Positions 1 to 64,000 of a stretch of DNA of 64,000 nucleotides are shown in pieces. Origin of the DNA: an uncultured Bacteroidales bacterium (lineage in GTDB: Bacteria; Bacteroidota; Bacteroidia; Bacteroidales; Paludibacteraceae); assembly GCA_947164985.1 (NCBI GenBank), contig CAMUYI010000001.1, positions 186,001-250,000 of the forward strand, read 5' to 3'. Within the stretch, counting starts at the first letter, position 1. Each line of letters starts with the position of its first letter. Under the pieces are notes generated by a model. That model ran no database searches. It saw only the letters and a list, made by a program, of their open reading frames with translations, and was not told where the DNA came from. The position numbers were made by a program, and so were the translations under genes.

Positions 1-222
1 AACCGCCGTGATCTCCTGTGCTCCGGTCTTGATCTCCGTCTGCGTGACGTAGAACATCTTTTGATCCATTGAGAAACTGCGGACGTAAATAATACCCTTG
101 TCTTCCTGAAAATTAAACACCGGGCGCGTGAACATAAACGCCGCAGCGGCTATTGCAATCAGCATGTACGCCCAACGACGATACATGGCGCTCAAAGTAG
201 CATGATCAATTAATTCACTCAT
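1..222 (-). CDS. hypothetical membrane protein (5' part only, runs off the window start)
   Basis: Reverse-strand ATG at 222..220; translation MSELIDHATLSAMYRRWAYMLIAIAAAAFMFTRPVFNFQEDKGIIYVRSFSMDQKMFYVTQTEI...; promoter motif at 244-274 on the same strand. Confidence 0.55.
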   Translation of the reverse strand, partial: MSELIDHATLSAMYRRWAYMLIAIAAAAFMFTRPVFNFQEDKGIIYVRSFSMDQKMFYVTQTEIKTGAQEITAV

Positions 223-243
223 AATATTCTCCTAAATCGGCTG

Positions 244-274
244 CAAAATTACTGCTTTTTTTACAAATACACAA
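244..274 (-). promoter_or_regulatory. Bacteroidetes-type promoter (TTGTGTAT...TAATTTTG) for the partial minus CDS
   Basis: Reverse complement of caaaatta...atacacaa, standard spacing. Confidence 0.55.
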
Positions 275-291
275 GTTTTTTGACTTTTTTC

Positions 292-322
292 TTGCGTATA
301 TCAAATAATTTTTGTAATTTTG
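292..322 (+). promoter_or_regulatory. Bacteroidetes-type promoter for secDF (TTGCGTAT...TAATTTTG)
   Basis: -33/-7 motif pair upstream of 410. Confidence 0.6.
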
Positions 323-409
323 CGCACTTTTTGTGTGTCGTGCGCGAATATGCACTTGCGTACATGCGAAAAACAATGCATATATTATAAATAATAAATA
401 CAAAAAATT

Positions 410-3400
410 ATGCAAAACAAAGGACTTGTTAGAATTATGGCTGTCTGCCTTGCACTCGTGTGCGCTTTCTATCTGTCGTTCTCGTTGGTAACGAGTCATT
501 ATGACAAGAAAGCTAAGGAATATGCAGCCGGAGATGATGCAAAAGAGTACATCTATCTGGACTCGATTGCAGCAAAAAAAGTATGGTTTGGCTACACGCT
601 CAAAGAGTGCCGCGAGAAAGAGATCAATCTCGGTCTGGACTTGAAGGGCGGTATGAACGTGACGATGGAGGTATCCGTTCCGGACATCCTCGATGCATTG
701 AGCGGTCATAACGAAACGCCGAACTACAAAGCAGCTTTGGCGCTTGCCAAACAAAAACAAAAATCCAGCGGTGCAGACTTTGTTACGCTCTTCATCGAGT
801 CGTACAACGAGGTAGATCCGAACGGTCAGTTGGCTTCCATCTTCTCGACTTTTGAGTTGAAGGACAAAGTGACCCTCACCTCGACAAACGCTGAGGTAGA
901 GAAAGTAATCCGCGAAGAGGTGGACGGCGCTATCCAGAACTCGTTCAACGTGCTCCGTACCCGTATCGACCGTTTCGGTGTTGTTCAACCGAACATTCAG
1001 AAACTTGCTCAACCGGGTCGTATCCTGATCGAACTTCCGGGTATCAAAGAGCCGGAACGTGTTCGTAAACTGCTCCAAGGATCTGCTAACCTGGAGTTCT
1101 GGGAGACCTACGAGGCTTCTGAGTTACTGCCGATGCTCGCACAGATCAACCGCGAGTTCGCTGCTACCGCTCCGGAGGCTGAAGAGGCACCCAAAGCAGA
1201 GGATGTAAAAGCAGAAGAGGCTCCGAAAGCAGAGAGCGATGAACTCGCTGAACTGCTGGGTGACAGCGCTGCTGTAGAGGCTGATCAGGCTGCTCAGATC
1301 GCTGAGTACAAGAAGACCAACCCGCTCTTCGCTATCCTCAACCCTTCTATTAACCAAGCAGGTCAGGCTTACCGCGGACCGGTAGTGGGTACTGTTCATT
1401 ATACGGACACCGCTAAAGTCAACGCGATGCTGAACTCGCAGATCGCGAAAGCCGTTCTGCCGCGTGACGCACGTTTCTACTGGACCGTTAAGGCTATCGA
1501 TGAGGCAAATGCTTATTATAACCTCGTAGCCCTCAAGGCTCAACGCGACGGTCGTGCATCCCTTGAAGGTGACGTAATTACCGATGCACGTGCTGACTTC
1601 AGCCAGATCAGTGCTTATGCAAACGTATCGATGTCGATGAACGCAGAAGGTGCAAAAGCATGGCAGCGTATCACCAAAGATAACATCGGTAAGTCCGTAG
1701 CTATCGTACTCGACGGATATGTTTATTCATTCCCGACCGTACAAAATGAGATCGCCGGCGGTAACAGCCAGATCACTGGTAACTTCACCGTGGAAGAGGC
1801 AAAAGACTTGGCGAACACCCTGAAGTCCGGTAAGATGCCGGCTCCGGCTCGTATCATCGAGGAGAGTGTGGTAGGTCCGTCGCTGGGTCGTGAGGCTATT
1901 CAATCCGGTCTCTGGTCCTTCGCGCTCGGCTTCGTGCTCATCCTGCTGTACATGATCTTCTACTACGGCTGGATCCCGGGTCTCATCGCCGATGCTGCAT
2001 TGGTTTGCAACGTCTTCCTGTTGGTAGGTATTCTCTCTTCGTTCAGCGCTGTACTGACCCTGCCTGGTATCGCCGGTATCGTGCTGACAATGGGTACCGC
2101 TGTGGATGCCAACGTGCTGATCTACGAGCGTATCCGAGAGGAACTCAAGGCCGGCAAGGGTATGCGTAAAGCGATTGAAGACGGTTTCAAGGGTGCTATC
2201 ACCGCAATTATTGATGCGAACGTAACATCCTTCCTCACTGGTGCCATCCTGGCTATCTTCGGTTCCGGTCCTATCAAGGGCTTCGCCGTTACCTATATGA
2301 TCGGTATTATCTCCTCGTTCCTCACCGCTGTGTTCATCACACGTCTGTTGCTCGAGGATTATGCCGCCAAGGACAATGCCAAGGAACTGTCCTTCACCAC
2401 CAAACTGATGAAGAACTTCCTCCAGAACGTACATTTCGATTTCGTCAATGCACGCAAATGGGCTTACTGCCTCTCCGGCGCGCTCGTCATCTTCGCTATC
2501 CTCGGTCTCGAACCGCATATCTTCGGTAAACTGAACCTCGGTATCGACTTCTCCGGAGGACGTAACTATGTCGTTCGTTTCGACCGGAATATCAACACCC
2601 AGGACGTACGCGAGAGCCTCGATAAGACTTTCTCGGCTACCCTGGAGGACGGCGAGCTCTTCTCGCTCAATGTGATTACCTATGGTAACGACGCTAACCA
2701 GGTTCGTATCTCTACCAACTATCGTATCCACGAGGAGACCGCTGAGGCTGACGAGGCTATCGAGGCTCTGCTCTACGAGGGATGCAAGCCGTTCCTGGGC
2801 GACAATATCACCTTTGATGATTTCCGTTCGACCGACTCCAACGCGGCAGTAGGTATCATGCAGAGCCAGAAAGTAGGTCCGGCTATCGCCGATGATATCA
2901 CTACCAGCGCTGTATGGGCTGTCCTTGCTGCGCTCATTGTGATCTTCCTCTATATCCTCTTGCGGTTCCGTAACTTCGCATACTCGGTAGGCGCCCTGAC
3001 AGCTCTTGCACACGATACCGTTATCGTGCTCGGTCTGTACGCTATCCTCTGGAAGGTCATGCCTTTCTCCATGGAGATCGACCAGGCATTTATTGCAGCA
3101 ATCCTAACCGTTATCGGTTACTCGATCAACGATACCGTGGTCATCTTCGACCGTGTACGTGAGTACAACGGCCTCTATCCGAAGCGTGAGAAGAGCGTGA
3201 ACATCAACGACGCATTGAACAACACGCTCAGCCGTACCTTCTCGACCTCTATGAGTACATTCGTTGTCCTCCTCGCTATCTTTATCTTCGGTGGCGAGAC
3301 CATCCAGGGCTTCGTATTCGCACTCTTGGTTGGTGTGATTGTAGGTACCTATTCGTCTGTGTTCATCGCTTCGCCGATCGCTTACGACATCCAGTTGGCA

Positions 3401-3442
3401 CAGGCGAAACGCGCAGAGAAGAAAGCTGCTGATAAAAAATAA
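410..3442 (+). CDS. secDF: protein translocase subunit SecDF (fused)
   Basis: 1010-aa ORF; SecD motifs ([29 protein letters not shown]) followed by SecF ([33 protein letters not shown]). Confidence 0.97.
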
Positions 3443-4689
3443 TGGCAGACAAAGGCGGACATAAACCCAATACCTGTTGGTTCTGCGGGCAGAGTAAGCC
3501 GCATATGTTCTCCGGTATCGGAGATGCACTGATTTGTTCGGATTGCGTTGAGGCGGGGCATCGCCTCATCCTCGAGCATCCGCGCACCAGGACGTCGGAC
3601 GGAGAACTCGATATCGACACCCTACCTACACCCCAAGAGATTAAAGAGTTTCTGGACTTATATGTCATCGGCCAGGAGGAAGCAAAACGCTTCCTCTCGG
3701 TCGCTGTCTATAATCACTACAAGCGTACCCTACAGGAGATCAGCAATGACGATGTGGAGATCGAGAAGAGTAACATCCTCTTGGTAGGTTCAACCGGTAC
3801 CGGTAAGACCCTTCTCGCACGTACAATAGCTAAGCTGCTCAAGGTACCGTTTGCCATCACCGACGCCACTTCCCTTACGCAAGCCGGTTATGTAGGCGAA
3901 GACGTGGAGACTATCCTCGTTCGTCTGCTGCAGGATGCCGAATACGACGTCACCAAAGCCGAGAGAGGTATCGTCTTCATTGATGAGATAGATAAGATAT
4001 CCCGTAAGAGCGAGAATATGTCCATCACGCGTGACGTGAGCGGAGAAGGGGTACAGCAGTGCTTACTGAAGATGCTCGAAGGATCCATTGTAAACGTACC
4101 GCCGCAAGGAGGACGTAAGCATCCGGATCAGGAGTTTATTCACATCAACACCCGCAATATTCTCTTTATCTGCGGCGGCGCTTTCGAAGGCATTGAGCGT
4201 ACAATCGCACAGCGTCTGCATACGCAGGTCATCGGCTTCACGGCGCAACAGGAGACCGAACATCTGGATAAAAACAACATGCTCCAGTATATCGCGCCGC
4301 AGGACCTTAAGTCTTATGGTCTGATTCCTGAGATCATCGGTCGTCTGCCGGTATTGACCTATCTTAATCCGCTCGACCATGCTGCATTGCGCAATATTCT
4401 CACGCAACCCAAGAACGCCCTAACGAAGCAGTATCAGAAACTGCTATCCATGGACGGCGTACAACTAACGTTCGAAGATGAAGCTTTGGATTATATCGTG
4501 GATAAGGCTTTGGAATACAAACTCGGTGCACGCGGCCTGCGCGGACTGATGGAAGCGGTGATGACCGATTTGATGTACGAGATCCCGACAAAGAAAAAAG
4601 AAGGACCTCAAACCATCACCATCACGCGCCAGTATGCGCAAGAGAAACTCGAACGAGCAGACTTATACAGATTAAAAAACGCGGTTTAA
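3442..4689 (+). CDS. clpX: ATP-dependent Clp protease ATP-binding subunit ClpX
   Basis: N-terminal CxxC...CxxC zinc finger, Walker [27 protein letters not shown]; overlaps secDF stop (TAATG). Confidence 0.97.
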
Positions 4690-4702
4690 TGCCGCGTTTT
4701 TT
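4674..4702 (+). terminator. intrinsic terminator after clpX
   Basis: aaaaaacgcggtttaatgccgcgtttttt. Confidence 0.85.
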
Positions 4703-4726
4703 ATTTCTCTATCCCTTTCACTTTTC

Positions 4727-6175
4727 CTAGAATCCGCTATAAACGATCTCTAGCTTCATTCCGTTCTTAGCTGAACGGATCTTCGTGGCAGACATCGTCT
4801 GTTGCTGTCGTACTGACGTCACAGCGGTAGAAGAAGAAGTGCTGGAATATTCTACAGTTACCGGAACAAGCATCATATCCAATACTTCATCATTCGAAGT
4901 CTGACGTAACTGGTTCGTCAAGAAATCCGACAGGTCATAACTGTAGTAATAGATCTGGTTTCCAACCGAATCTACTCCTTCCGTCAACGCACCCAACAAT
5001 GCACAGGTGTCCGTAGGCAACTCTTTGTTCTTAAAGAAACGACTCATACTGCTCTCTTTAATCAGCAGCATATATTGCGACGGTTGTAACCATCCGTTAC
5101 GTCCTGTCTCCGTCTCTTTGTTCTCTACAGCCACCCACACTTCTGCTTTATTCACATACGGACGCTTCTCTGTATCTCCAATAGCATGATTCTTCATCTG
5201 CCGCATGATAGAGTCCGTGATCTGTGCCATCGGAATACCCATGCGCGTATATACGCCCGCGGGCGCGATTATATAATTATAGGTGTCGGAGTCTTGCTGC
5301 AAGCGTTCTACCCACTCCTGCTTGTCGCGATAACTGAGCGCATTTACCGTCCGCACTTCCGAATTGGCATAGAATGCTTTCATATCATGTACAACCGTAT
5401 CACGTCCTGCTTTCTTATAGCCAAAACGGTAATAGATACCCAAGGCGATATCCGATATATTCAGCATCGTGGACGATCCGAAAGAGGTCTCAATCAATAT
5501 GCCGTTGAAAAGTTGATTGAAAGCCTCCTGACTCTCAAAAGACTTTATCGAAGCGAAATCGCGCATGAAATCGTCATTGACACGCATACGGATCATCGGC
5601 ATATACGTACCGGTACTGCTTTGAATAGAATCTAACTTCTCCGATGCCACCACAATACGATGATTCGTCAAAATACTCTTTTGATGCGAACAATATTCTT
5701 CTACATTCAGGTCCGAAGCATACATACCGTTGTAGCGGAATGTTCCTTTATCCATCTTATAGGCATTGATCGCTATCGGCGAATTGGCATCCCCTACCCA
5801 ACTGGAATAATACATGAATAAACAGATCGAATCCACCGAATCCACCGAGAAATCTTCCGGATAACTGAAGCCTTCAGGACAGGCTAACTGCGTCAAGATA
5901 GAAGCCCGTAACAAACCATAGTCCGTCTCTATCTCACCCAATAGGAACGAATCCGCCTGTGCAGCTATCGCCTGACAACTGTCAATAGAGGAACGGATAC
6001 CAAACGTATCGGTCAACACAATAATCGCATCGTCTGCATCCAATACCGACTGACCCGTCGTGGTCACATCATCCTTACAGCCTGTCCATACACATAGTAC
6101 GGCGACAAGCGCACACCCTATCCTCGCAAAGCGTTTACTCATTCTCCTGTTGCAATAATGTCTGATAGAAATCAT
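4727..6175 (-). CDS. DUF4270-like lipoprotein (start possibly at the internal MSKRF, ~6142)
   Basis: 482-aa ORF with signal/lipobox (VLCVWTGCKDD) typical of Bacteroidetes DUF4270; downstream of starch-synthase-like ORF. Confidence 0.7.
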   Translation of the reverse strand: MISIRHYCNRRMSKRFARIGCALVAVLCVWTGCKDDVTTTGQSVLDADDAIIVLTDTFGIRSSIDSCQAIAAQADSFLLGEIETDYGLLRASILTQLACPEGFSYPEDFSVDSVDSICLFMYYSSWVGDANSPIAINAYKMDKGTFRYNGMYASDLNVEEYCSHQKSILTNHRIVVASEKLDSIQSSTGTYMPMIRMRVNDDFMRDFASIKSFESQEAFNQLFNGILIETSFGSSTMLNISDIALGIYYRFGYKKAGRDTVVHDMKAFYANSEVRTVNALSYRDKQEWVERLQQDSDTYNYIIAPAGVYTRMGIPMAQITDSIMRQMKNHAIGDTEKRPYVNKAEVWVAVENKETETGRNGWLQPSQYMLLIKESSMSRFFKNKELPTDTCALLGALTEGVDSVGNQIYYYSYDLSDFLTNQLRQTSNDEVLDMMLVPVTVEYSSTSSSTAVTSVRQQQTMSATKIRSAKNGMKLEIVYSGF

Positions 6176-7001
6176 ATTGACGTTTGCATGCCGCTACTAC
6201 ATCTTCCGTCTCTTCATAAGGTAGAATAGGTTTCCCCTTCGTCTCCACATAATTAGCCACACGCTGATTCACTTTCGGCGTTGCGTACACGATTGCATCG
6301 GAGTAATCCACCGCCAAGCGCATCAACTCCTCGTATCCTACCGGGAAATCAATGATGGAACGTACATCCGTATTCGTAATGCCGTCGATACGCAGTTTTT
6401 CAGAGAATTTCGAATGGAAAGGCTTCTTGTATTCGTTATCATCCAGCATCAGTACGATCTTCGATTTTGCAAAGAAAGGCTCGTCGTTGAATGCTTTCTT
6501 CAAATATAACGGCGCTAACGCACTCATCCATCCCGAACATAAAATAACATCCGGCGTCCAGCGAAGTTTCTTCACCGTCTCTATCACGCCGCGCGCATAG
6601 AAAATCACACGGTCATCATTATCCGCATACTCAACACCTTCTGCATTGGCTAAGCCTTTTCGGCGACCGAATAAATCATCATTGTCGATGAAATAGATCT
6701 GAATACGTGCGGTCTGAATAGACGCCACTTTGATTAATAGCGGATGATCTGAATCTTCGATGATCAGGTTCATACCCGATAGACGAATCACCTCGTGTAA
6801 CTGATTACGACGCTCATTGATATCACCGAACTTCGGCATGAACGTACGCGTTTCAAAACCATGTCCCTGGAAGTACTCCGGAAGCTGACGATTGAGTTGA
6901 CGGATAGGGGTCTCCTCCGCCAAATAAGGGTTTATCTCTTGCGAGATAAATAGGATACGTTTCGGCTCTTTCATAGGCATGCGCACTTTTTCGCATTGCA
7001 A
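6135..7001 (-). CDS. glycogen/starch synthase catalytic-domain-like protein (Bacteroidetes short form)
   Basis: ILFISQEINPYLAEETPIRQLNRQLPEYFQGHGFETRTFMPKFGDINERRNQLHEV; divergent from panC. Confidence 0.78.
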   Translation of the reverse strand: MQCEKVRMPMKEPKRILFISQEINPYLAEETPIRQLNRQLPEYFQGHGFETRTFMPKFGDINERRNQLHEVIRLSGMNLIIEDSDHPLLIKVASIQTARIQIYFIDNDDLFGRRKGLANAEGVEYADNDDRVIFYARGVIETVKKLRWTPDVILCSGWMSALAPLYLKKAFNDEPFFAKSKIVLMLDDNEYKKPFHSKFSEKLRIDGITNTDVRSIIDFPVGYEELMRLAVDYSDAIVYATPKVNQRVANYVETKGKPILPYEETEDVVAACKRQYDFYQTLLQQENE

Positions 7002-7006
7002 AGGTA
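6999..7006 (-). promoter_or_regulatory. -7 element TACCTTTG for the 6135-7001 gene
   Basis: caaaggta on + strand just upstream of the ORF. Confidence 0.45.
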
Positions 7007-7119
7007 CAAAAAATTTTTGATATAACGAAAAAAAATGAATAAAAAGTGATGAAAAATTTTATTTTTCAATAATTTTTGCGTATCTTTGCATGTTTTTTTG
7101 AAAAATAAGGAAAAAAAAG

Positions 7120-7980
7120 ATGCAAATTATCACCACAAAACAGGAATTGCAAGCTACTGTTCAAGCCTGCAAAAATGTCGGCAAATCGATTGGTTTGGTA
7201 CCTACTATGGGCGCACTGCATGAGGGGCATGCAAGCCTTGTTAGAAGAGCCGTTTCCGAGAACAATGTATGCGTTGTTTCAGTCTTTGTCAACCCAACCC
7301 AGTTTAATAACAAGGAGGACTTGGCGAAATATCCGCGTAATATCGAACGTGATGCGGAACTGCTTAGCACCATCGGTGCCCATTATGTATTCGCGCCCAC
7401 TCCGGAAGAGATGTATTCCGCCGAAGAAATGAACAACACTTTTGCCTTTGATTTTGCTGGCCTAGACCAAGTGATGGAAGGCAAAATGCGTCCCGGTCAT
7501 TTCAATGGCGTCGTACAAGTAGTAAGCCGTCTTTTCTATCTCGTGCAACCCGACAAAGCCTATTTCGGAGAGAAAGACTTCCAGCAACTGGCTATCATTC
7601 ATCATATGGTTGAGCGCAGTTCAATGGCCGGAACGTTTGGTAAGCTGAAGATCATCGATTGTCCTATCGTTCGCGAAGCATCCGGTTTAGCGCTCTCCAG
7701 CCGCAATGAACGGCTATCTGCTGCCGAGAAACAAACCGCTTTAGCGATATCCAAGACCCTTTTTAAGTCGTTGAAATGGGCGAAAGAAGCAGGTGCCACC
7801 GTAGCTGCCGTGCAACAACGTGTCATCGACACCATCGATGCCGTAGAAGGTTTGGAAGTGGAGTATTATGAGATAGTGGACCAAACGACATTGCTACCTG
7901 CCAACACCTTTGACCACGCCATCGGCTGCGTTACCGTCTATTGCGGTCCGGTTAGATTAATCGACAATATCAAATATTGA
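7120..7980 (+). CDS. panC: pantothenate synthetase
   Basis: GLVPTMGALHEGHASLVRRA, VFVNPTQFNNKEDLAKYPR, PDKAYFGEKDFQQ motifs. Confidence 0.96.
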   Translation: MQIITTKQELQATVQACKNVGKSIGLVPTMGALHEGHASLVRRAVSENNVCVVSVFVNPTQFNNKEDLAKYPRNIERDAELLSTIGAHYVFAPTPEEMYSAEEMNNTFAFDFAGLDQVMEGKMRPGHFNGVVQVVSRLFYLVQPDKAYFGEKDFQQLAIIHHMVERSSMAGTFGKLKIIDCPIVREASGLALSSRNERLSAAEKQTALAISKTLFKSLKWAKEAGATVAAVQQRVIDTIDAVEGLEVEYYEIVDQTTLLPANTFDHAIGCVTVYCGPVRLIDNIKY

Positions 7981-8918
7981 TGCGCATCGTCTGTGACGCA
8001 CATATTCCGTTTTTACTTGAGGCTGTGCAAAAGGCATGGCCTCAAGTGGAAATCTATCCGATGAAACAGGAAGAAATCGATGCAGAAGCCGTCAAAAAAG
8101 CGGATGTACTCATCGTGCGCACACGTACCAAGGTCAATGAAGCCTTGTTAGTTGGTTCGCATGTCCAATTGGTCTGCACTGCCACCATCGGTTTTGACCA
8201 TATAGACACGGCCTATTGCGAATCCCACGGCATCCGTTGGATGTCCTGTCCCGGTTGCAACGCCCAAGCTGTCTGCGATTATATCGAAGAAGCGCTGCAA
8301 GAGACCAAAGCACAGGGAACAATTGGTATTGTCGGAGTCGGTCATGTCGGTTCGTTGGTAGCGAAGATGGCTGAGCGAAGAGGGATGAAGGTGCTACTCA
8401 ATGACACACCCAAAGGAATCGGTGTTTCGCTTGATGACATCGCGCAAAACTGCGATATCATCACCTTCCACGTACCACTGGATAAGACTACTTATCATTT
8501 ATGCGATAAGGCTTTACTGAATCAATGCAAGCCTAACGCCCTTATCATCAATGCAGCACGTGGCGGTGTGGTTGATGAACAAGCGCTCATACATAGCGGA
8601 CATCCTTTTATACTCGATACCTGGGAGAACGAACCGAATATCCATCCGGAAGTGTTGGCAAACGCGCAACTGGCATCCATGCATATCGCAGGCTATTCAG
8701 TAGAAGGTAAACGCAATGCCTCGCAGATGTGTTTGGATGCTATCGCGGGGCAGTTTAATCTACCGAAAATCGACATCTCTAGATCTCGAGGTCTCGACAT
8801 CTCTAATGAAAAAGGAGACTCAGCCTTCGGCTGGATCTCCCGTATTTCCGATCAACTCAAAGCGGATCCTACTGCTTTTGAGGCGCTGCGCAAAGCCTAT
8901 CCACTGCGCGGAGTATAG
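7977..8918 (+). CDS. pdxB: erythronate-4-phosphate dehydrogenase
   Basis: D-2-hydroxyacid dehydrogenase fold: GTIGIVGVGHVGSLVA, ALIINAARGGVVDE, LDTWENEP; 4-bp overlap with panC. Confidence 0.85.
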   Translation: MMRIVCDAHIPFLLEAVQKAWPQVEIYPMKQEEIDAEAVKKADVLIVRTRTKVNEALLVGSHVQLVCTATIGFDHIDTAYCESHGIRWMSCPGCNAQAVCDYIEEALQETKAQGTIGIVGVGHVGSLVAKMAERRGMKVLLNDTPKGIGVSLDDIAQNCDIITFHVPLDKTTYHLCDKALLNQCKPNALIINAARGGVVDEQALIHSGHPFILDTWENEPNIHPEVLANAQLASMHIAGYSVEGKRNASQMCLDAIAGQFNLPKIDISRSRGLDISNEKGDSAFGWISRISDQLKADPTAFEALRKAYPLRGV

Positions 8919-10827
8919 GTTCGATAGACGGTGCTTCACCTACTGCCTCAATCATCCACTGCTTCGGTGTCAAACGACCTAACTTATAGATCCGCGCGTA
9001 TTCATCGGCAAAAGCAGCTTGATCCTTACTCTTAGCCAAGTGTTCCTCCAGTTGATATTGTACAATATGTCCCAACGGATAATTGGGCAGGTACATCGGG
9101 GCATTCACCATATGGCTATAGACCGCCAGTAAGATACAGTCATGCTCTCCTAAGACCGGTTCATAATATTGATTCCATACCTCTTTGGCTAAAGCCATCG
9201 TGGCTTCACACAATTCTTTGGCCTTCGCCTTTGGATGATCATAAATCCACCGCCACATCGCCATGTCTACCAAACTTACACCCATGATCTCGTACATCGA
9301 CCAGAACTGATCAAACACTTCGTTCTGATCATTCACTCCGTTCCCCATCTTAGCGCCTGGCAATAACTGCAAGTCGCGGTGCTGCCATAAGAACGCAGAG
9401 GCTTCAGTATAAGCTGTGTTAGGCACACCGGAGAGCATGTAATGGTCAATGAAATACATATCCAGCACTTGTTCTACGCAATGTCCAAACTCATGCACGG
9501 CGATGTTATAACCCTTATAATCCATACCTTTGGCAGGAATACGCGTACGCAGGCGTGCGTCCTCTTTGCGCCCCAGACAAGGCCATGCGTGACCCGAACC
9601 ACGTGCCGGTTCAACGACTATATGATGCGCGATACTTCTTGCATCCTCGCTATAAAAACCCATCTGTTGCAACAAACGCGGCATGTCGGCAGCAAACGCA
9701 TTGGCATCTGGATAGAGTCGGCGAGTCTGTTTACTCAGTTCATCCTCATTCAATGCCGCACGGGCTTTGAAGCCGTCATACCATATATCGTACGGACGTA
9801 AGTCTCGTCCTAGACTTTCACGGATGATAGCAGCTACTTGCTTTACTTGCTCCGAACCCACCAATGCTCTAAACAAACTATCCAACTCAGCGGCAGGAAT
9901 CTCTACCCCTTCCTCAAAATTACGCTGAATACCCGTAGGAGCAGACGGACAATAAGCGTCGGAAGCAAAATACGCATGCGCGATATCCAAAATCTTTTGA
10001 TAACGCGTGTAGGGTTCTGCAGCCAAGTCATCCGAATAGGGTTTCCATATGAAATCCGCTCCATTGATAGCTTGTTGCGGTATCGTCTGACTGACAATAC
10101 GTTGCATCACCTGATAGATCATCTCCTGCATCTCTTGACCATTCTCGGCCCCATACAAAGCCTTCAACTCGTCCCTCAAGTTCCAATGACTCAGCAGTAC
10201 TTTGTCCATCTCCCATAACTGTCGGTCATCTTCCGTACGCAGGTTTCCCATGTAGATATTATAATCGGCGATATAGTTTTCTGCATCCGCTAAGGCTCGC
10301 GCCATACGGGTATTCACTTCTGCCGGTATTCGGGTCGTGAACACATCGCCCATGCGGGCATAAGCCCATTCGAGACGCGTCCATTTTTTACCTAACTCAT
10401 TCTTCTCCTCCAGTGTATAGTGCGGAAAATTGATGATCGTGATGAACGCCAGTTTATTGGCGAACATATCATCGGAGAAATGGGCTAAGGGACTATACCC
10501 GGACATGATCCAATCCGGCATCTGAGGATCAGCTGCGTTCGTTAACTGCGTCGGACGCAACAACTCCACCGTCAGCATGTCTGCCGACTGATAGACATTC
10601 TCAAAAATACGACTGAGTGACTCAAACAACGCCAGACGTTCACTGTCTGTCTCGCAGTAATAATCTGCCACCAACTGGTCAAAATCTTGTTCAGAACCAT
10701 CCTGCGCCGTCCATAACGCGGCAGCTTGTTGAATTCCGCGAGGAGCGGATTCACACGATTTCATCGGACTTTTCGGACTACATGAGGCTAACATAAGGCA
10801 GCCAAGAAGAAGATGTTTAATGTTCAT
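8869..10827 (-). CDS. secreted zinc metallopeptidase (gluzincin, HEFGH) lipoprotein
   Basis: Lipobox LMLASCS; NIAVHEFGHCVEQ HExxH motif with downstream E (AYTEASAFLWQ); 652 aa. Confidence 0.75.
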   Translation of the reverse strand: MNIKHLLLGCLMLASCSPKSPMKSCESAPRGIQQAAALWTAQDGSEQDFDQLVADYYCETDSERLALFESLSRIFENVYQSADMLTVELLRPTQLTNAADPQMPDWIMSGYSPLAHFSDDMFANKLAFITIINFPHYTLEEKNELGKKWTRLEWAYARMGDVFTTRIPAEVNTRMARALADAENYIADYNIYMGNLRTEDDRQLWEMDKVLLSHWNLRDELKALYGAENGQEMQEMIYQVMQRIVSQTIPQQAINGADFIWKPYSDDLAAEPYTRYQKILDIAHAYFASDAYCPSAPTGIQRNFEEGVEIPAAELDSLFRALVGSEQVKQVAAIIRESLGRDLRPYDIWYDGFKARAALNEDELSKQTRRLYPDANAFAADMPRLLQQMGFYSEDARSIAHHIVVEPARGSGHAWPCLGRKEDARLRTRIPAKGMDYKGYNIAVHEFGHCVEQVLDMYFIDHYMLSGVPNTAYTEASAFLWQHRDLQLLPGAKMGNGVNDQNEVFDQFWSMYEIMGVSLVDMAMWRWIYDHPKAKAKELCEATMALAKEVWNQYYEPVLGEHDCILLAVYSHMVNAPMYLPNYPLGHIVQYQLEEHLAKSKDQAAFADEYARIYKLGRLTPKQWMIEAVGEAPSIEPILRAVDRLCAAPQKQ

Positions 10828-10847
10828 AAAAATACTTATTTGCGGTG

Positions 10848-10878
10848 CAAAAGTACAAAAAAAATCTTATTTATGCAA
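10848..10878 (-). promoter_or_regulatory. promoter for the metallopeptidase gene
   Basis: caaaagta...ttatgcaa (reverse complement TTGCATAA...TACTTTTG). Confidence 0.55.
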
Positions 10879-10896
10879 ATAATAATGCTGAAAATC

Positions 10897-10927
10897 TTGC
10901 ATATGTCGCAAAAAAGCAGTACTTTTG
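10897..10927 (+). promoter_or_regulatory. promoter for the Mrp-family gene
   Basis: TTGCATAT...TACTTTTG. Confidence 0.65.
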
Positions 10928-10952
10928 CAGTCGCAAAAGTTTTTAAAATTCG

Positions 10953-11993
10953 ATGTATCCGCAACAGATAATTGATGCCCTGCGCCATGTGCGCTATCCG
11001 GGAACGGGTAAAGACTTAATTGAGAGCGGGATGCTGGAAGACGACATCCGCATCTCCGGTTTTGAAGTATCGTTCTCTTTGATCTTCCCAAAAGACAATG
11101 ACCCCTTTATCAAATCGGTATTGAAGGCTTCTGAAGTGGCCCTTCAGACCTATATCGATCCGAATGTGGTGGCCAATATCCATCCGAAATATAGAGTGGA
11201 AAATTTAAAGCCATCCATCGAAAGTTCAAAGATAAACGCCAAGCATATCATCGCTATTCATAGCGGTAAAGGCGGTGTAGGTAAGAGTACGGTGACGGCA
11301 AACCTGGCAGTAGCCTTGGCACAAGCCGGCTATCGGGTGGGACTGCTGGATGCGGATATCCATGGACCGTCCATGCCTAAGATGTTTCATACCGAAGAAT
11401 GCCGCCCATATTCGGTTGAAGAGAACGGACGTACACTCATTGAACCGATTGAGCAGTACGGCGTGAAGATGCTCTCTATCGGATTCTTTGTGAATCCGGA
11501 ACAGGCCGTCATCTGGCGCGGAGGTATGGCATCCAATGCTATCAAACAACTCATCGAAGATGCCCACTGGGGTGAACTGGATTATTTCCTAATCGACCTG
11601 CCACCGGGAACGAGTGATATTCATCTTACCCTTATCTCTGAACTCCAACTGACAGGCGTCATTGTCGTCACTACACCTCAACCGGTAGCCCTCGTCGATG
11701 CCCGCAAAGGAGTGGAGATGTTCCGCAATGAGAAAGTGAATGTACCTATCCTCGGTCTCATTGAAAATATGGCATGGTTCACGCCGGCAGAACTGCCGAA
11801 TAATAAATATTATATCTTTGGCAAAGACGGAGGAAAAGCCTTGGCAGAAGAATTGCAAATTCCCTTACTCGGTCAGATTCCTCTTGTACAGTCCATCCGT
11901 GAAGGTGGTGATGATGGAACCCCTATCGCTTTACAAATCGGTCATCCCGCTGCAGAAGCGTTTAATACCATATGTCGCGCACTACAGAACTAG
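10953..11993 (+). CDS. Mrp/NBP35 family iron-sulfur cluster carrier ATPase
   Basis: DUF59 N-terminus plus deviant Walker A (HSGKGGVGKSTVTANLA), DYFLIDLPPGTSDIHLTL. Confidence 0.93.
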   Translation: MYPQQIIDALRHVRYPGTGKDLIESGMLEDDIRISGFEVSFSLIFPKDNDPFIKSVLKASEVALQTYIDPNVVANIHPKYRVENLKPSIESSKINAKHIIAIHSGKGGVGKSTVTANLAVALAQAGYRVGLLDADIHGPSMPKMFHTEECRPYSVEENGRTLIEPIEQYGVKMLSIGFFVNPEQAVIWRGGMASNAIKQLIEDAHWGELDYFLIDLPPGTSDIHLTLISELQLTGVIVVTTPQPVALVDARKGVEMFRNEKVNVPILGLIENMAWFTPAELPNNKYYIFGKDGGKALAEELQIPLLGQIPLVQSIREGGDDGTPIALQIGHPAAEAFNTICRALQN

Positions 11994-13312
11994 GCACTGC
12001 GCCTGTACATAAGCTCCTTTGGAAATACGCCTTACCTGCCATCATCGCGATGACGGCTACTTCGCTGTATAATATCGTCGATACAATCTATATTGGGCAT
12101 GGTTGCGGTGCCTTGGCCTTGGGTGCTCTAACCGTTGCCAAACCCTTCATGGATATATGTGCAGCCTTTGGTAGTTTAGTCGGCGTAGGTGCATCCTCGT
12201 TACTGGCGATCTATCTGGGAGAGAAAGACTATGAACGTGCTAATAGAGTTTTGGGCAATGTGATCGTGATGAATATCATCCTGTCGGCTATCGTAATGAC
12301 GGTAGGACTGATATGGCTCGATCCGATCCTCATGGCTTTCGGTGCCAGTGAGGCCACCTTACTTTACGCGCATGAGTACATGGAGATCATCTTGTATGGA
12401 AATATCCTCACCCATATCTATTTTGGTCTCAATGCGATGCTGCGTTCTGCAGGTCATCCGCGTTTCTCCATGACGGCGACTATCGTGGCGGTCATCATCA
12501 ACATCATCCTCGACCCGATCTTTATCTTTGGTCTCGACATGGGCGTACGCGGTGCCGCCTTGGCGACCGTCATCAGTCAGGCGGTAGCGGTCGTTTGGCA
12601 GTTGACCAAGTTCATGGATAAGAACGAACTGGTTCGCTTCCATCGAGGTATCTGGCGACTCAACCGACATATCACACTCCGTGCTTTAGCCATCGGCATG
12701 TCACCCTTCCTTTATAATATCGCGCATTGTTTTGTAGTAATCATCATCAATAATCAGTTGAAGAATTTCGGAGGTGATATGGCTATTGCATCATACGGTG
12801 TGATCAATCGTCTGACTTTTGTTTTCGCGATGATGGTAATGGGTCTTAACCAAGGTATGCAACCGATAGCCGGTTATAACTACGGAGCCAAGCAATTCGA
12901 ACGAGTTCTCAAATCGTTTTATCTCACCTGTGCCTATGCTACCGGTGTAATGGGACTGGTCTTCATCCTTGGTGAGTTTTTCCCGGAACTGATGACGCGT
13001 ATGTTCACCCATGATGCGGAACTCATTGCGCAGACCGTTCATCCAATGCGTATCGTATGCTCCACGATGCTCATCATCGGTTTTCAGATGGTAACAGGTA
13101 ACCTCTTTACCTCTGTAGGAAAAGCGGGCAAGGCTATCTTCTTAAGCCTCACCCGCCAAGTGCTCTACCTCATCCCGCTCGTTCTCTGGCTTCCGATGAT
13201 TTTTACCACTCCGATCGATGGTGTTTGGTGGTCTATTCCTATCAGCGACACCATCTCTGCCGTCACGGCTATCATCATTCTTCTCGCTTCTCGTAAAAAA
13301 TTACATATGTAG
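11972..13312 (+). CDS. MATE family efflux transporter
   Basis: 446-aa 12-TM protein; YNIVDTIYIGHGCG, NAMLRSAGHPRFSM, GLNQGMQPIAGYNYGA. Confidence 0.92.
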   Translation: MSRTTELGTAPVHKLLWKYALPAIIAMTATSLYNIVDTIYIGHGCGALALGALTVAKPFMDICAAFGSLVGVGASSLLAIYLGEKDYERANRVLGNVIVMNIILSAIVMTVGLIWLDPILMAFGASEATLLYAHEYMEIILYGNILTHIYFGLNAMLRSAGHPRFSMTATIVAVIINIILDPIFIFGLDMGVRGAALATVISQAVAVVWQLTKFMDKNELVRFHRGIWRLNRHITLRALAIGMSPFLYNIAHCFVVIIINNQLKNFGGDMAIASYGVINRLTFVFAMMVMGLNQGMQPIAGYNYGAKQFERVLKSFYLTCAYATGVMGLVFILGEFFPELMTRMFTHDAELIAQTVHPMRIVCSTMLIIGFQMVTGNLFTSVGKAGKAIFLSLTRQVLYLIPLVLWLPMIFTTPIDGVWWSIPISDTISAVTAIIILLASRKKLHM

Positions 13313-13406
13313 TGTATTAACAATCATAATACCAATTACATACAAATATTTGGAGCTATAGTAAAAGTTATAACTGAGCATATATCCTGCGCTATAGTAT
13401 AAGTTA

Positions 13407-13988
13407 TTAAAGTTGACCTGCTTCAACCAAATTAATGACACGTTCGGTGATGCGATCCTTATCGGAAGCATCGTACCCTTCCTTCAGGTCATTCTTGAAT
13501 AATTTGGCGACAAATTGCCAGAAATTAGCAGCACCTTTACCCTTGTATTGCTCGATCAGTTGATAGCTGGTTCTATCCGTCTCACGGTCCATCAGTTTCA
13601 TGAGCATCATACCCTGTGAAGCGTACATACCTCGGAAATCTTTTTCGTATTTCTTATACAGTTCGCGTTCAAAATTTCGCCACCATTTTTTGCGACTTTT
13701 GGCATCCGGCAACTTAGCCAACTCAGCATCGGCAAAGGCCATATCGGCTGTAATCGCTTTCGCATACGGCAGACATTTCTTCACATCCCTTACCGTGCGC
13801 CAATAGAACTTCTCCTGCTTCTTATTCTTGAATTGCATCGGCGGATAGACCCATACCTCATGCAGATACGCCAGATACATCGTATCACCGTCCTGCACAT
13901 GCAGCATACAGGAGTCCATATACTGTTTGGCAGCGAACATATTCATGCCCACTGCCAACAGAAGCCATATATGCAGTAGTCGTTTCAT
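13407..13988 (-). CDS. DUF4294-like hypothetical protein
   Basis: 193 aa, signal peptide, W.YPP...F..WRTVRDVKKCLPYAK. Confidence 0.7.
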   Translation of the reverse strand: MKRLLHIWLLLAVGMNMFAAKQYMDSCMLHVQDGDTMYLAYLHEVWVYPPMQFKNKKQEKFYWRTVRDVKKCLPYAKAITADMAFADAELAKLPDAKSRKKWWRNFERELYKKYEKDFRGMYASQGMMLMKLMDRETDRTSYQLIEQYKGKGAANFWQFVAKLFKNDLKEGYDASDKDRITERVINLVEAGQL

Positions 13989-14019
13989 GCTATCAGGCTA
14001 CTGACAAATATCGTGCCAA

Positions 14020-15510
14020 TTAATAATTGAGTGCGAAGATCACGCGTCCGGCAGACGGTTTGCCGGTCAGGATGCACGTACCCGGTTCGTTGTGATGTCC
14101 AGGCAAGTCAGCCAACGGAATACAACGGATCGTGGCTTTGGTCTCATCCTTGATGCGCTGCTCAGTCTCTGCTGTACCATCCCAATGTGCCAACAGGAAA
14201 CCACCTTTCTTCAGTTCCTCTTTGAACTCATCGTACGTGTTCACCTCGCGGGTGTTAGCGATACGGAAATCAAGCGCTTTTTTGAGCAAGTTCTTCTGGA
14301 TCTCCTCCAGTAAAGCTTGAATCTTCTCCACAATACCATCCAACGAGATAGTCTCTTTGGTCTGCGTGTCACGACGAGCGATCTCAATCGTGTTATTCTC
14401 CAAATCACGACCACCCATCGCTAAACGAACCGGTACACCCTTCAGCTCATAGTCTGCGAACTTGTAACCCGGTGTGTATTTCTCGTCGCTATCCACTTTG
14501 ACGCGGATGCCGAGTGCTTTCAGTTGATCGGCTATCGGGTTGAGTTTTTCCATCAGAGCAGCCAACTGTTCCGGCGCCTTGAAGATCGGAACGATAACTA
14601 CCTGAATCGGTGCCAAGTGCGGCGGTAATACCAAACCGCTGTCATCCGAGTGGGTCATGATGAGCGCACCCATCAGACGAGTCGAAACACCCCAAGAGGT
14701 AGCCCAAACATACTCGTATTTATTCTCTTTGCTCAGGAACTGCACGTCAAAAGACTTGGCGAAGTTCTGTCCCAAGAAGTGACTCGTACCGGCTTGCAGT
14801 GCCTTACCGTCCTGCATCATTGCTTCGATACAATAGGTATTGAGTGCACCTGCAAAACGCTCGTTCGGACTCTTCACTCCCTTCACAACAGGAATAGCCA
14901 TCACGTTCTCTGCGAAATCAGCATATACGTCCAGCATGTCGCGAGCGTAATCTTCCGCTTCCTCCTTGGTAGCATGAGCTGTATGACCTTCTTGCCACAG
15001 GAATTCCGCTGTACGCAGGAAAAGACGCGTACGCATCTCCCAACGCATCACGTTACACCATTGGTTGCAAAGGATAGGCAGGTCACGATAGGATGAGATC
15101 CAGTTCTTATAGGTACTCCAGATAATAGTCTCCGAAGTAGGACGGATGATGAGTTCTTCTTCCAATCTCGCTTGCGGATCAACGACCACGCCCTTACCGT
15201 TCGGATCGTTCATCAAACGATGGTGTGTCACTACGGCACACTCCTTGGCAAAACCCTCTACGTGCTCTGCCTCACGGCTCAAGAACGATTTCGGAATCAA
15301 CAGAGGGAAATAGGCGTTCTTCACACCTTTCTCTTTGAAGCGGCGGTCGAGTTCAGCCTGAATGGTTTCCCAGATGGCATAACCATAAGGTTTGATTACC
15401 ATACATCCGCGAACGGCGCTCTGTTCTGCCAAATCGGCTTTCACTACGAGTTCATTGTACCACTTGGAATAGTCCTCACTACGAGGAGTCAGTCTTTGAA
15501 AATTAGCCAT
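14020..15510 (-). CDS. proS: prolyl-tRNA synthetase
   Basis: 496 aa; class II aaRS ([40 protein letters not shown]). Confidence 0.96.
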
Positions 15511-15538
15511 ATATTGCTATGTTTAAACGTCCCTTTTT

Positions 15539-15568
15539 CAAAAAAGACAGCCGTTTGACTGTCTTTTT
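15539..15568 (-). terminator. intrinsic terminator between tRNA-Pro and proS
   Basis: aaaaaagacagccgtttgactgtctttttt symmetric hairpin. Confidence 0.8.
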
Positions 15569-15570
15569 TG

Positions 15571-15643
15571 TCGAGAAGAGGTGACTCGAACACCCGACCC
15601 CTACGTCCCGAACGTAGTGCGCTACCAACTGCGCTACTTCTCG
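15571..15643 (-). tRNA. tRNA-Pro(CGG)
   Basis: Reverse strand CGAGAAGTAGCGCAGTTGGTAGCGCACTACGTTCGGGACGTAGGGGTCGGGTGTTCGAGTCACCTCTTCTCGA; 7-bp acceptor, anticodon loop TTCGGGA. Confidence 0.95.
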
Positions 15644-15772
15644 AAATGCAGAGCATTTCTCGATTATTTTGCCAGGGCAAAATTTTCTCGCTCCACACGC
15701 TTTCTTTCAAAAGCGGATGCAAAAGTACTGCTTTTTTTTGAATTGACCAAATAATTCTGCATTTTTTTGCAA

Positions 15773-18094
15773 TTATTTTGCACTTTTTCGCTTAAAAGTA
15801 CGTTTTCCGGGCTTAATCGGCTCCGTTTTGGCCATTATTTCACGTACTTGTTCTTCAGTCAGTGTCTGCGGATCCGTGTGCTTCGGAATCTGATAATTAC
15901 CTTCCGCCGTATGAATATAAGCGCCGTATTTGCCATTCAATACCTGCACCTCACCCCATTGGTGAATCGGTGTAGCACTCTGCTGCTTCTCCGTAATCAA
16001 CGCTATCGCCTCATCCATCTTCACTGTCAACGGGTCTTTACCCTTTGGGATAGAGATGAATAGTTTGTCATAGTGGATATACGGTCCGTATTTACCTTCT
16101 CCGATAATAACCGGCTTACCTTCATATTCACCTAACGTGATCGGCAGTGCATTCTTAAATAAATCCAGCGCCTCCGACAGCGTGATTGTATAGATCGACT
16201 GATTCTTCTTCAGACTGGCAAATCGCGGTTTGGCGTCAGCGGAGTCACCCATCTGCACACACGGACCGATCTTACTGATCTTAGCGATGATAGGCAGTCC
16301 TGTCTCCGGATCATTTCCTACTAATCGTCCTTCCACCTTACCCGTCGGAACGGCCGTCAGAAGCGGTTGGAATCGCTTATAAAAGGCATCTACCGTTGTG
16401 ATCCAATCTACCTTACCGGCTGCGATACGGTCGAACTGCTCCTCTTCATGCGCCGTAAAGTCATAACTGAGGATAGCCGGGAAATGCTCCACCAGAAAAT
16501 CATTCGTGATTCGCCCCAAGTCAGTCGGCAAGAAACGTTGTGTGTCTGCGCCGTATAACTCGCTCTTTTGTTTCTCTACCACCATGCCGTTCTTGAGTGT
16601 CAGGATGGCGATATCGCGTTTCACACCGGTTACCGAACCTTTCTCCACATATTTGACATGCTGGATCGTATCGATGATCGTCGCATAGGTGGACGGACGA
16701 CCGATTCCCAACTCTTCCATCTTCTTCACCAATGTGGCGTCGTTATAACGCAAAGGCGGTTTAGCATAGGTCTGGATAGCCTCAGCGTTTTGCAACTTCA
16801 GTCGCTCACGCGGAGACATAGCCGGTAACAGGCGACTCTCTTCTTCCGCCTCCTCCGTCGATTGCACATAGACACGGGTGAAACCGTCAAAAGTGATCAC
16901 TTCTCCAGTGGCAATGAATGCATACTTGCTTCCATGAATAGACACCTCGATCGTGGTCTTCTCACTCTGCGCTTCGGCCATCTGACTGGCTATCGTACGT
17001 TTCCAAATCAGTTCGTACAAACGCTGCTCATCGCGCGTCTCACCGGCGGTCAACTTGTTCATGTATGCCGGACGAATCGCCTCGTGTGCCTCCTGCGCAC
17101 CTTTCGATTTGGTGCGGAACTGACGGGTATGTACGTATTCTTTTCCGTATTGCTCCGCGATCACCTCTTTGCTCGTAGCCAAAGCTAAAGAAGAGAGGTT
17201 GACCGAGTCGGTACGCATATACGTGATTGCACCGCTCTCATACAACGACTGCGCCAGACGCATCGTTTTCGAAACCGTGAACTTCAACTTACGCGCTGCT
17301 TCCTGTTGCAGGGTCGAAGTGGTGAACGGCGGAGCCGGCATGTGCGTTACGGGTTTGCGTTGTACGTCACGTACGATGAACTGTGCACTATTGAGACTCT
17401 CCAAGAATTCAATCGCATCTTTCTTATGCGAGAAACGATGGTTCAGTTCGCATTTGAGCACCGAGGCATCACCCGGATTAGCACCGATGAAATCAGCAAA
17501 AATACGGTAAGCAGACGAAGCGCGGAACGACTCTATCTCACGCTCTTTTTCTACGATTAGACGAACGGCTACCGATTGTACACGACCTGCCGAAAGACCG
17601 GTCGTCACTTTCTTCCAGAGGATTGGCGATAACTCAAAGCCCACAATTCGGTCCAGCACACGACGTGCCTGTTGCGCATTCACCAGATTATAGTCGATAT
17701 CGCGCGGATTGGCGATGCCGTCCAATACGTCACTCTTCGTGATCGACGAGAAAACGATACGGTGCGTCTCTTTGTTCTCCAAACCCAACACTTGGTATAG
17801 ATGCCAAGCGATAGCTTCTCCTTCACGGTCTTCATCGGAAGCCAACCATACCACATCCGATTTGGCTACTTCCTTGCGTAACTCATCCACCAGATGCTCT
17901 TTGTTCGCGTCGATGACATAGTTCGGTTCGTATCCATGCTCCAGATCGATACCCAGCGAGTTTTTACCTTTCGGTTCAATATCGCGGATGTGACCCTGAC
18001 TGCTCATCACTTTGAAATCATCTCCCAAAAACGACTTGATCGTTTTCACTTTTCCCGGAGACTCCACTATTACCAAATTTTTGCTCATATGCAA
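15773..18094 (-). CDS. topA: DNA topoisomerase I
   Basis: TOPRIM (LVIVESPGKVKTI, DEDREGEAIAWHL), SAGRVQSVAVRLI, YMRTDSVNLS active site. Confidence 0.97.
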   Translation of the reverse strand: MHMSKNLVIVESPGKVKTIKSFLGDDFKVMSSQGHIRDIEPKGKNSLGIDLEHGYEPNYVIDANKEHLVDELRKEVAKSDVVWLASDEDREGEAIAWHLYQVLGLENKETHRIVFSSITKSDVLDGIANPRDIDYNLVNAQQARRVLDRIVGFELSPILWKKVTTGLSAGRVQSVAVRLIVEKEREIESFRASSAYRIFADFIGANPGDASVLKCELNHRFSHKKDAIEFLESLNSAQFIVRDVQRKPVTHMPAPPFTTSTLQQEAARKLKFTVSKTMRLAQSLYESGAITYMRTDSVNLSSLALATSKEVIAEQYGKEYVHTRQFRTKSKGAQEAHEAIRPAYMNKLTAGETRDEQRLYELIWKRTIASQMAEAQSEKTTIEVSIHGSKYAFIATGEVITFDGFTRVYVQSTEEAEEESRLLPAMSPRERLKLQNAEAIQTYAKPPLRYNDATLVKKMEELGIGRPSTYATIIDTIQHVKYVEKGSVTGVKRDIAILTLKNGMVVEKQKSELYGADTQRFLPTDLGRITNDFLVEHFPAILSYDFTAHEEEQFDRIAAGKVDWITTVDAFYKRFQPLLTAVPTGKVEGRLVGNDPETGLPIIAKISKIGPCVQMGDSADAKPRFASLKKNQSIYTITLSEALDLFKNALPITLGEYEGKPVIIGEGKYGPYIHYDKLFISIPKGKDPLTVKMDEAIALITEKQQSATPIHQWGEVQVLNGKYGAYIHTAEGNYQIPKHTDPQTLTEEQVREIMAKTEPIKPGKRTFKRKSAK

Positions 18095-18129
18095 CTATAA
18101 ATAAGGTGTACCCTCAAAAAAATCGGCTG

Positions 18130-18160
18130 CAAAAGTAGTATAATTAATTTATTTATGCAA
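18130..18160 (-). promoter_or_regulatory. promoter for topA
   Basis: caaaagta...ttatgcaa on + strand. Confidence 0.55.
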
Positions 18161-18175
18161 AAAAAATTTTTTCGC

Positions 18176-18206
18176 TTGCATATATCAAAGATATTTAGTA
18201 TCTTTG
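18176..18206 (+). promoter_or_regulatory. promoter for NfeD-floA
   Basis: TTGCATAT...TATCTTTG. Confidence 0.65.
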
Positions 18207-18255
18207 CAGCCGATTTGAAAAAAAATAGTTGTAATTTTTTTAACAAAACACTTGC

Positions 18256-18588
18256 ATGAACGTATTTTTAGTCGTATTATTAGTGCTCGCGGGCGTCGCG
18301 TTATTATTAACGGAGATGTTCCTTCTGCCGGGTTTCGGCATTGCGGGTATTGGCGGTTTCGGTTGCCTGATTGCAGCCGTAGTATTGGCATGGATATGGA
18401 TCGGAAAGATGGCGGGTTATATCACCCTCGGTGCTTGTCTTCTCTTGTCCGCGCTTGCTATATGGGGTTTCCTGCACAGTCATGCATTGGATAAGATGGC
18501 GCTGGACTCCAAGATCGATAGCCATGTCGAGTTGGCGAAGAATAAACTGGACAAAAACAAAAAGTCCGAAGAAAATAAAGAATCATAA
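18256..18588 (+). CDS. NfeD-like short membrane protein
   Basis: 110 aa, 2-3 TM with LLLTEMFLLPGFGIAGIGGF; immediately upstream of floA. Confidence 0.75.
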   Translation: MNVFLVVLLVLAGVALLLTEMFLLPGFGIAGIGGFGCLIAAVVLAWIWIGKMAGYITLGACLLLSALAIWGFLHSHALDKMALDSKIDSHVELAKNKLDKNKKSEENKES

Positions 18589-18607
18589 ATCATAAATTAT
18601 AAATACT

Positions 18608-19588
18608 ATGGACGTTCTCACCATTATCATCGTGACGCTGGTAGCGATTGCGTTAATCATTTTCTTTTACTACGTACCTTTCATGCTGTGGATCAACGCA
18701 GTAGTGAGCGGTGTACGTATCAGTCTGGTACAACTTTTCTTGATGCGCATCCGTAAGGTGCCGCCTACCAAGATCGTTAACTGTATGATCGAGGCCCACA
18801 AAGCCGGTCTGATGGAGGTGAAGCGTGACGGTCTCGAGGCGCACTACCTCGCCGGTGGTCATATCGAACGGGTGGTACATGCCCTCGTCTCGGCTTCCAA
18901 AGCCGGTATCGACCTCTCCTTCCAGATGGCTACTGCTATTGATCTGGCAGGACGTGATGTGTTCGAAGCCGTGCAGATGTCTGTCAATCCGCGCGTCATT
19001 GATACGCCGCCGGTAGCGGCCGTAGCCAAAGATGGTATTCAGCTCATCGCCAAAGCCCGTGTCACTGTTCGTGCGAACATCCGCCAACTTGTCGGAGGTG
19101 CAGGTGAAGATACGATTCTTGCCCGTGTAGGTGAAGGTATCGTCAGTTCTATCGGTAGCGCTGAGAGCCATAAGCAAGTGCTCGAAAACCCCGATTCCAT
19201 CAGTAAACTTGTGCTTTCCAAAGGTCTCGATGACGGAACAGCTTTCGAGATCCTTTCCATTGATATCGCAGATATCGACGTAGGTAAGAACATCGGTGCC
19301 CAACTGCAGATGGATCAGGCTGAAGCGGATAAGAATATCGCCCAAGCGAAAGCCGAAGAGCGTCGCGCCATGGCTATTGCTCTCGAACAGGAGATGAAAG
19401 CCAAAGCACAGGAAGCACGTGCCAAGGTGATCGAAGCCGAAGCACTTGTGCCGCAAGCAATGGCAGAAGCGTTCCGTAATGGTAACCTCGGCATCATGGA
19501 TTATTACCGCATGCAGAATATGCAAGCCGACACCGCCATGCGCGAGAACATCGCCGGTACCGGTTCGGAGAAGAAAGGTAAAAAATAA
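18608..19588 (+). CDS. floA: flotillin-like protein FloA (SPFH)
   Basis: [33 protein letters not shown]...[28 protein letters not shown]. Confidence 0.94.
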
Positions 19589-19616
19589 TTGTACATTGTA
19601 AATTGTTAATTGTACA

Positions 19617-20411
19617 TTGAAGATTGCCCTTCTCCAATATCCTGTCGTCTGGGCAGATCCGCAAGCGAATGTGGGTCTGCTGGATGAACGTTTACGGGCT
19701 ATTGCCGGACAAGTGGATATGGCTGTGGTGCCGGAGATGTTCAGTACGGGTTTCTGTACCGATCGTCCCGGTTTGGCAGAACCTTGGGGAAGCGGACCTA
19801 CCTGCCAAGCCTTGCAGCATATGGCGGATACGTATAACATGGCTATCGTCGGTTCGATGATGACCATGGACCAAGGCAAACTGTACAACCGCGGATTCCT
19901 CTTCTCGCCCCAATGTGCACCGCAGTACTACGACAAGCATCATCTGTATGCCAGCGGAGGCGAAGCGGAGTTTTTCACGCCGGGTAACGAACGGAAGATC
20001 TTCGAGTTCCGCGGGGTGAAGATACGGCTGGCGGTATGTTATGACTTGCGGTTCCCGGTATGGTTAAGGCAGGATAAGAACAACCTGTACGACATTCTGA
20101 TCGTCGTCGCTTGCTGGCCTACGATACGTATCCAGTATTGGGATGTCTTACTGCCGGCAAGAGCAGCAGAGAACCACTGCTACGGCATCGGCGTCAATAT
20201 GATCGGAACGGATGGTATCCAACTCGATTATAACGGACATTCGGCCGCTTACGACACATGGCTCAAGGATCTTGCGGGATTTGAAGACTATGAGAGTGCC
20301 ACGCGGATCGTGGACCTGTCTATAGAGAAACTACGCCATTTCCGGGAAGTCCTTCCCCAATGGAAAGAAGCAGATGAATACGAACTGGAAAATAAAAGAG
20401 TTAACGCCTGA
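19617..20411 (+). CDS. nitrilase/omega-amidase family hydrolase
   Basis: TTG start; VVPEMFSTGF, DKHHLYASGGE, RLAVCYDLRFPVW (E-K-C triad). Confidence 0.88.
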   Translation: MKIALLQYPVVWADPQANVGLLDERLRAIAGQVDMAVVPEMFSTGFCTDRPGLAEPWGSGPTCQALQHMADTYNMAIVGSMMTMDQGKLYNRGFLFSPQCAPQYYDKHHLYASGGEAEFFTPGNERKIFEFRGVKIRLAVCYDLRFPVWLRQDKNNLYDILIVVACWPTIRIQYWDVLLPARAAENHCYGIGVNMIGTDGIQLDYNGHSAAYDTWLKDLAGFEDYESATRIVDLSIEKLRHFREVLPQWKEADEYELENKRVNA

Positions 20412-22086
20412 GGAGCAAACGGCTGCCGAGCGTCTGACTGCCGAACTGGATATCAGTCCGGTGGCGGGACGTATCTTGGCGGGAAGAGGTATCCGAACGG
20501 CTGCGGAAGCGCGGGCATACATACGTCCGTCGCTGGATAGCCTGCATGACCCCTTCTTGATGCAAGATATGGGCGCCGCTGTCGATCGACTCTGCCGCGC
20601 CATTGATGATCATGAACGGATCATGGTCTATGGCGATTATGACGTCGATGGTACGACCGCCGTTGCACTCATGTACTCGTTCCTGCGCACCCAGACCGAT
20701 AATCTCCTCTATTATATTCCGGATCGTTACACGGAAGGGTATGGTATCTCCACCAAGGGTATCGACACAGCCAAAGAGAAAGGTTGCACCCTCGTCATCG
20801 CACTCGACTGCGGAATCAAGTCCGTGGAAAAGATGCAATATGCTAAGTCTCTCAATGTCGATTTCATCATCTGCGACCATCATACGCCTGGTGACATCAT
20901 CCCCGAAGCGGTAGCAGTACTGAATATGAAACGGGCGGACTGCCATTATCCGTTTAAGGAACTGAGCGGATGCGGTGTGGGATTCAAGTTAGCTCAAGCC
21001 TACGCTCTGCGTAGAGGCATCGATATGACGGAGGTCTATCGTCTCTTACCGCTCTTAGCGATGTCTATCGCTTCCGATGTGGTACCCATTACGGGTGAGA
21101 ACCGCATCCTTGCTTTCTACGGTCTGCGGGCACTCAATGCCGCACCTTCCGTAGGCGTGCAGGCGATCATGCGTATCGCGGGTATAGAAGGTAAGACGGT
21201 GAATATGAATGATCTGGTCTTTAAGTTCGGACCCCGTATCAATGCCGCCGGACGTATCAAGAGCGGTGCCGAAGCCGTTCGACTGCTCATCACCGATGAT
21301 GCGGAAGCTGCTTTCCGTTTTGCGCAGGATATCGATTCCTACAACCAGGACCGTCGGGATTTTGATACCAAGACCACAGATGAGGCACTCGAACAGTTGC
21401 AGCAAGATCCGATGAATGCGGCCAAACATACAACGGTTGTCTTCTCGCCGAACTGGCATAAAGGGGTAGTCGGTATCGCAGCCAGCCGTCTGACGGAGAC
21501 CTATTATCGGCCTACTATCGTACTCACCGCCGGTGACGATGATATCATCAGCGGTAGTGCACGGTCGGTCAGCGATTTTGATATCTACACAGCCATTGAC
21601 TCCTGTCGGGACCTGCTTACCAACTTCGGTGGACATAAGTTCGCGGCAGGCCTCAGCATGCATCTCAAAGATCTGCCGGAGTTCCAACGGCGCTTTGAAG
21701 AGTATGTGGCAGCCCATATCACACCGGAACAACAAGTGCCTACCCTCGATATCGAAGCCGAAGTTGAACTGAGTGATATGAACTGGAAGATGTACAAGAT
21801 CCTCCAATGCCTCGAACCCTTCGGACCGGGCAATGAACGACCGCTCTTCCTCTGTCGTCATCTGATCAATAACCGCAGTACACGCGCTGTGAGTGACGGA
21901 CGCCATCTGCATCTCGATCTCACCGACCAGATTGTAGCCATGGATGGTATCGCCTTCGGCGAAGGAGATAAAGCCGAACATCTGCAGAACGGACGAAGCA
22001 TCGATATATGCTTCTACCTCGAAGAGAACACCTATCGCGGTCGTTCCACCCTTCAGATGAATGCCCAGGATATTAAGTTGAATTAA
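20374..22086 (+). CDS. recJ: single-stranded-DNA-specific exonuclease RecJ
   Basis: DHH phosphoesterase motifs IMVYGDYDVDGTTA, FIICDHHTPG; GPRINAAGRI, SGSARSV, GGHKFAAG. Confidence 0.96.
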   Translation: MNTNWKIKELTPEEQTAAERLTAELDISPVAGRILAGRGIRTAAEARAYIRPSLDSLHDPFLMQDMGAAVDRLCRAIDDHERIMVYGDYDVDGTTAVALMYSFLRTQTDNLLYYIPDRYTEGYGISTKGIDTAKEKGCTLVIALDCGIKSVEKMQYAKSLNVDFIICDHHTPGDIIPEAVAVLNMKRADCHYPFKELSGCGVGFKLAQAYALRRGIDMTEVYRLLPLLAMSIASDVVPITGENRILAFYGLRALNAAPSVGVQAIMRIAGIEGKTVNMNDLVFKFGPRINAAGRIKSGAEAVRLLITDDAEAAFRFAQDIDSYNQDRRDFDTKTTDEALEQLQQDPMNAAKHTTVVFSPNWHKGVVGIAASRLTETYYRPTIVLTAGDDDIISGSARSVSDFDIYTAIDSCRDLLTNFGGHKFAAGLSMHLKDLPEFQRRFEEYVAAHITPEQQVPTLDIEAEVELSDMNWKMYKILQCLEPFGPGNERPLFLCRHLINNRSTRAVSDGRHLHLDLTDQIVAMDGIAFGEGDKAEHLQNGRSIDICFYLEENTYRGRSTLQMNAQDIKLN

Positions 22087-22123
22087 AATTCAACATTGTA
22101 AATTGTAAATTGTTAATTGATAT

Positions 22124-22729
22124 ATGTTTTCCGAAAGAGACACCAAAGGCCCAAGCCTCCGAAAAGGATCTATTGAAGTAGTATGCGGATCGATGTTCTC
22201 GGGTAAGACTGAAGAACTGATCCGCCGTATGAAACGTGCTAAGTTTGCCAAACTGCGTGTAGAGATCTACAAACCCGCCATCGATGTGCGTTACAGCGAA
22301 GAAGATGTGGTTTCCCATGATCGCAATGTCATCCAATCAACACCGGTGGACAGCAGTCAGAATATCCTGCTTATGGTCGATGATATCGATGTCGTTGGTA
22401 TTGATGAGGCACAGTTCTTCGATATGGGTATCGTCGATGTATGCAAGCAGTTGGCGGACCGCGGTATCCGCGTTATCTGTGCCGGTTTGGACATGGACTT
22501 TAAGGGTGTTCCCTTCGGACCCATGCCGGCTCTCATGGCTATTGCCGATGATGTGTATAAGACCCATGCTATCTGCGTGCATTGCGGTGATTTGGCATAC
22601 GTCAGCCATCGTCTCGTAGCTTCCGAGAAACGCGTCCTCTTGGGCGAAACAGACAGTTACGAACCCCTTTGCCGCGAATGCTATAATAAAGCGTTAGCCT
22701 TAGAGGAAAATCAAAAATCACAAATCTAA
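22124..22729 (+). CDS. tdk: thymidine kinase
   Basis: [23 protein letters not shown], zinc motif CVHC...CREC. Confidence 0.96.
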
Positions 22730-22737
22730 AATCACAA

Positions 22738-24786
22738 ATTATCAACTGTGTTGATATCATATTACCTTTAGCTATCCGAGATACTTATACCTATAGCATC
22801 CCGGATAGTTTGTCTCTACCCGCTCCGGGTACACGCGTCGTCGTGCCCTTAATGAAAAAAGAGGTGCGAGGCGTAGTACTGCGTGAACATACCGAACCGA
22901 TCGACGAAGAGTTGGCTTCCAAGATACGCCCAATAACGGCTGTTTTGGAGGACGCGCCGGTTGTACCATCCTATCAACTGGCATTATGGCAATGGATGAG
23001 CGGTTATTACATGTGTTCCTTAGGCGAAGTGATGGCGGCGGCCTTACCGGGTGGACTCGATAAACGGCTTACCGACCCGCCTAAACGCAGTCGAAAAAAA
23101 GATCTAACCTATACCGGACCTATAGAACCCATCCATGATCTATCGTCCGCACAAGCGAAAAGTGTCGATGAAATCGGGACTTTTTGGAATGCAGGTAAGG
23201 ATATTGTGCTATTGCATGGTGTGACTTCCAGTGGTAAAACGGATATCTATATTCATTTGATTCAGGAGCAATTGGCGCAAGGAAAGAACGTGCTTTATCT
23301 TGTTCCGGAGATTGCCTTGACCACTCAACTCACCTCCCGTCTGCAGAAGATCTTCGGTGATCAACTCATCGTTTATCATAGTCGTTTCACCGATGCCGAA
23401 CGCGAACAACGATACAAACAAATCACAAATCACCATGGCTCTGCCGATCGACAGAAATCCCAAATCACCAATAACTACGTGGTCCTCGGCGCACGAAGTG
23501 CCATCTTTCTTCCCATCCCGAATATAGGATTGGTCATTGTGGATGAGGAGCATGAACCCAGTTACAAGCAAGCCGAACCCAATCCGCGTTATCATGCCCG
23601 CGCCGCAGCGATTGTCTTGGCCAAGGAACATGGGGCTAAGGTGCTATTAGGTACGGCCACGCCTTCTATAGAATCGTATTACTTGGCGCAGAAAGGGGTG
23701 TATGGATTGGTTTCATTAACCCAACGGTTTGGCGGGGCGGAACTGCCGGATATCCAGCTCATTGACCTCAAGCGGCAGTACGAACGCAAAGAGATGTACG
23801 ATCATTTCTCGGACCCGCTGGTGGATCGGATTCGTCAGTGTTTGGCGGACAACAAACAGGTCATTCTTTTTCAGAACAGACGAGGATATGCGCCGCAGAT
23901 ACAATGTGTCCAATGCGGTCAACCGCCTCGTTGCATCCAATGTGATGTACCGATGACGCTTCACTTGCGGCCGCGCGAACTGCAATGTCATTATTGCGGT
24001 TACCATATGCCCGTTCCTGCCGTCTGTCCGCACTGCGGAGGGGAACTCAAAGCCATCGGCATCGGTACCGAACGGATCGAAGATGAGATACGGACCCTCT
24101 TTCCGGAAGCACGCGTGCTGCGTATGGACTTGGATACAACCCGTAATAAATCGGCATATCAGGATATCATCAATGCGTTTGCTAACCACGAGTGCGATAT
24201 CTTGGTCGGTACGCAGATGATCACCAAAGGTCTGCATTTCGATGATGTGCGTCTCGTGGCGGTTCTTAATGCCGATCCGCTGTTTAACCAACCCGACTTC
24301 CGGGCCTACGAACGGGCGTTCCAGATGTTGGAGCAAGTGGCAGGACGTGCGGGGCGAAAAGGCAGCAAAGGGGAAGTGTGGATTCAGACTTTTGATCCGG
24401 AGAACAAGATGCTGCAACTCGTCAAGACGCATGATTATGTAGCTTTATATAACCAACAACTGACGGAACGGGAGATGTTCCATTATCCCCCATTTCATCG
24501 GATCATTCGGTTGCAGTTACGTCATGCCAAACAGGCGCAAGTGCATACGACGGCTACCCAACTGCAAGCCCATTTGGCACGTATCTTCGGTAGACGTGTC
24601 TCAGCCGTCATCATCCCGTCCGTGGAACGCGTACAAGCCTATTATATTCGCGAACTGACACTCCGCATCGAAGCAGGGGCGAATATAGCCGAAGCCAAAC
24701 GGCGACTCAACGAAGCAATCGAGTATATTTTCTCGATGAAATCGAATAAAAATGTAAAAATCATAATAGATATTGACCCGATATGA
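22738..24786 (+). CDS. priA: primosomal protein N' (PriA helicase); true start probably upstream of the first TTG at 22810
   Basis: LLHGVTSSGKTDIY, VDEEHEPSYKQ, GTATPSIESY, four Cys pairs CVQCGQPPRCIQC..CHYCGY..CPHCGG; conserved-looking N-terminus VDIILPLAIRDTYTYSIPDSLSLPAPGTRVVVP is in frame upstream of 22810. Confidence 0.93.
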   Translation: MINCVDIILPLAIRDTYTYSIPDSLSLPAPGTRVVVPLMKKEVRGVVLREHTEPIDEELASKIRPITAVLEDAPVVPSYQLALWQWMSGYYMCSLGEVMAAALPGGLDKRLTDPPKRSRKKDLTYTGPIEPIHDLSSAQAKSVDEIGTFWNAGKDIVLLHGVTSSGKTDIYIHLIQEQLAQGKNVLYLVPEIALTTQLTSRLQKIFGDQLIVYHSRFTDAEREQRYKQITNHHGSADRQKSQITNNYVVLGARSAIFLPIPNIGLVIVDEEHEPSYKQAEPNPRYHARAAAIVLAKEHGAKVLLGTATPSIESYYLAQKGVYGLVSLTQRFGGAELPDIQLIDLKRQYERKEMYDHFSDPLVDRIRQCLADNKQVILFQNRRGYAPQIQCVQCGQPPRCIQCDVPMTLHLRPRELQCHYCGYHMPVPAVCPHCGGELKAIGIGTERIEDEIRTLFPEARVLRMDLDTTRNKSAYQDIINAFANHECDILVGTQMITKGLHFDDVRLVAVLNADPLFNQPDFRAYERAFQMLEQVAGRAGRKGSKGEVWIQTFDPENKMLQLVKTHDYVALYNQQLTEREMFHYPPFHRIIRLQLRHAKQAQVHTTATQLQAHLARIFGRRVSAVIIPSVERVQAYYIRELTLRIEAGANIAEAKRRLNEAIEYIFSMKSNKNVKIIIDIDPI

Positions 24787-25730
24787 TTCAAAGAGAAAAA
24801 CGCCGAGTGGCGTATATCAACGAGATGATTGAGTCCGGCCATGCTGCAGAACTCGTGGCGATGGGAGAGAAGTACCACCAACATCAACTCGCGCGCATCG
24901 CGCGAAATATATGTTCGCGTGCGAACGTGCGCGTAGTGCTTATTGCCGGACCGTCTTCCAGCGGTAAAACCAGTACCAGTCATAAACTGTGTCTCGAACT
25001 GCTGGCGCAGGGCAAACAACCGGTCGCTTTATCCCTCGATAACTGGTATCTGAATGGCGAACTGATTCCGCGCGATGAGAACGGTAAGCGGGATGATGAG
25101 TCGATCTACGCGCTGGATATCCGTCAGCTGGAAGCCGATCTGAAAGCACTCCTGGATGGCAAAGAGATAGCGCTGCCTACCTTCAATTTTGAAGCAGAGA
25201 AGCGCGAATACAGGGGCGATACGCTCAAACTCGAAGCAGGCACCATTCTGGTTATCGAAGGTATCCATGCTCTCAATCCGCTCTTGACCGAACATATCGA
25301 TTCGTCATGTAAGTATAAGATCTACGCTTCGCCGATGAGCCCTGTGTCCCTGGACGGACATAAATGGATCCCGACGCACGTACATCGTCTGCTGCGCCGC
25401 ATGAGTCGCGATTTTCGTACACGCGGTAAGAGTCCGCAACAGACCATCACCAACTGGCCTTCCGTGCGCGCAGGGGAGAAGAAATGGATTGAACCCTTTA
25501 AGAAAGAGGCGGATGCACGTTTCGATACGTCCATGATGTACGAACTGCCGGCCATCCGGTATGCCGTTGAAACAGCCTTACAAACCGTACCTGCCGTTTC
25601 CAAGGAATATACCATCGCCAAACAACTGCTTTATTACCTCAGTTTCTTCGAAGGACTGGAGGCATCGTATATCCCACGAACCTCTATTCTGCGGGAATTT
25701 ATCGGCGGAAGTCAGTTCAATGTGGCATGA
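24783..25730 (+). CDS. uridine kinase / phosphoribulokinase family nucleoside kinase (lacks TGS/ThrRS-like N-domain)
   Basis: VVLIAGPSSSGKTSTSHKL Walker A, SLDNWYLN, TILVIEGIHALNPLLT. Confidence 0.85.
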   Translation: MIQREKRRVAYINEMIESGHAAELVAMGEKYHQHQLARIARNICSRANVRVVLIAGPSSSGKTSTSHKLCLELLAQGKQPVALSLDNWYLNGELIPRDENGKRDDESIYALDIRQLEADLKALLDGKEIALPTFNFEAEKREYRGDTLKLEAGTILVIEGIHALNPLLTEHIDSSCKYKIYASPMSPVSLDGHKWIPTHVHRLLRRMSRDFRTRGKSPQQTITNWPSVRAGEKKWIEPFKKEADARFDTSMMYELPAIRYAVETALQTVPAVSKEYTIAKQLLYYLSFFEGLEASYIPRTSILREFIGGSQFNVA

Positions 25731-25775
25731 TTTTGCACTTTTTTTACTTAAAAATGCAAAAAAATAGCAAAAAAT

Positions 25776-25806
25776 TTGCACATGTCAGAAAAAAGCAGTA
25801 CTTTTG
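25776..25806 (+). promoter_or_regulatory. promoter for tRNA-Met
   Basis: TTGCACAT...TACTTTTG. Confidence 0.55.
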
Positions 25807-25883
25807 CACCCGCTTTCGTCGGAAGAGACTTTTAGCCCCCCCTCTCGGGAGGACTGCTAACGAAGTGATAGTTCGACCGAAAA

Positions 25884-25953
25884 GCGTAGATCAAAACGTA
25901 GGCGTCATTGAGCGATGTAATCGCGAGTCACGCGAAGTTTTAGATCAAGCGCG
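25884..25953 (+). repeat. dispersed structured repeat, copy A (tRNA leader)
   Basis: gatcaaaacgtaggcgtcattgagcgatgtaatcgcgagtcacgcgaagttttagatcaag; matches reverse complement of 40605-40672. Confidence 0.7.
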
Positions 25954-25954
25954 A

Positions 25955-26028
25955 GGCGGGATAGCTCAGCTGGTTAGAGCGCATGATTCATAATCATGAG
26001 GTCCCCAGTTCAATCCTGGGTCCCGCTA
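25955..26028 (+). tRNA. tRNA-Met(CAT)
   Basis: GGCGGGATAGCTCAGCTGGTTAGAGCGCATGATTCATAATCATGAGGTCCCCAGTTCAATCCTGGGTCCCGCTA, full cloverleaf; elongator Met versus Ile2 not resolved. Confidence 0.93.
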
Positions 26029-26031
26029 CAG

Positions 26032-26057
26032 AAAACGTCCTTCGGGGCGTTTTTTTG
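26032..26057 (+). terminator. tRNA-Met terminator
   Basis: aaaacgtccttcggggcgttttttt. Confidence 0.85.
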
Positions 26058-26130
26058 TATGATTATGAATCATGAGGTCCCAAGTTCTTAGCCACAAGGG
26101 CACGATTATTTCAATCCTGGGTCCCGCTAC
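26058..26130 (+). pseudogene. degenerate 3' partial copy of tRNA-Met
   Basis: atgattatgaatcatgaggtccc-aagtt-[24-nt insert]-tcaatcctgggtcccgcta; lacks 5' half, T-loop interrupted, anticodon loop inverted. Confidence 0.85.
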
Positions 26131-26159
26131 CAAAAACGTCCGTTCAGGGCGTTTTTTTT
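26131..26159 (+). terminator. second copy of the tRNA terminator
   Basis: caaaaacgtccgttcagggcgtttttttt. Confidence 0.8.
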
Positions 26160-26170
26160 GTGCCTACCTC

Positions 26171-26201
26171 TTGCATATATCGCAAAAAAGCAGTAATTTT
26201 G
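26171..26201 (+). promoter_or_regulatory. promoter for lipoprotein gene at 26228
   Basis: TTGCATAT...TAATTTTG. Confidence 0.65.
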
Positions 26202-26227
26202 CAGCAAATTTTAAATTGTATAACGTT

Positions 26228-26746
26228 ATGAAAAAAATTCTCTTTCTCTCCGTAGCGGTCATGATGATGGCAAGCTGTGGATTTACAAAAAACAGTACTT
26301 CAAGTAATGCTTCGCAGACGACGAACACGACTGCAACTGCTGCAACCAATGCCCTCAGTGCCGGACAAGGTGCTGGCAACGCCCTCTTACAGTTGTATAA
26401 CCAGTACAAAGCCGATGGCAACAGGTATGATTACAAGAACATGCAGAATGCTCTCAACACGGTAACGCTGCTGGCTAACTGCGAGGGACTGAAAACCAAT
26501 TACAAAGACAAGACCTACCTCAAAGATTTCGGAAAAGGTCTGATCGCATCGTCGCTGGGTCTGGTAACGCAGAATAATGTAGCGACCGTTACCAACAGTC
26601 TGGTAGATATGGTGAAGAACAGCGAGACCGTTCATACCGCTACTACCCAAGCGCAGAACACCGCTTCCACCGCTGCCGGTTATGCCAACACCGCTGCCCA
26701 GTACGCCGGTGCTCTCAGCACCCTCCTCTCCGCGTTCGGCAAATAA
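26228..26746 (+). CDS. small lipoprotein
   Basis: ATG at 26228 rather than ORF-track 26072; MKKILFLSVAVMMMASCGF lipobox, low-complexity Thr/Ala tail. Confidence 0.75.
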   Translation: MKKILFLSVAVMMMASCGFTKNSTSSNASQTTNTTATAATNALSAGQGAGNALLQLYNQYKADGNRYDYKNMQNALNTVTLLANCEGLKTNYKDKTYLKDFGKGLIASSLGLVTQNNVATVTNSLVDMVKNSETVHTATTQAQNTASTAAGYANTAAQYAGALSTLLSAFGK

Positions 26747-26767
26747 ACCAAGCATAATACATACATA

Positions 26768-26799
26768 GAAAAAAATCGCTCATATCGGGCGATTTTTTT
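26768..26799 (+). terminator. terminator after lipoprotein gene
   Basis: aaaaaaatcgctcatatcgggcgattttttt. Confidence 0.8.
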
Positions 26800-27250
26800 G
26801 TGTAAATGCTTGCTTATCGCGAAGTCGGCTTGCTCCCTTAATGGAGTAAAAAGTAGCTATCAGGAGTAGCATAAAGAGCCAAGGCGTGTCGCCGAGGGGG
26901 GCGGGATCGGGGACAACACCCGTCGGGTCGTCATCTTCACCCGGCTCATCCTCAAATGGATCCGATAGGCGAATTCTCCGTGGTCCATTGTTCTGCTGCC
27001 CCGGAACATAGGACGCGGGGTGCCCTGAAGAGGTGAGATATACAGATGATGTACTACGGAACTGATAGGTCGGCGCGGCAGATACATAGGAAGTGGTAGC
27101 GGTGGATTGATATATCGGTTGATACCCCCACGCCTTAGATTGATCATTTCTATCATATCCGTACGCGAAAGCCGCTGTGTGACAGAAGCCACACAGAAGC
27201 AAGATCAGTACATGTCTTATAAATCGATTTTTCATTTTCTCAATTCCCAT
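26780..27250 (-). CDS. small exported protein with C-terminal PLGDTPW-TM-basic tail
   Basis: 156 aa; signal peptide; acidic/Pro region then PLGDTPWLFMLLLIATFYSIKGASRLRDKQ. Confidence 0.6.
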   Translation of the reverse strand: MGIEKMKNRFIRHVLILLLCGFCHTAAFAYGYDRNDQSKAWGYQPIYQSTATTSYVSAAPTYQFRSTSSVYLTSSGHPASYVPGQQNNGPRRIRLSDPFEDEPGEDDDPTGVVPDPAPLGDTPWLFMLLLIATFYSIKGASRLRDKQAFTQKNRPI

Positions 27251-27264
27251 TTTTCATTCCCTCC

Positions 27265-30200
27265 TTATCTGATTTTTTGACCAAAGACCGTATATACATG
27301 TCCGTCGCGCAATATCAGCACATGCCCGTCTTTGACGATTTTAACGATTTCATTTTTACTGTTTGCCTTTTGCTCCACGCCGGTCGTGATCGGTCCTTCT
27401 CCTGAATCGTCGGGATGATAACCGGGTCGACGGATGAAGTACCGCATCTCATGGTTCACTTCCGGTGTCTCTATCTCCAGACAGATACCGTCCATGATCG
27501 GGCGCTCGGTATCAGTCAGCGCATCGTAAAGCACCAGGTTGCCGTCTATATTATTGACGCCGGTGAACCAGAGATAGGAAATCGGTTCAAAAGGCAGTTC
27601 GCTATTATAGAAGGAGATAGGTACATTGACAATCTCGGAACGCAGGTCAATACTGAGTCCGCTGTTGCCCTCTACGGCGTAAATATTAAACGGCGTAGCC
27701 GGAGCCGAAGTAGCGGTGTAGTTATCGATATTGAGGGTCGTCAGTGTAGCGTCCTCGCCGCGTATGATGGCATCGTCGAATCCTTGTCCGAGCAGCAGAC
27801 GCGAGGTACAACGCGCGGATGCAGGGTTAACCGCCGTAACGGTCATTATACCTTTATTATATATCGCGCTCGCGTGTGCGCGCTTGGGCGCTGGAGCCGG
27901 ATCTGCAGGCAAAGGCCGGGTAATCTGGCTCGCATCGGTGACAATACGGTTGGTATTGAGGGTCACCTCGAGTGATTTAGCCGCATCTCCTTTCGCCTTG
28001 AGCACGATCGCATGCATCGGAGGCAGGTAGCGCGTCAAGGAGCTGATAGCATCTGCTTCTGCAAGCGCTGCGTATGTAATCGTAGTATATGCGCCGAGGG
28101 CATTCATATAACCGATCTCTGCATCGAGGAGCGAACGGTTATCGGCGATGAATCCCCAGATGTCGATATAGCCCATCGTCGGGTTACCGAAAACGAATGA
28201 GGTAGCGGCTGTACCATTGGTGAGGGTATAACTCTGGCTTGTAACCAATCTGCCGGGATAGAACGCCATCTTGCCTACGTTCTCTGCGCCCCCTGCGTTC
28301 TCCGCACGTTTGGCGCGAAGACCGGACTCGTACAAACTCCACACTTTATCGCCCGACTTGGTGTAGTAATAATAGATATCGTCGCTCTTGGGCAGACGTA
28401 CATCCGCTTCCCTGCCCGATGCCGTGCGGGTGAAGACCGCCCATCCTTGTGCCGGCTGGAGCGGAAGCGTAAGGGCGTTGGTTACTTTGGACCAAGTCGC
28501 GGCCTCGGTAGCGATAGTGTCTCTCTCCGGACCATTATTCTGATGGATCGCATCGCGACTATAGAGGGAGAGCCAGAAGGAAGCGTTACCAGTGGAATGA
28601 TTACGTCCGGAAGCATCGAACGTTCCTACTTCCCATATCGGCGTCTCTCCGTTCAGATCGGCGTTCGACATGAATAGATCGCCGGACAGGAGTCCCTCTA
28701 TCGGCGCGGAGCGCAGTGCCCATTTGTTATGCGGCGTACTCAGGTCGGCGATCACGCTGTCATACTCGAGGCGTTGCTGCTGACTCAGCGCTCCGCCCGG
28801 CAGGAAACGGATCGATTTACACCTGTTATACTGGAATCCCACTTGCTGGATCGAGTCCCTGGAGGTGATGGTCGCCGGCAGTACCGGATAAGGCCTACCG
28901 TCCGTCATCGGCGGGATAAGCACATGGGTAGTGGACAGCGGTGCATAACGCGCTTCCTCATGGATCAGCGTATTGTGTTGGTCAATACCAATCCAGTTAT
29001 CCGGGTTATTCCATCTATTATCTGCCGTCTGCGGATCCCATCGCAAGTAATCCGGCACAACGCTTACCGTGAACGGAATCGTACCTACCGGGCAATCATC
29101 GTCTCCTGATTCTTTCCATCCGGCATCGCCCATGTGGGTCATCATCTCGATACCGAAGGTATAGTTATACCCTGCTCTCATGCGGTAGTTGGTCTCCGAA
29201 GCGGGCACAACAATCAATGTATCGTTACCGTTGCGGTAATAACCATCATTACCGCTGCCTATATTCCACGTTCTATCCGGTGCGAGCAAGATATTGTCTA
29301 TACCGTCACGGAAATTGGGGTCATCGGTAGAGAGGAAGAGTATCTGTTTGAGCGCGACCTCCGGAGCTACACCGGAGGGCTGCATCATCAGCGAGTCGAT
29401 TGGTATATCCAATTCTTCATTCGCATGTTCTGCGTCCGCGAGCACTACAATCGGGTACTGCGATTCTTCTTCCGTTCGGTTCAATCCTCCGATAATCAAG
29501 GGCACTCCGCCACCTATACTGGATTTGAGCGCTATATGTACCGGCGTCGGACACACATCGATATTCATATTCTGCAGCACTTCGGAGCCCGAACCCGAAA
29601 TCGGGAAGATCGTATATTTGACGGAGTCATTTACCGGCGTGAGGACTGTCACATTCGACTGATAAAGGGTCAGGAAACCGCCTCTTACCAAATGCTTGAG
29701 AATGGTATAAGGCTTCAGATCGCCAGACGAGAGAGACACGCCGTTTGCTACTTGTATGCGCGCCATCTCTGCGCTGTCCACTTCTACCAGCGCACGAGCA
29801 AACTGGTTGGAGTTATCTTCGCCTCCGTACTGCCCGTCTGCGCGGAGAATATCACGGATTACTTTCTCAATATCTTCGTATTGGTAGCCATAGGTTATTG
29901 CACTGGTTGCCTTCGTGGTGTCGCCGTGCAGCAACCAGTCGTTGTAACATGAACCGGTCACTTCTACCGGCGCTAAGTTATCGAGGAGCAGCGTTCCCTT
30001 GACATGCAGCGAGACATCGTATAAGGAATTGGAGCACATCGCTGCTACCTCTTTCTCCGGTTGCTCATCGCCGTTGAGCGTCAAAATCATTCGGTTGCGG
30101 ACCTTCAACGAGCGGGTCAGCGCACATTGGCTGGATAGCAATTGGTTATAAGCCCCCGCCATGTGAACGACGTAGGTATTATCCGCCGACATCTTCGCCG

Positions 30201-33200
30201 AATGGACCACGTACAGCACCGGGCGTATGGAGTCATCCAAATGCTCGAAGACATATCCCTTACGGAAGACATCCGCTTCCGGTTTGGAAGGATCTTTCTC
30301 ATGGGCCTCATGCGCTTCCAATGTGGTTTCGAACTTAGCGATCAAGCCTTGCAAGTTCGGGAAGATCGAATCGGGTGAGGTCGGCGTATAATGGCGATGG
30401 GGTAATCCGATATGACCATACACCGTATCCTTCGTGGAAGGAAGAATGGCAGGTTTGGTCGCCTCTCCGTAATATCCGTCCTCCAGCTTCAGGAATGTCG
30501 TATCTTTGGATTTGGTAATTTCCTGGATAGTGTAATACTCGGTACCCGCGGCATAGGCCTCATCAGTAAAGCCCTGATAGTCCACACGGAGCACGATATG
30601 GGTAAGCGAGTCGGCTTCGTTCTCGTTCTTACACGTCGTGTTCGCCTGATATACCATCAACGGCGGTTTGGTCGCGAAAATACACATATCATCGATGATG
30701 AAGTCATTTCCATCATCGTTAGCCGCCATGTTATATACCTGCACGCGGAAGTGCGTATATTCCTTATTCATCTCGATCGGGAAATAGATCTGGTACCATT
30801 TATTCGATTGCGCCAGATCACCGGTCATATAGGAAGTAATATCCTCCCATGTGGAGCCATCCAACGAACCTTGTACGGAGAACGTGAAGTTCGGGCAGGT
30901 CTTGCCGGTTTCGTTGCCGGGATTTCCGACGAAGGCGGAGAAGTACATCTTCTGTCCTTCGCAGAGGGTGGTATCGAGGTGCAGCGCTGCTACCTGACCG
31001 GCGGAGGACATACCATCACAGAAGATCATATAGCCGTTGGAGGCACCGCCGTGCTGCTCCATCTTATGCCAGTATGTACCGAACGACGGGATACGGTTGA
31101 TGAGGTTGTACTCACCCATGTTCGCGAGGTTCTCCAAGCCGCCCTTATTATGCGGACGGTTGTCGGGCAAGGATGCCGTCTTCGGATATGCAAAGCCGTA
31201 GGAGGCGTCTGCCCAAGGCAGAGGATGAGGATAGACCGTATATTCCGTACCGGGTTTGTTGTAGTCGAAATTCAAGCGCTCCAACACGTCAAAGTTCTCC
31301 TCTATCTTCATATTGGTGATGATCGCTTTGCCAGAAGTCTCCAGTTTCGGACCAAAACGCTCTTCACGATGATAAATGATCGTATATCGGCAGATATTGA
31401 ACCAGTAGTCACCGCGAACGTTACTTTCTTCTTCCGTACCTACGTTGGTAGAGGCGACACTCTTTGCGCGCAAACAGTATATCACTGTATCGAAATCCTG
31501 TCTGGCAGGCATACTCGTCTTTTTCGGTACATCCAGGAAGTCATTCGCTTCGGTTATCTTAAAAGCGCACGTATCGTATGTTTGGGTTTTGGGATTATAG
31601 GTGTACCAAGCGCAATTGGCATCCCATCCTGCGCACCAAATCATGGAATCCTGGCGGGCTGCATCATCCGACCATGTACCCCAGTTATCATCACGCATGT
31701 AATAGCCGAGGAGGGATTCAGAGTGTTGTCCCTTCCTGATATTATCGTAACTATAACGTTGCTCGGTCTTCAACAAGAGACGATTATTTAACGGCGCACG
31801 AACCACGTGATCCTCCATGTATCTTTCGTTACTATACGTGGCTGCTACAGGACTCTTATAGCCCTCCAGCCGCGCTGCCATCTCCGTCCAGGGATGCAAT
31901 TCAAACACCTCACGAATCGAGAGCGTCGGCTCGGTAATCGCCTCCATCGTATCCAGTTTTGCCCTATCGACGTTATTCGTTTCTTTCATAGAAAGCGGCA
32001 GGTTGTCGTAATAAACGCTCAAATCCACGGCATAAGTAACCGTTCTTTTATTTATAGGCGGATAGACCATTGGCGCCTTGGAAGGCGGATCCTTACGGGC
32101 GTTATAATCCGCCGAAGGATAATGGAAAACGGTATAACGTCCCTGCGTCACGAGTTTCTTGCCTCCCTTTCCGTCCGGCACCGAGTCACCAATAGTACGG
32201 AACGGGAAGTTCCATTTACCAGCCGTATTGGTGGGTCGGGTCTGCCATAACGAGTCGGGAACATCCATATCCGATACATCATTTCCTCTTTCGTCTTCCT
32301 TTTCTCTATACCAACGCCACCATCCATAGAAGTTACGCTCACGGATAGGCAACTCGACACGTTGATCCTCGGATTGCTCCACGCCCGAAGCATTATAGTA
32401 ATAGAGAATCGTCTTATTCTCATGAACCTGTTGTACACCATCCTTCAGGTCATCACCGGACGCACCTTTCGAGTGTACAAGGTGTTGGTTGCCTTCGAAT
32501 TGGAAGCGGCTGGACTGCGCAACGTGGACGCTGAAGTTAATATACCGCCATCTCTTAAGCTCACCTACCTCCATCGCATAAGCCAGATATATATTTGCCG
32601 AACGCGGCGAACGGATACCGTCTCCTTTACAACGGACAGTAATCGTGCTGTCAGTTACTGCGGTAATCTCGCACCAATCCGGAGTACTACCATCCGCTTC
32701 TATCAAACGAATCTCAGCCAGTGCCGGATTATCCAAGTCCATAGAACCGGTATGATCATCTGATTCTCCGGAATAGGATACCACGTGATTATCTACATCC
32801 AAGATGTTCGTTCCCCATCGGTGATCCGTACCAAAGATAAAGGTGTGGGTGTCATTCTCTCCTTCTTCAATCTCCGGCGGGAAGACATACGTATATTCAT
32901 CGTTTTCTACCGTACATATCAGCGAGTCGTACTCAGCCTCATGATACGTCTTACGGATAAGCGGTATCTTGAGATGGGCATCCTCGACGGATTTGAAACT
33001 GCTCCATTGGTCAGCAAAGTGATAGTCCGGTGCATCGCGTTGCAGCGAGATCCGTACGTCAAGCGTATCAACGATATTCACATACTTGCCGCCGTATTGA
33101 ATTTCGGTAGGACTGTCGCCAGAAGGCGTTACAATGGTGGTCAGATCTGTACTGTTCGTCGATCGGCTCAATCCGCTCGCTCCGGCACTAAACCGGCTGT

Positions 33201-36200
33201 CACGGATGAGGGTGAAAGTCGTGTCTGTTTTCCAAGCCTTTGAAGGGTCAACAAGATTCGCGATGCTGGTTTCGTCCTCAAGTCCGCAGTAAGTGATGGC
33301 GTTATTGAGCAGCATGGAATAGACGTGACGGGCTTTATAACGCGTCTGAACGGAAGCACCCGTCGTGTTGTTATACCCGAACTCCAGTTGGGGCTTGTTC
33401 GGGTAGGCTCCATTATTGAGGAGGTCATACTCATGCTCCAAATAGGTGAACGAGAACACGGTTGCCTCCGTTTCATTCGTTGTCAAAGTGAGGGAAGGAA
33501 CATCTTCTGTTACGGTCAGCTTGAGCCACTTGTCATTGCCGTATTTCAGTTTGACCTGCTCCTCAAAGTTCTCATTGTCATTTACATATACGTTTACGTA
33601 ATCATAGGTCAGCGTGGCTGTTGTCTTAAGATCATCCTTTGCCAGCACTCCCGGATTATTTTCATCGTCAATAATGAATTTCAAACCTACAGGATCGTCT
33701 ATCTCCAGCGTGAACTGCTTCATTCCTTGATTTACATACGTATATCTCCATAGTGTGATATACTTGGTATCACTATTGGCTGCGTCCGCAGAACCTTTCA
33801 CCAACTGGGTCTTACCATCCTCTTTCTTGTAGAGCGTATTACCCTTGAGCTCGTACTGACGGAAGATGAGTCCGCCGGAGCCCGCCATGATGAAATAGCG
33901 TTGTCCATTCACTACCGCAGACCATACCAACTCCTCGCTCTCCAAGGTCGTCTGTACCAGAGGTACTCGGCAGCTAACCGGATTAGTAACAGCATCTATC
34001 GTAACCGAGGTGGTGATAAGGAGCGTATCATAATTCGGTCCGGATTCGTTATTATCCTTTGTAATCAACGCTACGTGATCGTCAAGGGTCCTTTCGTTAA
34101 CGATATCGAAATAGCTGGAAGGACCACCGGTGGTAAAGGTACACTGATCGACATTAATGCGCAATGCTGAAGTGTGATCCTCGGAGGACAATATTTCCTC
34201 CGCAAGCACATGACCCTCTGTATCCAACAATTGGCGGGAACGCACTTTTGCGAGAGTGAAATTCAGTATCTTCTCGGCATCCTTCAGCGGGCTGAACATA
34301 TAGGCAGGAACTTCCGGAGAAAGCACGAGTTTCTCCCCCGTTACGCCATAATGCACCGTCTTGGTACGGACGATGATATCGCGGTAACGCGAACCGTCGG
34401 GACGGATATGCAGTCCCGGCGCACCCTCTTTCCAACGACCGTAGTACTCTTTGATTTTATTGGGACCTAAAGGTCTAAGAGTAATACGAATAGTATCGAT
34501 GATATCGATATATTGGCCCTCATAGAGCACATCCACCGGTGTATTCAAGCCGCTGGTAATGAGGCGTCCGAAATAGTTCTTTTCCAAGCGGTCGTTCATG
34601 TGCGGTTTATTCTCGTCGCTCACTGTTCCTAACGATTCCACGCGCGCATCGCGTATATATTCAAAGGTCTCATCCAAGCGGTAATTGCTGTTAAGACGCA
34701 TTTGTGTATATTCGGTAATCTTATTGTCATTCGGATGGAAATACGTAATTTTGTCGCCTACCATCATCTGCAGCATCAGTTGCTTGCCGATGAGTTTGGA
34801 CCATACTCCGTTTTGTATCGCTTCGTCTTGGTGAATACCGAACGTAATCGTGTCCGTCCATTCCACCGTTGTGTCGGGCAGAACCACATAATGCTCATCT
34901 ACTACGCCCACACCGGAAATGGTGAAGTTTGTTCCCGAACCCGTCGTTCCGTCGAATTGATTATCTTCTGCGTTATAGACGATCGTATCGCCCTCTACGA
35001 GCGTGCGCTCCGTGCGAACCGTATCTCCGGCTACTGTATGCAGATAGTGGGTAGAGAAGAGTTTGGTATTCTCTATACAGGGAGACATAGGATCCGGCCA
35101 GCCTTTGGTCGATTGGAAAAGACCCGCCCACGAGGTATTCGCCAAAACAGTATTCTGAATTTCATAATACAGACCGATATACTCATCATTGTCCGGCGCG
35201 AAGTGCTCATAGAACATAACGGAATCGACAGCGCCATGCTCCATTTCACGTCTCGGATCCAGCACATATTCGCCGTCCGCACACTCGGCACAGACGGTGT
35301 TATTTCCGATTAACAGATAGGTACTGAGGTAACGCGAGTCGGTATTATTAGCATCTGACATACCTTGGTACGTGTCCGTCCAATCCGTGAAATGCCGCAC
35401 TCTCGCAAAACGAGGAGCAGACGCATTCGGGTGGGTCAGGAAATAGCGTTCGCCGTCCTGCATAAACGAGATAGCCACTCTAATACTTCCCTTGTATTTG
35501 GCTTGCGCATAAAGGATCAGGGAGTCTTTGCCGTCTCCGTCGGAATCTGAGAATGTTACCACATCGCCCGGTTTATACTTTGTAAAAATTCCTGTTGTGG
35601 TATCCTCTAAGGTGTACCAACCAAGGAACTCATATCCGTCCAACAAACGCGGTTCACTCAGTACTACACTCGTTTCTCCCGCCTTGGCATGTGTGTTCGG
35701 AAGCGTTGCTCCGAAGTGGCCGTTGTTATCGTAGCGGACATATTTGTCTTTCTCTGCGCGTACGAACTCCAGTCCGCCGTTTGTAGTACTTTTGTTGGTA
35801 TAGACACGCGCCCAACCGGTCATGTTTCCGGTAACTGTCTGACTCGGGTCATCGGCTAAGGGCACCGTATTACCGACCACGTACTCGCTCCATCCGTCGA
35901 CATCGAAACCCTCATCTTCATCGCTGAACTCCGCCTCCGAATACAGCGTCGCTTTGATTCTGAGAGCTGTATAGGCGCTGGTGATTGTCCACATCTCGTT
36001 ACATATCCATGAGGTATCTCCCGGCTCGGGGTGCATCTCGATGTTACGATACCTGCCTCCACCTGCGTCCACTCTAAGGAACACACCCGCAGGACGGAAT
36101 TCCACACCGAGGTTCGGCTTGCTTGTCTGCGTCACGTCCACGATCATACGTCCGTAAGCACCTCGCGGAGCTGGCTTATCCATATGTTGGAGCTTCAAGG

Positions 36201-37344
36201 TATCGATATTCTTGAACTGCGAGTTAAATGCATCACCTTGGTCCGTATGGCAATACTTATTCTGATAACCCACATAGTAGTACGTACTATCGGGTTCAGG
36301 CACATTCATATAATCGGTCATGTAGTAGCTTGTCTCTCCAAGACGCTCCATGCAGACCAGATGGTCGATGGTATAAATCTTGCGCCAGGAGGTGTAAGCG
36401 TTGGGATTTTTCTCATAGCCACTATGGTACCGTACATAATCCTGCTCGTCGTAGGCAAAGAAATACGAATCCGCGCACGAAGAAGTCGTCACCTCATCCA
36501 ATATATAGAGACGGAAGATAACACGCTTGGTCGGCTTGTGCTTGGTATCCGCAAAAGCATACATCGCCTGACCGGGTTTGGCGGTTAAGCTGTTATTGCT
36601 GTATTTGTAATCCGATGTGGTAGTATTGAAACTAACCACTGAAGCATTAAGATAAGCCATAGGGTTACCGTTGCCTCGGGGTATATCCAACCAATACACT
36701 TCGCGGTAGGGCAGACCTAAGAAACCATACCCTTTCGCACCGTCAAACTTAGTGCTTCTGCCCATCGTGTTATTCGGGTCAAAGGAAGTCCCAGCGGAAC
36801 TGGTCGGCACGACAAAGATGGCGTTACAGATGTTAGCATGGTTCGCCTCTCTGGTCAAATAGCCTTGGTACATAAACGAACTACTAGGGGAGCACACTAA
36901 GGTATAGGAATCGCCTCCGGGATTGGTACTCCACATCGTATAGCCGATACCGTCAAATGGATAACTTGTACCACTCTTAAGGAACGGGACAGGATCATCA
37001 ATCGTCCAGATTGAAGGAGATGCTGGCTCAGTAGCTCCGTCATCTTGTGGAATCAACTTCAGGATGTTTCCACTACCTTTATCATCCCAGTTGTAGTAAT
37101 TGAAATGACCACCCGTAAAACCCGGATAATGGCACACGAAATACTCCACGTCGGGCGTGGCAGGATTGTTGTCATCATCAATCATGACAGACAGCAAGAT
37201 ATGGTCACCCTGCTTGAGATTGACCACCAAACCACCATCCGTCGGCGTATAACCGAGTCCATACGTTCCTATAGAGACAAATAGTATAGAAATCAACAGC
37301 AGAATTCGTACCCTACAAAGATTTTTTAAACAGACAATACCCAT
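27265..37344 (-). CDS. giant secreted multidomain protein (3359 aa), adhesin-like, possible T9SS-type tail
   Basis: Uninterrupted ORF; N-terminal hydrophobic signal; InlB/Listeria-Bacteroides-like segment (YEFLGWYTLEDTTTGIFTKYKPGDVVTFSD); MAM/CBM-like segment; C-terminus DGHVYTVFGQKIR. Confidence 0.85.
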   Translation of the reverse strand: MGIVCLKNLCRVRILLLISILFVSIGTYGLGYTPTDGGLVVNLKQGDHILLSVMIDDDNNPATPDVEYFVCHYPGFTGGHFNYYNWDDKGSGNILKLIPQDDGATEPASPSIWTIDDPVPFLKSGTSYPFDGIGYTMWSTNPGGDSYTLVCSPSSSFMYQGYLTREANHANICNAIFVVPTSSAGTSFDPNNTMGRSTKFDGAKGYGFLGLPYREVYWLDIPRGNGNPMAYLNASVVSFNTTTSDYKYSNNSLTAKPGQAMYAFADTKHKPTKRVIFRLYILDEVTTSSCADSYFFAYDEQDYVRYHSGYEKNPNAYTSWRKIYTIDHLVCMERLGETSYYMTDYMNVPEPDSTYYYVGYQNKYCHTDQGDAFNSQFKNIDTLKLQHMDKPAPRGAYGRMIVDVTQTSKPNLGVEFRPAGVFLRVDAGGGRYRNIEMHPEPGDTSWICNEMWTITSAYTALRIKATLYSEAEFSDEDEGFDVDGWSEYVVGNTVPLADDPSQTVTGNMTGWARVYTNKSTTNGGLEFVRAEKDKYVRYDNNGHFGATLPNTHAKAGETSVVLSEPRLLDGYEFLGWYTLEDTTTGIFTKYKPGDVVTFSDSDGDGKDSLILYAQAKYKGSIRVAISFMQDGERYFLTHPNASAPRFARVRHFTDWTDTYQGMSDANNTDSRYLSTYLLIGNNTVCAECADGEYVLDPRREMEHGAVDSVMFYEHFAPDNDEYIGLYYEIQNTVLANTSWAGLFQSTKGWPDPMSPCIENTKLFSTHYLHTVAGDTVRTERTLVEGDTIVYNAEDNQFDGTTGSGTNFTISGVGVVDEHYVVLPDTTVEWTDTITFGIHQDEAIQNGVWSKLIGKQLMLQMMVGDKITYFHPNDNKITEYTQMRLNSNYRLDETFEYIRDARVESLGTVSDENKPHMNDRLEKNYFGRLITSGLNTPVDVLYEGQYIDIIDTIRITLRPLGPNKIKEYYGRWKEGAPGLHIRPDGSRYRDIIVRTKTVHYGVTGEKLVLSPEVPAYMFSPLKDAEKILNFTLAKVRSRQLLDTEGHVLAEEILSSEDHTSALRINVDQCTFTTGGPSSYFDIVNERTLDDHVALITKDNNESGPNYDTLLITTSVTIDAVTNPVSCRVPLVQTTLESEELVWSAVVNGQRYFIMAGSGGLIFRQYELKGNTLYKKEDGKTQLVKGSADAANSDTKYITLWRYTYVNQGMKQFTLEIDDPVGLKFIIDDENNPGVLAKDDLKTTATLTYDYVNVYVNDNENFEEQVKLKYGNDKWLKLTVTEDVPSLTLTTNETEATVFSFTYLEHEYDLLNNGAYPNKPQLEFGYNNTTGASVQTRYKARHVYSMLLNNAITYCGLEDETSIANLVDPSKAWKTDTTFTLIRDSRFSAGASGLSRSTNSTDLTTIVTPSGDSPTEIQYGGKYVNIVDTLDVRISLQRDAPDYHFADQWSSFKSVEDAHLKIPLIRKTYHEAEYDSLICTVENDEYTYVFPPEIEEGENDTHTFIFGTDHRWGTNILDVDNHVVSYSGESDDHTGSMDLDNPALAEIRLIEADGSTPDWCEITAVTDSTITVRCKGDGIRSPRSANIYLAYAMEVGELKRWRYINFSVHVAQSSRFQFEGNQHLVHSKGASGDDLKDGVQQVHENKTILYYYNASGVEQSEDQRVELPIRERNFYGWWRWYREKEDERGNDVSDMDVPDSLWQTRPTNTAGKWNFPFRTIGDSVPDGKGGKKLVTQGRYTVFHYPSADYNARKDPPSKAPMVYPPINKRTVTYAVDLSVYYDNLPLSMKETNNVDRAKLDTMEAITEPTLSIREVFELHPWTEMAARLEGYKSPVAATYSNERYMEDHVVRAPLNNRLLLKTEQRYSYDNIRKGQHSESLLGYYMRDDNWGTWSDDAARQDSMIWCAGWDANCAWYTYNPKTQTYDTCAFKITEANDFLDVPKKTSMPARQDFDTVIYCLRAKSVASTNVGTEEESNVRGDYWFNICRYTIIYHREERFGPKLETSGKAIITNMKIEENFDVLERLNFDYNKPGTEYTVYPHPLPWADASYGFAYPKTASLPDNRPHNKGGLENLANMGEYNLINRIPSFGTYWHKMEQHGGASNGYMIFCDGMSSAGQVAALHLDTTLCEGQKMYFSAFVGNPGNETGKTCPNFTFSVQGSLDGSTWEDITSYMTGDLAQSNKWYQIYFPIEMNKEYTHFRVQVYNMAANDDGNDFIIDDMCIFATKPPLMVYQANTTCKNENEADSLTHIVLRVDYQGFTDEAYAAGTEYYTIQEITKSKDTTFLKLEDGYYGEATKPAILPSTKDTVYGHIGLPHRHYTPTSPDSIFPNLQGLIAKFETTLEAHEAHEKDPSKPEADVFRKGYVFEHLDDSIRPVLYVVHSAKMSADNTYVVHMAGAYNQLLSSQCALTRSLKVRNRMILTLNGDEQPEKEVAAMCSNSLYDVSLHVKGTLLLDNLAPVEVTGSCYNDWLLHGDTTKATSAITYGYQYEDIEKVIRDILRADGQYGGEDNSNQFARALVEVDSAEMARIQVANGVSLSSGDLKPYTILKHLVRGGFLTLYQSNVTVLTPVNDSVKYTIFPISGSGSEVLQNMNIDVCPTPVHIALKSSIGGGVPLIIGGLNRTEEESQYPIVVLADAEHANEELDIPIDSLMMQPSGVAPEVALKQILFLSTDDPNFRDGIDNILLAPDRTWNIGSGNDGYYRNGNDTLIVVPASETNYRMRAGYNYTFGIEMMTHMGDAGWKESGDDDCPVGTIPFTVSVVPDYLRWDPQTADNRWNNPDNWIGIDQHNTLIHEEARYAPLSTTHVLIPPMTDGRPYPVLPATITSRDSIQQVGFQYNRCKSIRFLPGGALSQQQRLEYDSVIADLSTPHNKWALRSAPIEGLLSGDLFMSNADLNGETPIWEVGTFDASGRNHSTGNASFWLSLYSRDAIHQNNGPERDTIATEAATWSKVTNALTLPLQPAQGWAVFTRTASGREADVRLPKSDDIYYYYTKSGDKVWSLYESGLRAKRAENAGGAENVGKMAFYPGRLVTSQSYTLTNGTAATSFVFGNPTMGYIDIWGFIADNRSLLDAEIGYMNALGAYTTITYAALAEADAISSLTRYLPPMHAIVLKAKGDAAKSLEVTLNTNRIVTDASQITRPLPADPAPAPKRAHASAIYNKGIMTVTAVNPASARCTSRLLLGQGFDDAIIRGEDATLTTLNIDNYTATSAPATPFNIYAVEGNSGLSIDLRSEIVNVPISFYNSELPFEPISYLWFTGVNNIDGNLVLYDALTDTERPIMDGICLEIETPEVNHEMRYFIRRPGYHPDDSGEGPITTGVEQKANSKNEIVKIVKDGHVLILRDGHVYTVFGQKIR

Positions 37345-37455
37345 ATCATTTTGATTTTTTATGCGTTAAAAGTGTGCAAAATTACAAAAAGACGGGCGCT
37401 TATGCAAGCACCCGAATAAAGTATTGTATCAAAGTCGCGAAAAATGCTCGATTTT

Positions 37456-38637
37456 TTATTTATTATTGAATTGTGCGAGCCATTCGGTAGGTGTTTGGCC
37501 TGTTTCCCGTGCGAAGACGCGCCCGAAGACAGTTGGTGAAGAGAAACCGCATTGCTCGGCAATCTCCTGAATATGCAAACCCGGCTTATCGTGCATCAAC
37601 CGCTTCGCCTCTTCGATGCGATAATTTGTCACGAACTGATAGAACGTACAGTCATATTCCGCATGGATGAACTGGGAGAGATAGGTGCGGTTCAGCGGCA
37701 GTACCTGACGCAGATCATTCAAACGGAACTCCGGATTAAGATACGGCTTCTCCGTCTCCATCCACTGCTCTAACTTCTCGCGGTACTCCGCGCCGGGTTC
37801 GGTTTTCGCTTCTTCTTCTGCTGCTTCTTCTGCTGCTGCATTTTCTATCCAGGGTTTGGAGCGGAAGATAACCTGATCATTGGTATAGACGAGGATGAAG
37901 AAGATCAACCACTGCTGTGTGAAAAGACGGTTGGGTTCCTCAGTAATACAGAGATATGCGTACGAGCAGCCCAGCACGAAAATCATTACCAGATAGCGTA
38001 TCACCCATTTTTCATCCGTTTGCTCCACCGAGCCGTAGTTCTCCTCGGCGTACCGACGATAGTCTCGCACGTGCTTGAACAACAACGCCACCCATACCAC
38101 AGGCACGAGCGCCAAGAGCCATCTCAGGTCCCAAGGCGTCAACATATCAATCACTCCGAGCACTACTACCGGCAGGAGACGTTTCAGGCCATTCTTCCAC
38201 GTCAGCCATCCGGGATGCAAGAGCTCCGACGGATAAGCCAGCAAGAGCCACGCGATAAGGTCTCCCCCCAGCATCTCCCATCCCTCAAAACTAAAGATGC
38301 CATCCGCCGGCTGGAGCTCCGCATTGACGGACATCCGGTAAGTAACACCAGCTATCATTATTAGCGATAAGACGCCCATAATCCAGGCATAGACATACCG
38401 CACGCGGATGCCTTCCGAATGACGAGCCATCGCCCAGGTATTGATCAGCGTTACCGTAATGATGGCGGTGTTTTGCATCGGCGATATGATCGAAAGGAAG
38501 ATGTCAATCGGAATCAACGGCGCGAGCCCATAACTCACTACCACGCCTGCTAAAAGTACAAAGCCGAACACCATTTCCGAACGGTATTCAACCAAGAACT
38601 TACGAAGCGAGAATCCTGTGTATTTATTCGTTTTCAT
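37456..38637 (-). CDS. AraC-family transcriptional regulator with N-terminal multi-TM domain
   Basis: C-terminal HTH (LRQVLPLNRTYLSQFIHAEYDCTFYQFVTNYRIEEAKRLM...IAEQCGFSSPTVFGRVFARETGQTP). Confidence 0.88.
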   Translation of the reverse strand: MKTNKYTGFSLRKFLVEYRSEMVFGFVLLAGVVVSYGLAPLIPIDIFLSIISPMQNTAIITVTLINTWAMARHSEGIRVRYVYAWIMGVLSLIMIAGVTYRMSVNAELQPADGIFSFEGWEMLGGDLIAWLLLAYPSELLHPGWLTWKNGLKRLLPVVVLGVIDMLTPWDLRWLLALVPVVWVALLFKHVRDYRRYAEENYGSVEQTDEKWVIRYLVMIFVLGCSYAYLCITEEPNRLFTQQWLIFFILVYTNDQVIFRSKPWIENAAAEEAAEEEAKTEPGAEYREKLEQWMETEKPYLNPEFRLNDLRQVLPLNRTYLSQFIHAEYDCTFYQFVTNYRIEEAKRLMHDKPGLHIQEIAEQCGFSSPTVFGRVFARETGQTPTEWLAQFNNK

Positions 38638-38962
38638 GTGCTAATTATCAAAAAAGCACACAAAGGTACTACAAATATTTGAAATACACAAGATTTTTCA
38701 AAGAAAAATTGAATTTATTTAATTTTAGCGGAAAATACTTGTTATTTGCAGGTGAAAAAATAAAAAAATTCATTTTGCAACGAAAATCGGCATTTTTGAA
38801 AAAATGGCCTCGGAGACCGCGTAAAATCAGGGCAAAAAAATTTTCATTTTTTAAGCACTTTTTTGCATTTTCTTTGTTACTAACATAGAATCAAGCAGTT
38901 AGTTAAGTTATTAACAATTTACGAAAATACGGGGCGGAGAGGGGTATCCCACTCCGCTCAAT

Positions 38963-38993
38963 TTGCGTATGTCAAAATTATTTTGTACCTTTG
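38963..38993 (+). promoter_or_regulatory. promoter for 39014 ORF
   Basis: TTGCGTAT...TACCTTTG. Confidence 0.6.
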
Positions 38994-39013
38994 CAGCCCC
39001 TTACAAGAAAAAC

Positions 39014-39415
39014 ATGGCAGAAGCATATCTACATACCGAGCACTCTTCCTCTTCGGAAACACCGATGGCTCTCATATTGCGTGGTTTCAGCGGTTATGTT
39101 CAACAGCAGGAAGCAGAGAAACAGCATTGGCAACAACGTTGTGAAGAATATGAGGCGGCGCAACAATCGTTGCCGTCCGGATCGATTGTGGCAGAAGGCA
39201 AACAAAAAGAACTCATTGCCATTCTCAATGTCATTTACAAGGCCGGCTATTTCGTTGGCACCCAAAAGGAGTTTATGGAGCGGATGGCCAATGCACTCGG
39301 ATGCCCGGGTTTGGCAAACTATGCCCAAGCTCTGTATAATATCAAAGTGGCCTATAAATACGATGAGATTTTTGACAATTTGCTTAAAATAGCGAAGCAG
39401 GAAAAAATCGGATAG
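39014..39415 (+). CDS. hypothetical protein
   Basis: MAEAYLHTEHSSSSETPMALILRGFSGYVQQQEAEKQ...; ATG at 39014 right behind promoter. Confidence 0.6.
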   Translation: MAEAYLHTEHSSSSETPMALILRGFSGYVQQQEAEKQHWQQRCEEYEAAQQSLPSGSIVAEGKQKELIAILNVIYKAGYFVGTQKEFMERMANALGCPGLANYAQALYNIKVAYKYDEIFDNLLKIAKQEKIG

Positions 39416-39460
39416 TACCCGTATAGTTTCCAATTTAGTCCCCTAAGAAGCAGTACTTTT

Positions 39461-39491
39461 GCACCGGATTTCGATAATCGAAGTCTGGTGC
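39461..39491 (+). promoter_or_regulatory. 15-bp hairpin at the predicted 5' end of the 39543 transcript
   Basis: gcaccggatttcgat-a-atcgaagtctggtgc, all 15 positions pair (two G-U); TACTTTTG -7 box at 39454-39461. Confidence 0.6.
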
Positions 39492-39542
39492 GATTCTTTT
39501 ATGTACGCACCTGAACATTAACTAAAAAAAACAAACAAAATT

Positions 39543-39947
39543 ATGGAAACAAACAAGAAGTATGAGGTCATTGACCAGATGTTCGCAGCAGTGCTGAGTG
39601 CTAACGAGAGTGAAGCAACGATTAAGGCGTTACGTCCGCAAGTCGAAGAGGCGGTTCAGGCGCTGATCGAAGAGCGCGGATTGCCGAAGAACTACACCGG
39701 TACGATCGAGTACCACGGCTTTAAGATCCGCGTGCAGCGTCCGAAAAGTTATACATGGGAGAAGAACACGCAAATTCAAGACCCGAATCTGGACTTCTAC
39801 AAGCAGCTCCACGGTTACTATGAGAATCTCCAGGACAATGTCAAAGAGGCGCGTGCGGACCTGAAGCGTGCAGCAGAGAAACTCGAGAAAGCCCACCCCG
39901 ATTCCGAGTCCATCAAGTATGGCTTCACCATCGCGCTGATGGGCTAA
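39543..39947 (+). CDS. hypothetical protein (134 aa, coiled/charged)
   Basis: ORF with upstream promoter and hairpin. Confidence 0.6.
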   Translation: METNKKYEVIDQMFAAVLSANESEATIKALRPQVEEAVQALIEERGLPKNYTGTIEYHGFKIRVQRPKSYTWEKNTQIQDPNLDFYKQLHGYYENLQDNVKEARADLKRAAEKLEKAHPDSESIKYGFTIALMG

Positions 39948-40068
39948 AAAGAAAGTAACCAAAGAAAAAAATTATCATTGTTAAGTCCATGTATCTGTAG
40001 TCCCCCCTTTCCCCCCTAAGGACTGAAAGGGACGACAGGTACAGGACGAGACATTAAAAATTATTTTT

Positions 40069-40383
40069 ATGGACTTTGAAATTTATTGGACCCTAATAGG
40101 CGGCGATATCCATTTCGCGAACCGCAAAGCATCGGCCAGGCAAGCATGGGAGGCCCATCCGGAGAAACATTTCGCCATCATCACATGGCTGCGGGCACAC
40201 GGCAAATACCCTGAACGCAACCCGTATTTCTTCATTTTGGACTTCCAGGCGAAGAAGCGGCAGGAAATGACCTTCCAGCAATACTATGCCCAATTCGGCA
40301 CAACGGAAGAACGGGACGGATGGAAGATGATGAAGCCTATCAAAGCGGGTGATCCGCCTGTACATTATGTTAAGATTGGTTAA
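40069..40383 (+). CDS. hypothetical protein (104 aa)
   Basis: ORF in small-gene island. Confidence 0.55.
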   Translation: MDFEIYWTLIGGDIHFANRKASARQAWEAHPEKHFAIITWLRAHGKYPERNPYFFILDFQAKKRQEMTFQQYYAQFGTTEERDGWKMMKPIKAGDPPVHYVKIG

Positions 40384-40429
40384 TTGTCGGGAGATGGTCC
40401 CGTGATGATCATGTTATTCTATGAGAGCA

Positions 40430-40609
40430 ATGACGAAAAGCCAATTGGCTCGCAAAGCGGGCGTAAGTATGCGGACGATGCGACGATGGCTTGCGGATCC
40501 GTACATAAAAGCCCAATTGGCAGCTTTAAAACTAAAAAAGCAACAAATCAAATTACCGCCACGCGCGGTGCAAATAATTAGTGAACACTATGCTATTGAC
40601 ATAGCTTGA
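40430..40609 (+). CDS. DUF4248-like small HTH protein
   Basis: MTKSQLARKAGVSMRTMRRWLADPYIKAQLAALKLKKQQIKLPPRAVQIISEHY. Confidence 0.65.
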   Translation: MTKSQLARKAGVSMRTMRRWLADPYIKAQLAALKLKKQQIKLPPRAVQIISEHYAIDIA

Positions 40610-40672
40610 TCTAAAACTGCGCGTGACTCGCAGCACAGCCGCTCGATTACGCCTACGTTTTGCTCCGCGCTT
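40605..40672 (-). repeat. dispersed structured repeat, copy B
   Basis: Reverse complement gagcaaaacgtaggcgtaatcgagcggctgtgctgcgagtcacgcgcagttttagatcaag matches copy A at 25884-25953; overlaps the DUF4248 stop codon. Confidence 0.7.
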
Positions 40673-40732
40673 TCCCCACTGCAACTCTACGAGTTACATC
40701 GGGGACCCTAAAAAAAAGAAAGGACAAAAGAC

Positions 40733-41152
40733 ATGTTATTAAAGCTTATTAAAATTCGTGAAATGAACTCAGGTAGCCACTGTGAAGTATGGGAAGCAAA
40801 TCTGATTATGGGTGATAACTTCTTGGCGAGAGTGTTTGTGCTCAACGAACATTTGCCCCTCGAACTGATCTATCGTCTAACCGTCAGTTGGCGCGGGATA
40901 TGTATCCAAGGTCGCCACTGCGGTTGGCAGTGGGAGAATGAGGCGGTAGAACGGATGGTGACGCACTATCTGGAGCAGATACAAGCCTCTCGTGAAGAGA
41001 TCCGGATAGAGGTATGCAGACCCAAACCTGACCTGCCCGGTTATCCGGAAGTGGATTATCATCCCGACGATTATCCGATTGTATTACTTGACGATCTGGA
41101 TGGGGATGAATTACTGTCAGAACTGTACGAAGAACCCGATTACGAGGTATAA
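40733..41152 (+). CDS. hypothetical protein (139 aa)
   Basis: ORF in small-gene island with terminator after it. Confidence 0.55.
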   Translation: MLLKLIKIREMNSGSHCEVWEANLIMGDNFLARVFVLNEHLPLELIYRLTVSWRGICIQGRHCGWQWENEAVERMVTHYLEQIQASREEIRIEVCRPKPDLPGYPEVDYHPDDYPIVLLDDLDGDELLSELYEEPDYEV

Positions 41153-41160
41153 CAAATTTC

Positions 41161-41187
41161 AAAGCCGGCTATTTTTTGCCGGCTTTG
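41161..41187. terminator. bidirectional terminator between convergent genes
   Basis: aaagccggctattttttgccggctttg. Confidence 0.75.
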
Positions 41188-41192
41188 TTATG

Positions 41193-41582
41193 TTATATAG
41201 TTTGATACAAAGACACCGGACCTTCATGCCAGCGTTTTGTACTCTCTTGCTCCAATTGTTTGTACATATCGGAAGCATATACGCGGCGGATGGCTTCTAT
41301 CGTACTGATATGCTCGTCTGCGCTCAACATATCTGCCACCCAACTTACTTTGAACGGTAAGATTAGATACAGATTATTTTGTGTTACTGGTTTTCGTTGT
41401 GCTACAAACTCATCCATGATGCGTTCCTTAAATCGCTCGATTTGCTCTGATATGTTATTTTTACATTCAAATAAACCTTTCTCGTCAAATAACTTTATTA
41501 CATCCTCTCCTGTCAAGTTGTGCCGCTGCTTGTATTGCTCAATACAAAAAGCAAGGAATAATGATATTTCGTTACTGCGCAT
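41193..41582 (-). CDS. DUF3791-like protein
   Basis: MRSNEISLFLAFCIEQYKQRHNLTGEDVIKLFDEKGLFE...; ATG at 41582; promoter at 41608-41638. Confidence 0.6.
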   Translation of the reverse strand: MRSNEISLFLAFCIEQYKQRHNLTGEDVIKLFDEKGLFECKNNISEQIERFKERIMDEFVAQRKPVTQNNLYLILPFKVSWVADMLSADEHISTIEAIRRVYASDMYKQLEQESTKRWHEGPVSLYQTI

Positions 41583-41607
41583 AAGGTGTCTTTGCAACTT
41601 TTGGCTG

Positions 41608-41638
41608 CAAAGTTACAGCTTTTTTTTGATATGTGCAA
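41608..41638 (-). promoter_or_regulatory. promoter for DUF3791-like gene
   Basis: caaagtta...atgtgcaa (reverse complement TTGCACAT...TAACTTTG). Confidence 0.55.
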
Positions 41639-41748
41639 GAGTTTTAGCTTTTTTTTGCATTTTTTGCGGACAGGAGCGGCCAGAGGAGGACAGTACACCC
41701 TTTGGCTGTTTATATTGGATTGTAGTTCAATCTAAAACACACATCATT

Positions 41749-41964
41749 ATGAACAAAACCAAAATCATCAAAATCGTCATCTCCGTACTGATTGCGGCGT
41801 TGACGGCACTGGGCGCAGCATTCGGACTGAGTTCGTGCAATGTGGTGCGGAGCATCACCAACAAGAGTGAGTATTATCAGAAAGGCGACACGGCCGTCAT
41901 GATCCAGACCAAGACCACCGAGTCGTACGACGCGACGGAGCGCATCTCCAACTTCCTCCGGTAG
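41749..41964 (+). CDS. 'smalltalk'-like small lipoprotein/membrane peptide
   Basis: MNKTKIIKIVISVLIAALTALGAAFGLSSCNVV; resembles the short Bacteroides 'smalltalk' proteins. Confidence 0.65.
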   Translation: MNKTKIIKIVISVLIAALTALGAAFGLSSCNVVRSITNKSEYYQKGDTAVMIQTKTTESYDATERISNFLR

Positions 41965-41966
41965 AA

Positions 41967-42242
41967 ATGGCTAAGGTAGAGTTTGACCCGGGGATAGAGT
42001 CCGTGACCGGCATTCTGATGGGAACAGACCCTTTCTATATCCGCCGCTACCCATCAAAAGACGGCGTGATGCATATCGTTCAAGCCCGTCCCGACCGATC
42101 GGGTCATACTCCATCTCCAGCCGAAGCCCACACCCGAATCGTCTTCGCAGAGACCTACGGAAGACAGAAACATCTCGCGTTTTTAGAACGCAAGTACAAG
42201 AATCAACTAACCATTAATTTTAACGAAAATGGCAAAAATTAA
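41967..42242 (+). CDS. MAK-family small protein 1
   Basis: MAKVEFDPGIESVTGILMGTDPFYIRRYPSKDG... Confidence 0.6.
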   Translation: MAKVEFDPGIESVTGILMGTDPFYIRRYPSKDGVMHIVQARPDRSGHTPSPAEAHTRIVFAETYGRQKHLAFLERKYKNQLTINFNENGKN

Positions 42243-42546
42243 ACTCCATGGCATGTTTGCCCGCGTGAGGGGCAAATTTAACAAGTCGGAGAGCCTGTAT
42301 TTCAAGGGCTGTCCGTGTAAGAAAGAGCAGTTGGGTGTTGACCTGATCAACCCCTCGAAAGCAACGCACCCGAAGAACGTACAATGTCAGAACGCACTGA
42401 AGACCGCGGCGCAGGCAGCCAAGACCGCCTTGGCAGACCCGACCGAACGTGCGACGCTCGAAGCCGGCTTTGCAGCCCAGAAGAAGTACAAGAGTCTGTT
42501 CGCGTACACGGTAGCACAAAAGTACGTGAAGCCGAATTTTGCGTAA
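42229..42546 (+). CDS. MAK-family small protein 2
   Basis: MAKIKLHGMFARVRGKFNKSESLYFKGCPCKKE...QNALKTAAQAAKTALADPTERATLEAGFAAQ. Confidence 0.65.
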   Translation: MAKIKLHGMFARVRGKFNKSESLYFKGCPCKKEQLGVDLINPSKATHPKNVQCQNALKTAAQAAKTALADPTERATLEAGFAAQKKYKSLFAYTVAQKYVKPNFA

Positions 42547-42593
42547 TTCGGCAGTTGAAAGTTTAACGTTTAAAGTTTAAAGTTTAGAGAATT

Positions 42594-42977
42594 ATGGCTA
42601 AAGTAGAATGGAGTGCCGGTATCGATCATGTATCCGGCGCATTGAGTAAACCGAGCAAGAGCGGTCAACACTCTTGTACCAAGATGTTGCTGGGTACCCA
42701 CCGCGTAGCAGCGACCGAGTCGAAAGACTGTAACCGTCTCTACCTCCGTAGAAAAGTGGAGCGCAGTACCCCGCTGTCGAACCGTGAGGTAGCAGTCCGC
42801 GCACGCTTCACCGCAGTACGCGCAGCCGTCGCAACCCGTGCAGCCGACCTAAGCAAACAGTTGGCCGACCAACAGGCCTTCATGGCTCAGAAAGACCAGC
42901 CGGGCGGCAAAAAGACCCTCAAGGCCTACTACTGGTCTATCTGCGGCGCCGAGTACGACCAGCAACACAACGGTTAA
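42594..42977 (+). CDS. MAK-family small protein 3
   Basis: MAKVEWSAGIDHVSGALSKPSKSGQHSCTKMLLGTHRVA...; N-terminus parallels protein 1 (MAKVE[FW]..GI[ED].V[TS]G). Confidence 0.65.
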   Translation: MAKVEWSAGIDHVSGALSKPSKSGQHSCTKMLLGTHRVAATESKDCNRLYLRRKVERSTPLSNREVAVRARFTAVRAAVATRAADLSKQLADQQAFMAQKDQPGGKKTLKAYYWSICGAEYDQQHNG

Positions 42978-42998
42978 TCGCTCTGCGCCCTCTCAAGG

Positions 42999-43027
42999 AA
43001 AAATCGCTCTTCGGGGCGATTTTTTTT
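42999..43027 (+). terminator. terminator of small-gene island
   Basis: aaaaatcgctcttcggggcgattttttt. Confidence 0.85.
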
Positions 43028-43152
43028 ATTTGGGGTCTATTGACGTTTTGTCTATAATGCTCATTCTGAGAAGATAATTCGTCAATTTCTTCGATCTATC
43101 GTAAATAAGTATGCTAACTTCTTGATAATAATTCAATAACACCTTGCGTCTA

Positions 43153-43183
43153 TTGCCGCCGTACGACTTTTTATGTACCTTTG
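43153..43183 (+). promoter_or_regulatory. promoter of a short non-coding unit
   Basis: TTGCCG...TACCTTTG. Confidence 0.45.
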
Positions 43184-43189
43184 CATCAA

Positions 43190-43240
43190 CCTTAATTTAC
43201 TGAAATTAAGATAAAAACGAAAAAAAATATCGTTTTTTTC
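43190..43240 (+). ncRNA. candidate ~50-nt sRNA or attenuated leader
   Basis: cttaatttactgaaattaag hairpin followed by aaaacgaaaaaaaatatcgttttttt terminator-like hairpin, behind a promoter motif, no ORF. Confidence 0.35.
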
Positions 43241-43271
43241 TTGCATATGTCGTAAAAAAGTCGTACCTTTG
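43241..43271 (+). promoter_or_regulatory. promoter of long structured leader
   Basis: TTGCATAT...TACCTTTG. Confidence 0.6.
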
Positions 43272-43410
43272 TGCCCGAATTTACGCCGATGCCGTGTATA
43301 ACGGCGGATGGGTGTGGGTTCTTGACATATTGATTGGCGTTTATTGACGCTTTGTATTTGACGCGCGAAAAGCCTCGAACACTTTTCAATCAAATCCAGT
43401 TGAAGACAAA

Positions 43411-43503
43411 GTAACAATAGATGCCTACGGGTATGACATTTCATACTCGCCTTGCTATTTCTTAGCAGGCGTGTTGTCATATAGGCGTAGGTTTCATTGT
43501 TGT
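43411..43503 (+). ncRNA. candidate structured RNA (four nested stems)
   Basis: AACAAT/ATTGTT, CCTACG/CGTAGG, TATGACA/TGTCATA, CGCC-GCTA/TAGC-GGCG, all nested. Confidence 0.5.
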
Positions 43504-43630
43504 TTATTTAACTGGAGGGACAGTTCGAGGGTCCTAGCGCGTAGATGAGCAATAGCGAAGTCTGCGCTTTTTACGTATATGGATAAATGAAAAATACCAT
43601 TAAATGAAAAATATTAATCACAATACTATC

Positions 43631-44734
43631 ATGAAAAAAATATGCGCGTTACTATTGATTGCAATCTCTTTACATGTATATGCAGAGGAAGATCGCGATG
43701 ATGTGTTATTGTATGAGTTTGACCTTACTACCCATGAGGCTCCTATAGCCGGAGCGAAATATCTTAATTCCAACACATCCTTTTGGGATGACTCTGTTCT
43801 ATATAAAGGAGAGGGATATGCAGTTACGGGAATAAAAGATCGTGCTTTTCAAAACAATTCCACTTTAAATTCTTTTTGGTTTGTGATGAATAAAGGGTAT
43901 ATTGGCGAAAGGGCATTTGCTGGTTGCTCTAATCTTAAAAAAATTCTCCTAGTTGGAGGTGAAGAACTAACTATTCACGCGAATGCATTTGACGGATGTT
44001 GCAATACCACATATATTGCAATTGCAGCAGATAGACTTATCTTAAAATGTTCATCATATTCCTGGTATCTGCCCTTTACAAGATGCTCCGGAATTGATAC
44101 TGTGGAATGGGATGTTAAACAGTTTGATGTGCCATACTTTATGGACGAATCTCTCTTTGATGCTTCAAAAGATCACATTATATATGTCAGATTTTATGGA
44201 GATGCTGGGAAAATTCCTCGAAATTTTTGTAAGAATTTTTCCGTCTTAAAGCAAGTGGTCATTGATGCTGATATTAAAAAAATAGGGGCATCTTCTTTTC
44301 AAAATTGTATTAATCTGACATCTATGGTGATCCCAAATAGTGTATTGGAAATTGAAAAATATGCTTTTGATGGTTGTTCCGCAATAGAGACAATAACTAT
44401 TGGAAATGGAGTTCGAACGATTGGTGATTACGCATTCCAAAATTGTAGGCGCATAAAGTCTATAATTATTCCTTCATCTGTAACTAAAATTGGCTATGGA
44501 TCCTTCGATAATTGTACTAGTTTGGAAACAGTGCGTATTCAATCAACTGCGACAATGATTGATATTGCATACTCTGCTTTCCCTTCTACCACAAAAGTCA
44601 TCTTTTCGGATGGAACTACTATGATTGGTGGTGTTATTCAGAAAAAAACAGGTAATACACCGGCAAAGCCAAAACCCAAATTAGACAAACAAACTCCTCC
44701 AGCGAATACTAAAAAAGGATTAACAAAAGACTAA
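43631..44734 (+). CDS. BspA-type leucine-rich-repeat (LRR_5) secreted protein
   Basis: MKKICALLLIAISLHVYA signal; repeats such as IGASSFQNCINLTSMVIPNSVLEIEKYAFDGCSAIETITIGNGVRTIGDYAFQNC. Confidence 0.85.
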   Translation: MKKICALLLIAISLHVYAEEDRDDVLLYEFDLTTHEAPIAGAKYLNSNTSFWDDSVLYKGEGYAVTGIKDRAFQNNSTLNSFWFVMNKGYIGERAFAGCSNLKKILLVGGEELTIHANAFDGCCNTTYIAIAADRLILKCSSYSWYLPFTRCSGIDTVEWDVKQFDVPYFMDESLFDASKDHIIYVRFYGDAGKIPRNFCKNFSVLKQVVIDADIKKIGASSFQNCINLTSMVIPNSVLEIEKYAFDGCSAIETITIGNGVRTIGDYAFQNCRRIKSIIIPSSVTKIGYGSFDNCTSLETVRIQSTATMIDIAYSAFPSTTKVIFSDGTTMIGGVIQKKTGNTPAKPKPKLDKQTPPANTKKGLTKD

Positions 44735-44806
44735 TCCTAACCTGATTTTCAAAATAGCGCCAAGAAAAATTAACACAATAACAAACAATCATAAAATTAA
44801 AACAGT

Positions 44807-46471
44807 ATGAAAACACTATCCCGCATGACCATCATCATGGTCGTATGTGCAATCGCTTGCTGTATCACCGGTTGCCAAAAATCCTTGAAGCAGATTATAG
44901 CCGATGCAGAATCTGCTACTTTCACGGTGTACACTTATGATGAGTACGGTTCGCCTTCGGGATCAGGCTCAGGTTTTTTCATCTCATCTGATGGTGTTGG
45001 TGTAACAAACTGGCATGTGCTAGATGAATCTGTAAAAGCAGTTATTAAAACCTTAGAAGGAAAGGAATATGAGATAGATTCTGTATTGTGTGCTTCATCC
45101 AAAAAGGATATTCTTGTTTTTCGCGTTAAAAATCCGATGAATATCAAATTTGATAAAATGACATTTGCCAAAAAGGTGCCAGAAAAAGGAGATAAAGTTT
45201 ACAATATCGGATCTCCGAGAGGATTTGAAGCTAGTTTCTCGGAGGGTGTCGTGTCGTCTTATAGAGAGGATTCGCATGGAGGAATTGTTCAAACTACTGC
45301 TCCAGTTTCACCTGGTAGTAGCGGAAGCCCATTATTAAACGAAGACGGAGATGTTTTCGCTATTACAACCTTCAAAATCAGAGGTACAGAGAACGTGAAT
45401 TTTGGCGTACTCATGAATAAAGATTTTCGTGATGACTTGGATAGTAAGGCTTTCTATAAATCCAACAAACGTTTCAATTCCGAAAAGACTGATTTTGTAT
45501 TGCTTAATATTCTGCCCGATATGGGTTCGGACATTGTTCTTAACGCTGTCGAGTTTAGTCCAACGGCTACTATTCTATATATGACTTTTACCAATATGCA
45601 CTTAACACCCGATGGAAGTGGTTGGAAAATCTATGCTGAGACAGGAAAAAAGGATAAAGGTTTGTATATAGAAGACGATGATAATAAGCATCGTTATTAC
45701 ATGACTTCTTCCACTTTAGCAACCGAACGCAACAAAGCAGAGGAAGTGGGCATTGCAGAAGTACTACAATTTAAAGTATATTTTCCTGCGATTAAAAACC
45801 GCATGTCCAATATTAATGTAATGTGGGGAGAGGGAGATAAAAATGTTCACTTCTCTAGTATCAATTTAGACGAATATAGAGAACAACTATCTGTGGATGA
45901 GTTGGGATATCAGCGCGCATTGGCGCTCAAATATACTCATGAAGGTGCTTGGGGTAGTACTATTGAAACACTTTTTGATTTATTGGAAAAAAATCCATCA
46001 GATGCTATTTCTATTAATATGATGGCTATCTTGTATTATCTTCTGGATAACAACACGAGTGCATTGGCTTACATAGAAGAGGCTATTGAGCAAAACCCGA
46101 ATGATGTACTTGCCTATCTCAATAGAGCAGCTATGTATGAACATGATAAAAAATATTCAGCTGCTATTAAAGACTTGACATCTGTCATTAATATAGCTTC
46201 AGAACATCCTGAATATTATTTCACCCGTGCTCGCAATTATTATAAAGGAGACTATTATACCAATGCTTTAGAAGACATGAAGAAATGTTTAGAGGTATCA
46301 GACAAAGAGGACGGCTACGCATCGAATCCCTATTTTTATGAGTTACGTGCATATATTTATTACAGTTTAAATGATAAAAGCTCGGCACAAAGAGATGTAG
46401 AAAAGGCATATCGTATTTCTCATGATGACGAATTAGATAAACGTTTAAGTTTGTTTTATGAACTCTTATAA
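44807..46471 (+). CDS. trypsin-like serine protease with TPR C-terminus (lipoprotein)
   Basis: GSGFFISSDGVGVTNWHVL, KKDILVFRV, SPGSSGSPLLN triad; TPR-like repeats after ~residue 380. Confidence 0.85.
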   Translation: MKTLSRMTIIMVVCAIACCITGCQKSLKQIIADAESATFTVYTYDEYGSPSGSGSGFFISSDGVGVTNWHVLDESVKAVIKTLEGKEYEIDSVLCASSKKDILVFRVKNPMNIKFDKMTFAKKVPEKGDKVYNIGSPRGFEASFSEGVVSSYREDSHGGIVQTTAPVSPGSSGSPLLNEDGDVFAITTFKIRGTENVNFGVLMNKDFRDDLDSKAFYKSNKRFNSEKTDFVLLNILPDMGSDIVLNAVEFSPTATILYMTFTNMHLTPDGSGWKIYAETGKKDKGLYIEDDDNKHRYYMTSSTLATERNKAEEVGIAEVLQFKVYFPAIKNRMSNINVMWGEGDKNVHFSSINLDEYREQLSVDELGYQRALALKYTHEGAWGSTIETLFDLLEKNPSDAISINMMAILYYLLDNNTSALAYIEEAIEQNPNDVLAYLNRAAMYEHDKKYSAAIKDLTSVINIASEHPEYYFTRARNYYKGDYYTNALEDMKKCLEVSDKEDGYASNPYFYELRAYIYYSLNDKSSAQRDVEKAYRISHDDELDKRLSLFYELL

Positions 46472-46500
46472 AAACGTCTAAATTGTTTTAACGCATTTTC

Positions 46501-47379
46501 ATGAAACGTATTTCTTTATTTGCCATATTGACCTCATGCGTAATCTCGATTTATGCCTATGATTTTCATGTGAGCGATTTCTATTACAGGCTATCTGCAG
46601 ATGGCAGCAGTGAAGTAGAAATTGTACCTTTAGAGAATGACAGCGTTTATGCGCAATTAAGAGTCGTGAATATTCCAGAAAGTGTCTCATTTAATGATGT
46701 AAACTATCGTGTCGCAGGTATAGGAGATTCGGCTTTTATGCGTTGTCATCACCTTACAGAATTACATCTGCCCTCAAGCATAACCCGTATAGGAAAATTG
46801 GCTTTCAATCATTGTACCGTTTTGAAGAAAATCACCATCCCTGCAAGTATACAATATATAGGGGATTTTGCCTTTGAGCATTGCGATAGTCTTTATGTGG
46901 TAGAATGGAATAGTAACAAACTGCTTCCGACCGAATACGAAAGTTTATGGTTATGGGAAAACCGTATCTTTGGATATAACTCCCATGTGCGGCAGGTTAT
47001 TTTCGGAGATAGTGTACAAACTATTCCGCTGCAATTATGTAGCGCTATGCCTGAATTACAATTGGTATTATTCAAAGGGAATGTGCTGCATATCGAAAAT
47101 AGTGCTTTTGAATTTTGCCCTCAGTTAAGCGACGTGGTGCTACCTAATAGCTTGCTATCTTTAGGAAGCTATTCCTTCGCCGGTACAGGATTAAAGGAAA
47201 TAACCGTCCCTGCGAAATGTACACAAATAGGAGAAGGAGTATTCTCTATGTGCGAGAACCTTAGGTACTGTCATTTCGAGGGAATAAGCACGATAAGTGG
47301 TCTGGATGTATCATGGTTCGACGGATGCAGAGACCTCCAAATAATTATCTCAGACGGTACTATTATACCATGGTGGTAG
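46501..47379 (+). CDS. BspA-type LRR secreted protein
   Basis: VAGIGDSAFMRCHHLTELHLPSSITRIGKLAFNHCTVLKKITIPASIQYIGDFAFEHC. Confidence 0.82.
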   Translation: MKRISLFAILTSCVISIYAYDFHVSDFYYRLSADGSSEVEIVPLENDSVYAQLRVVNIPESVSFNDVNYRVAGIGDSAFMRCHHLTELHLPSSITRIGKLAFNHCTVLKKITIPASIQYIGDFAFEHCDSLYVVEWNSNKLLPTEYESLWLWENRIFGYNSHVRQVIFGDSVQTIPLQLCSAMPELQLVLFKGNVLHIENSAFEFCPQLSDVVLPNSLLSLGSYSFAGTGLKEITVPAKCTQIGEGVFSMCENLRYCHFEGISTISGLDVSWFDGCRDLQIIISDGTIIPWW

Positions 47380-47399
47380 ATGTGGAACGAGGCAAGTAA

Positions 47400-47765
47400 C
47401 AAAATCTGAGCAAGTTCACAAATTATACTGCTGGAGGATTTGGTGCTGTATGGGGTCAGGGTGTTGGTCTGCAGGGACTGTGTTACGGTATACCGACCAT
47501 GCAAGGTGGCGTGGAGACGATCAAGCCTTATGTGGATGAGTTTATTGCTTTTGCCAAGGAGCACCCTGAATACACATTTCTTGTGACTCCAATAGGTTGC
47601 GGTGTAGCGGGCTTTACGGCAGAAGAGATAGCACCGCTATTCAAAGATGCAATACATATCGATAATATCCTTCTGCCGGAATCGTTTGCGAAGATCATCA
47701 ACGATGATTTCGAGCGATTCTGCAGATCCTTCGATTACTGGGCAGATAGAAATGCTGATATATGA
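47400..47765 (+). pseudogene. 5'-truncated macro-like / A1S_2505-like protein
   Basis: In-frame FGAVWGQGVGLQGLCYGIPTMQGGVETIKPYVDEFIAFAKEHPEYTFLVTPIGCGVAGFTAEEIAPLF; coding frame opens right after TAA at 47397 with no ATG until 47499. Confidence 0.65.
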
Positions 47766-47773
47766 TGTGGTGG

Positions 47774-47941
47774 TTCTTGTAAAAGTTCTTATAAAGTTCT
47801 TGTAATTTTTTACTTTTTCTTACAACCTACAAGACGAAGCCAAGTTGCTGTTATTCAGTTCTTTATGTATTTCATTCTTGTAAAAGTTCTTATAAAGTTC
47901 TTGTAATTTTCTTGTAAAGTTCTTGTAATTTTCTTGTATTT
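47774..47941. repeat. 36-bp perfect direct repeat plus degenerate TTCTTGTAAAG units
   Basis: ttcttgtaaaagttcttataaagttcttgtaatttt at 47774-47809 and 47875-47910, then further partial units. Confidence 0.9.
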
Positions 47942-47958
47942 AAACGGAACCCAATGAA

Positions 47959-49611
47959 CTATACAACAACCCACTGTCTATTATTCACAACACGAATTTT
48001 CTTATTCTTACGAAGGAATGCTAATAGATTTGTTATTTTATCCGCCTTTTGTCTATCCGTCAATATTTCCGGAAGTTTAGTCCACAGCAAGTCATTAATC
48101 TCTTGCCTACTCATAGTTCCGTTATCCTCAATTGCTTTCAAAATAAGTTGCTTATAGTAGTTATCATCCAATCCTTTATTTTTGCTGTACTGCGCCTTTT
48201 GTTTGGTTATTTGAGCTACCGAACTGGAAATATATAGCGAACTGGCTCTTCCTTCTACGAGTTGTTTCTTACGTAACATTTTGAGCGCGTCTGCTGTGAT
48301 AGGTAATCTGCGTTGGACACGATCTAGCAGATAGGCTTCCGTCAGTGTAATATCCGCGTGCTCCATCAGTAATCGGCTATAGTCGGCATTCAGTACGGCT
48401 CCCGGGATATGGAGAACAACTTGATTAGGTTCCCCTTGTTCGTATTGAGGCATAGGCAAGAACCTTTTTCGCTGACTTTGGAAGATTTTATGAATACCAT
48501 ACCCTTGCGTATCAATCATTTTCAGGTTAACCATAGCCTGTGTCAAAAACGGATTGCGGTACTTTGTCGGAGTCTTGGTACCAGTATAATAATCTTCGAA
48601 TCGACCTTCAAAGAACGAGCCGTAATTGGAAAAGATCAGTTCATCGGGACGTTCTGTTACTACCACACGTCTATTGAGAGTATAGTCTTGGTGCGCAACA
48701 CAGTTATAGAGAGCCTCTAATATAGACTCGCTGTCATATTTCCACACATCAGCAGGAATGAGACTATTTTGAGGGAAGATTTTTATTCTATAATTTCTGA
48801 TGCGGTGCAAGAGATTATCTGTGGACAATAAGTACGGTATTGTAAAGATATCGCTGGCGGTCTCTTCTTCAGATTGTAGGCGCCATACGATTTGGCTAAT
48901 ATGATTCAGTAAATGCGCTGATTCGGGTTTTCCAACGAGTAATAAAGTTGTACGGGTAATTTTTCCATTGATAGTAAGCCGTGCCTTATCTAAGAATGTT
49001 ATTGTGTCCCAATTATTAGCTTCCTCTGCATAATTTGGGAACCTTTGCAGGTAGCCCTCTTTTGCAATACGCAATGCGTCCGGATCAAGATCTTCGAGCG
49101 TAGCGTTCTCTACTATTTGTTTAGTCCAATCCGTTTGAGAGTTATAGATCGTGCGCAACCAATCGGTATAAGGCAATAATGAGGTTGTTTGGCTATTAAT
49201 TCGGATGTATGGAATCTTCTTGTAGGTTGTAGGTGCGCCTTCCGCAGCTGGAATAGAAAGTACTACGATGCGAGTTTTGCCATTGTATTGAAAGTCCTCG
49301 AACTTAAAATCAATACGGGGTTCCACCATACGCCGTAGGTATAATTCCAAATCTTGATTACCCAAGGCCTTTTGAGATAGATAATTAAAGGTTGTTCCTT
49401 TGATATCATGCGTATCATCATCTATTCCCATGAACAAGTATCCCTTCTCTTGGTTTTGAAGACAAGCCCCATTTGACAAGGCTGAGATGTATTGTCCCAA
49501 ACGATCTACTTCCACAAAATTCATCTTGAATTCGAGGAATTGGTTCTCTTGCGTATACAGACCTAGCATTTGGTCTAACAAACTAGAATACTCACTATCT
49601 TTATTGGTCAT
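47959..49611 (-). CDS. AlbA_2/Schlafen-type putative DNA/RNA-binding protein (RecG C-terminal-like)
   Basis: ENQFLEFKMNF...ISALSNGACLQNQEKGYLFMGIDDDTHDIKGT; ALYNCVAHQDYTLNRRVVVTERPDELIFSNYGSF. Confidence 0.82.
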   Translation of the reverse strand: MTNKDSEYSSLLDQMLGLYTQENQFLEFKMNFVEVDRLGQYISALSNGACLQNQEKGYLFMGIDDDTHDIKGTTFNYLSQKALGNQDLELYLRRMVEPRIDFKFEDFQYNGKTRIVVLSIPAAEGAPTTYKKIPYIRINSQTTSLLPYTDWLRTIYNSQTDWTKQIVENATLEDLDPDALRIAKEGYLQRFPNYAEEANNWDTITFLDKARLTINGKITRTTLLLVGKPESAHLLNHISQIVWRLQSEEETASDIFTIPYLLSTDNLLHRIRNYRIKIFPQNSLIPADVWKYDSESILEALYNCVAHQDYTLNRRVVVTERPDELIFSNYGSFFEGRFEDYYTGTKTPTKYRNPFLTQAMVNLKMIDTQGYGIHKIFQSQRKRFLPMPQYEQGEPNQVVLHIPGAVLNADYSRLLMEHADITLTEAYLLDRVQRRLPITADALKMLRKKQLVEGRASSLYISSSVAQITKQKAQYSKNKGLDDNYYKQLILKAIEDNGTMSRQEINDLLWTKLPEILTDRQKADKITNLLAFLRKNKKIRVVNNRQWVVV

Positions 49612-49663
49612 AATATGGATGTTGATTTTATTGTTCGTTTATACTTTGCACACAAAAAGTGCG

Positions 49664-49694
49664 CAAAGTTACACATTATTTCTCACATATGCAA
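49664..49694 (-). promoter_or_regulatory. promoter for the AlbA_2 gene
   Basis: caaagtta...atatgcaa. Confidence 0.6.
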
Positions 49695-49733
49695 GAAAAA
49701 AGTATAGTTTGCTATAAAAAATAACACGATCTC

Positions 49734-49764
49734 TTGCATATATCAAATAACTGTTGTATCTTTG
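49734..49764 (+). promoter_or_regulatory. promoter of orphan short transcript
   Basis: TTGCATAT...TATCTTTG. Confidence 0.65.
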
Positions 49765-49770
49765 CAACGT

Positions 49771-49849
49771 GAAATAAAAAATTGAATAAATCATTTCAAA
49801 ATGGATAGTAACCTACTTTAACGTCAACCGCTCACGGTTGGCGTTTTTT
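49771..49849 (+). ncRNA. candidate ~79-nt sRNA with a 6-codon ORF (MDSNLL)
   Basis: Promoter at 49734-49764; atggatagtaacctactttaa at 49801; terminator acgtcaaccgctcacggttggcgtttttt. Confidence 0.5.
49821..49849 (+). terminator. intrinsic terminator of orphan transcript
   Basis: acgtcaaccg-ctca-cggttggcgt-ttttt. Confidence 0.85.
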
Positions 49850-49933
49850 ACTTTTGGTCTATTGACATAAAATCCATTTTTCGTGCTCTTTCTTACTAAA
49901 ATGCACATTTTTTAAGAAAAAATTACATTTTTC

Positions 49934-49964
49934 TTGCGTATTTAATAGATTATTCGTAAATTTG
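49934..49964 (+). promoter_or_regulatory. promoter for TonB-dependent receptor-like gene
   Basis: TTGCGTAT...TAAATTTG. Confidence 0.6.
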
Positions 49965-49990
49965 CAGCCGATTTAGAATGGATAATCATT

Positions 49991-52510
49991 ATGGAAATGA
50001 AACGAGTAATTACTTTTATATTAGTTGCTTTTACAACGATTTGTGCTCACGCAGCGATAATCACGGGTACTGTTCGTGAGAGTTCTTCCAATGATGCAAT
50101 AGCATATGCGACTGTTTCATTGTTGAAGCCCGATAGTTCGTTATATTCCGGAGCCATCTCCGATGATAACGGCAATTTCAAATTACAAGCACCCTCCGGC
50201 ACCTATATTTTGCATGTCAGCTATGTCGGGTATAATTCTTTATATCGGGATGTTAATTTGAATAGGGAAAAATTAGAACTTGGGAACATCTTCTTAACGG
50301 AAGAAACCATCGTCATGACTGAAGTTGAGATCAAAGCCAACAAACCCCTCATTCAACGCCAGATGGATAAGATTGTGATGAATGTAAGCAGTAGTCCGTT
50401 TGCTATAGGCAGTTCCGGCGCAGACATGCTCAAGAAAGCTCCTGGCGTAGTGATTGACAAAGACGGCAATGTGACTGTCAACGGGAAAAGCGTAGCCGTA
50501 TATATCGATGGAAGACCGTCTTACATGAATAATGAGCAGTTAAAAGGTCTGTTACAAGGAACGGATGCCACAACGATTGACAAGATAGAGATTATTACCA
50601 ACCCTTCTGCCAAGTATGATGCTGCGGGACAAGGTGGAATCATCAATATCAAGCTCAAAAAGAACAAATCCATCGGCGTCAGCGGAACACTCTCCGGTTC
50701 GTATTCCGGTATGTATTTTAAGAAATCGGATAAATACTATCAAGGAGATCATTTTTCATTCTCTATTAACCATCGCGGTGCAAAAACATATACTTCTTTT
50801 GCTTTGACCCAAATGTATAATAATTCCGGTGAATATACCTCTTCTATAAGCCAACAACCATACTCCGGCGATACGATGCGTACCATTAGCGAATCCAGAG
50901 CGGAAGATGTCTTCCAATATTATAGTGCACGGCTTACCAACGATTGGTATATCAACGACAAGCACACTTTGGGTTTTATAATTAATGTTCCCGTGATGAA
51001 GTTCGATATGCTTTCTAATCCAACTGACAGATATCACTCAATAATCCGATGGGGAAATGACACCATCCAAGATATTATTACCCGGAATCACAGTCAAATG
51101 CTTTGGCCGCGCTATTCGGGAAATTTAAACTATACCTTTGTCATTAACGATTCGCTCAACCAAGAACTGACAGTCAATACCGACTATCGTCGTACCGGAA
51201 ACAAGGTCGATAATCCACAAGAAAATATCGTTTGGGTGAATAATGATGCTATAGTGAAGCGAGTGCCAGACTATATAGGCGTCAAAACCAAACAAGATGT
51301 AGATATTTTTTCCGTCAAAGCAGATTTCCAAACCGCGTTTTGGAAGACCGGCATGATTGAGTGTGGAGCAAAATATACCATGAGTCATACCGCCAATGCG
51401 CTGACGGAAGATTCTGTGATTGCCTCTTATCGCAGTACCACCGAAATGGCATACGATTACATGGAGCATATAGGGGCTGTATACATATCGGCTGCAAAAC
51501 AATTCAATGAACATTGGAATGCCAAAATCGGTTTGCGTGGAGAATTGACAAGCAACAAAGGTATCTATCAAAAGGAAACGGAAACAAAAACTGTTACCAA
51601 AAAGCCCTATTTTAACCTTTTTCCATCAGCCTTTGTCGGGTATAATCCTACCGATAAATGGGCGCTCAGTCTGAACTATACGCGTCGTATCAGCCGTCCT
51701 GACTATTGGTCATTGAACCCGTTTGTTCACTATTATGATGCTCATACATACTACTGTGGTAATCCGGATCTGAAACCAATGTTCACAAACCAAGTAGCTT
51801 TTAATGTCGGATGGAGTCGGTATATAAATTTGGAATTGGAATTCAGTCATACAGCCGGAACAATCACTATGCGTCCGGAGATGTTGGCTAATGGTGATTT
51901 AAAATACTCTTATGTTAACTTCGGGACAACGATGTCTGCAGGTGGTTCCATTTCCTTAACAGAGATTCCTATCGTTCCAAAATTCAAAACGGACGACAAA
52001 GGTAAGCGTGAAATAGATGGCGCCTGGTTAGCTTTGACCGCGAATATCGGTCTCTATGATAACATCAGTGTTGCCGACCCGACTAATGATGCTAAATACG
52101 GCACCAAACATGCCTTCCATTCTTCATACTACGGCTCATTGACTGCTTATCTTCCGAAAGAATGGCAGATAGCGGTAGATGCATGGGGATCCACTCCATA
52201 TACTTCCAATTATGAATCGTGGTCCGGAGGATATAATATAGGTGTTGGTATTAAAAAGACATGGTCTGAGTATGGATTGACACTCAGTGCCAATGTAGAT
52301 GATTTAGTTCGTTCATCTATTTGGTCTTCTCACTCCATCGGTATGGCAGACGGTTATTTCACCTCATCGAAAACCATAGGAGATAATCAAAATATCAGCC
52401 TTGGTATCACGTGGCAATTCGGTAAAACTCAACAACATAAATACCGCAATGTAGGGGACTACGAACAGGATAGCCGCATGGGAGGCGGAGGAGGAAAAGG
52501 AGGACGATAA
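49991..52510 (+). CDS. TonB-dependent receptor-like outer membrane beta-barrel protein
   Basis: Carboxypeptidase-regulatory-like N-domain, plug (SSGADMLKKAPGVVIDKDGNVTVNGKSVAVYIDGRP), barrel. Confidence 0.9.
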   Translation: MEMKRVITFILVAFTTICAHAAIITGTVRESSSNDAIAYATVSLLKPDSSLYSGAISDDNGNFKLQAPSGTYILHVSYVGYNSLYRDVNLNREKLELGNIFLTEETIVMTEVEIKANKPLIQRQMDKIVMNVSSSPFAIGSSGADMLKKAPGVVIDKDGNVTVNGKSVAVYIDGRPSYMNNEQLKGLLQGTDATTIDKIEIITNPSAKYDAAGQGGIINIKLKKNKSIGVSGTLSGSYSGMYFKKSDKYYQGDHFSFSINHRGAKTYTSFALTQMYNNSGEYTSSISQQPYSGDTMRTISESRAEDVFQYYSARLTNDWYINDKHTLGFIINVPVMKFDMLSNPTDRYHSIIRWGNDTIQDIITRNHSQMLWPRYSGNLNYTFVINDSLNQELTVNTDYRRTGNKVDNPQENIVWVNNDAIVKRVPDYIGVKTKQDVDIFSVKADFQTAFWKTGMIECGAKYTMSHTANALTEDSVIASYRSTTEMAYDYMEHIGAVYISAAKQFNEHWNAKIGLRGELTSNKGIYQKETETKTVTKKPYFNLFPSAFVGYNPTDKWALSLNYTRRISRPDYWSLNPFVHYYDAHTYYCGNPDLKPMFTNQVAFNVGWSRYINLELEFSHTAGTITMRPEMLANGDLKYSYVNFGTTMSAGGSISLTEIPIVPKFKTDDKGKREIDGAWLALTANIGLYDNISVADPTNDAKYGTKHAFHSSYYGSLTAYLPKEWQIAVDAWGSTPYTSNYESWSGGYNIGVGIKKTWSEYGLTLSANVDDLVRSSIWSSHSIGMADGYFTSSKTIGDNQNISLGITWQFGKTQQHKYRNVGDYEQDSRMGGGGGKGGR

Positions 52511-52539
52511 TTGTGTTGTAATATATAACTATGCATATA

Positions 52540-52570
52540 GAAAAATCGCTCATTCCGGGCGATTTTTTTG
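52540..52570 (+). terminator. terminator after 49991-52510
   Basis: aaaaatcgctcattccgggcgattttttt. Confidence 0.85.
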
Positions 52571-52590
52571 TATCTATACGTATTGTATAT

Positions 52591-53829
52591 TTAGTTGTGT
52601 GACATGTAGTATTCCCGCACTGAGTTTCTCCACTCTTGGAGCACTGTATTATCGGCTTGCAATGCATCGGAATACTCTATGGAGTAAAGGCGTCTATCAG
52701 ACGTTATCACCTTGGGATCAAACATACCGTCTCTAAACAAATTCTTATCATAAATGATGAGACATGGCATGTTTTTGCTATTGGCGATGGCTGCCTCAAT
52801 ATGCAACCATGGCGAAACGAGCGAAACACTGCTAAGCGGTTTTCGATCCACCGAATCCATATCTTTATGCAGACAACCGTCCGTAATCTGCATATACTCG
52901 CAGGCAAAAATAACACATCCGTCGCAGGGATCCATGCGTGCTTCGATATCGGATAACTGCGAGACAATCGGATATTCGTCACGGTTGATACAAACAGTAG
53001 AAGAGGCTATTTGTAGATTTTCTATGATGTTTATAATATTGTCATATTGCATTTTCTGCTTCAGATCCATAACACCTAACTTGCTTATAAAGATCTTGGT
53101 TTCGGCTTTACGTGGCACATATGTTCCCGCCTTAGGATCTTTATTGGCATGGAATATGCCATTGGCATCCAAAAATTCAAAAATCGGGCGCTTATTCCAT
53201 GTCGCTTGCTCCAATCCTTCCGCATCTTGAAAGTTCGCTCCCTCCAATACACAATCTTTATCAAAACGCACTCCTTTCAGGTTAGCGCCCTTGAAAGTGG
53301 CCGAATCAAGCAAACAGTTGTGGAAAACTGTCCCACTAAGGTTAGCACAATAAAAAACAGCCTTCTGCGCGTTGATGAAGTTAAGGCTACAATCTTTGAT
53401 AATCGCGTGGTAACAATCCACCTGCTCCATCGGCAGACGGATGTTCTTGTATTTTTCCTCATTAGTCAACTGATATTGCACACATGACTTCGGTTTTATT
53501 AAAGCACCTAACATATTGATATGCTGCATGTCCTGTCCCGTGAGCGACTTGGCATAGGAAAAGACATCTGCCACCACTTTTTGCAAAGCAACCGGGATGG
53601 ATGTGCGCAGCAATGCGACCAACACATTCTTCGTTTTGGAAGCATACATGAAATCGCCTACGTAATCACGCAACATGATGGCCGCTGTGATTTGCTCCAC
53701 CAATTTGTCCGAATACAACGATTTGGCACAAGACGTAAATAACTCTCTTTCCTTAGCATAGTATTGAATCAAAAAAGCAATGCCTGCTATCAAGAAAGAA
53801 GCAATTGCAATAATAACGGTAATTGCCAT
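52591..53829 (-). CDS. membrane-anchored pentapeptide-repeat protein with C-terminal TIR-like/nucleotide-processing domain
   Basis: N-terminal TM (MAITVIIAIASFLIAGIAFLIQYY); pentapeptides (AVFYCANLSGTVFHNCLLDSATFKGANLKGVRF); C-term TKIFISKLGV...CINRDEYPIVSQLSDIEARMDPCDGCVIFACEYMQI...SPWLHIEAAIANSKNMPCLIIYD. Confidence 0.6.
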   Translation of the reverse strand: MAITVIIAIASFLIAGIAFLIQYYAKERELFTSCAKSLYSDKLVEQITAAIMLRDYVGDFMYASKTKNVLVALLRTSIPVALQKVVADVFSYAKSLTGQDMQHINMLGALIKPKSCVQYQLTNEEKYKNIRLPMEQVDCYHAIIKDCSLNFINAQKAVFYCANLSGTVFHNCLLDSATFKGANLKGVRFDKDCVLEGANFQDAEGLEQATWNKRPIFEFLDANGIFHANKDPKAGTYVPRKAETKIFISKLGVMDLKQKMQYDNIINIIENLQIASSTVCINRDEYPIVSQLSDIEARMDPCDGCVIFACEYMQITDGCLHKDMDSVDRKPLSSVSLVSPWLHIEAAIANSKNMPCLIIYDKNLFRDGMFDPKVITSDRRLYSIEYSDALQADNTVLQEWRNSVREYYMSHN

Positions 53830-53932
53830 AGCATCAGATCTATTCGTTTAACATTCTTTTATTTTTCCGGCTGCAAAGGTACAACAAAAAAATGAAAAGA
53901 CCATATTTTTAAAGAAAAAAATGCATTTTTTT

Positions 53933-53963
53933 TTGCATAATTGGTAGATTTTTTGTAATTTTG
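53933..53963 (+). promoter_or_regulatory. promoter of the cupin operon
   Basis: TTGCATAA...TAATTTTG. Confidence 0.6.
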
Positions 53964-54042
53964 CGGCTGATTTTGTGATTTTTTAGGCACTATATATGCC
54001 AAAAAATGTGATTTCTGAGATGCTGCAAACAATAATACACAC

Positions 54043-54468
54043 ATGAAAACAATCAAGGGGAATCAAATACAGCTCGCATTACAAGACATTAAACGCGTCT
54101 ATCTATGCGGCAAGAACTTGAGTTCTCAAGCCTTCGAACACATAGAGAATGAGGGTTTGGAGATCGGCATCAGCGATTACAAAGAGTTCACCGCTGATGT
54201 TCCTCATGTCCATACGAGCAATGATGAGTACAATATCGTCATGGAAGGGGAAGTGAAAGTATATGTGTTTGAGGAGAAGAAAGAGTATGCGTTCGGCAAA
54301 GACGGAGTCTTTTTGATCGAACCGCATATGCCTTATATGGTGAAAGCAAAAGCAGGGACACAGGTGCTTTTTGTCAAATCTCCGGGAGGTAATGACAAAC
54401 AACTCTTGCCTATCACATCTCCAATCGAGCATTGGATGCGCGCGTGGGAAAACACTATGAACGGCTAA
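54043..54468 (+). CDS. cupin-domain protein
   Basis: PHVHTSNDEYNIVMEGEVKVYVFEEKKEYAFGKDGVFLIEPHMPYMVKAKAGTQVLFVKSPGG. Confidence 0.8.
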   Translation: MKTIKGNQIQLALQDIKRVYLCGKNLSSQAFEHIENEGLEIGISDYKEFTADVPHVHTSNDEYNIVMEGEVKVYVFEEKKEYAFGKDGVFLIEPHMPYMVKAKAGTQVLFVKSPGGNDKQLLPITSPIEHWMRAWENTMNG

Positions 54469-54480
54469 AATTCAATCACT

Positions 54481-55434
54481 ATGAGATACATCAAAGAGGC
54501 CATTATTCATTCACGTCGCGAATTGCAGGCTGTCGGTTCTGTTTGCGTGACCATTTGGGCATTTGTAGGTGCCCTATTAGACAAACAAATATTATGGCTT
54601 TTACTGGCTGTAATGTTTGCCATCTTCGTAGTAGTAAGTTGTGGAATCATTCTTGTCCGATATATCAGCGTCAAACGCGGTTTTATTACCGTAGAGGTTT
54701 TCCACAATCACCGTGTTACGCTTATGCGAAATGATTTCCAGGTCAATGCAGACTATCTGCTCCATCACCTTGATGAGCAAAAAATGAAAGAATTAGTTAT
54801 GGTGATGGGAATCGACATAACCGCGGATATGGCACTCAATACAAGACGCGGAATTGCGCATGACATGCTGAAGTATTTAAACAGTAATTATACGGAACAT
54901 GGAAAACTTCCTCAAGATGTTATTAATGAGCAAATAAGTGACTATTTTAATTCAAAATCTCCTTCTGGTGAGCGATGCAAATTGGATTTCGGCGAATGTA
55001 TAGAAGTCGAACTGGAATTAACGCCTAAAAACGACCCATCCGGAAAAACCCTCCCATGTAATCTGTTGATGGTAGTCAACTCCAAGAAAAAAGACTATAA
55101 CAAGAATAATCACGAATCCATTGACAGTGACGGCAAATCCAATTTGATTATTCCGACCATTTATAATCATATCAAATCAACAAATAAATATACCTCTATG
55201 TTGATTGGTATTATGGGGTCAAATGGCCTGGCTGTTCCTTATTTGCCTGAATTCTCTCAAATCATCAATCAATTGGCATGGTTAGGCACGGAGGCTCCTG
55301 ACGTTTTATTCTATGACGTCTACTTGTCTATTCGTGAGCAAGACTATTTTGATCATTGGAAAGTGTCGCTATCTCAGTTAGAGGCGTATTTGCATGCATG
55401 TGCTGACTATTACCCGCCTCAAACAGAAAAATAA
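54481..55434 (+). CDS. two-TM protein with possible macro-like (DUF6430/ThsA-II-like) cytoplasmic domain
   Basis: Two N-terminal TM helices then FGECIEVELEL...CNLLMVVNSKK...SNLIIPTIYNHIKSTNKYTSMLIGIMGSNGLAVPYLPEFSQIINQL. Confidence 0.4.
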   Translation: MRYIKEAIIHSRRELQAVGSVCVTIWAFVGALLDKQILWLLLAVMFAIFVVVSCGIILVRYISVKRGFITVEVFHNHRVTLMRNDFQVNADYLLHHLDEQKMKELVMVMGIDITADMALNTRRGIAHDMLKYLNSNYTEHGKLPQDVINEQISDYFNSKSPSGERCKLDFGECIEVELELTPKNDPSGKTLPCNLLMVVNSKKKDYNKNNHESIDSDGKSNLIIPTIYNHIKSTNKYTSMLIGIMGSNGLAVPYLPEFSQIINQLAWLGTEAPDVLFYDVYLSIREQDYFDHWKVSLSQLEAYLHACADYYPPQTEK

Positions 55435-55455
55435 ACGCTTTAAATTTATATTTTC

Positions 55456-56829
55456 ATGAAGAAAAACATGGTATATCATAGTATGAAAAAAATGTTTATG
55501 TTGCTGTTAGTAGCAGCGGTGGCAATGTCTTGCTCCAATTTCTCTACGGAGAGAGAGGGGATCGTGGTGAAAGATCCGCATAACCTCCTTAGAAAAGAGC
55601 TTAAAGACTCGTTACAGAACCCGATCTTGTTGTTTCCGACACGATTGGAGGTGTTGGAATCTCTGCCTTTTGGTTCAGAGGAACAAGTGATCGATAGCCT
55701 GTGGAATCTCGAACCGACATCGGTATTGATTGTAGCCTCTACCCATCCGGACTATGTATTTGTTCGTTTGAATGAGATCTTCGACGGCGCGATGTCCGCT
55801 GCCAAGGAAGGTACATTGGGTTCATCTGATTACTATAAAGTGCAACTAAGTGACAGTTCGGACATCAACAACAAGATCATAAGCATTATCAATCAATTGT
55901 TAAATACGGAGTCGTCAATGACCAATGCTTATTTGATAGAATATATCAAAGGCGAAATATTAGGACCGATCTATTCTTGGACCACTCCGGATGACAGTTG
56001 GGTATATCGTATTTTTTACTATCCGGCTCAGCGGCCTTTTGTATGGATGATCAATCTGACGGGCAACTACTTCTTAGGCCTTTTCCTGGTGATGTTACTA
56101 TTGGAGATTATATCGTATTTTACGAACACGCGAGTAATAAAACGTTATACGCGCAATGGTACACGTCAACTGAGCCAAGGGGATGTTATCAAACTGCAAA
56201 CGATAATCAATTTAGTGGATGTGGTAATCGTGATATTACCTGCTACGTTGGGCGCTTTGTCAATAGGAGTGCAAGTTTCCAATGTAGGTGCGGAGTTTTC
56301 TCGAGGCCTCGTAGAATACATGGGATTAAGTTATGCTTTTGTAGATAATTTCTATCAGGGTTCAGGAAACGAGCCCAATATATGGCTTACGATTCTGACA
56401 TGTTTGACTTTTTATATAGCCAAGTATAACAAAGAGAATGGGGGCATGGCAGCTGCCGGATGGTGCGGTGCCTTATGGTTTATCCTGATTGCCTCTTCGG
56501 CTGCGTTCGCATGGGCCGTCATGTTGCTGTTTATGGGCGGAGCAATTATGAATTCGAAACATTTCTGGGCGGATACCTATGTTGAAGCACGTTTGAATGG
56601 AATAGGAAAAGTGGAAAGTGTTTTTTGGATGAGTCTCACTCCGATAGTGGTTGTATTTGGCGCATTCTTGGGGAACTGGTTAGCGACAAGAAGCGTAGAA
56701 ATAGATCCGAATCGATTCCAAGTGCCGGCATGTCATGTTCAAGCCGGGGTAATAGACAAACCACGTCCGCATATAGAAACATGGTTCGCTCAGTTTGACA
56801 AGGAATTGGAATCAACTATCAACGAATAA
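55456..56829 (+). CDS. hypothetical membrane lipoprotein
   Basis: MLLLVAAVAMSCSNFS lipobox, 5-6 predicted TM helices in C-terminal half. Confidence 0.65.
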   Translation: MKKNMVYHSMKKMFMLLLVAAVAMSCSNFSTEREGIVVKDPHNLLRKELKDSLQNPILLFPTRLEVLESLPFGSEEQVIDSLWNLEPTSVLIVASTHPDYVFVRLNEIFDGAMSAAKEGTLGSSDYYKVQLSDSSDINNKIISIINQLLNTESSMTNAYLIEYIKGEILGPIYSWTTPDDSWVYRIFYYPAQRPFVWMINLTGNYFLGLFLVMLLLEIISYFTNTRVIKRYTRNGTRQLSQGDVIKLQTIINLVDVVIVILPATLGALSIGVQVSNVGAEFSRGLVEYMGLSYAFVDNFYQGSGNEPNIWLTILTCLTFYIAKYNKENGGMAAAGWCGALWFILIASSAAFAWAVMLLFMGGAIMNSKHFWADTYVEARLNGIGKVESVFWMSLTPIVVVFGAFLGNWLATRSVEIDPNRFQVPACHVQAGVIDKPRPHIETWFAQFDKELESTINE

Positions 56830-56845
56830 GGTATAGTAAGAAATA

Positions 56846-58651
56846 ATGGATTCATTTGTATTTTTAGGTTTTGGGGTGGATGCGTGGATCACTATTGTGA
56901 CGGTCTTCGCTATGTTTACGGTGCTGCTCTTCACGCGGATACGTTCGGATGTGGTGTTTCTGATCGCAGTAGGCATCTTGCATGTGACCGGTGTACTAGA
57001 TGCGAAAGAGGCGCTGTCGGGTATCAGTCAGACATCGGTAGCGGTAGTGGGCGTGCTGTTTGTGGTCATCGCCGGATTGATGCATACGGGTGTGCTGCAA
57101 TGGATCGTGAAGCATCTGTTGGGTACGCCGAAAGGGTATGCCCGATCGGTGCTAAGGTTGATGTTACCGGTGGCCGCTTTGAGTTCGTTCTTGAGCAACA
57201 CGACCGTCGTAGCGCTATTTGTGAACATCGTCAAGATGTGGTCAAAGAAACTGGGTATCTCGCCATCCAAACTGCTTATTCCGCTCAGTTATGCTTCGGG
57301 AATGGGCGGTGTTTGTACCTTGATCGGTACGCCGCCGAACCTGATTATCAGCGGTTTATACGAACAGCAGACCGGTCATGCAATGAATATTCTGGCGACG
57401 ACCATCCCGGGTCTCTTCTGTCTGGCAGTAGGTGTTCTGAGTATCATCGCGTTGCGTAAGTTGCTGCCGAACCGTCAGTCTCCGGAAGCTGCTTTTGAGA
57501 GTACCGGCGATTATACAGTGGAGATGTTGGTACCGTCCGATAACCAACATATTGGTATGACGATCGGTGAGTTGGGTCTGAATAGTGTGCAGGGCGGTAG
57601 TCTAGTTGAGATACGCCATTTTGATGACGAAAAGATCGTGTCGCCTGTGCCGGATGACGAACCGCTGATGGGTGGTGACCGCCTCATCTACGCAGGTCAG
57701 ATAGGTGATCTGTTAGAACTGGAAAAATCGCACGGACTGGTCAACGCCGATCATCCTGTTTTCCATTACGACGATGCGGCAAAGGGTTCGCATCATCTGC
57801 GTACGGCGTATATCAATTTCGGCAGTCATCTGATCGGCACGACGATGGGTACGAACGGTTTTGAGAAAACGCATGGTGTGACATTAGTGGCGGTGAGCCG
57901 TCGTGGTAGCCGTATCGAAGAGTCGCCACGTGAAGTGAAGTTAGAAGCCGGCGATACGCTGCTCCTGGAGAGTGTGAAAGAATTTCAAACGGACACGAAG
58001 GCCATGAGTCACGACCTGCATTTCTTTGAATCGGAAGATATACCGAATATCGGATGGGGCACGTTTGTATCGAGTGCGATCATGATCGCGATGGTGGCGC
58101 TGTCGGCCTTCAATGTACTGCCTTTACTGCAATGTGCTATCTTGGCCGTCTTCGCGATGCTCATCTTCCGTTGCTGCACGCCGGAACAGGCTATGCGGTC
58201 GATCAACTGGGATATATTGATGATCTTCGCCTGCAGTGCCGTACTCGGTATAGCCATTCAAAAAACCGGTATCGCCGAACGCATGGCAAATGGTATCCTC
58301 GATCTATGCGGCACGAACCCGATTGTGGTGATGACCGCTATTTGTTTTGCCGGAACGTTTATCACGGAGTTTATCTCGAATACCGCCGCGGGTGCGATGT
58401 TCTTCCCTATCATGTATGAGGCAGCCCTCAAATTAGGTTACGAACCCTACCCGTTCCTGATAGCCCTGATGATTGCCGTGAGCAGCAGTTTTGCTACGCC
58501 GATCGGTTCACCGACACATATGCTGGTGTATGGTCCCGGTGGTTATCGTTTCAGTGATTTCCTGAAGATAGGCCTGCTGATGAACCTGATCATCCTGGCG
58601 GCGAACATACTGATCGTCAACCTCGTCTATCCGTTGACTCCGCTGCCTTAA
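56846..58651 (+). CDS. SLC13/DASS family permease with RCK_C (TrkA-C) domains
   Basis: SSFLSNTTVVALFVNIV, GGVCTLIGTPPNLIISG, FITEFISNTAAGAMFFPI; two cytosolic TrkA_C-like segments. Confidence 0.9.
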   Translation: MDSFVFLGFGVDAWITIVTVFAMFTVLLFTRIRSDVVFLIAVGILHVTGVLDAKEALSGISQTSVAVVGVLFVVIAGLMHTGVLQWIVKHLLGTPKGYARSVLRLMLPVAALSSFLSNTTVVALFVNIVKMWSKKLGISPSKLLIPLSYASGMGGVCTLIGTPPNLIISGLYEQQTGHAMNILATTIPGLFCLAVGVLSIIALRKLLPNRQSPEAAFESTGDYTVEMLVPSDNQHIGMTIGELGLNSVQGGSLVEIRHFDDEKIVSPVPDDEPLMGGDRLIYAGQIGDLLELEKSHGLVNADHPVFHYDDAAKGSHHLRTAYINFGSHLIGTTMGTNGFEKTHGVTLVAVSRRGSRIEESPREVKLEAGDTLLLESVKEFQTDTKAMSHDLHFFESEDIPNIGWGTFVSSAIMIAMVALSAFNVLPLLQCAILAVFAMLIFRCCTPEQAMRSINWDILMIFACSAVLGIAIQKTGIAERMANGILDLCGTNPIVVMTAICFAGTFITEFISNTAAGAMFFPIMYEAALKLGYEPYPFLIALMIAVSSSFATPIGSPTHMLVYGPGGYRFSDFLKIGLLMNLIILAANILIVNLVYPLTPLP

Positions 58652-58656
58652 AAGGA

Positions 58657-59385
58657 TCAATCTTCCTGCCTCTTGGATTCGCGGAGTTCGTCCAGATAAC
58701 TGGCAGTGATGACGCCGGAAGGAAGGGCGATAACCGCGACACCAAGGATAGCAGAGAGCATGCTGATGAAACGGCCCAGATCGGTAGCAGGATAGATATC
58801 GCCGTAACCGACCGTAGTCAGCGTTGTGGTGGCCCAATAGAGGGCATCAAAGAAATCCTCAAACATCACCGATTCCTCGACGTTAAACATGATAAGCGCT
58901 GTGACGATGATATAGAATACCGCTATCCACAGCACTGTCAAGAGGATATGACGCTCTTTGCGCAGCACCTTGATCAAGATCTGCACGTTCTTCGAATAGC
59001 GGATGAACTTAAAGACACGCAGGATCTTAAACAGACGCGTGATACGGAAGAGCTTGAGCACTTTGTTCATCACCACGATAGAAGGCAGAATGGACAGCAG
59101 ATCGACGATGGCAAAAGCCGTGAACGGATAGGTAACAAACGCCATCCATTTGGAGCGATCTGTCAGACGATAATCGGCGGTCATCCAACGCAACATATAA
59201 TCGATGATGAAGGCCGTGACGGCTACTTTGTCAAAGACGTCGAACCATGGATTCTGTTCCCGAAAAGCGAGGGGGATGATGCTGATGACGATGAAGAAAA
59301 GCATCGTCCAATCGTAAACTTTACTGTAGATCGAATCGGTTCCTACTTCGATGGTATCGTAGATGTTTCTGCGCCAGTTTTTCAT
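58657..59385 (-). CDS. voltage-gated potassium channel family protein
   Basis: S4-like KLFRITRLFKILRVFKFIRYSK; selectivity filter TTLTTVGYGDIYP. Confidence 0.92.
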   Translation of the reverse strand: MKNWRRNIYDTIEVGTDSIYSKVYDWTMLFFIVISIIPLAFREQNPWFDVFDKVAVTAFIIDYMLRWMTADYRLTDRSKWMAFVTYPFTAFAIVDLLSILPSIVVMNKVLKLFRITRLFKILRVFKFIRYSKNVQILIKVLRKERHILLTVLWIAVFYIIVTALIMFNVEESVMFEDFFDALYWATTTLTTVGYGDIYPATDLGRFISMLSAILGVAVIALPSGVITASYLDELRESKRQED

Positions 59386-59439
59386 TGTTTTGCGACTGTT
59401 TTGAGGGTGTTTTGGGGGTATTTTGTGTCAATTTGGGCG

Positions 59440-59470
59440 CAAAGGTACTGCTAATTTTTAACATACGCAA
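59440..59470 (-). promoter_or_regulatory. promoter for K+ channel gene
   Basis: caaaggta...atacgcaa. Confidence 0.55.
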
Positions 59471-59489
59471 GAAAAAAAGGGTAAAAAAT

Positions 59490-59520
59490 TTGCATAATCC
59501 AAATAATTGTAGTAATTTTG
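59490..59520 (+). promoter_or_regulatory. promoter for DUF5606 gene
   Basis: TTGCATAA...TAATTTTG. Confidence 0.6.
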
Positions 59521-59548
59521 CAGCCGATTTGAAACGGAAAGAAATATT

Positions 59549-59959
59549 ATGTTGAGAGAAATACTTGCTATCACCGGTAAACCGGGTTTGTATAAATTGG
59601 TTAGTCGCGGCAATAACATGCTGATTGTGGAGAGTCTGGTGGACGGTAAACGTATGCCGACTTATGCGCGTGATAAGATCGTGGCGCTGAGCGATGTATC
59701 AATGTTCACCGACGCGGATGATGTATCGTTGAGCGAAGTGCTGACCAATGCAGGAAAGAAAGAAGGGCTGAAGGCGGTAGCGATGGATCCGAAGAAAGCA
59801 AGTAATGCGGAGTTGCAGGCATGGTTTGACGAGGTGCTGCCGAACTGGGACCGTGACCGCGTCTATCCGAGCGATATCCGCAAGCTGATCCAATGGTATA
59901 ATATCTTGGTGAAAGCAGGTATTACCGATTTTTCCGTCAAAGAGGAAGAAGCCGAATAA
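59549..59959 (+). CDS. DUF5606 family protein
   Basis: MLREILAITGKPGLYKLVSRGNNMLIVESLVDGKRMP. Confidence 0.85.
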   Translation: MLREILAITGKPGLYKLVSRGNNMLIVESLVDGKRMPTYARDKIVALSDVSMFTDADDVSLSEVLTNAGKKEGLKAVAMDPKKASNAELQAWFDEVLPNWDRDRVYPSDIRKLIQWYNILVKAGITDFSVKEEEAE

Positions 59960-59989
59960 AGGTTATCGGTGAGCGGTTATAGGTTATAG

Positions 59990-60751
59990 GTGCTCATAAG
60001 AGCAATTATTGATAGCATAGAACTTGTAGCGCCACGGAGTGCCCAGGAAGAATGGGATAACTCGGGAATGCAGGTAGGTGACACGGGACGAGACATCCAG
60101 TCTGTCCTCCTGACCACAGACGTAACGGAAGATGTGGTCAATGAGGCTATTATGCTTGGATGTGACTTAATCATTTCTCATCATCCACTACTTTTTAGAG
60201 GTTTGAAGCAGGTCTGCGGACAAACACCGCAGGCACGCGTTGTGGAGATGGCGATCAAACATGATATCGCTATCTATAGCGCGCATACGAATCTGGACTC
60301 GGTCGTAGGAGGGATCAATACGAAGCTGGCGGAGCGATTAGGGGTTACGGGTTACCGGTTACTGACAGAGAGCGGATTAGGGGCGATAGGAAAACTACCC
60401 CAGCCAATGAAATATCCCAAATTTATTTCTCATGTAAGGGAGGTATTAGGGACGACGTATATCCGTTATACGAAGCCTGCGAAGGAGATAGTGGAGACGG
60501 TGGCCTTATGCGGAGGAAGCGGGGCAGAGTTCATCGAGACGGCCATTGAGCAAGGGGCGGATGTGTATGTGACGGCCGACTGCAAGTACCATGAGTTTCA
60601 GGACGCAGCAGGACGAATCGGGTTGGTAGATATCGACCACTGGATCTCGGAGCATCATGCCACCGAAATATTCCGCGATATTATAGCACCGCTCGGCGTA
60701 AAATGCAACATCAGCGAGAAGGATAGGACGCCTATCCAAATTAAAAATTAA
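59990..60751 (+). CDS. Nif3-like dinuclear metal center protein
   Basis: GTG start; WDNSGMQVGD, DLIISHHPLLFRGLK, IYSAHTNLDSVVGGINTKLAE. Confidence 0.92.
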   Translation: MLIRAIIDSIELVAPRSAQEEWDNSGMQVGDTGRDIQSVLLTTDVTEDVVNEAIMLGCDLIISHHPLLFRGLKQVCGQTPQARVVEMAIKHDIAIYSAHTNLDSVVGGINTKLAERLGVTGYRLLTESGLGAIGKLPQPMKYPKFISHVREVLGTTYIRYTKPAKEIVETVALCGGSGAEFIETAIEQGADVYVTADCKYHEFQDAAGRIGLVDIDHWISEHHATEIFRDIIAPLGVKCNISEKDRTPIQIKN

Positions 60752-60776
60752 GAATTAAAAATTAAAAATTCATTAT

Positions 60777-61511
60777 ATGGCAAGAACAAAAGAATTGACG
60801 GTAGAGGACAAGCTGAAAGCGCTCTACGAACTGCAGCAGGTGGACTCACAGATCGATGAGTTACGTGCATTGGCAGGTGAATTACCTCAAGAGGTAAAAG
60901 ATATGGCAGACGAGGTAGAAGGATTGAAGACCCGTCTGGTGAATATCGAGAATGACATCAAGGAATGCGAGACGCAGATCAGTGATCACCGTGTTCGTAC
61001 GGAGAACGCGAATGCATCGATCTCGCGTTACAAAGAGCAACAGAACAGCGTACGTAACAACCGCGAGTTCGATAACCTGAGTAAGGAGATCGAATATCAG
61101 GAGTTGGAGATCGAAGCCAGTCAGCGTAAGATCAAACATTACTCGGCTGAGCTCGAGGCTCGTCTGGCCGAGAAAGCAAAGACCGTAAAGGACATCGAGG
61201 AGCGTACGGTGGATCTGAATCAGAAACGTTCGGAGTTGGATCAGATCTTAGCGGAAACGAAAGCCAAGACGGAGGCATTGGTGCTGAAGGCAACGGAGTT
61301 GGAGAAGAAGATCGACGAGCGTCTGTTGACCGCCTTCAAGCGTATCCGCAAGAACGCACGTAACGGTCTGGCTGTGGTTAAGATCGAGCGTGACTCGTGC
61401 GGTGGTTGCCACGCAAAGATCCCTGCACAGGGTCAGTTGGACATCCGCGCAAGAAAGCGTATCATCCCTTGTGAGTTCTGCGGTAGAATATTAGTAGACC
61501 CAGAGATGTAA
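60777..61511 (+). CDS. coiled-coil/C4 zinc-ribbon protein (DUF164-like)
   Basis: ELQQVDSQIDELR...; CGGCHAKIPAQGQLDIRARKRIIPCEFCGRIL. Confidence 0.9.
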   Translation: MARTKELTVEDKLKALYELQQVDSQIDELRALAGELPQEVKDMADEVEGLKTRLVNIENDIKECETQISDHRVRTENANASISRYKEQQNSVRNNREFDNLSKEIEYQELEIEASQRKIKHYSAELEARLAEKAKTVKDIEERTVDLNQKRSELDQILAETKAKTEALVLKATELEKKIDERLLTAFKRIRKNARNGLAVVKIERDSCGGCHAKIPAQGQLDIRARKRIIPCEFCGRILVDPEM

Positions 61512-62346
61512 GAATAAGGCTGAGAACGCCTAACCACCATGTAGTGCCGGTACCGATGGTATCGGCGCTACTATTTTGTCCGAAGGTATAGTAGGCAATG
61601 ACGGCGAGGCTATTGTTGGTAAAATGCATGAGGATGGGAATCCAGAGGGAACCGGACCAAAGGAAGATATAACCGAACATCGCACCCATCAACATGCGCG
61701 GGATGAAGCCGAAGAACTGCATATGGATGGCGGAGAAGATGATTGCCGTGATCCAAACGGCAATAGACCGCTTCGCTGTAAGACCGCTTACGCTGTAAGA
61801 CCGTTTCACTGTAAGACCGTCCTTCGGACTGTAGGACAGAATCTGCTGGAGAGTGCCACGGAAGGAGAGTTCTTCAGAGAGGGCGGGGAGAAGGGCCATG
61901 AGGCCGATGTTAATAAGCAGGCCGCCGAAGTTATCAGCTTGCAGGAAGCGTTCGGTGAGGACCGCAGCGGCTTCTTCCATAGCGCGGAGTTGTTGCTCGA
62001 GTGCGGAGAGAGCCGCAGGAAAGACGATACGGTTATTAAGGTCCGCAAGCAGATTAATGGCAGGAATAGCACAAATCATGATGCCTATCGCGACGAGACA
62101 GAGGAAACCGTCCGGTCGGGTATCCATACGGAGCCAGGTGAAGGGACGATGATTGTCAGACCAGATGGCGGCACAGAGGATCGGCGGCAGAAGGAAAGTA
62201 GCTGTCGTTTGGGCGAACTGAAGCCATTTGAGGGAGGCAGTGGACTGCGCATCGGCGATGAGGAGCCATGCTCCCATGACGAAGAGGGTAAGGACCGCCA
62301 TGGTGGCGAGCCAAAGGATAATTTGAACAAAAGGATTCTTTTTCAT
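61462..62346 (-). CDS. CPBP family intramembrane metalloprotease
   Basis: SEELSFRGTLQQIL, FSAIHMQFFGFIPRMLMGAMFGYIF, HFTNNSLAVIAYY. Confidence 0.9.
   Translation of the reverse strand: MKKNPFVQIILWLATMAVLTLFVMGAWLLIADAQSTASLKWLQFAQTTATFLLPPILCAAIWSDNHRPFTWLRMDTRPDGFLCLVAIGIMICAIPAINLLADLNNRIVFPAALSALEQQLRAMEEAAAVLTERFLQADNFGGLLINIGLMALLPALSEELSFRGTLQQILSYSPKDGLTVKRSYSVSGLTAKRSIAVWITAIIFSAIHMQFFGFIPRMLMGAMFGYIFLWSGSLWIPILMHFTNNSLAVIAYYTFGQNSSADTIGTGTTWWLGVLSLILTSLGLLIFYRRTHKG
61776..61819. repeat. in-frame tandem repeat inside the CPBP gene
   Basis: ctgtaagaccg at 61776, 61793 and 61809 (period 16-17). Confidence 0.85.
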
Positions 62347-62350
62347 GCCG

Positions 62351-62381
62351 CAAAGGTACTACAAAAATTGCATATATGCAA
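62351..62381 (-). promoter_or_regulatory. promoter for CPBP gene
   Basis: caaaggta...atatgcaa. Confidence 0.6.
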
Positions 62382-62398
62382 ATTTTTTACCAAATTAT

Positions 62399-62429
62399 TT
62401 GCGTATATGAGAAAAAAGTTGTACCTTTG
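62399..62429 (+). promoter_or_regulatory. promoter for sugar-isomerase-like gene
   Basis: TTGCGTAT...TACCTTTG. Confidence 0.6.
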
Positions 62430-62482
62430 CACCCGCAAAGGTTAGAAACACGCAATAATAGAAACCAAAAAAATATACAACC

Positions 62483-63571
62483 ATGTTACACAAATTACGT
62501 TCTCAACTCCACACGGAGGCCTTAGAGGTACCATTCAAGGTGTCTGATTCATTCATTGAAGAAAATCAAGTAGTAGCCGTTCTTTCGGGAGGTACGGAGG
62601 CGCTGTTTATGGATCTTGTTCGCGAGAAGAAGATTGACCTGAAGCGTCCTGTTTATCTGATGGTAAGCGGATTCAGTAACTCTATTCCGGCTGCTTTGGA
62701 GATCTTGAGTTTCATTCGTCAGCGCAAAGGTATTGCGAAGATCATGCAGCATCCGAATGACACGGTTTTTGTGGATGAGAGCGAGACCGCATCGTTAACC
62801 CGCGTCCCGCTCAAGAAAGTGCTGAAGAACGATAAGAAATTGCGTCTGGGTGTAGTAGGAAATAGTCAAGATTGGTTGATTGCTTCGCAGGTAGATTACA
62901 AAGCCGTGTTGGCGGATATGAACTGCGAGTTGATCGATATCCCGTTTGAGGAGTTAAGCAGTCTGGGTGAAGTGGACCCGGGTATGAAGGGAGCAGAGGC
63001 GATCTATGCTCGCGAGAAAGAGATCATTGCGAAATATAAATTGGACGGTATCACGGTTCGTTGCTTCGACATGTTCACCACAGTAAAGAACACGGGTTGT
63101 GTAGCAGTCAGCAAACTGCAAGATGAAGGTATTCCGGCAGGTTGCGAAGGCGATATCCCGGTACTGCTGACGATGATCGCATGCCGTCAGTTAACCGGAG
63201 AACCGGCATTCATGGGCAGTCCGGCACGTATCTTACCGGACGGACAGATCCTGTTGGCGAAATGTACGATCGCGCTCTCGATGACGAAGAAGCATGAGTA
63301 CACGACGCATTTTGAGTCCGGTATCGGTGTAGCTATCCACGGCGAAGTAGAGCCGGGTGACTATACGCTGGTTAAGTTGAGTCATGACCTGCAGCGTCTG
63401 TTGGCCGTGAACGTGAAAGTGACGCGTTGCCAATACGAGCAGAACATGTGCCGTACGCAGATCTGGATCCAGTCGACGCCGATCGTGAGTCAGTACCTGC
63501 TGACGAACCCGCTGTCCGATCACCATGTATTGATCAAGGGTCATCACGCTGCTAAATTCTGGAGAGAGTAA
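62483..63571 (+). CDS. L-fucose/L-arabinose isomerase-like protein
   Basis: 362 aa; VDPGMKGAEAIYAREKEI, CFDMFTTVKNTGCVAVSKLQDEGIPAGCEGDIPVLLTM. Confidence 0.65.
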   Translation: MLHKLRSQLHTEALEVPFKVSDSFIEENQVVAVLSGGTEALFMDLVREKKIDLKRPVYLMVSGFSNSIPAALEILSFIRQRKGIAKIMQHPNDTVFVDESETASLTRVPLKKVLKNDKKLRLGVVGNSQDWLIASQVDYKAVLADMNCELIDIPFEELSSLGEVDPGMKGAEAIYAREKEIIAKYKLDGITVRCFDMFTTVKNTGCVAVSKLQDEGIPAGCEGDIPVLLTMIACRQLTGEPAFMGSPARILPDGQILLAKCTIALSMTKKHEYTTHFESGIGVAIHGEVEPGDYTLVKLSHDLQRLLAVNVKVTRCQYEQNMCRTQIWIQSTPIVSQYLLTNPLSDHHVLIKGHHAAKFWRE

Positions 63572-63615
63572 TTGGAAATTAAAAATTAAAAATTACGAAT
63601 TAAGAATTCAAAGGA

Positions 63616-64000
63616 ATGGTATTCAAGCCGTCTGATAAGGTTCTTTGGTCGCAGGAGAAACTGCGGTTGGGCGTGGTAGGTAAACCGTCCGATTGGTTGA
63701 TTGCATCGAACGTCAACTATACGGATGTGCTGCAACGGATGCATATCGAGATCGTGGATATCCCGATCGAAGAGGTGACGCGTCTGGGTGTAGTGGATCC
63801 GGGTATGAAGGGTGCAGAAGCGATCTATACACGACTCAAAGAAATCGTGAAGCAGTATGACCTGCAAGGCGTGACACTACGTTGCTTCGACCTGTTGACA
63901 ACGATCAAGAACACGGGTTGTATCGCGTTGAGTAAGTTGAATGACGAAGGTATTCCCGCGGCCTGCGAAGGCGATATTCCGACACTGCTGACGATGATGG
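63616..64000 (+). CDS. second isomerase-like paralog (runs off window end)
   Basis: MVFKPSDKVLWSQEKLRLGVVGKPSDWLIASNVNYTDVLQRM...VDPGMKGAEAIYTRLKEI...GCIALSKLNDEGIPAACEGDIPTLLTMM. Confidence 0.7.
   Translation, partial: MVFKPSDKVLWSQEKLRLGVVGKPSDWLIASNVNYTDVLQRMHIEIVDIPIEEVTRLGVVDPGMKGAEAIYTRLKEIVKQYDLQGVTLRCFDLLTTIKNTGCIALSKLNDEGIPAACEGDIPTLLTMM

Follow-up and report, generated by a model that had tools for sequence, protein, structure and literature searches.

The locus lies in a 64,000-nucleotide stretch of DNA (the window) from an uncultured bacterium of the Bacteroidales, whose 2.6-Mb genome is assembled in 57 contigs. Three open reading frames and a 213-bp divergent gap are located exactly as the earlier note described: a gene on the minus strand faces, across the gap, a cupin-like gene followed by a gene for a protein with two transmembrane helices (2TM). 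Hydropathy bears out the single N-terminal transmembrane (TM) helix proposed for the first protein and the two proposed for the third, and the motifs quoted from them are present in the sequence. The genes belong to a low-GC stretch (47959–56829; genes about 39–44% GC against a window mean of 46.8%), which is best explained as holding two unrelated accessory units back to back, unit A (52591–53829) and unit B (54027–55435).

52591–53829, minus strand: TM-pentapeptide-TIR/NDT-like protein, 412 residues (open reading frame; three full-length relatives)
53767–53823, minus strand: N-terminal TM helix, residues 3–21 (hydropathy)
53203–53430, minus strand: pentapeptide-repeat region, residues ~134–209 (PF00805, PF13599, PDB pentapeptide proteins)
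52594–53115, minus strand: TIR/NDT-like domain without a family name, residues 239–412 (hhalign; alignment A7)
52795–52797, minus strand: codon of Glu345 in SPWLHIEAA, candidate catalytic Glu (invariant in A7; aligned on the TIR catalytic-Glu helix)
53830–54042, unstranded: divergent intergenic region, 213 bp, 28.6% GC (only the last 16 bp kept in the cupin-2TM relative)
54043–54468, plus strand: cupin-like protein, 141 residues, first gene of the cassette (Cupin_2 E 4.7e-5; dN/dS 0.076 versus L005)
54481–55434, plus strand: 2TM protein, 317 residues, TM helices at 15–33 and 41–59 (hydropathy; dN/dS 0.068 versus L005)
54027–55435, plus strand: cupin-2TM cassette, extent of DNA homology to CAJOFV010000071.1, 89.3% identity (blastn)

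The same low-GC stretch also carries a Schlafen AlbA_2 protein (47959–49611, minus strand); an AlbA_2-looking gene, by eye split across two frames, is also located close to relative L016. Downstream, a 457-residue membrane protein (55456–56829, plus strand) is tightly spaced between the 2TM gene and a CitMHS/TrkA_C transporter. This protein has no Pfam match at cut-off, and a search of 150 other genomes of the genus found it in none.

The cupin-2TM cassette

For the cupin call of the earlier note, Cupin_2 gives a weak match below cut-off (23.5 bits against 27.2); the 141-residue protein has no match in the PDB. The 2TM protein has no significant match in Pfam, PADLOC, NCBIfam or the PDB. Its relatives are even scarcer than those of the pentapeptide protein: across 200 genomes of the family and 395 of the order, only the window's own copy and one rejected match were recovered. 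When 85,488 species genomes were scanned, with sensitivity to close relatives only, a single relative turned up (L005, 92% identity), in a 1.8-Mb metagenome-assembled genome (MAG) labelled Paludibacteraceae. Two sets of matches were discarded: tblastn matches in Serratia phages are antisense to annotated genes and hence spurious, and one in genome G523 is a segment of a 577-residue ATPase-like protein.

In L005 the cupin gene directly precedes the 2TM gene, and an LMW-phosphatase-like gene (assigned by eye) lies upstream. The pentapeptide gene is absent from the locus, and a search of the remaining genome gave no relative of the pentapeptide-protein domain, a result that, coming from a single MAG, is weak evidence. 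Homology between the two cassettes begins 16 bp upstream of the cupin ATG and stops 1 bp past the 2TM stop codon; the 213-bp gap that the earlier note read as a shared divergent promoter region is real, but homology takes in only its last 16 bp. The neighbours of the pair differ between the two genomes, and the L005 block has 41.5% GC against 56.9% and 48.2% in its flanks. With dS at 0.51, dN/dS is about 0.07 for both genes. The cupin and 2TM genes thus form a two-gene cassette under purifying selection, with the divergent promoter outside it.

It is possible, if on balance unlikely, that the cassette is a membrane effector or toxin-like system unrelated to NAD signalling, in which the 2TM protein would perturb membranes or sense a ligand under control of the cupin. 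The discrete two-gene block of distinct GC content, the strong selection on both genes and the change of neighbours all fit such a system. Against this, just two copies are known; moreover, the gaps of 21 and 16 bp leave room for co-transcription with the downstream membrane genes, which suggests ordinary transport or regulation. The proposal covers unit B alone and is compatible with the explanation of the locus as two separate units.

The pentapeptide protein and its C-terminal domain

The pentapeptide repeats proposed for the 412-residue protein are confirmed by PF00805 (E 9e-8, 32.0 bits against a cut-off of 20.2), by PF13599 (E 5.7e-9) and by matches to pentapeptide proteins in the PDB. 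Pentapeptide-repeat proteins are best known as gyrase-protecting DNA mimics. The tandem A(D/N)LXX repeats place the window protein among them, and its repeat region matches the family of Qnr, MfpA and HetL (PF00805). Unlike these, it has only about 75 repeat residues, forming the mid-part of a membrane-anchored fusion, and the region scores at most 28 bits against Qnr cut-offs of 240–500.

Three full-length relatives were found (L002, L011 and L021; 27–28% identity), each with a single N-terminal TM helix by hydropathy and all with the same TM-pentapeptide-domain layout. Such relatives are scarce: the 200 family genomes yielded one, the 345 order genomes one further strong match, and the third comes from a contig of the viral collection. 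None of the three has a cupin or 2TM gene close by, so the pairing of the pentapeptide protein with these genes, as suggested in the earlier note, is not supported: no relative of either unit keeps all three genes, small as the numbers of relatives are on both sides. One relative, L021, resides on an element that carries integrase and mobilisation genes, and its neighbours there are a GajB-like and a PDC-S57-like gene. Searches of the open literature (subscription literature was outside their scope) found no description of a pentapeptide-TIR defence protein of the same layout.

Some further observations concern these relatives. The PDC-S57-like, GajB-like helicase and pentapeptide-TIR-like genes of L021 lie in a row (48–5477) and constitute a candidate defence island. 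A CHAT gene adjoining L002 was considered as a type-IV-Thoeris-like partner and dropped, since L011 and L021 do not share it. Weak matches of the A2 profile in genomes G531 and G348 sit in unrelated-looking genes and were likewise dropped. On a Vibrio pectenicida plasmid, a Thoeris II pair lies two genes away from a pentapeptide protein (L073, 2448–3509) whose C-terminal domain looks alpha/beta; membership of this C-terminus in the window's domain family was not detectable.

The C-terminal domain of the window protein (174 residues, 239–412) has no significant match in Pfam, PADLOC, NCBIfam or PDB sequences. Pfam TIR and PADLOC ThsB models do not match it, and the similarity to TIR domains appears in profile-profile comparison only. 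For this comparison a TIR alignment was built from loci of the order Bacteroidales, and NDT, macro and ThsA sets were assembled as well. A four-sequence profile of the domain matched the TIR alignment over its whole length with 81.9% probability (score 38.0, E 1.1e-5 for one comparison), placing SPWLHIEAA on the TIR catalytic-Glu helix. The reversed control gave 0.2%, and 150 column shuffles reached at most 5.5% and a score of 21.9; the TIR-like pattern thus exceeds chance. The same profile gave 5.6% with NDT and at most 2.4% with other alpha/beta proteins.

The strength of the match depends on the sequences used. Random subsets of ten TIRs gave 18–92% and an independent ThsB set 52%; leaving the window sequence out of the profile lowered the TIR probability to 31%, and the window sequence alone gave 1.5%. 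As remoter relatives were added, the TIR probability fell to 59%, 46% and 37% while NDT rose to as much as 28%, with scores still well above shuffles wherever shuffles were run. Assignment as a divergent member of the TIR/NDT superfamily is therefore moderately supported, at the level of the superfamily and not of a branch.

Alignment A7 (10 rows) shows S249, P287, E345, P355, L357 and W400 (window numbering) to be invariant. The Glu of HIEAA, picked out by the earlier note as a candidate catalytic residue, is thus conserved in every row, and its position on a TIR-like helix suggests catalysis; the proposed fusion of pentapeptide repeats to a TIR/NDT-like domain is likewise supported. The AlphaFold2 model of the protein (pLDDT 46, from a two-row alignment) was too poor for use. 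In a PDB fold search only its pentapeptide part was recognised: the structures retrieved were mostly pentapeptide folds, all above E 0.001. PDB sequence and profile searches found no structural relative of this domain or of the 2TM C-terminus.

Gene contexts and proposed activity of the domain

tblastn from the L021 copy led to one haloarchaeal and one Rhodococcus plasmid, and from those to Bacillus, Priestia and Rhizobium; a last scan of the viral collection added three more contigs with the domain. By hhalign, these plasmid relatives match the window sequence alone at 95.9% and the four-sequence profile at 99.1%. Among Halorubrum, Rhodococcus, Bacillus and Rhizobium the domain occurs stand-alone or fused to a TIR. 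In Halorubrum (L106) a stand-alone gene lies beside two TIR proteins (PADLOC ThsB E 5e-14 and 3e-13) and a PycC-like cyclase (E 1.7e-11). In Rhizobium (L113) a single protein joins the domain, as its N-terminal half, to a CAP12/Pycsar TIR (PF10137, E 4.9e-29). On the viral-collection contig L118, four co-directional genes encode a TIR, a multi-TM protein, the domain and a large pentapeptide protein, the first three in an apparent operon; the multi-TM proteins of L118 and the Halorubrum locus are homologous (35% identity, E 1.6e-21). The window protein shares its domain with these CAP12/Pycsar settings but has neither a PF10137 TIR nor a cyclase neighbour.

TIR, conserved multi-TM and domain genes thus recur as an immune-type cluster on Halorubrum pHLAC01 (L106, 2769–6292) and L118 (3918–7691), with a Pycsar-type cyclase as the extra member in the former and the pentapeptide protein in the latter. 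The Rhizobium fusion is encoded on a Rhizobium leguminosarum plasmid (L113, 3812–4723), with a DUF4231 gene about 3 kb away. In L116 and L117 the domain appears, by eye, to carry a C-terminal hydrophobic tail. The Bacillus mycoides relative (L115) has a cupin gene in its vicinity; as this gene is convergent and encodes a longer protein, it was taken as coincidence.

The argument for an immune role of the domain rests mainly on these contexts. We tentatively propose, at slightly less than even confidence, that this 'SPW-E domain' (FxSxP ... YP ... [ST]PWNxxExxMA ... LPxL) is widespread and belongs repeatedly to prokaryotic immune loci, where it would serve as an enzyme that processes nucleotides or as a sensor. 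Its settings are stand-alone genes next to a TIR and a conserved multi-TM gene (the haloarchaeon and the viral-collection contig), the fusion with a Pycsar/CAP12 TIR (Rhizobium) and the self-contained fusion with a TM helix and pentapeptide repeats (Bacteroidales). Copies come from archaea, Actinomycetota, Bacillota, Pseudomonadota and Bacteroidales, and today's defence-gene models overlook the domain. Its repeated companions are TIR proteins, a Pycsar-type cyclase, multi-TM proteins and pentapeptide repeats. Should the domain cleave or sense signals derived from NAD, TIR-based immunity would gain an extra component, and pentapeptide repeats a possible role as sensor or scaffold in immunity.

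For the locus as a whole, we give an even chance to unit A being a self-contained immune-type membrane protein and candidate nucleotide enzyme, with unit B a separate cupin-2TM cassette working without it. Directly supported here are the anatomy, relatives, invariant Glu, TIR-like profile similarity, immune-type neighbourhoods, separability of the units and purifying selection on unit B; from these we infer the catalysis, substrate, trigger and defence role of unit A, which may be an NADase or nucleotide sensor in phage defence. In the enzyme mechanism, the TM helix would tether the protein to the inner membrane, with the pentapeptide rod as a putative recognition or assembly platform. A phage or stress trigger would activate the C-terminal TIR/NDT-superfamily domain, which, via Glu345, would cleave NAD+ or a related nucleotide, and this cleavage would arrest the infected cell or generate a signal. 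Unit B would travel as a two-gene cassette and function without unit A.

Precedent for such an enzyme exists in the DUF4062/Swarozyc proteins, TIR-like NADases that are only distantly similar to known TIRs and act alone in phage defence (PMC13174449). They too combine a divergent TIR-like domain, one conserved Glu and fusion to an auxiliary domain; the window domain, in contrast, has no Pfam DUF4062 match, and its auxiliary part consists of pentapeptide repeats and a TM helix.

The main rival to this enzyme mechanism, which we regard as less likely, is that the domain is a nucleotide sensor: on binding a signal, either a cyclic nucleotide or one of ADP-ribose type, it would switch an effector, the TIR in Rhizobium, the TM/pentapeptide part here. 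As the Rhizobium domain precedes a real TIR, a sensor fits that protein as well as an enzyme does; the cyclase adjoining the Halorubrum gene fits too, as do stand-alone copies beside TIR genes that could themselves be the enzyme. However, among the immediate neighbours of the window gene and of the three full-length relatives neither a cyclase nor a TIR gene was seen, and the invariant Glu on a TIR-like helix speaks for catalysis.

Comparison with Thoeris type II

In Thoeris type II, a ThsB TIR protein is coupled to a TM-macro effector, ThsA (PF20016). Such effectors and their signals have been described (PMC11204291, PMC12847820), with His-ADPR driving oligomerisation of the membrane effector (PMC12847820). 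The window resembles this system in having a TIR-like domain and, in the neighbouring position, a 2TM protein whose size and TM spacing are similar. It differs in that its TIR-like domain shares a protein with pentapeptide repeats and a TM helix, in lacking a ThsA family match, and in that its genes part company in relatives.

The earlier note also assigned a macro-like domain to the 2TM protein. The motif it quoted is there; the pattern cannot be distinguished from chance on the available data. In profile-profile comparison the protein reached 0.3–1.3% probability with ThsA, within the range of shuffles, while leave-one-out controls recovered every ThsA member at 96–100%. An HMM of the ThsA C-terminus run on 1014 ORFs ranked the L005 2TM protein first among non-members, sub-threshold (E 0.12) and in the register expected of a macro domain; the window copy gave E 4. 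The TM helices are spaced as in ThsA of an E. coli plasmid. The AlphaFold2 model (pLDDT 40, two-row alignment) was too poor for use. The negative result against canonical macro domains says little because true ThsA proteins also fail that comparison. The macro-like domain is a candidate, called by eye.

A genuine Thoeris II lies elsewhere in the window's genome (L009, G000:C4:169000-186000): at 7757–9849 a TM-macro ThsA (PF20016 E 8.8e-34 and 2.5e-33) is followed by a TIR ThsB gene (PF13676 E 6e-9), after which comes a TPR gene extending to 11777. The genome therefore offers its own standard of comparison, from which the window genes depart. The window holds no PF20016 or PADLOC ThsA match, the pentapeptide protein is not recognised by ThsB or TIR models, and relatives of each unit occur without the other in place of an adjacent, conserved ThsA/ThsB pair; membership of Thoeris II is rejected.

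The central proposal of the earlier note was a Thoeris-II-like system of divergent layout: the pentapeptide-TIR protein would send its signal over the promoter region to an effector of 2TM-macro type, and the cupin would be an accessory. This proposal has failed and is now very improbable, since the TIR-like domain, the ThsA-like size and TM spacing of the 2TM protein and the leading HMM rank of its L005 copy are outweighed by the ThsA probability of the window protein, the separation of the units in relatives, a cassette boundary that leaves out the promoter and the true Thoeris II in the genome. The proposed two-part Thoeris variant is thus removed, and in its place stands an apparently unnamed, testable immune-type domain with one invariant Glu. 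Further TIR-domain matches lie outside the window in the same genome, at G000:C22:12121-14138 and G000:C38:1567-2775.
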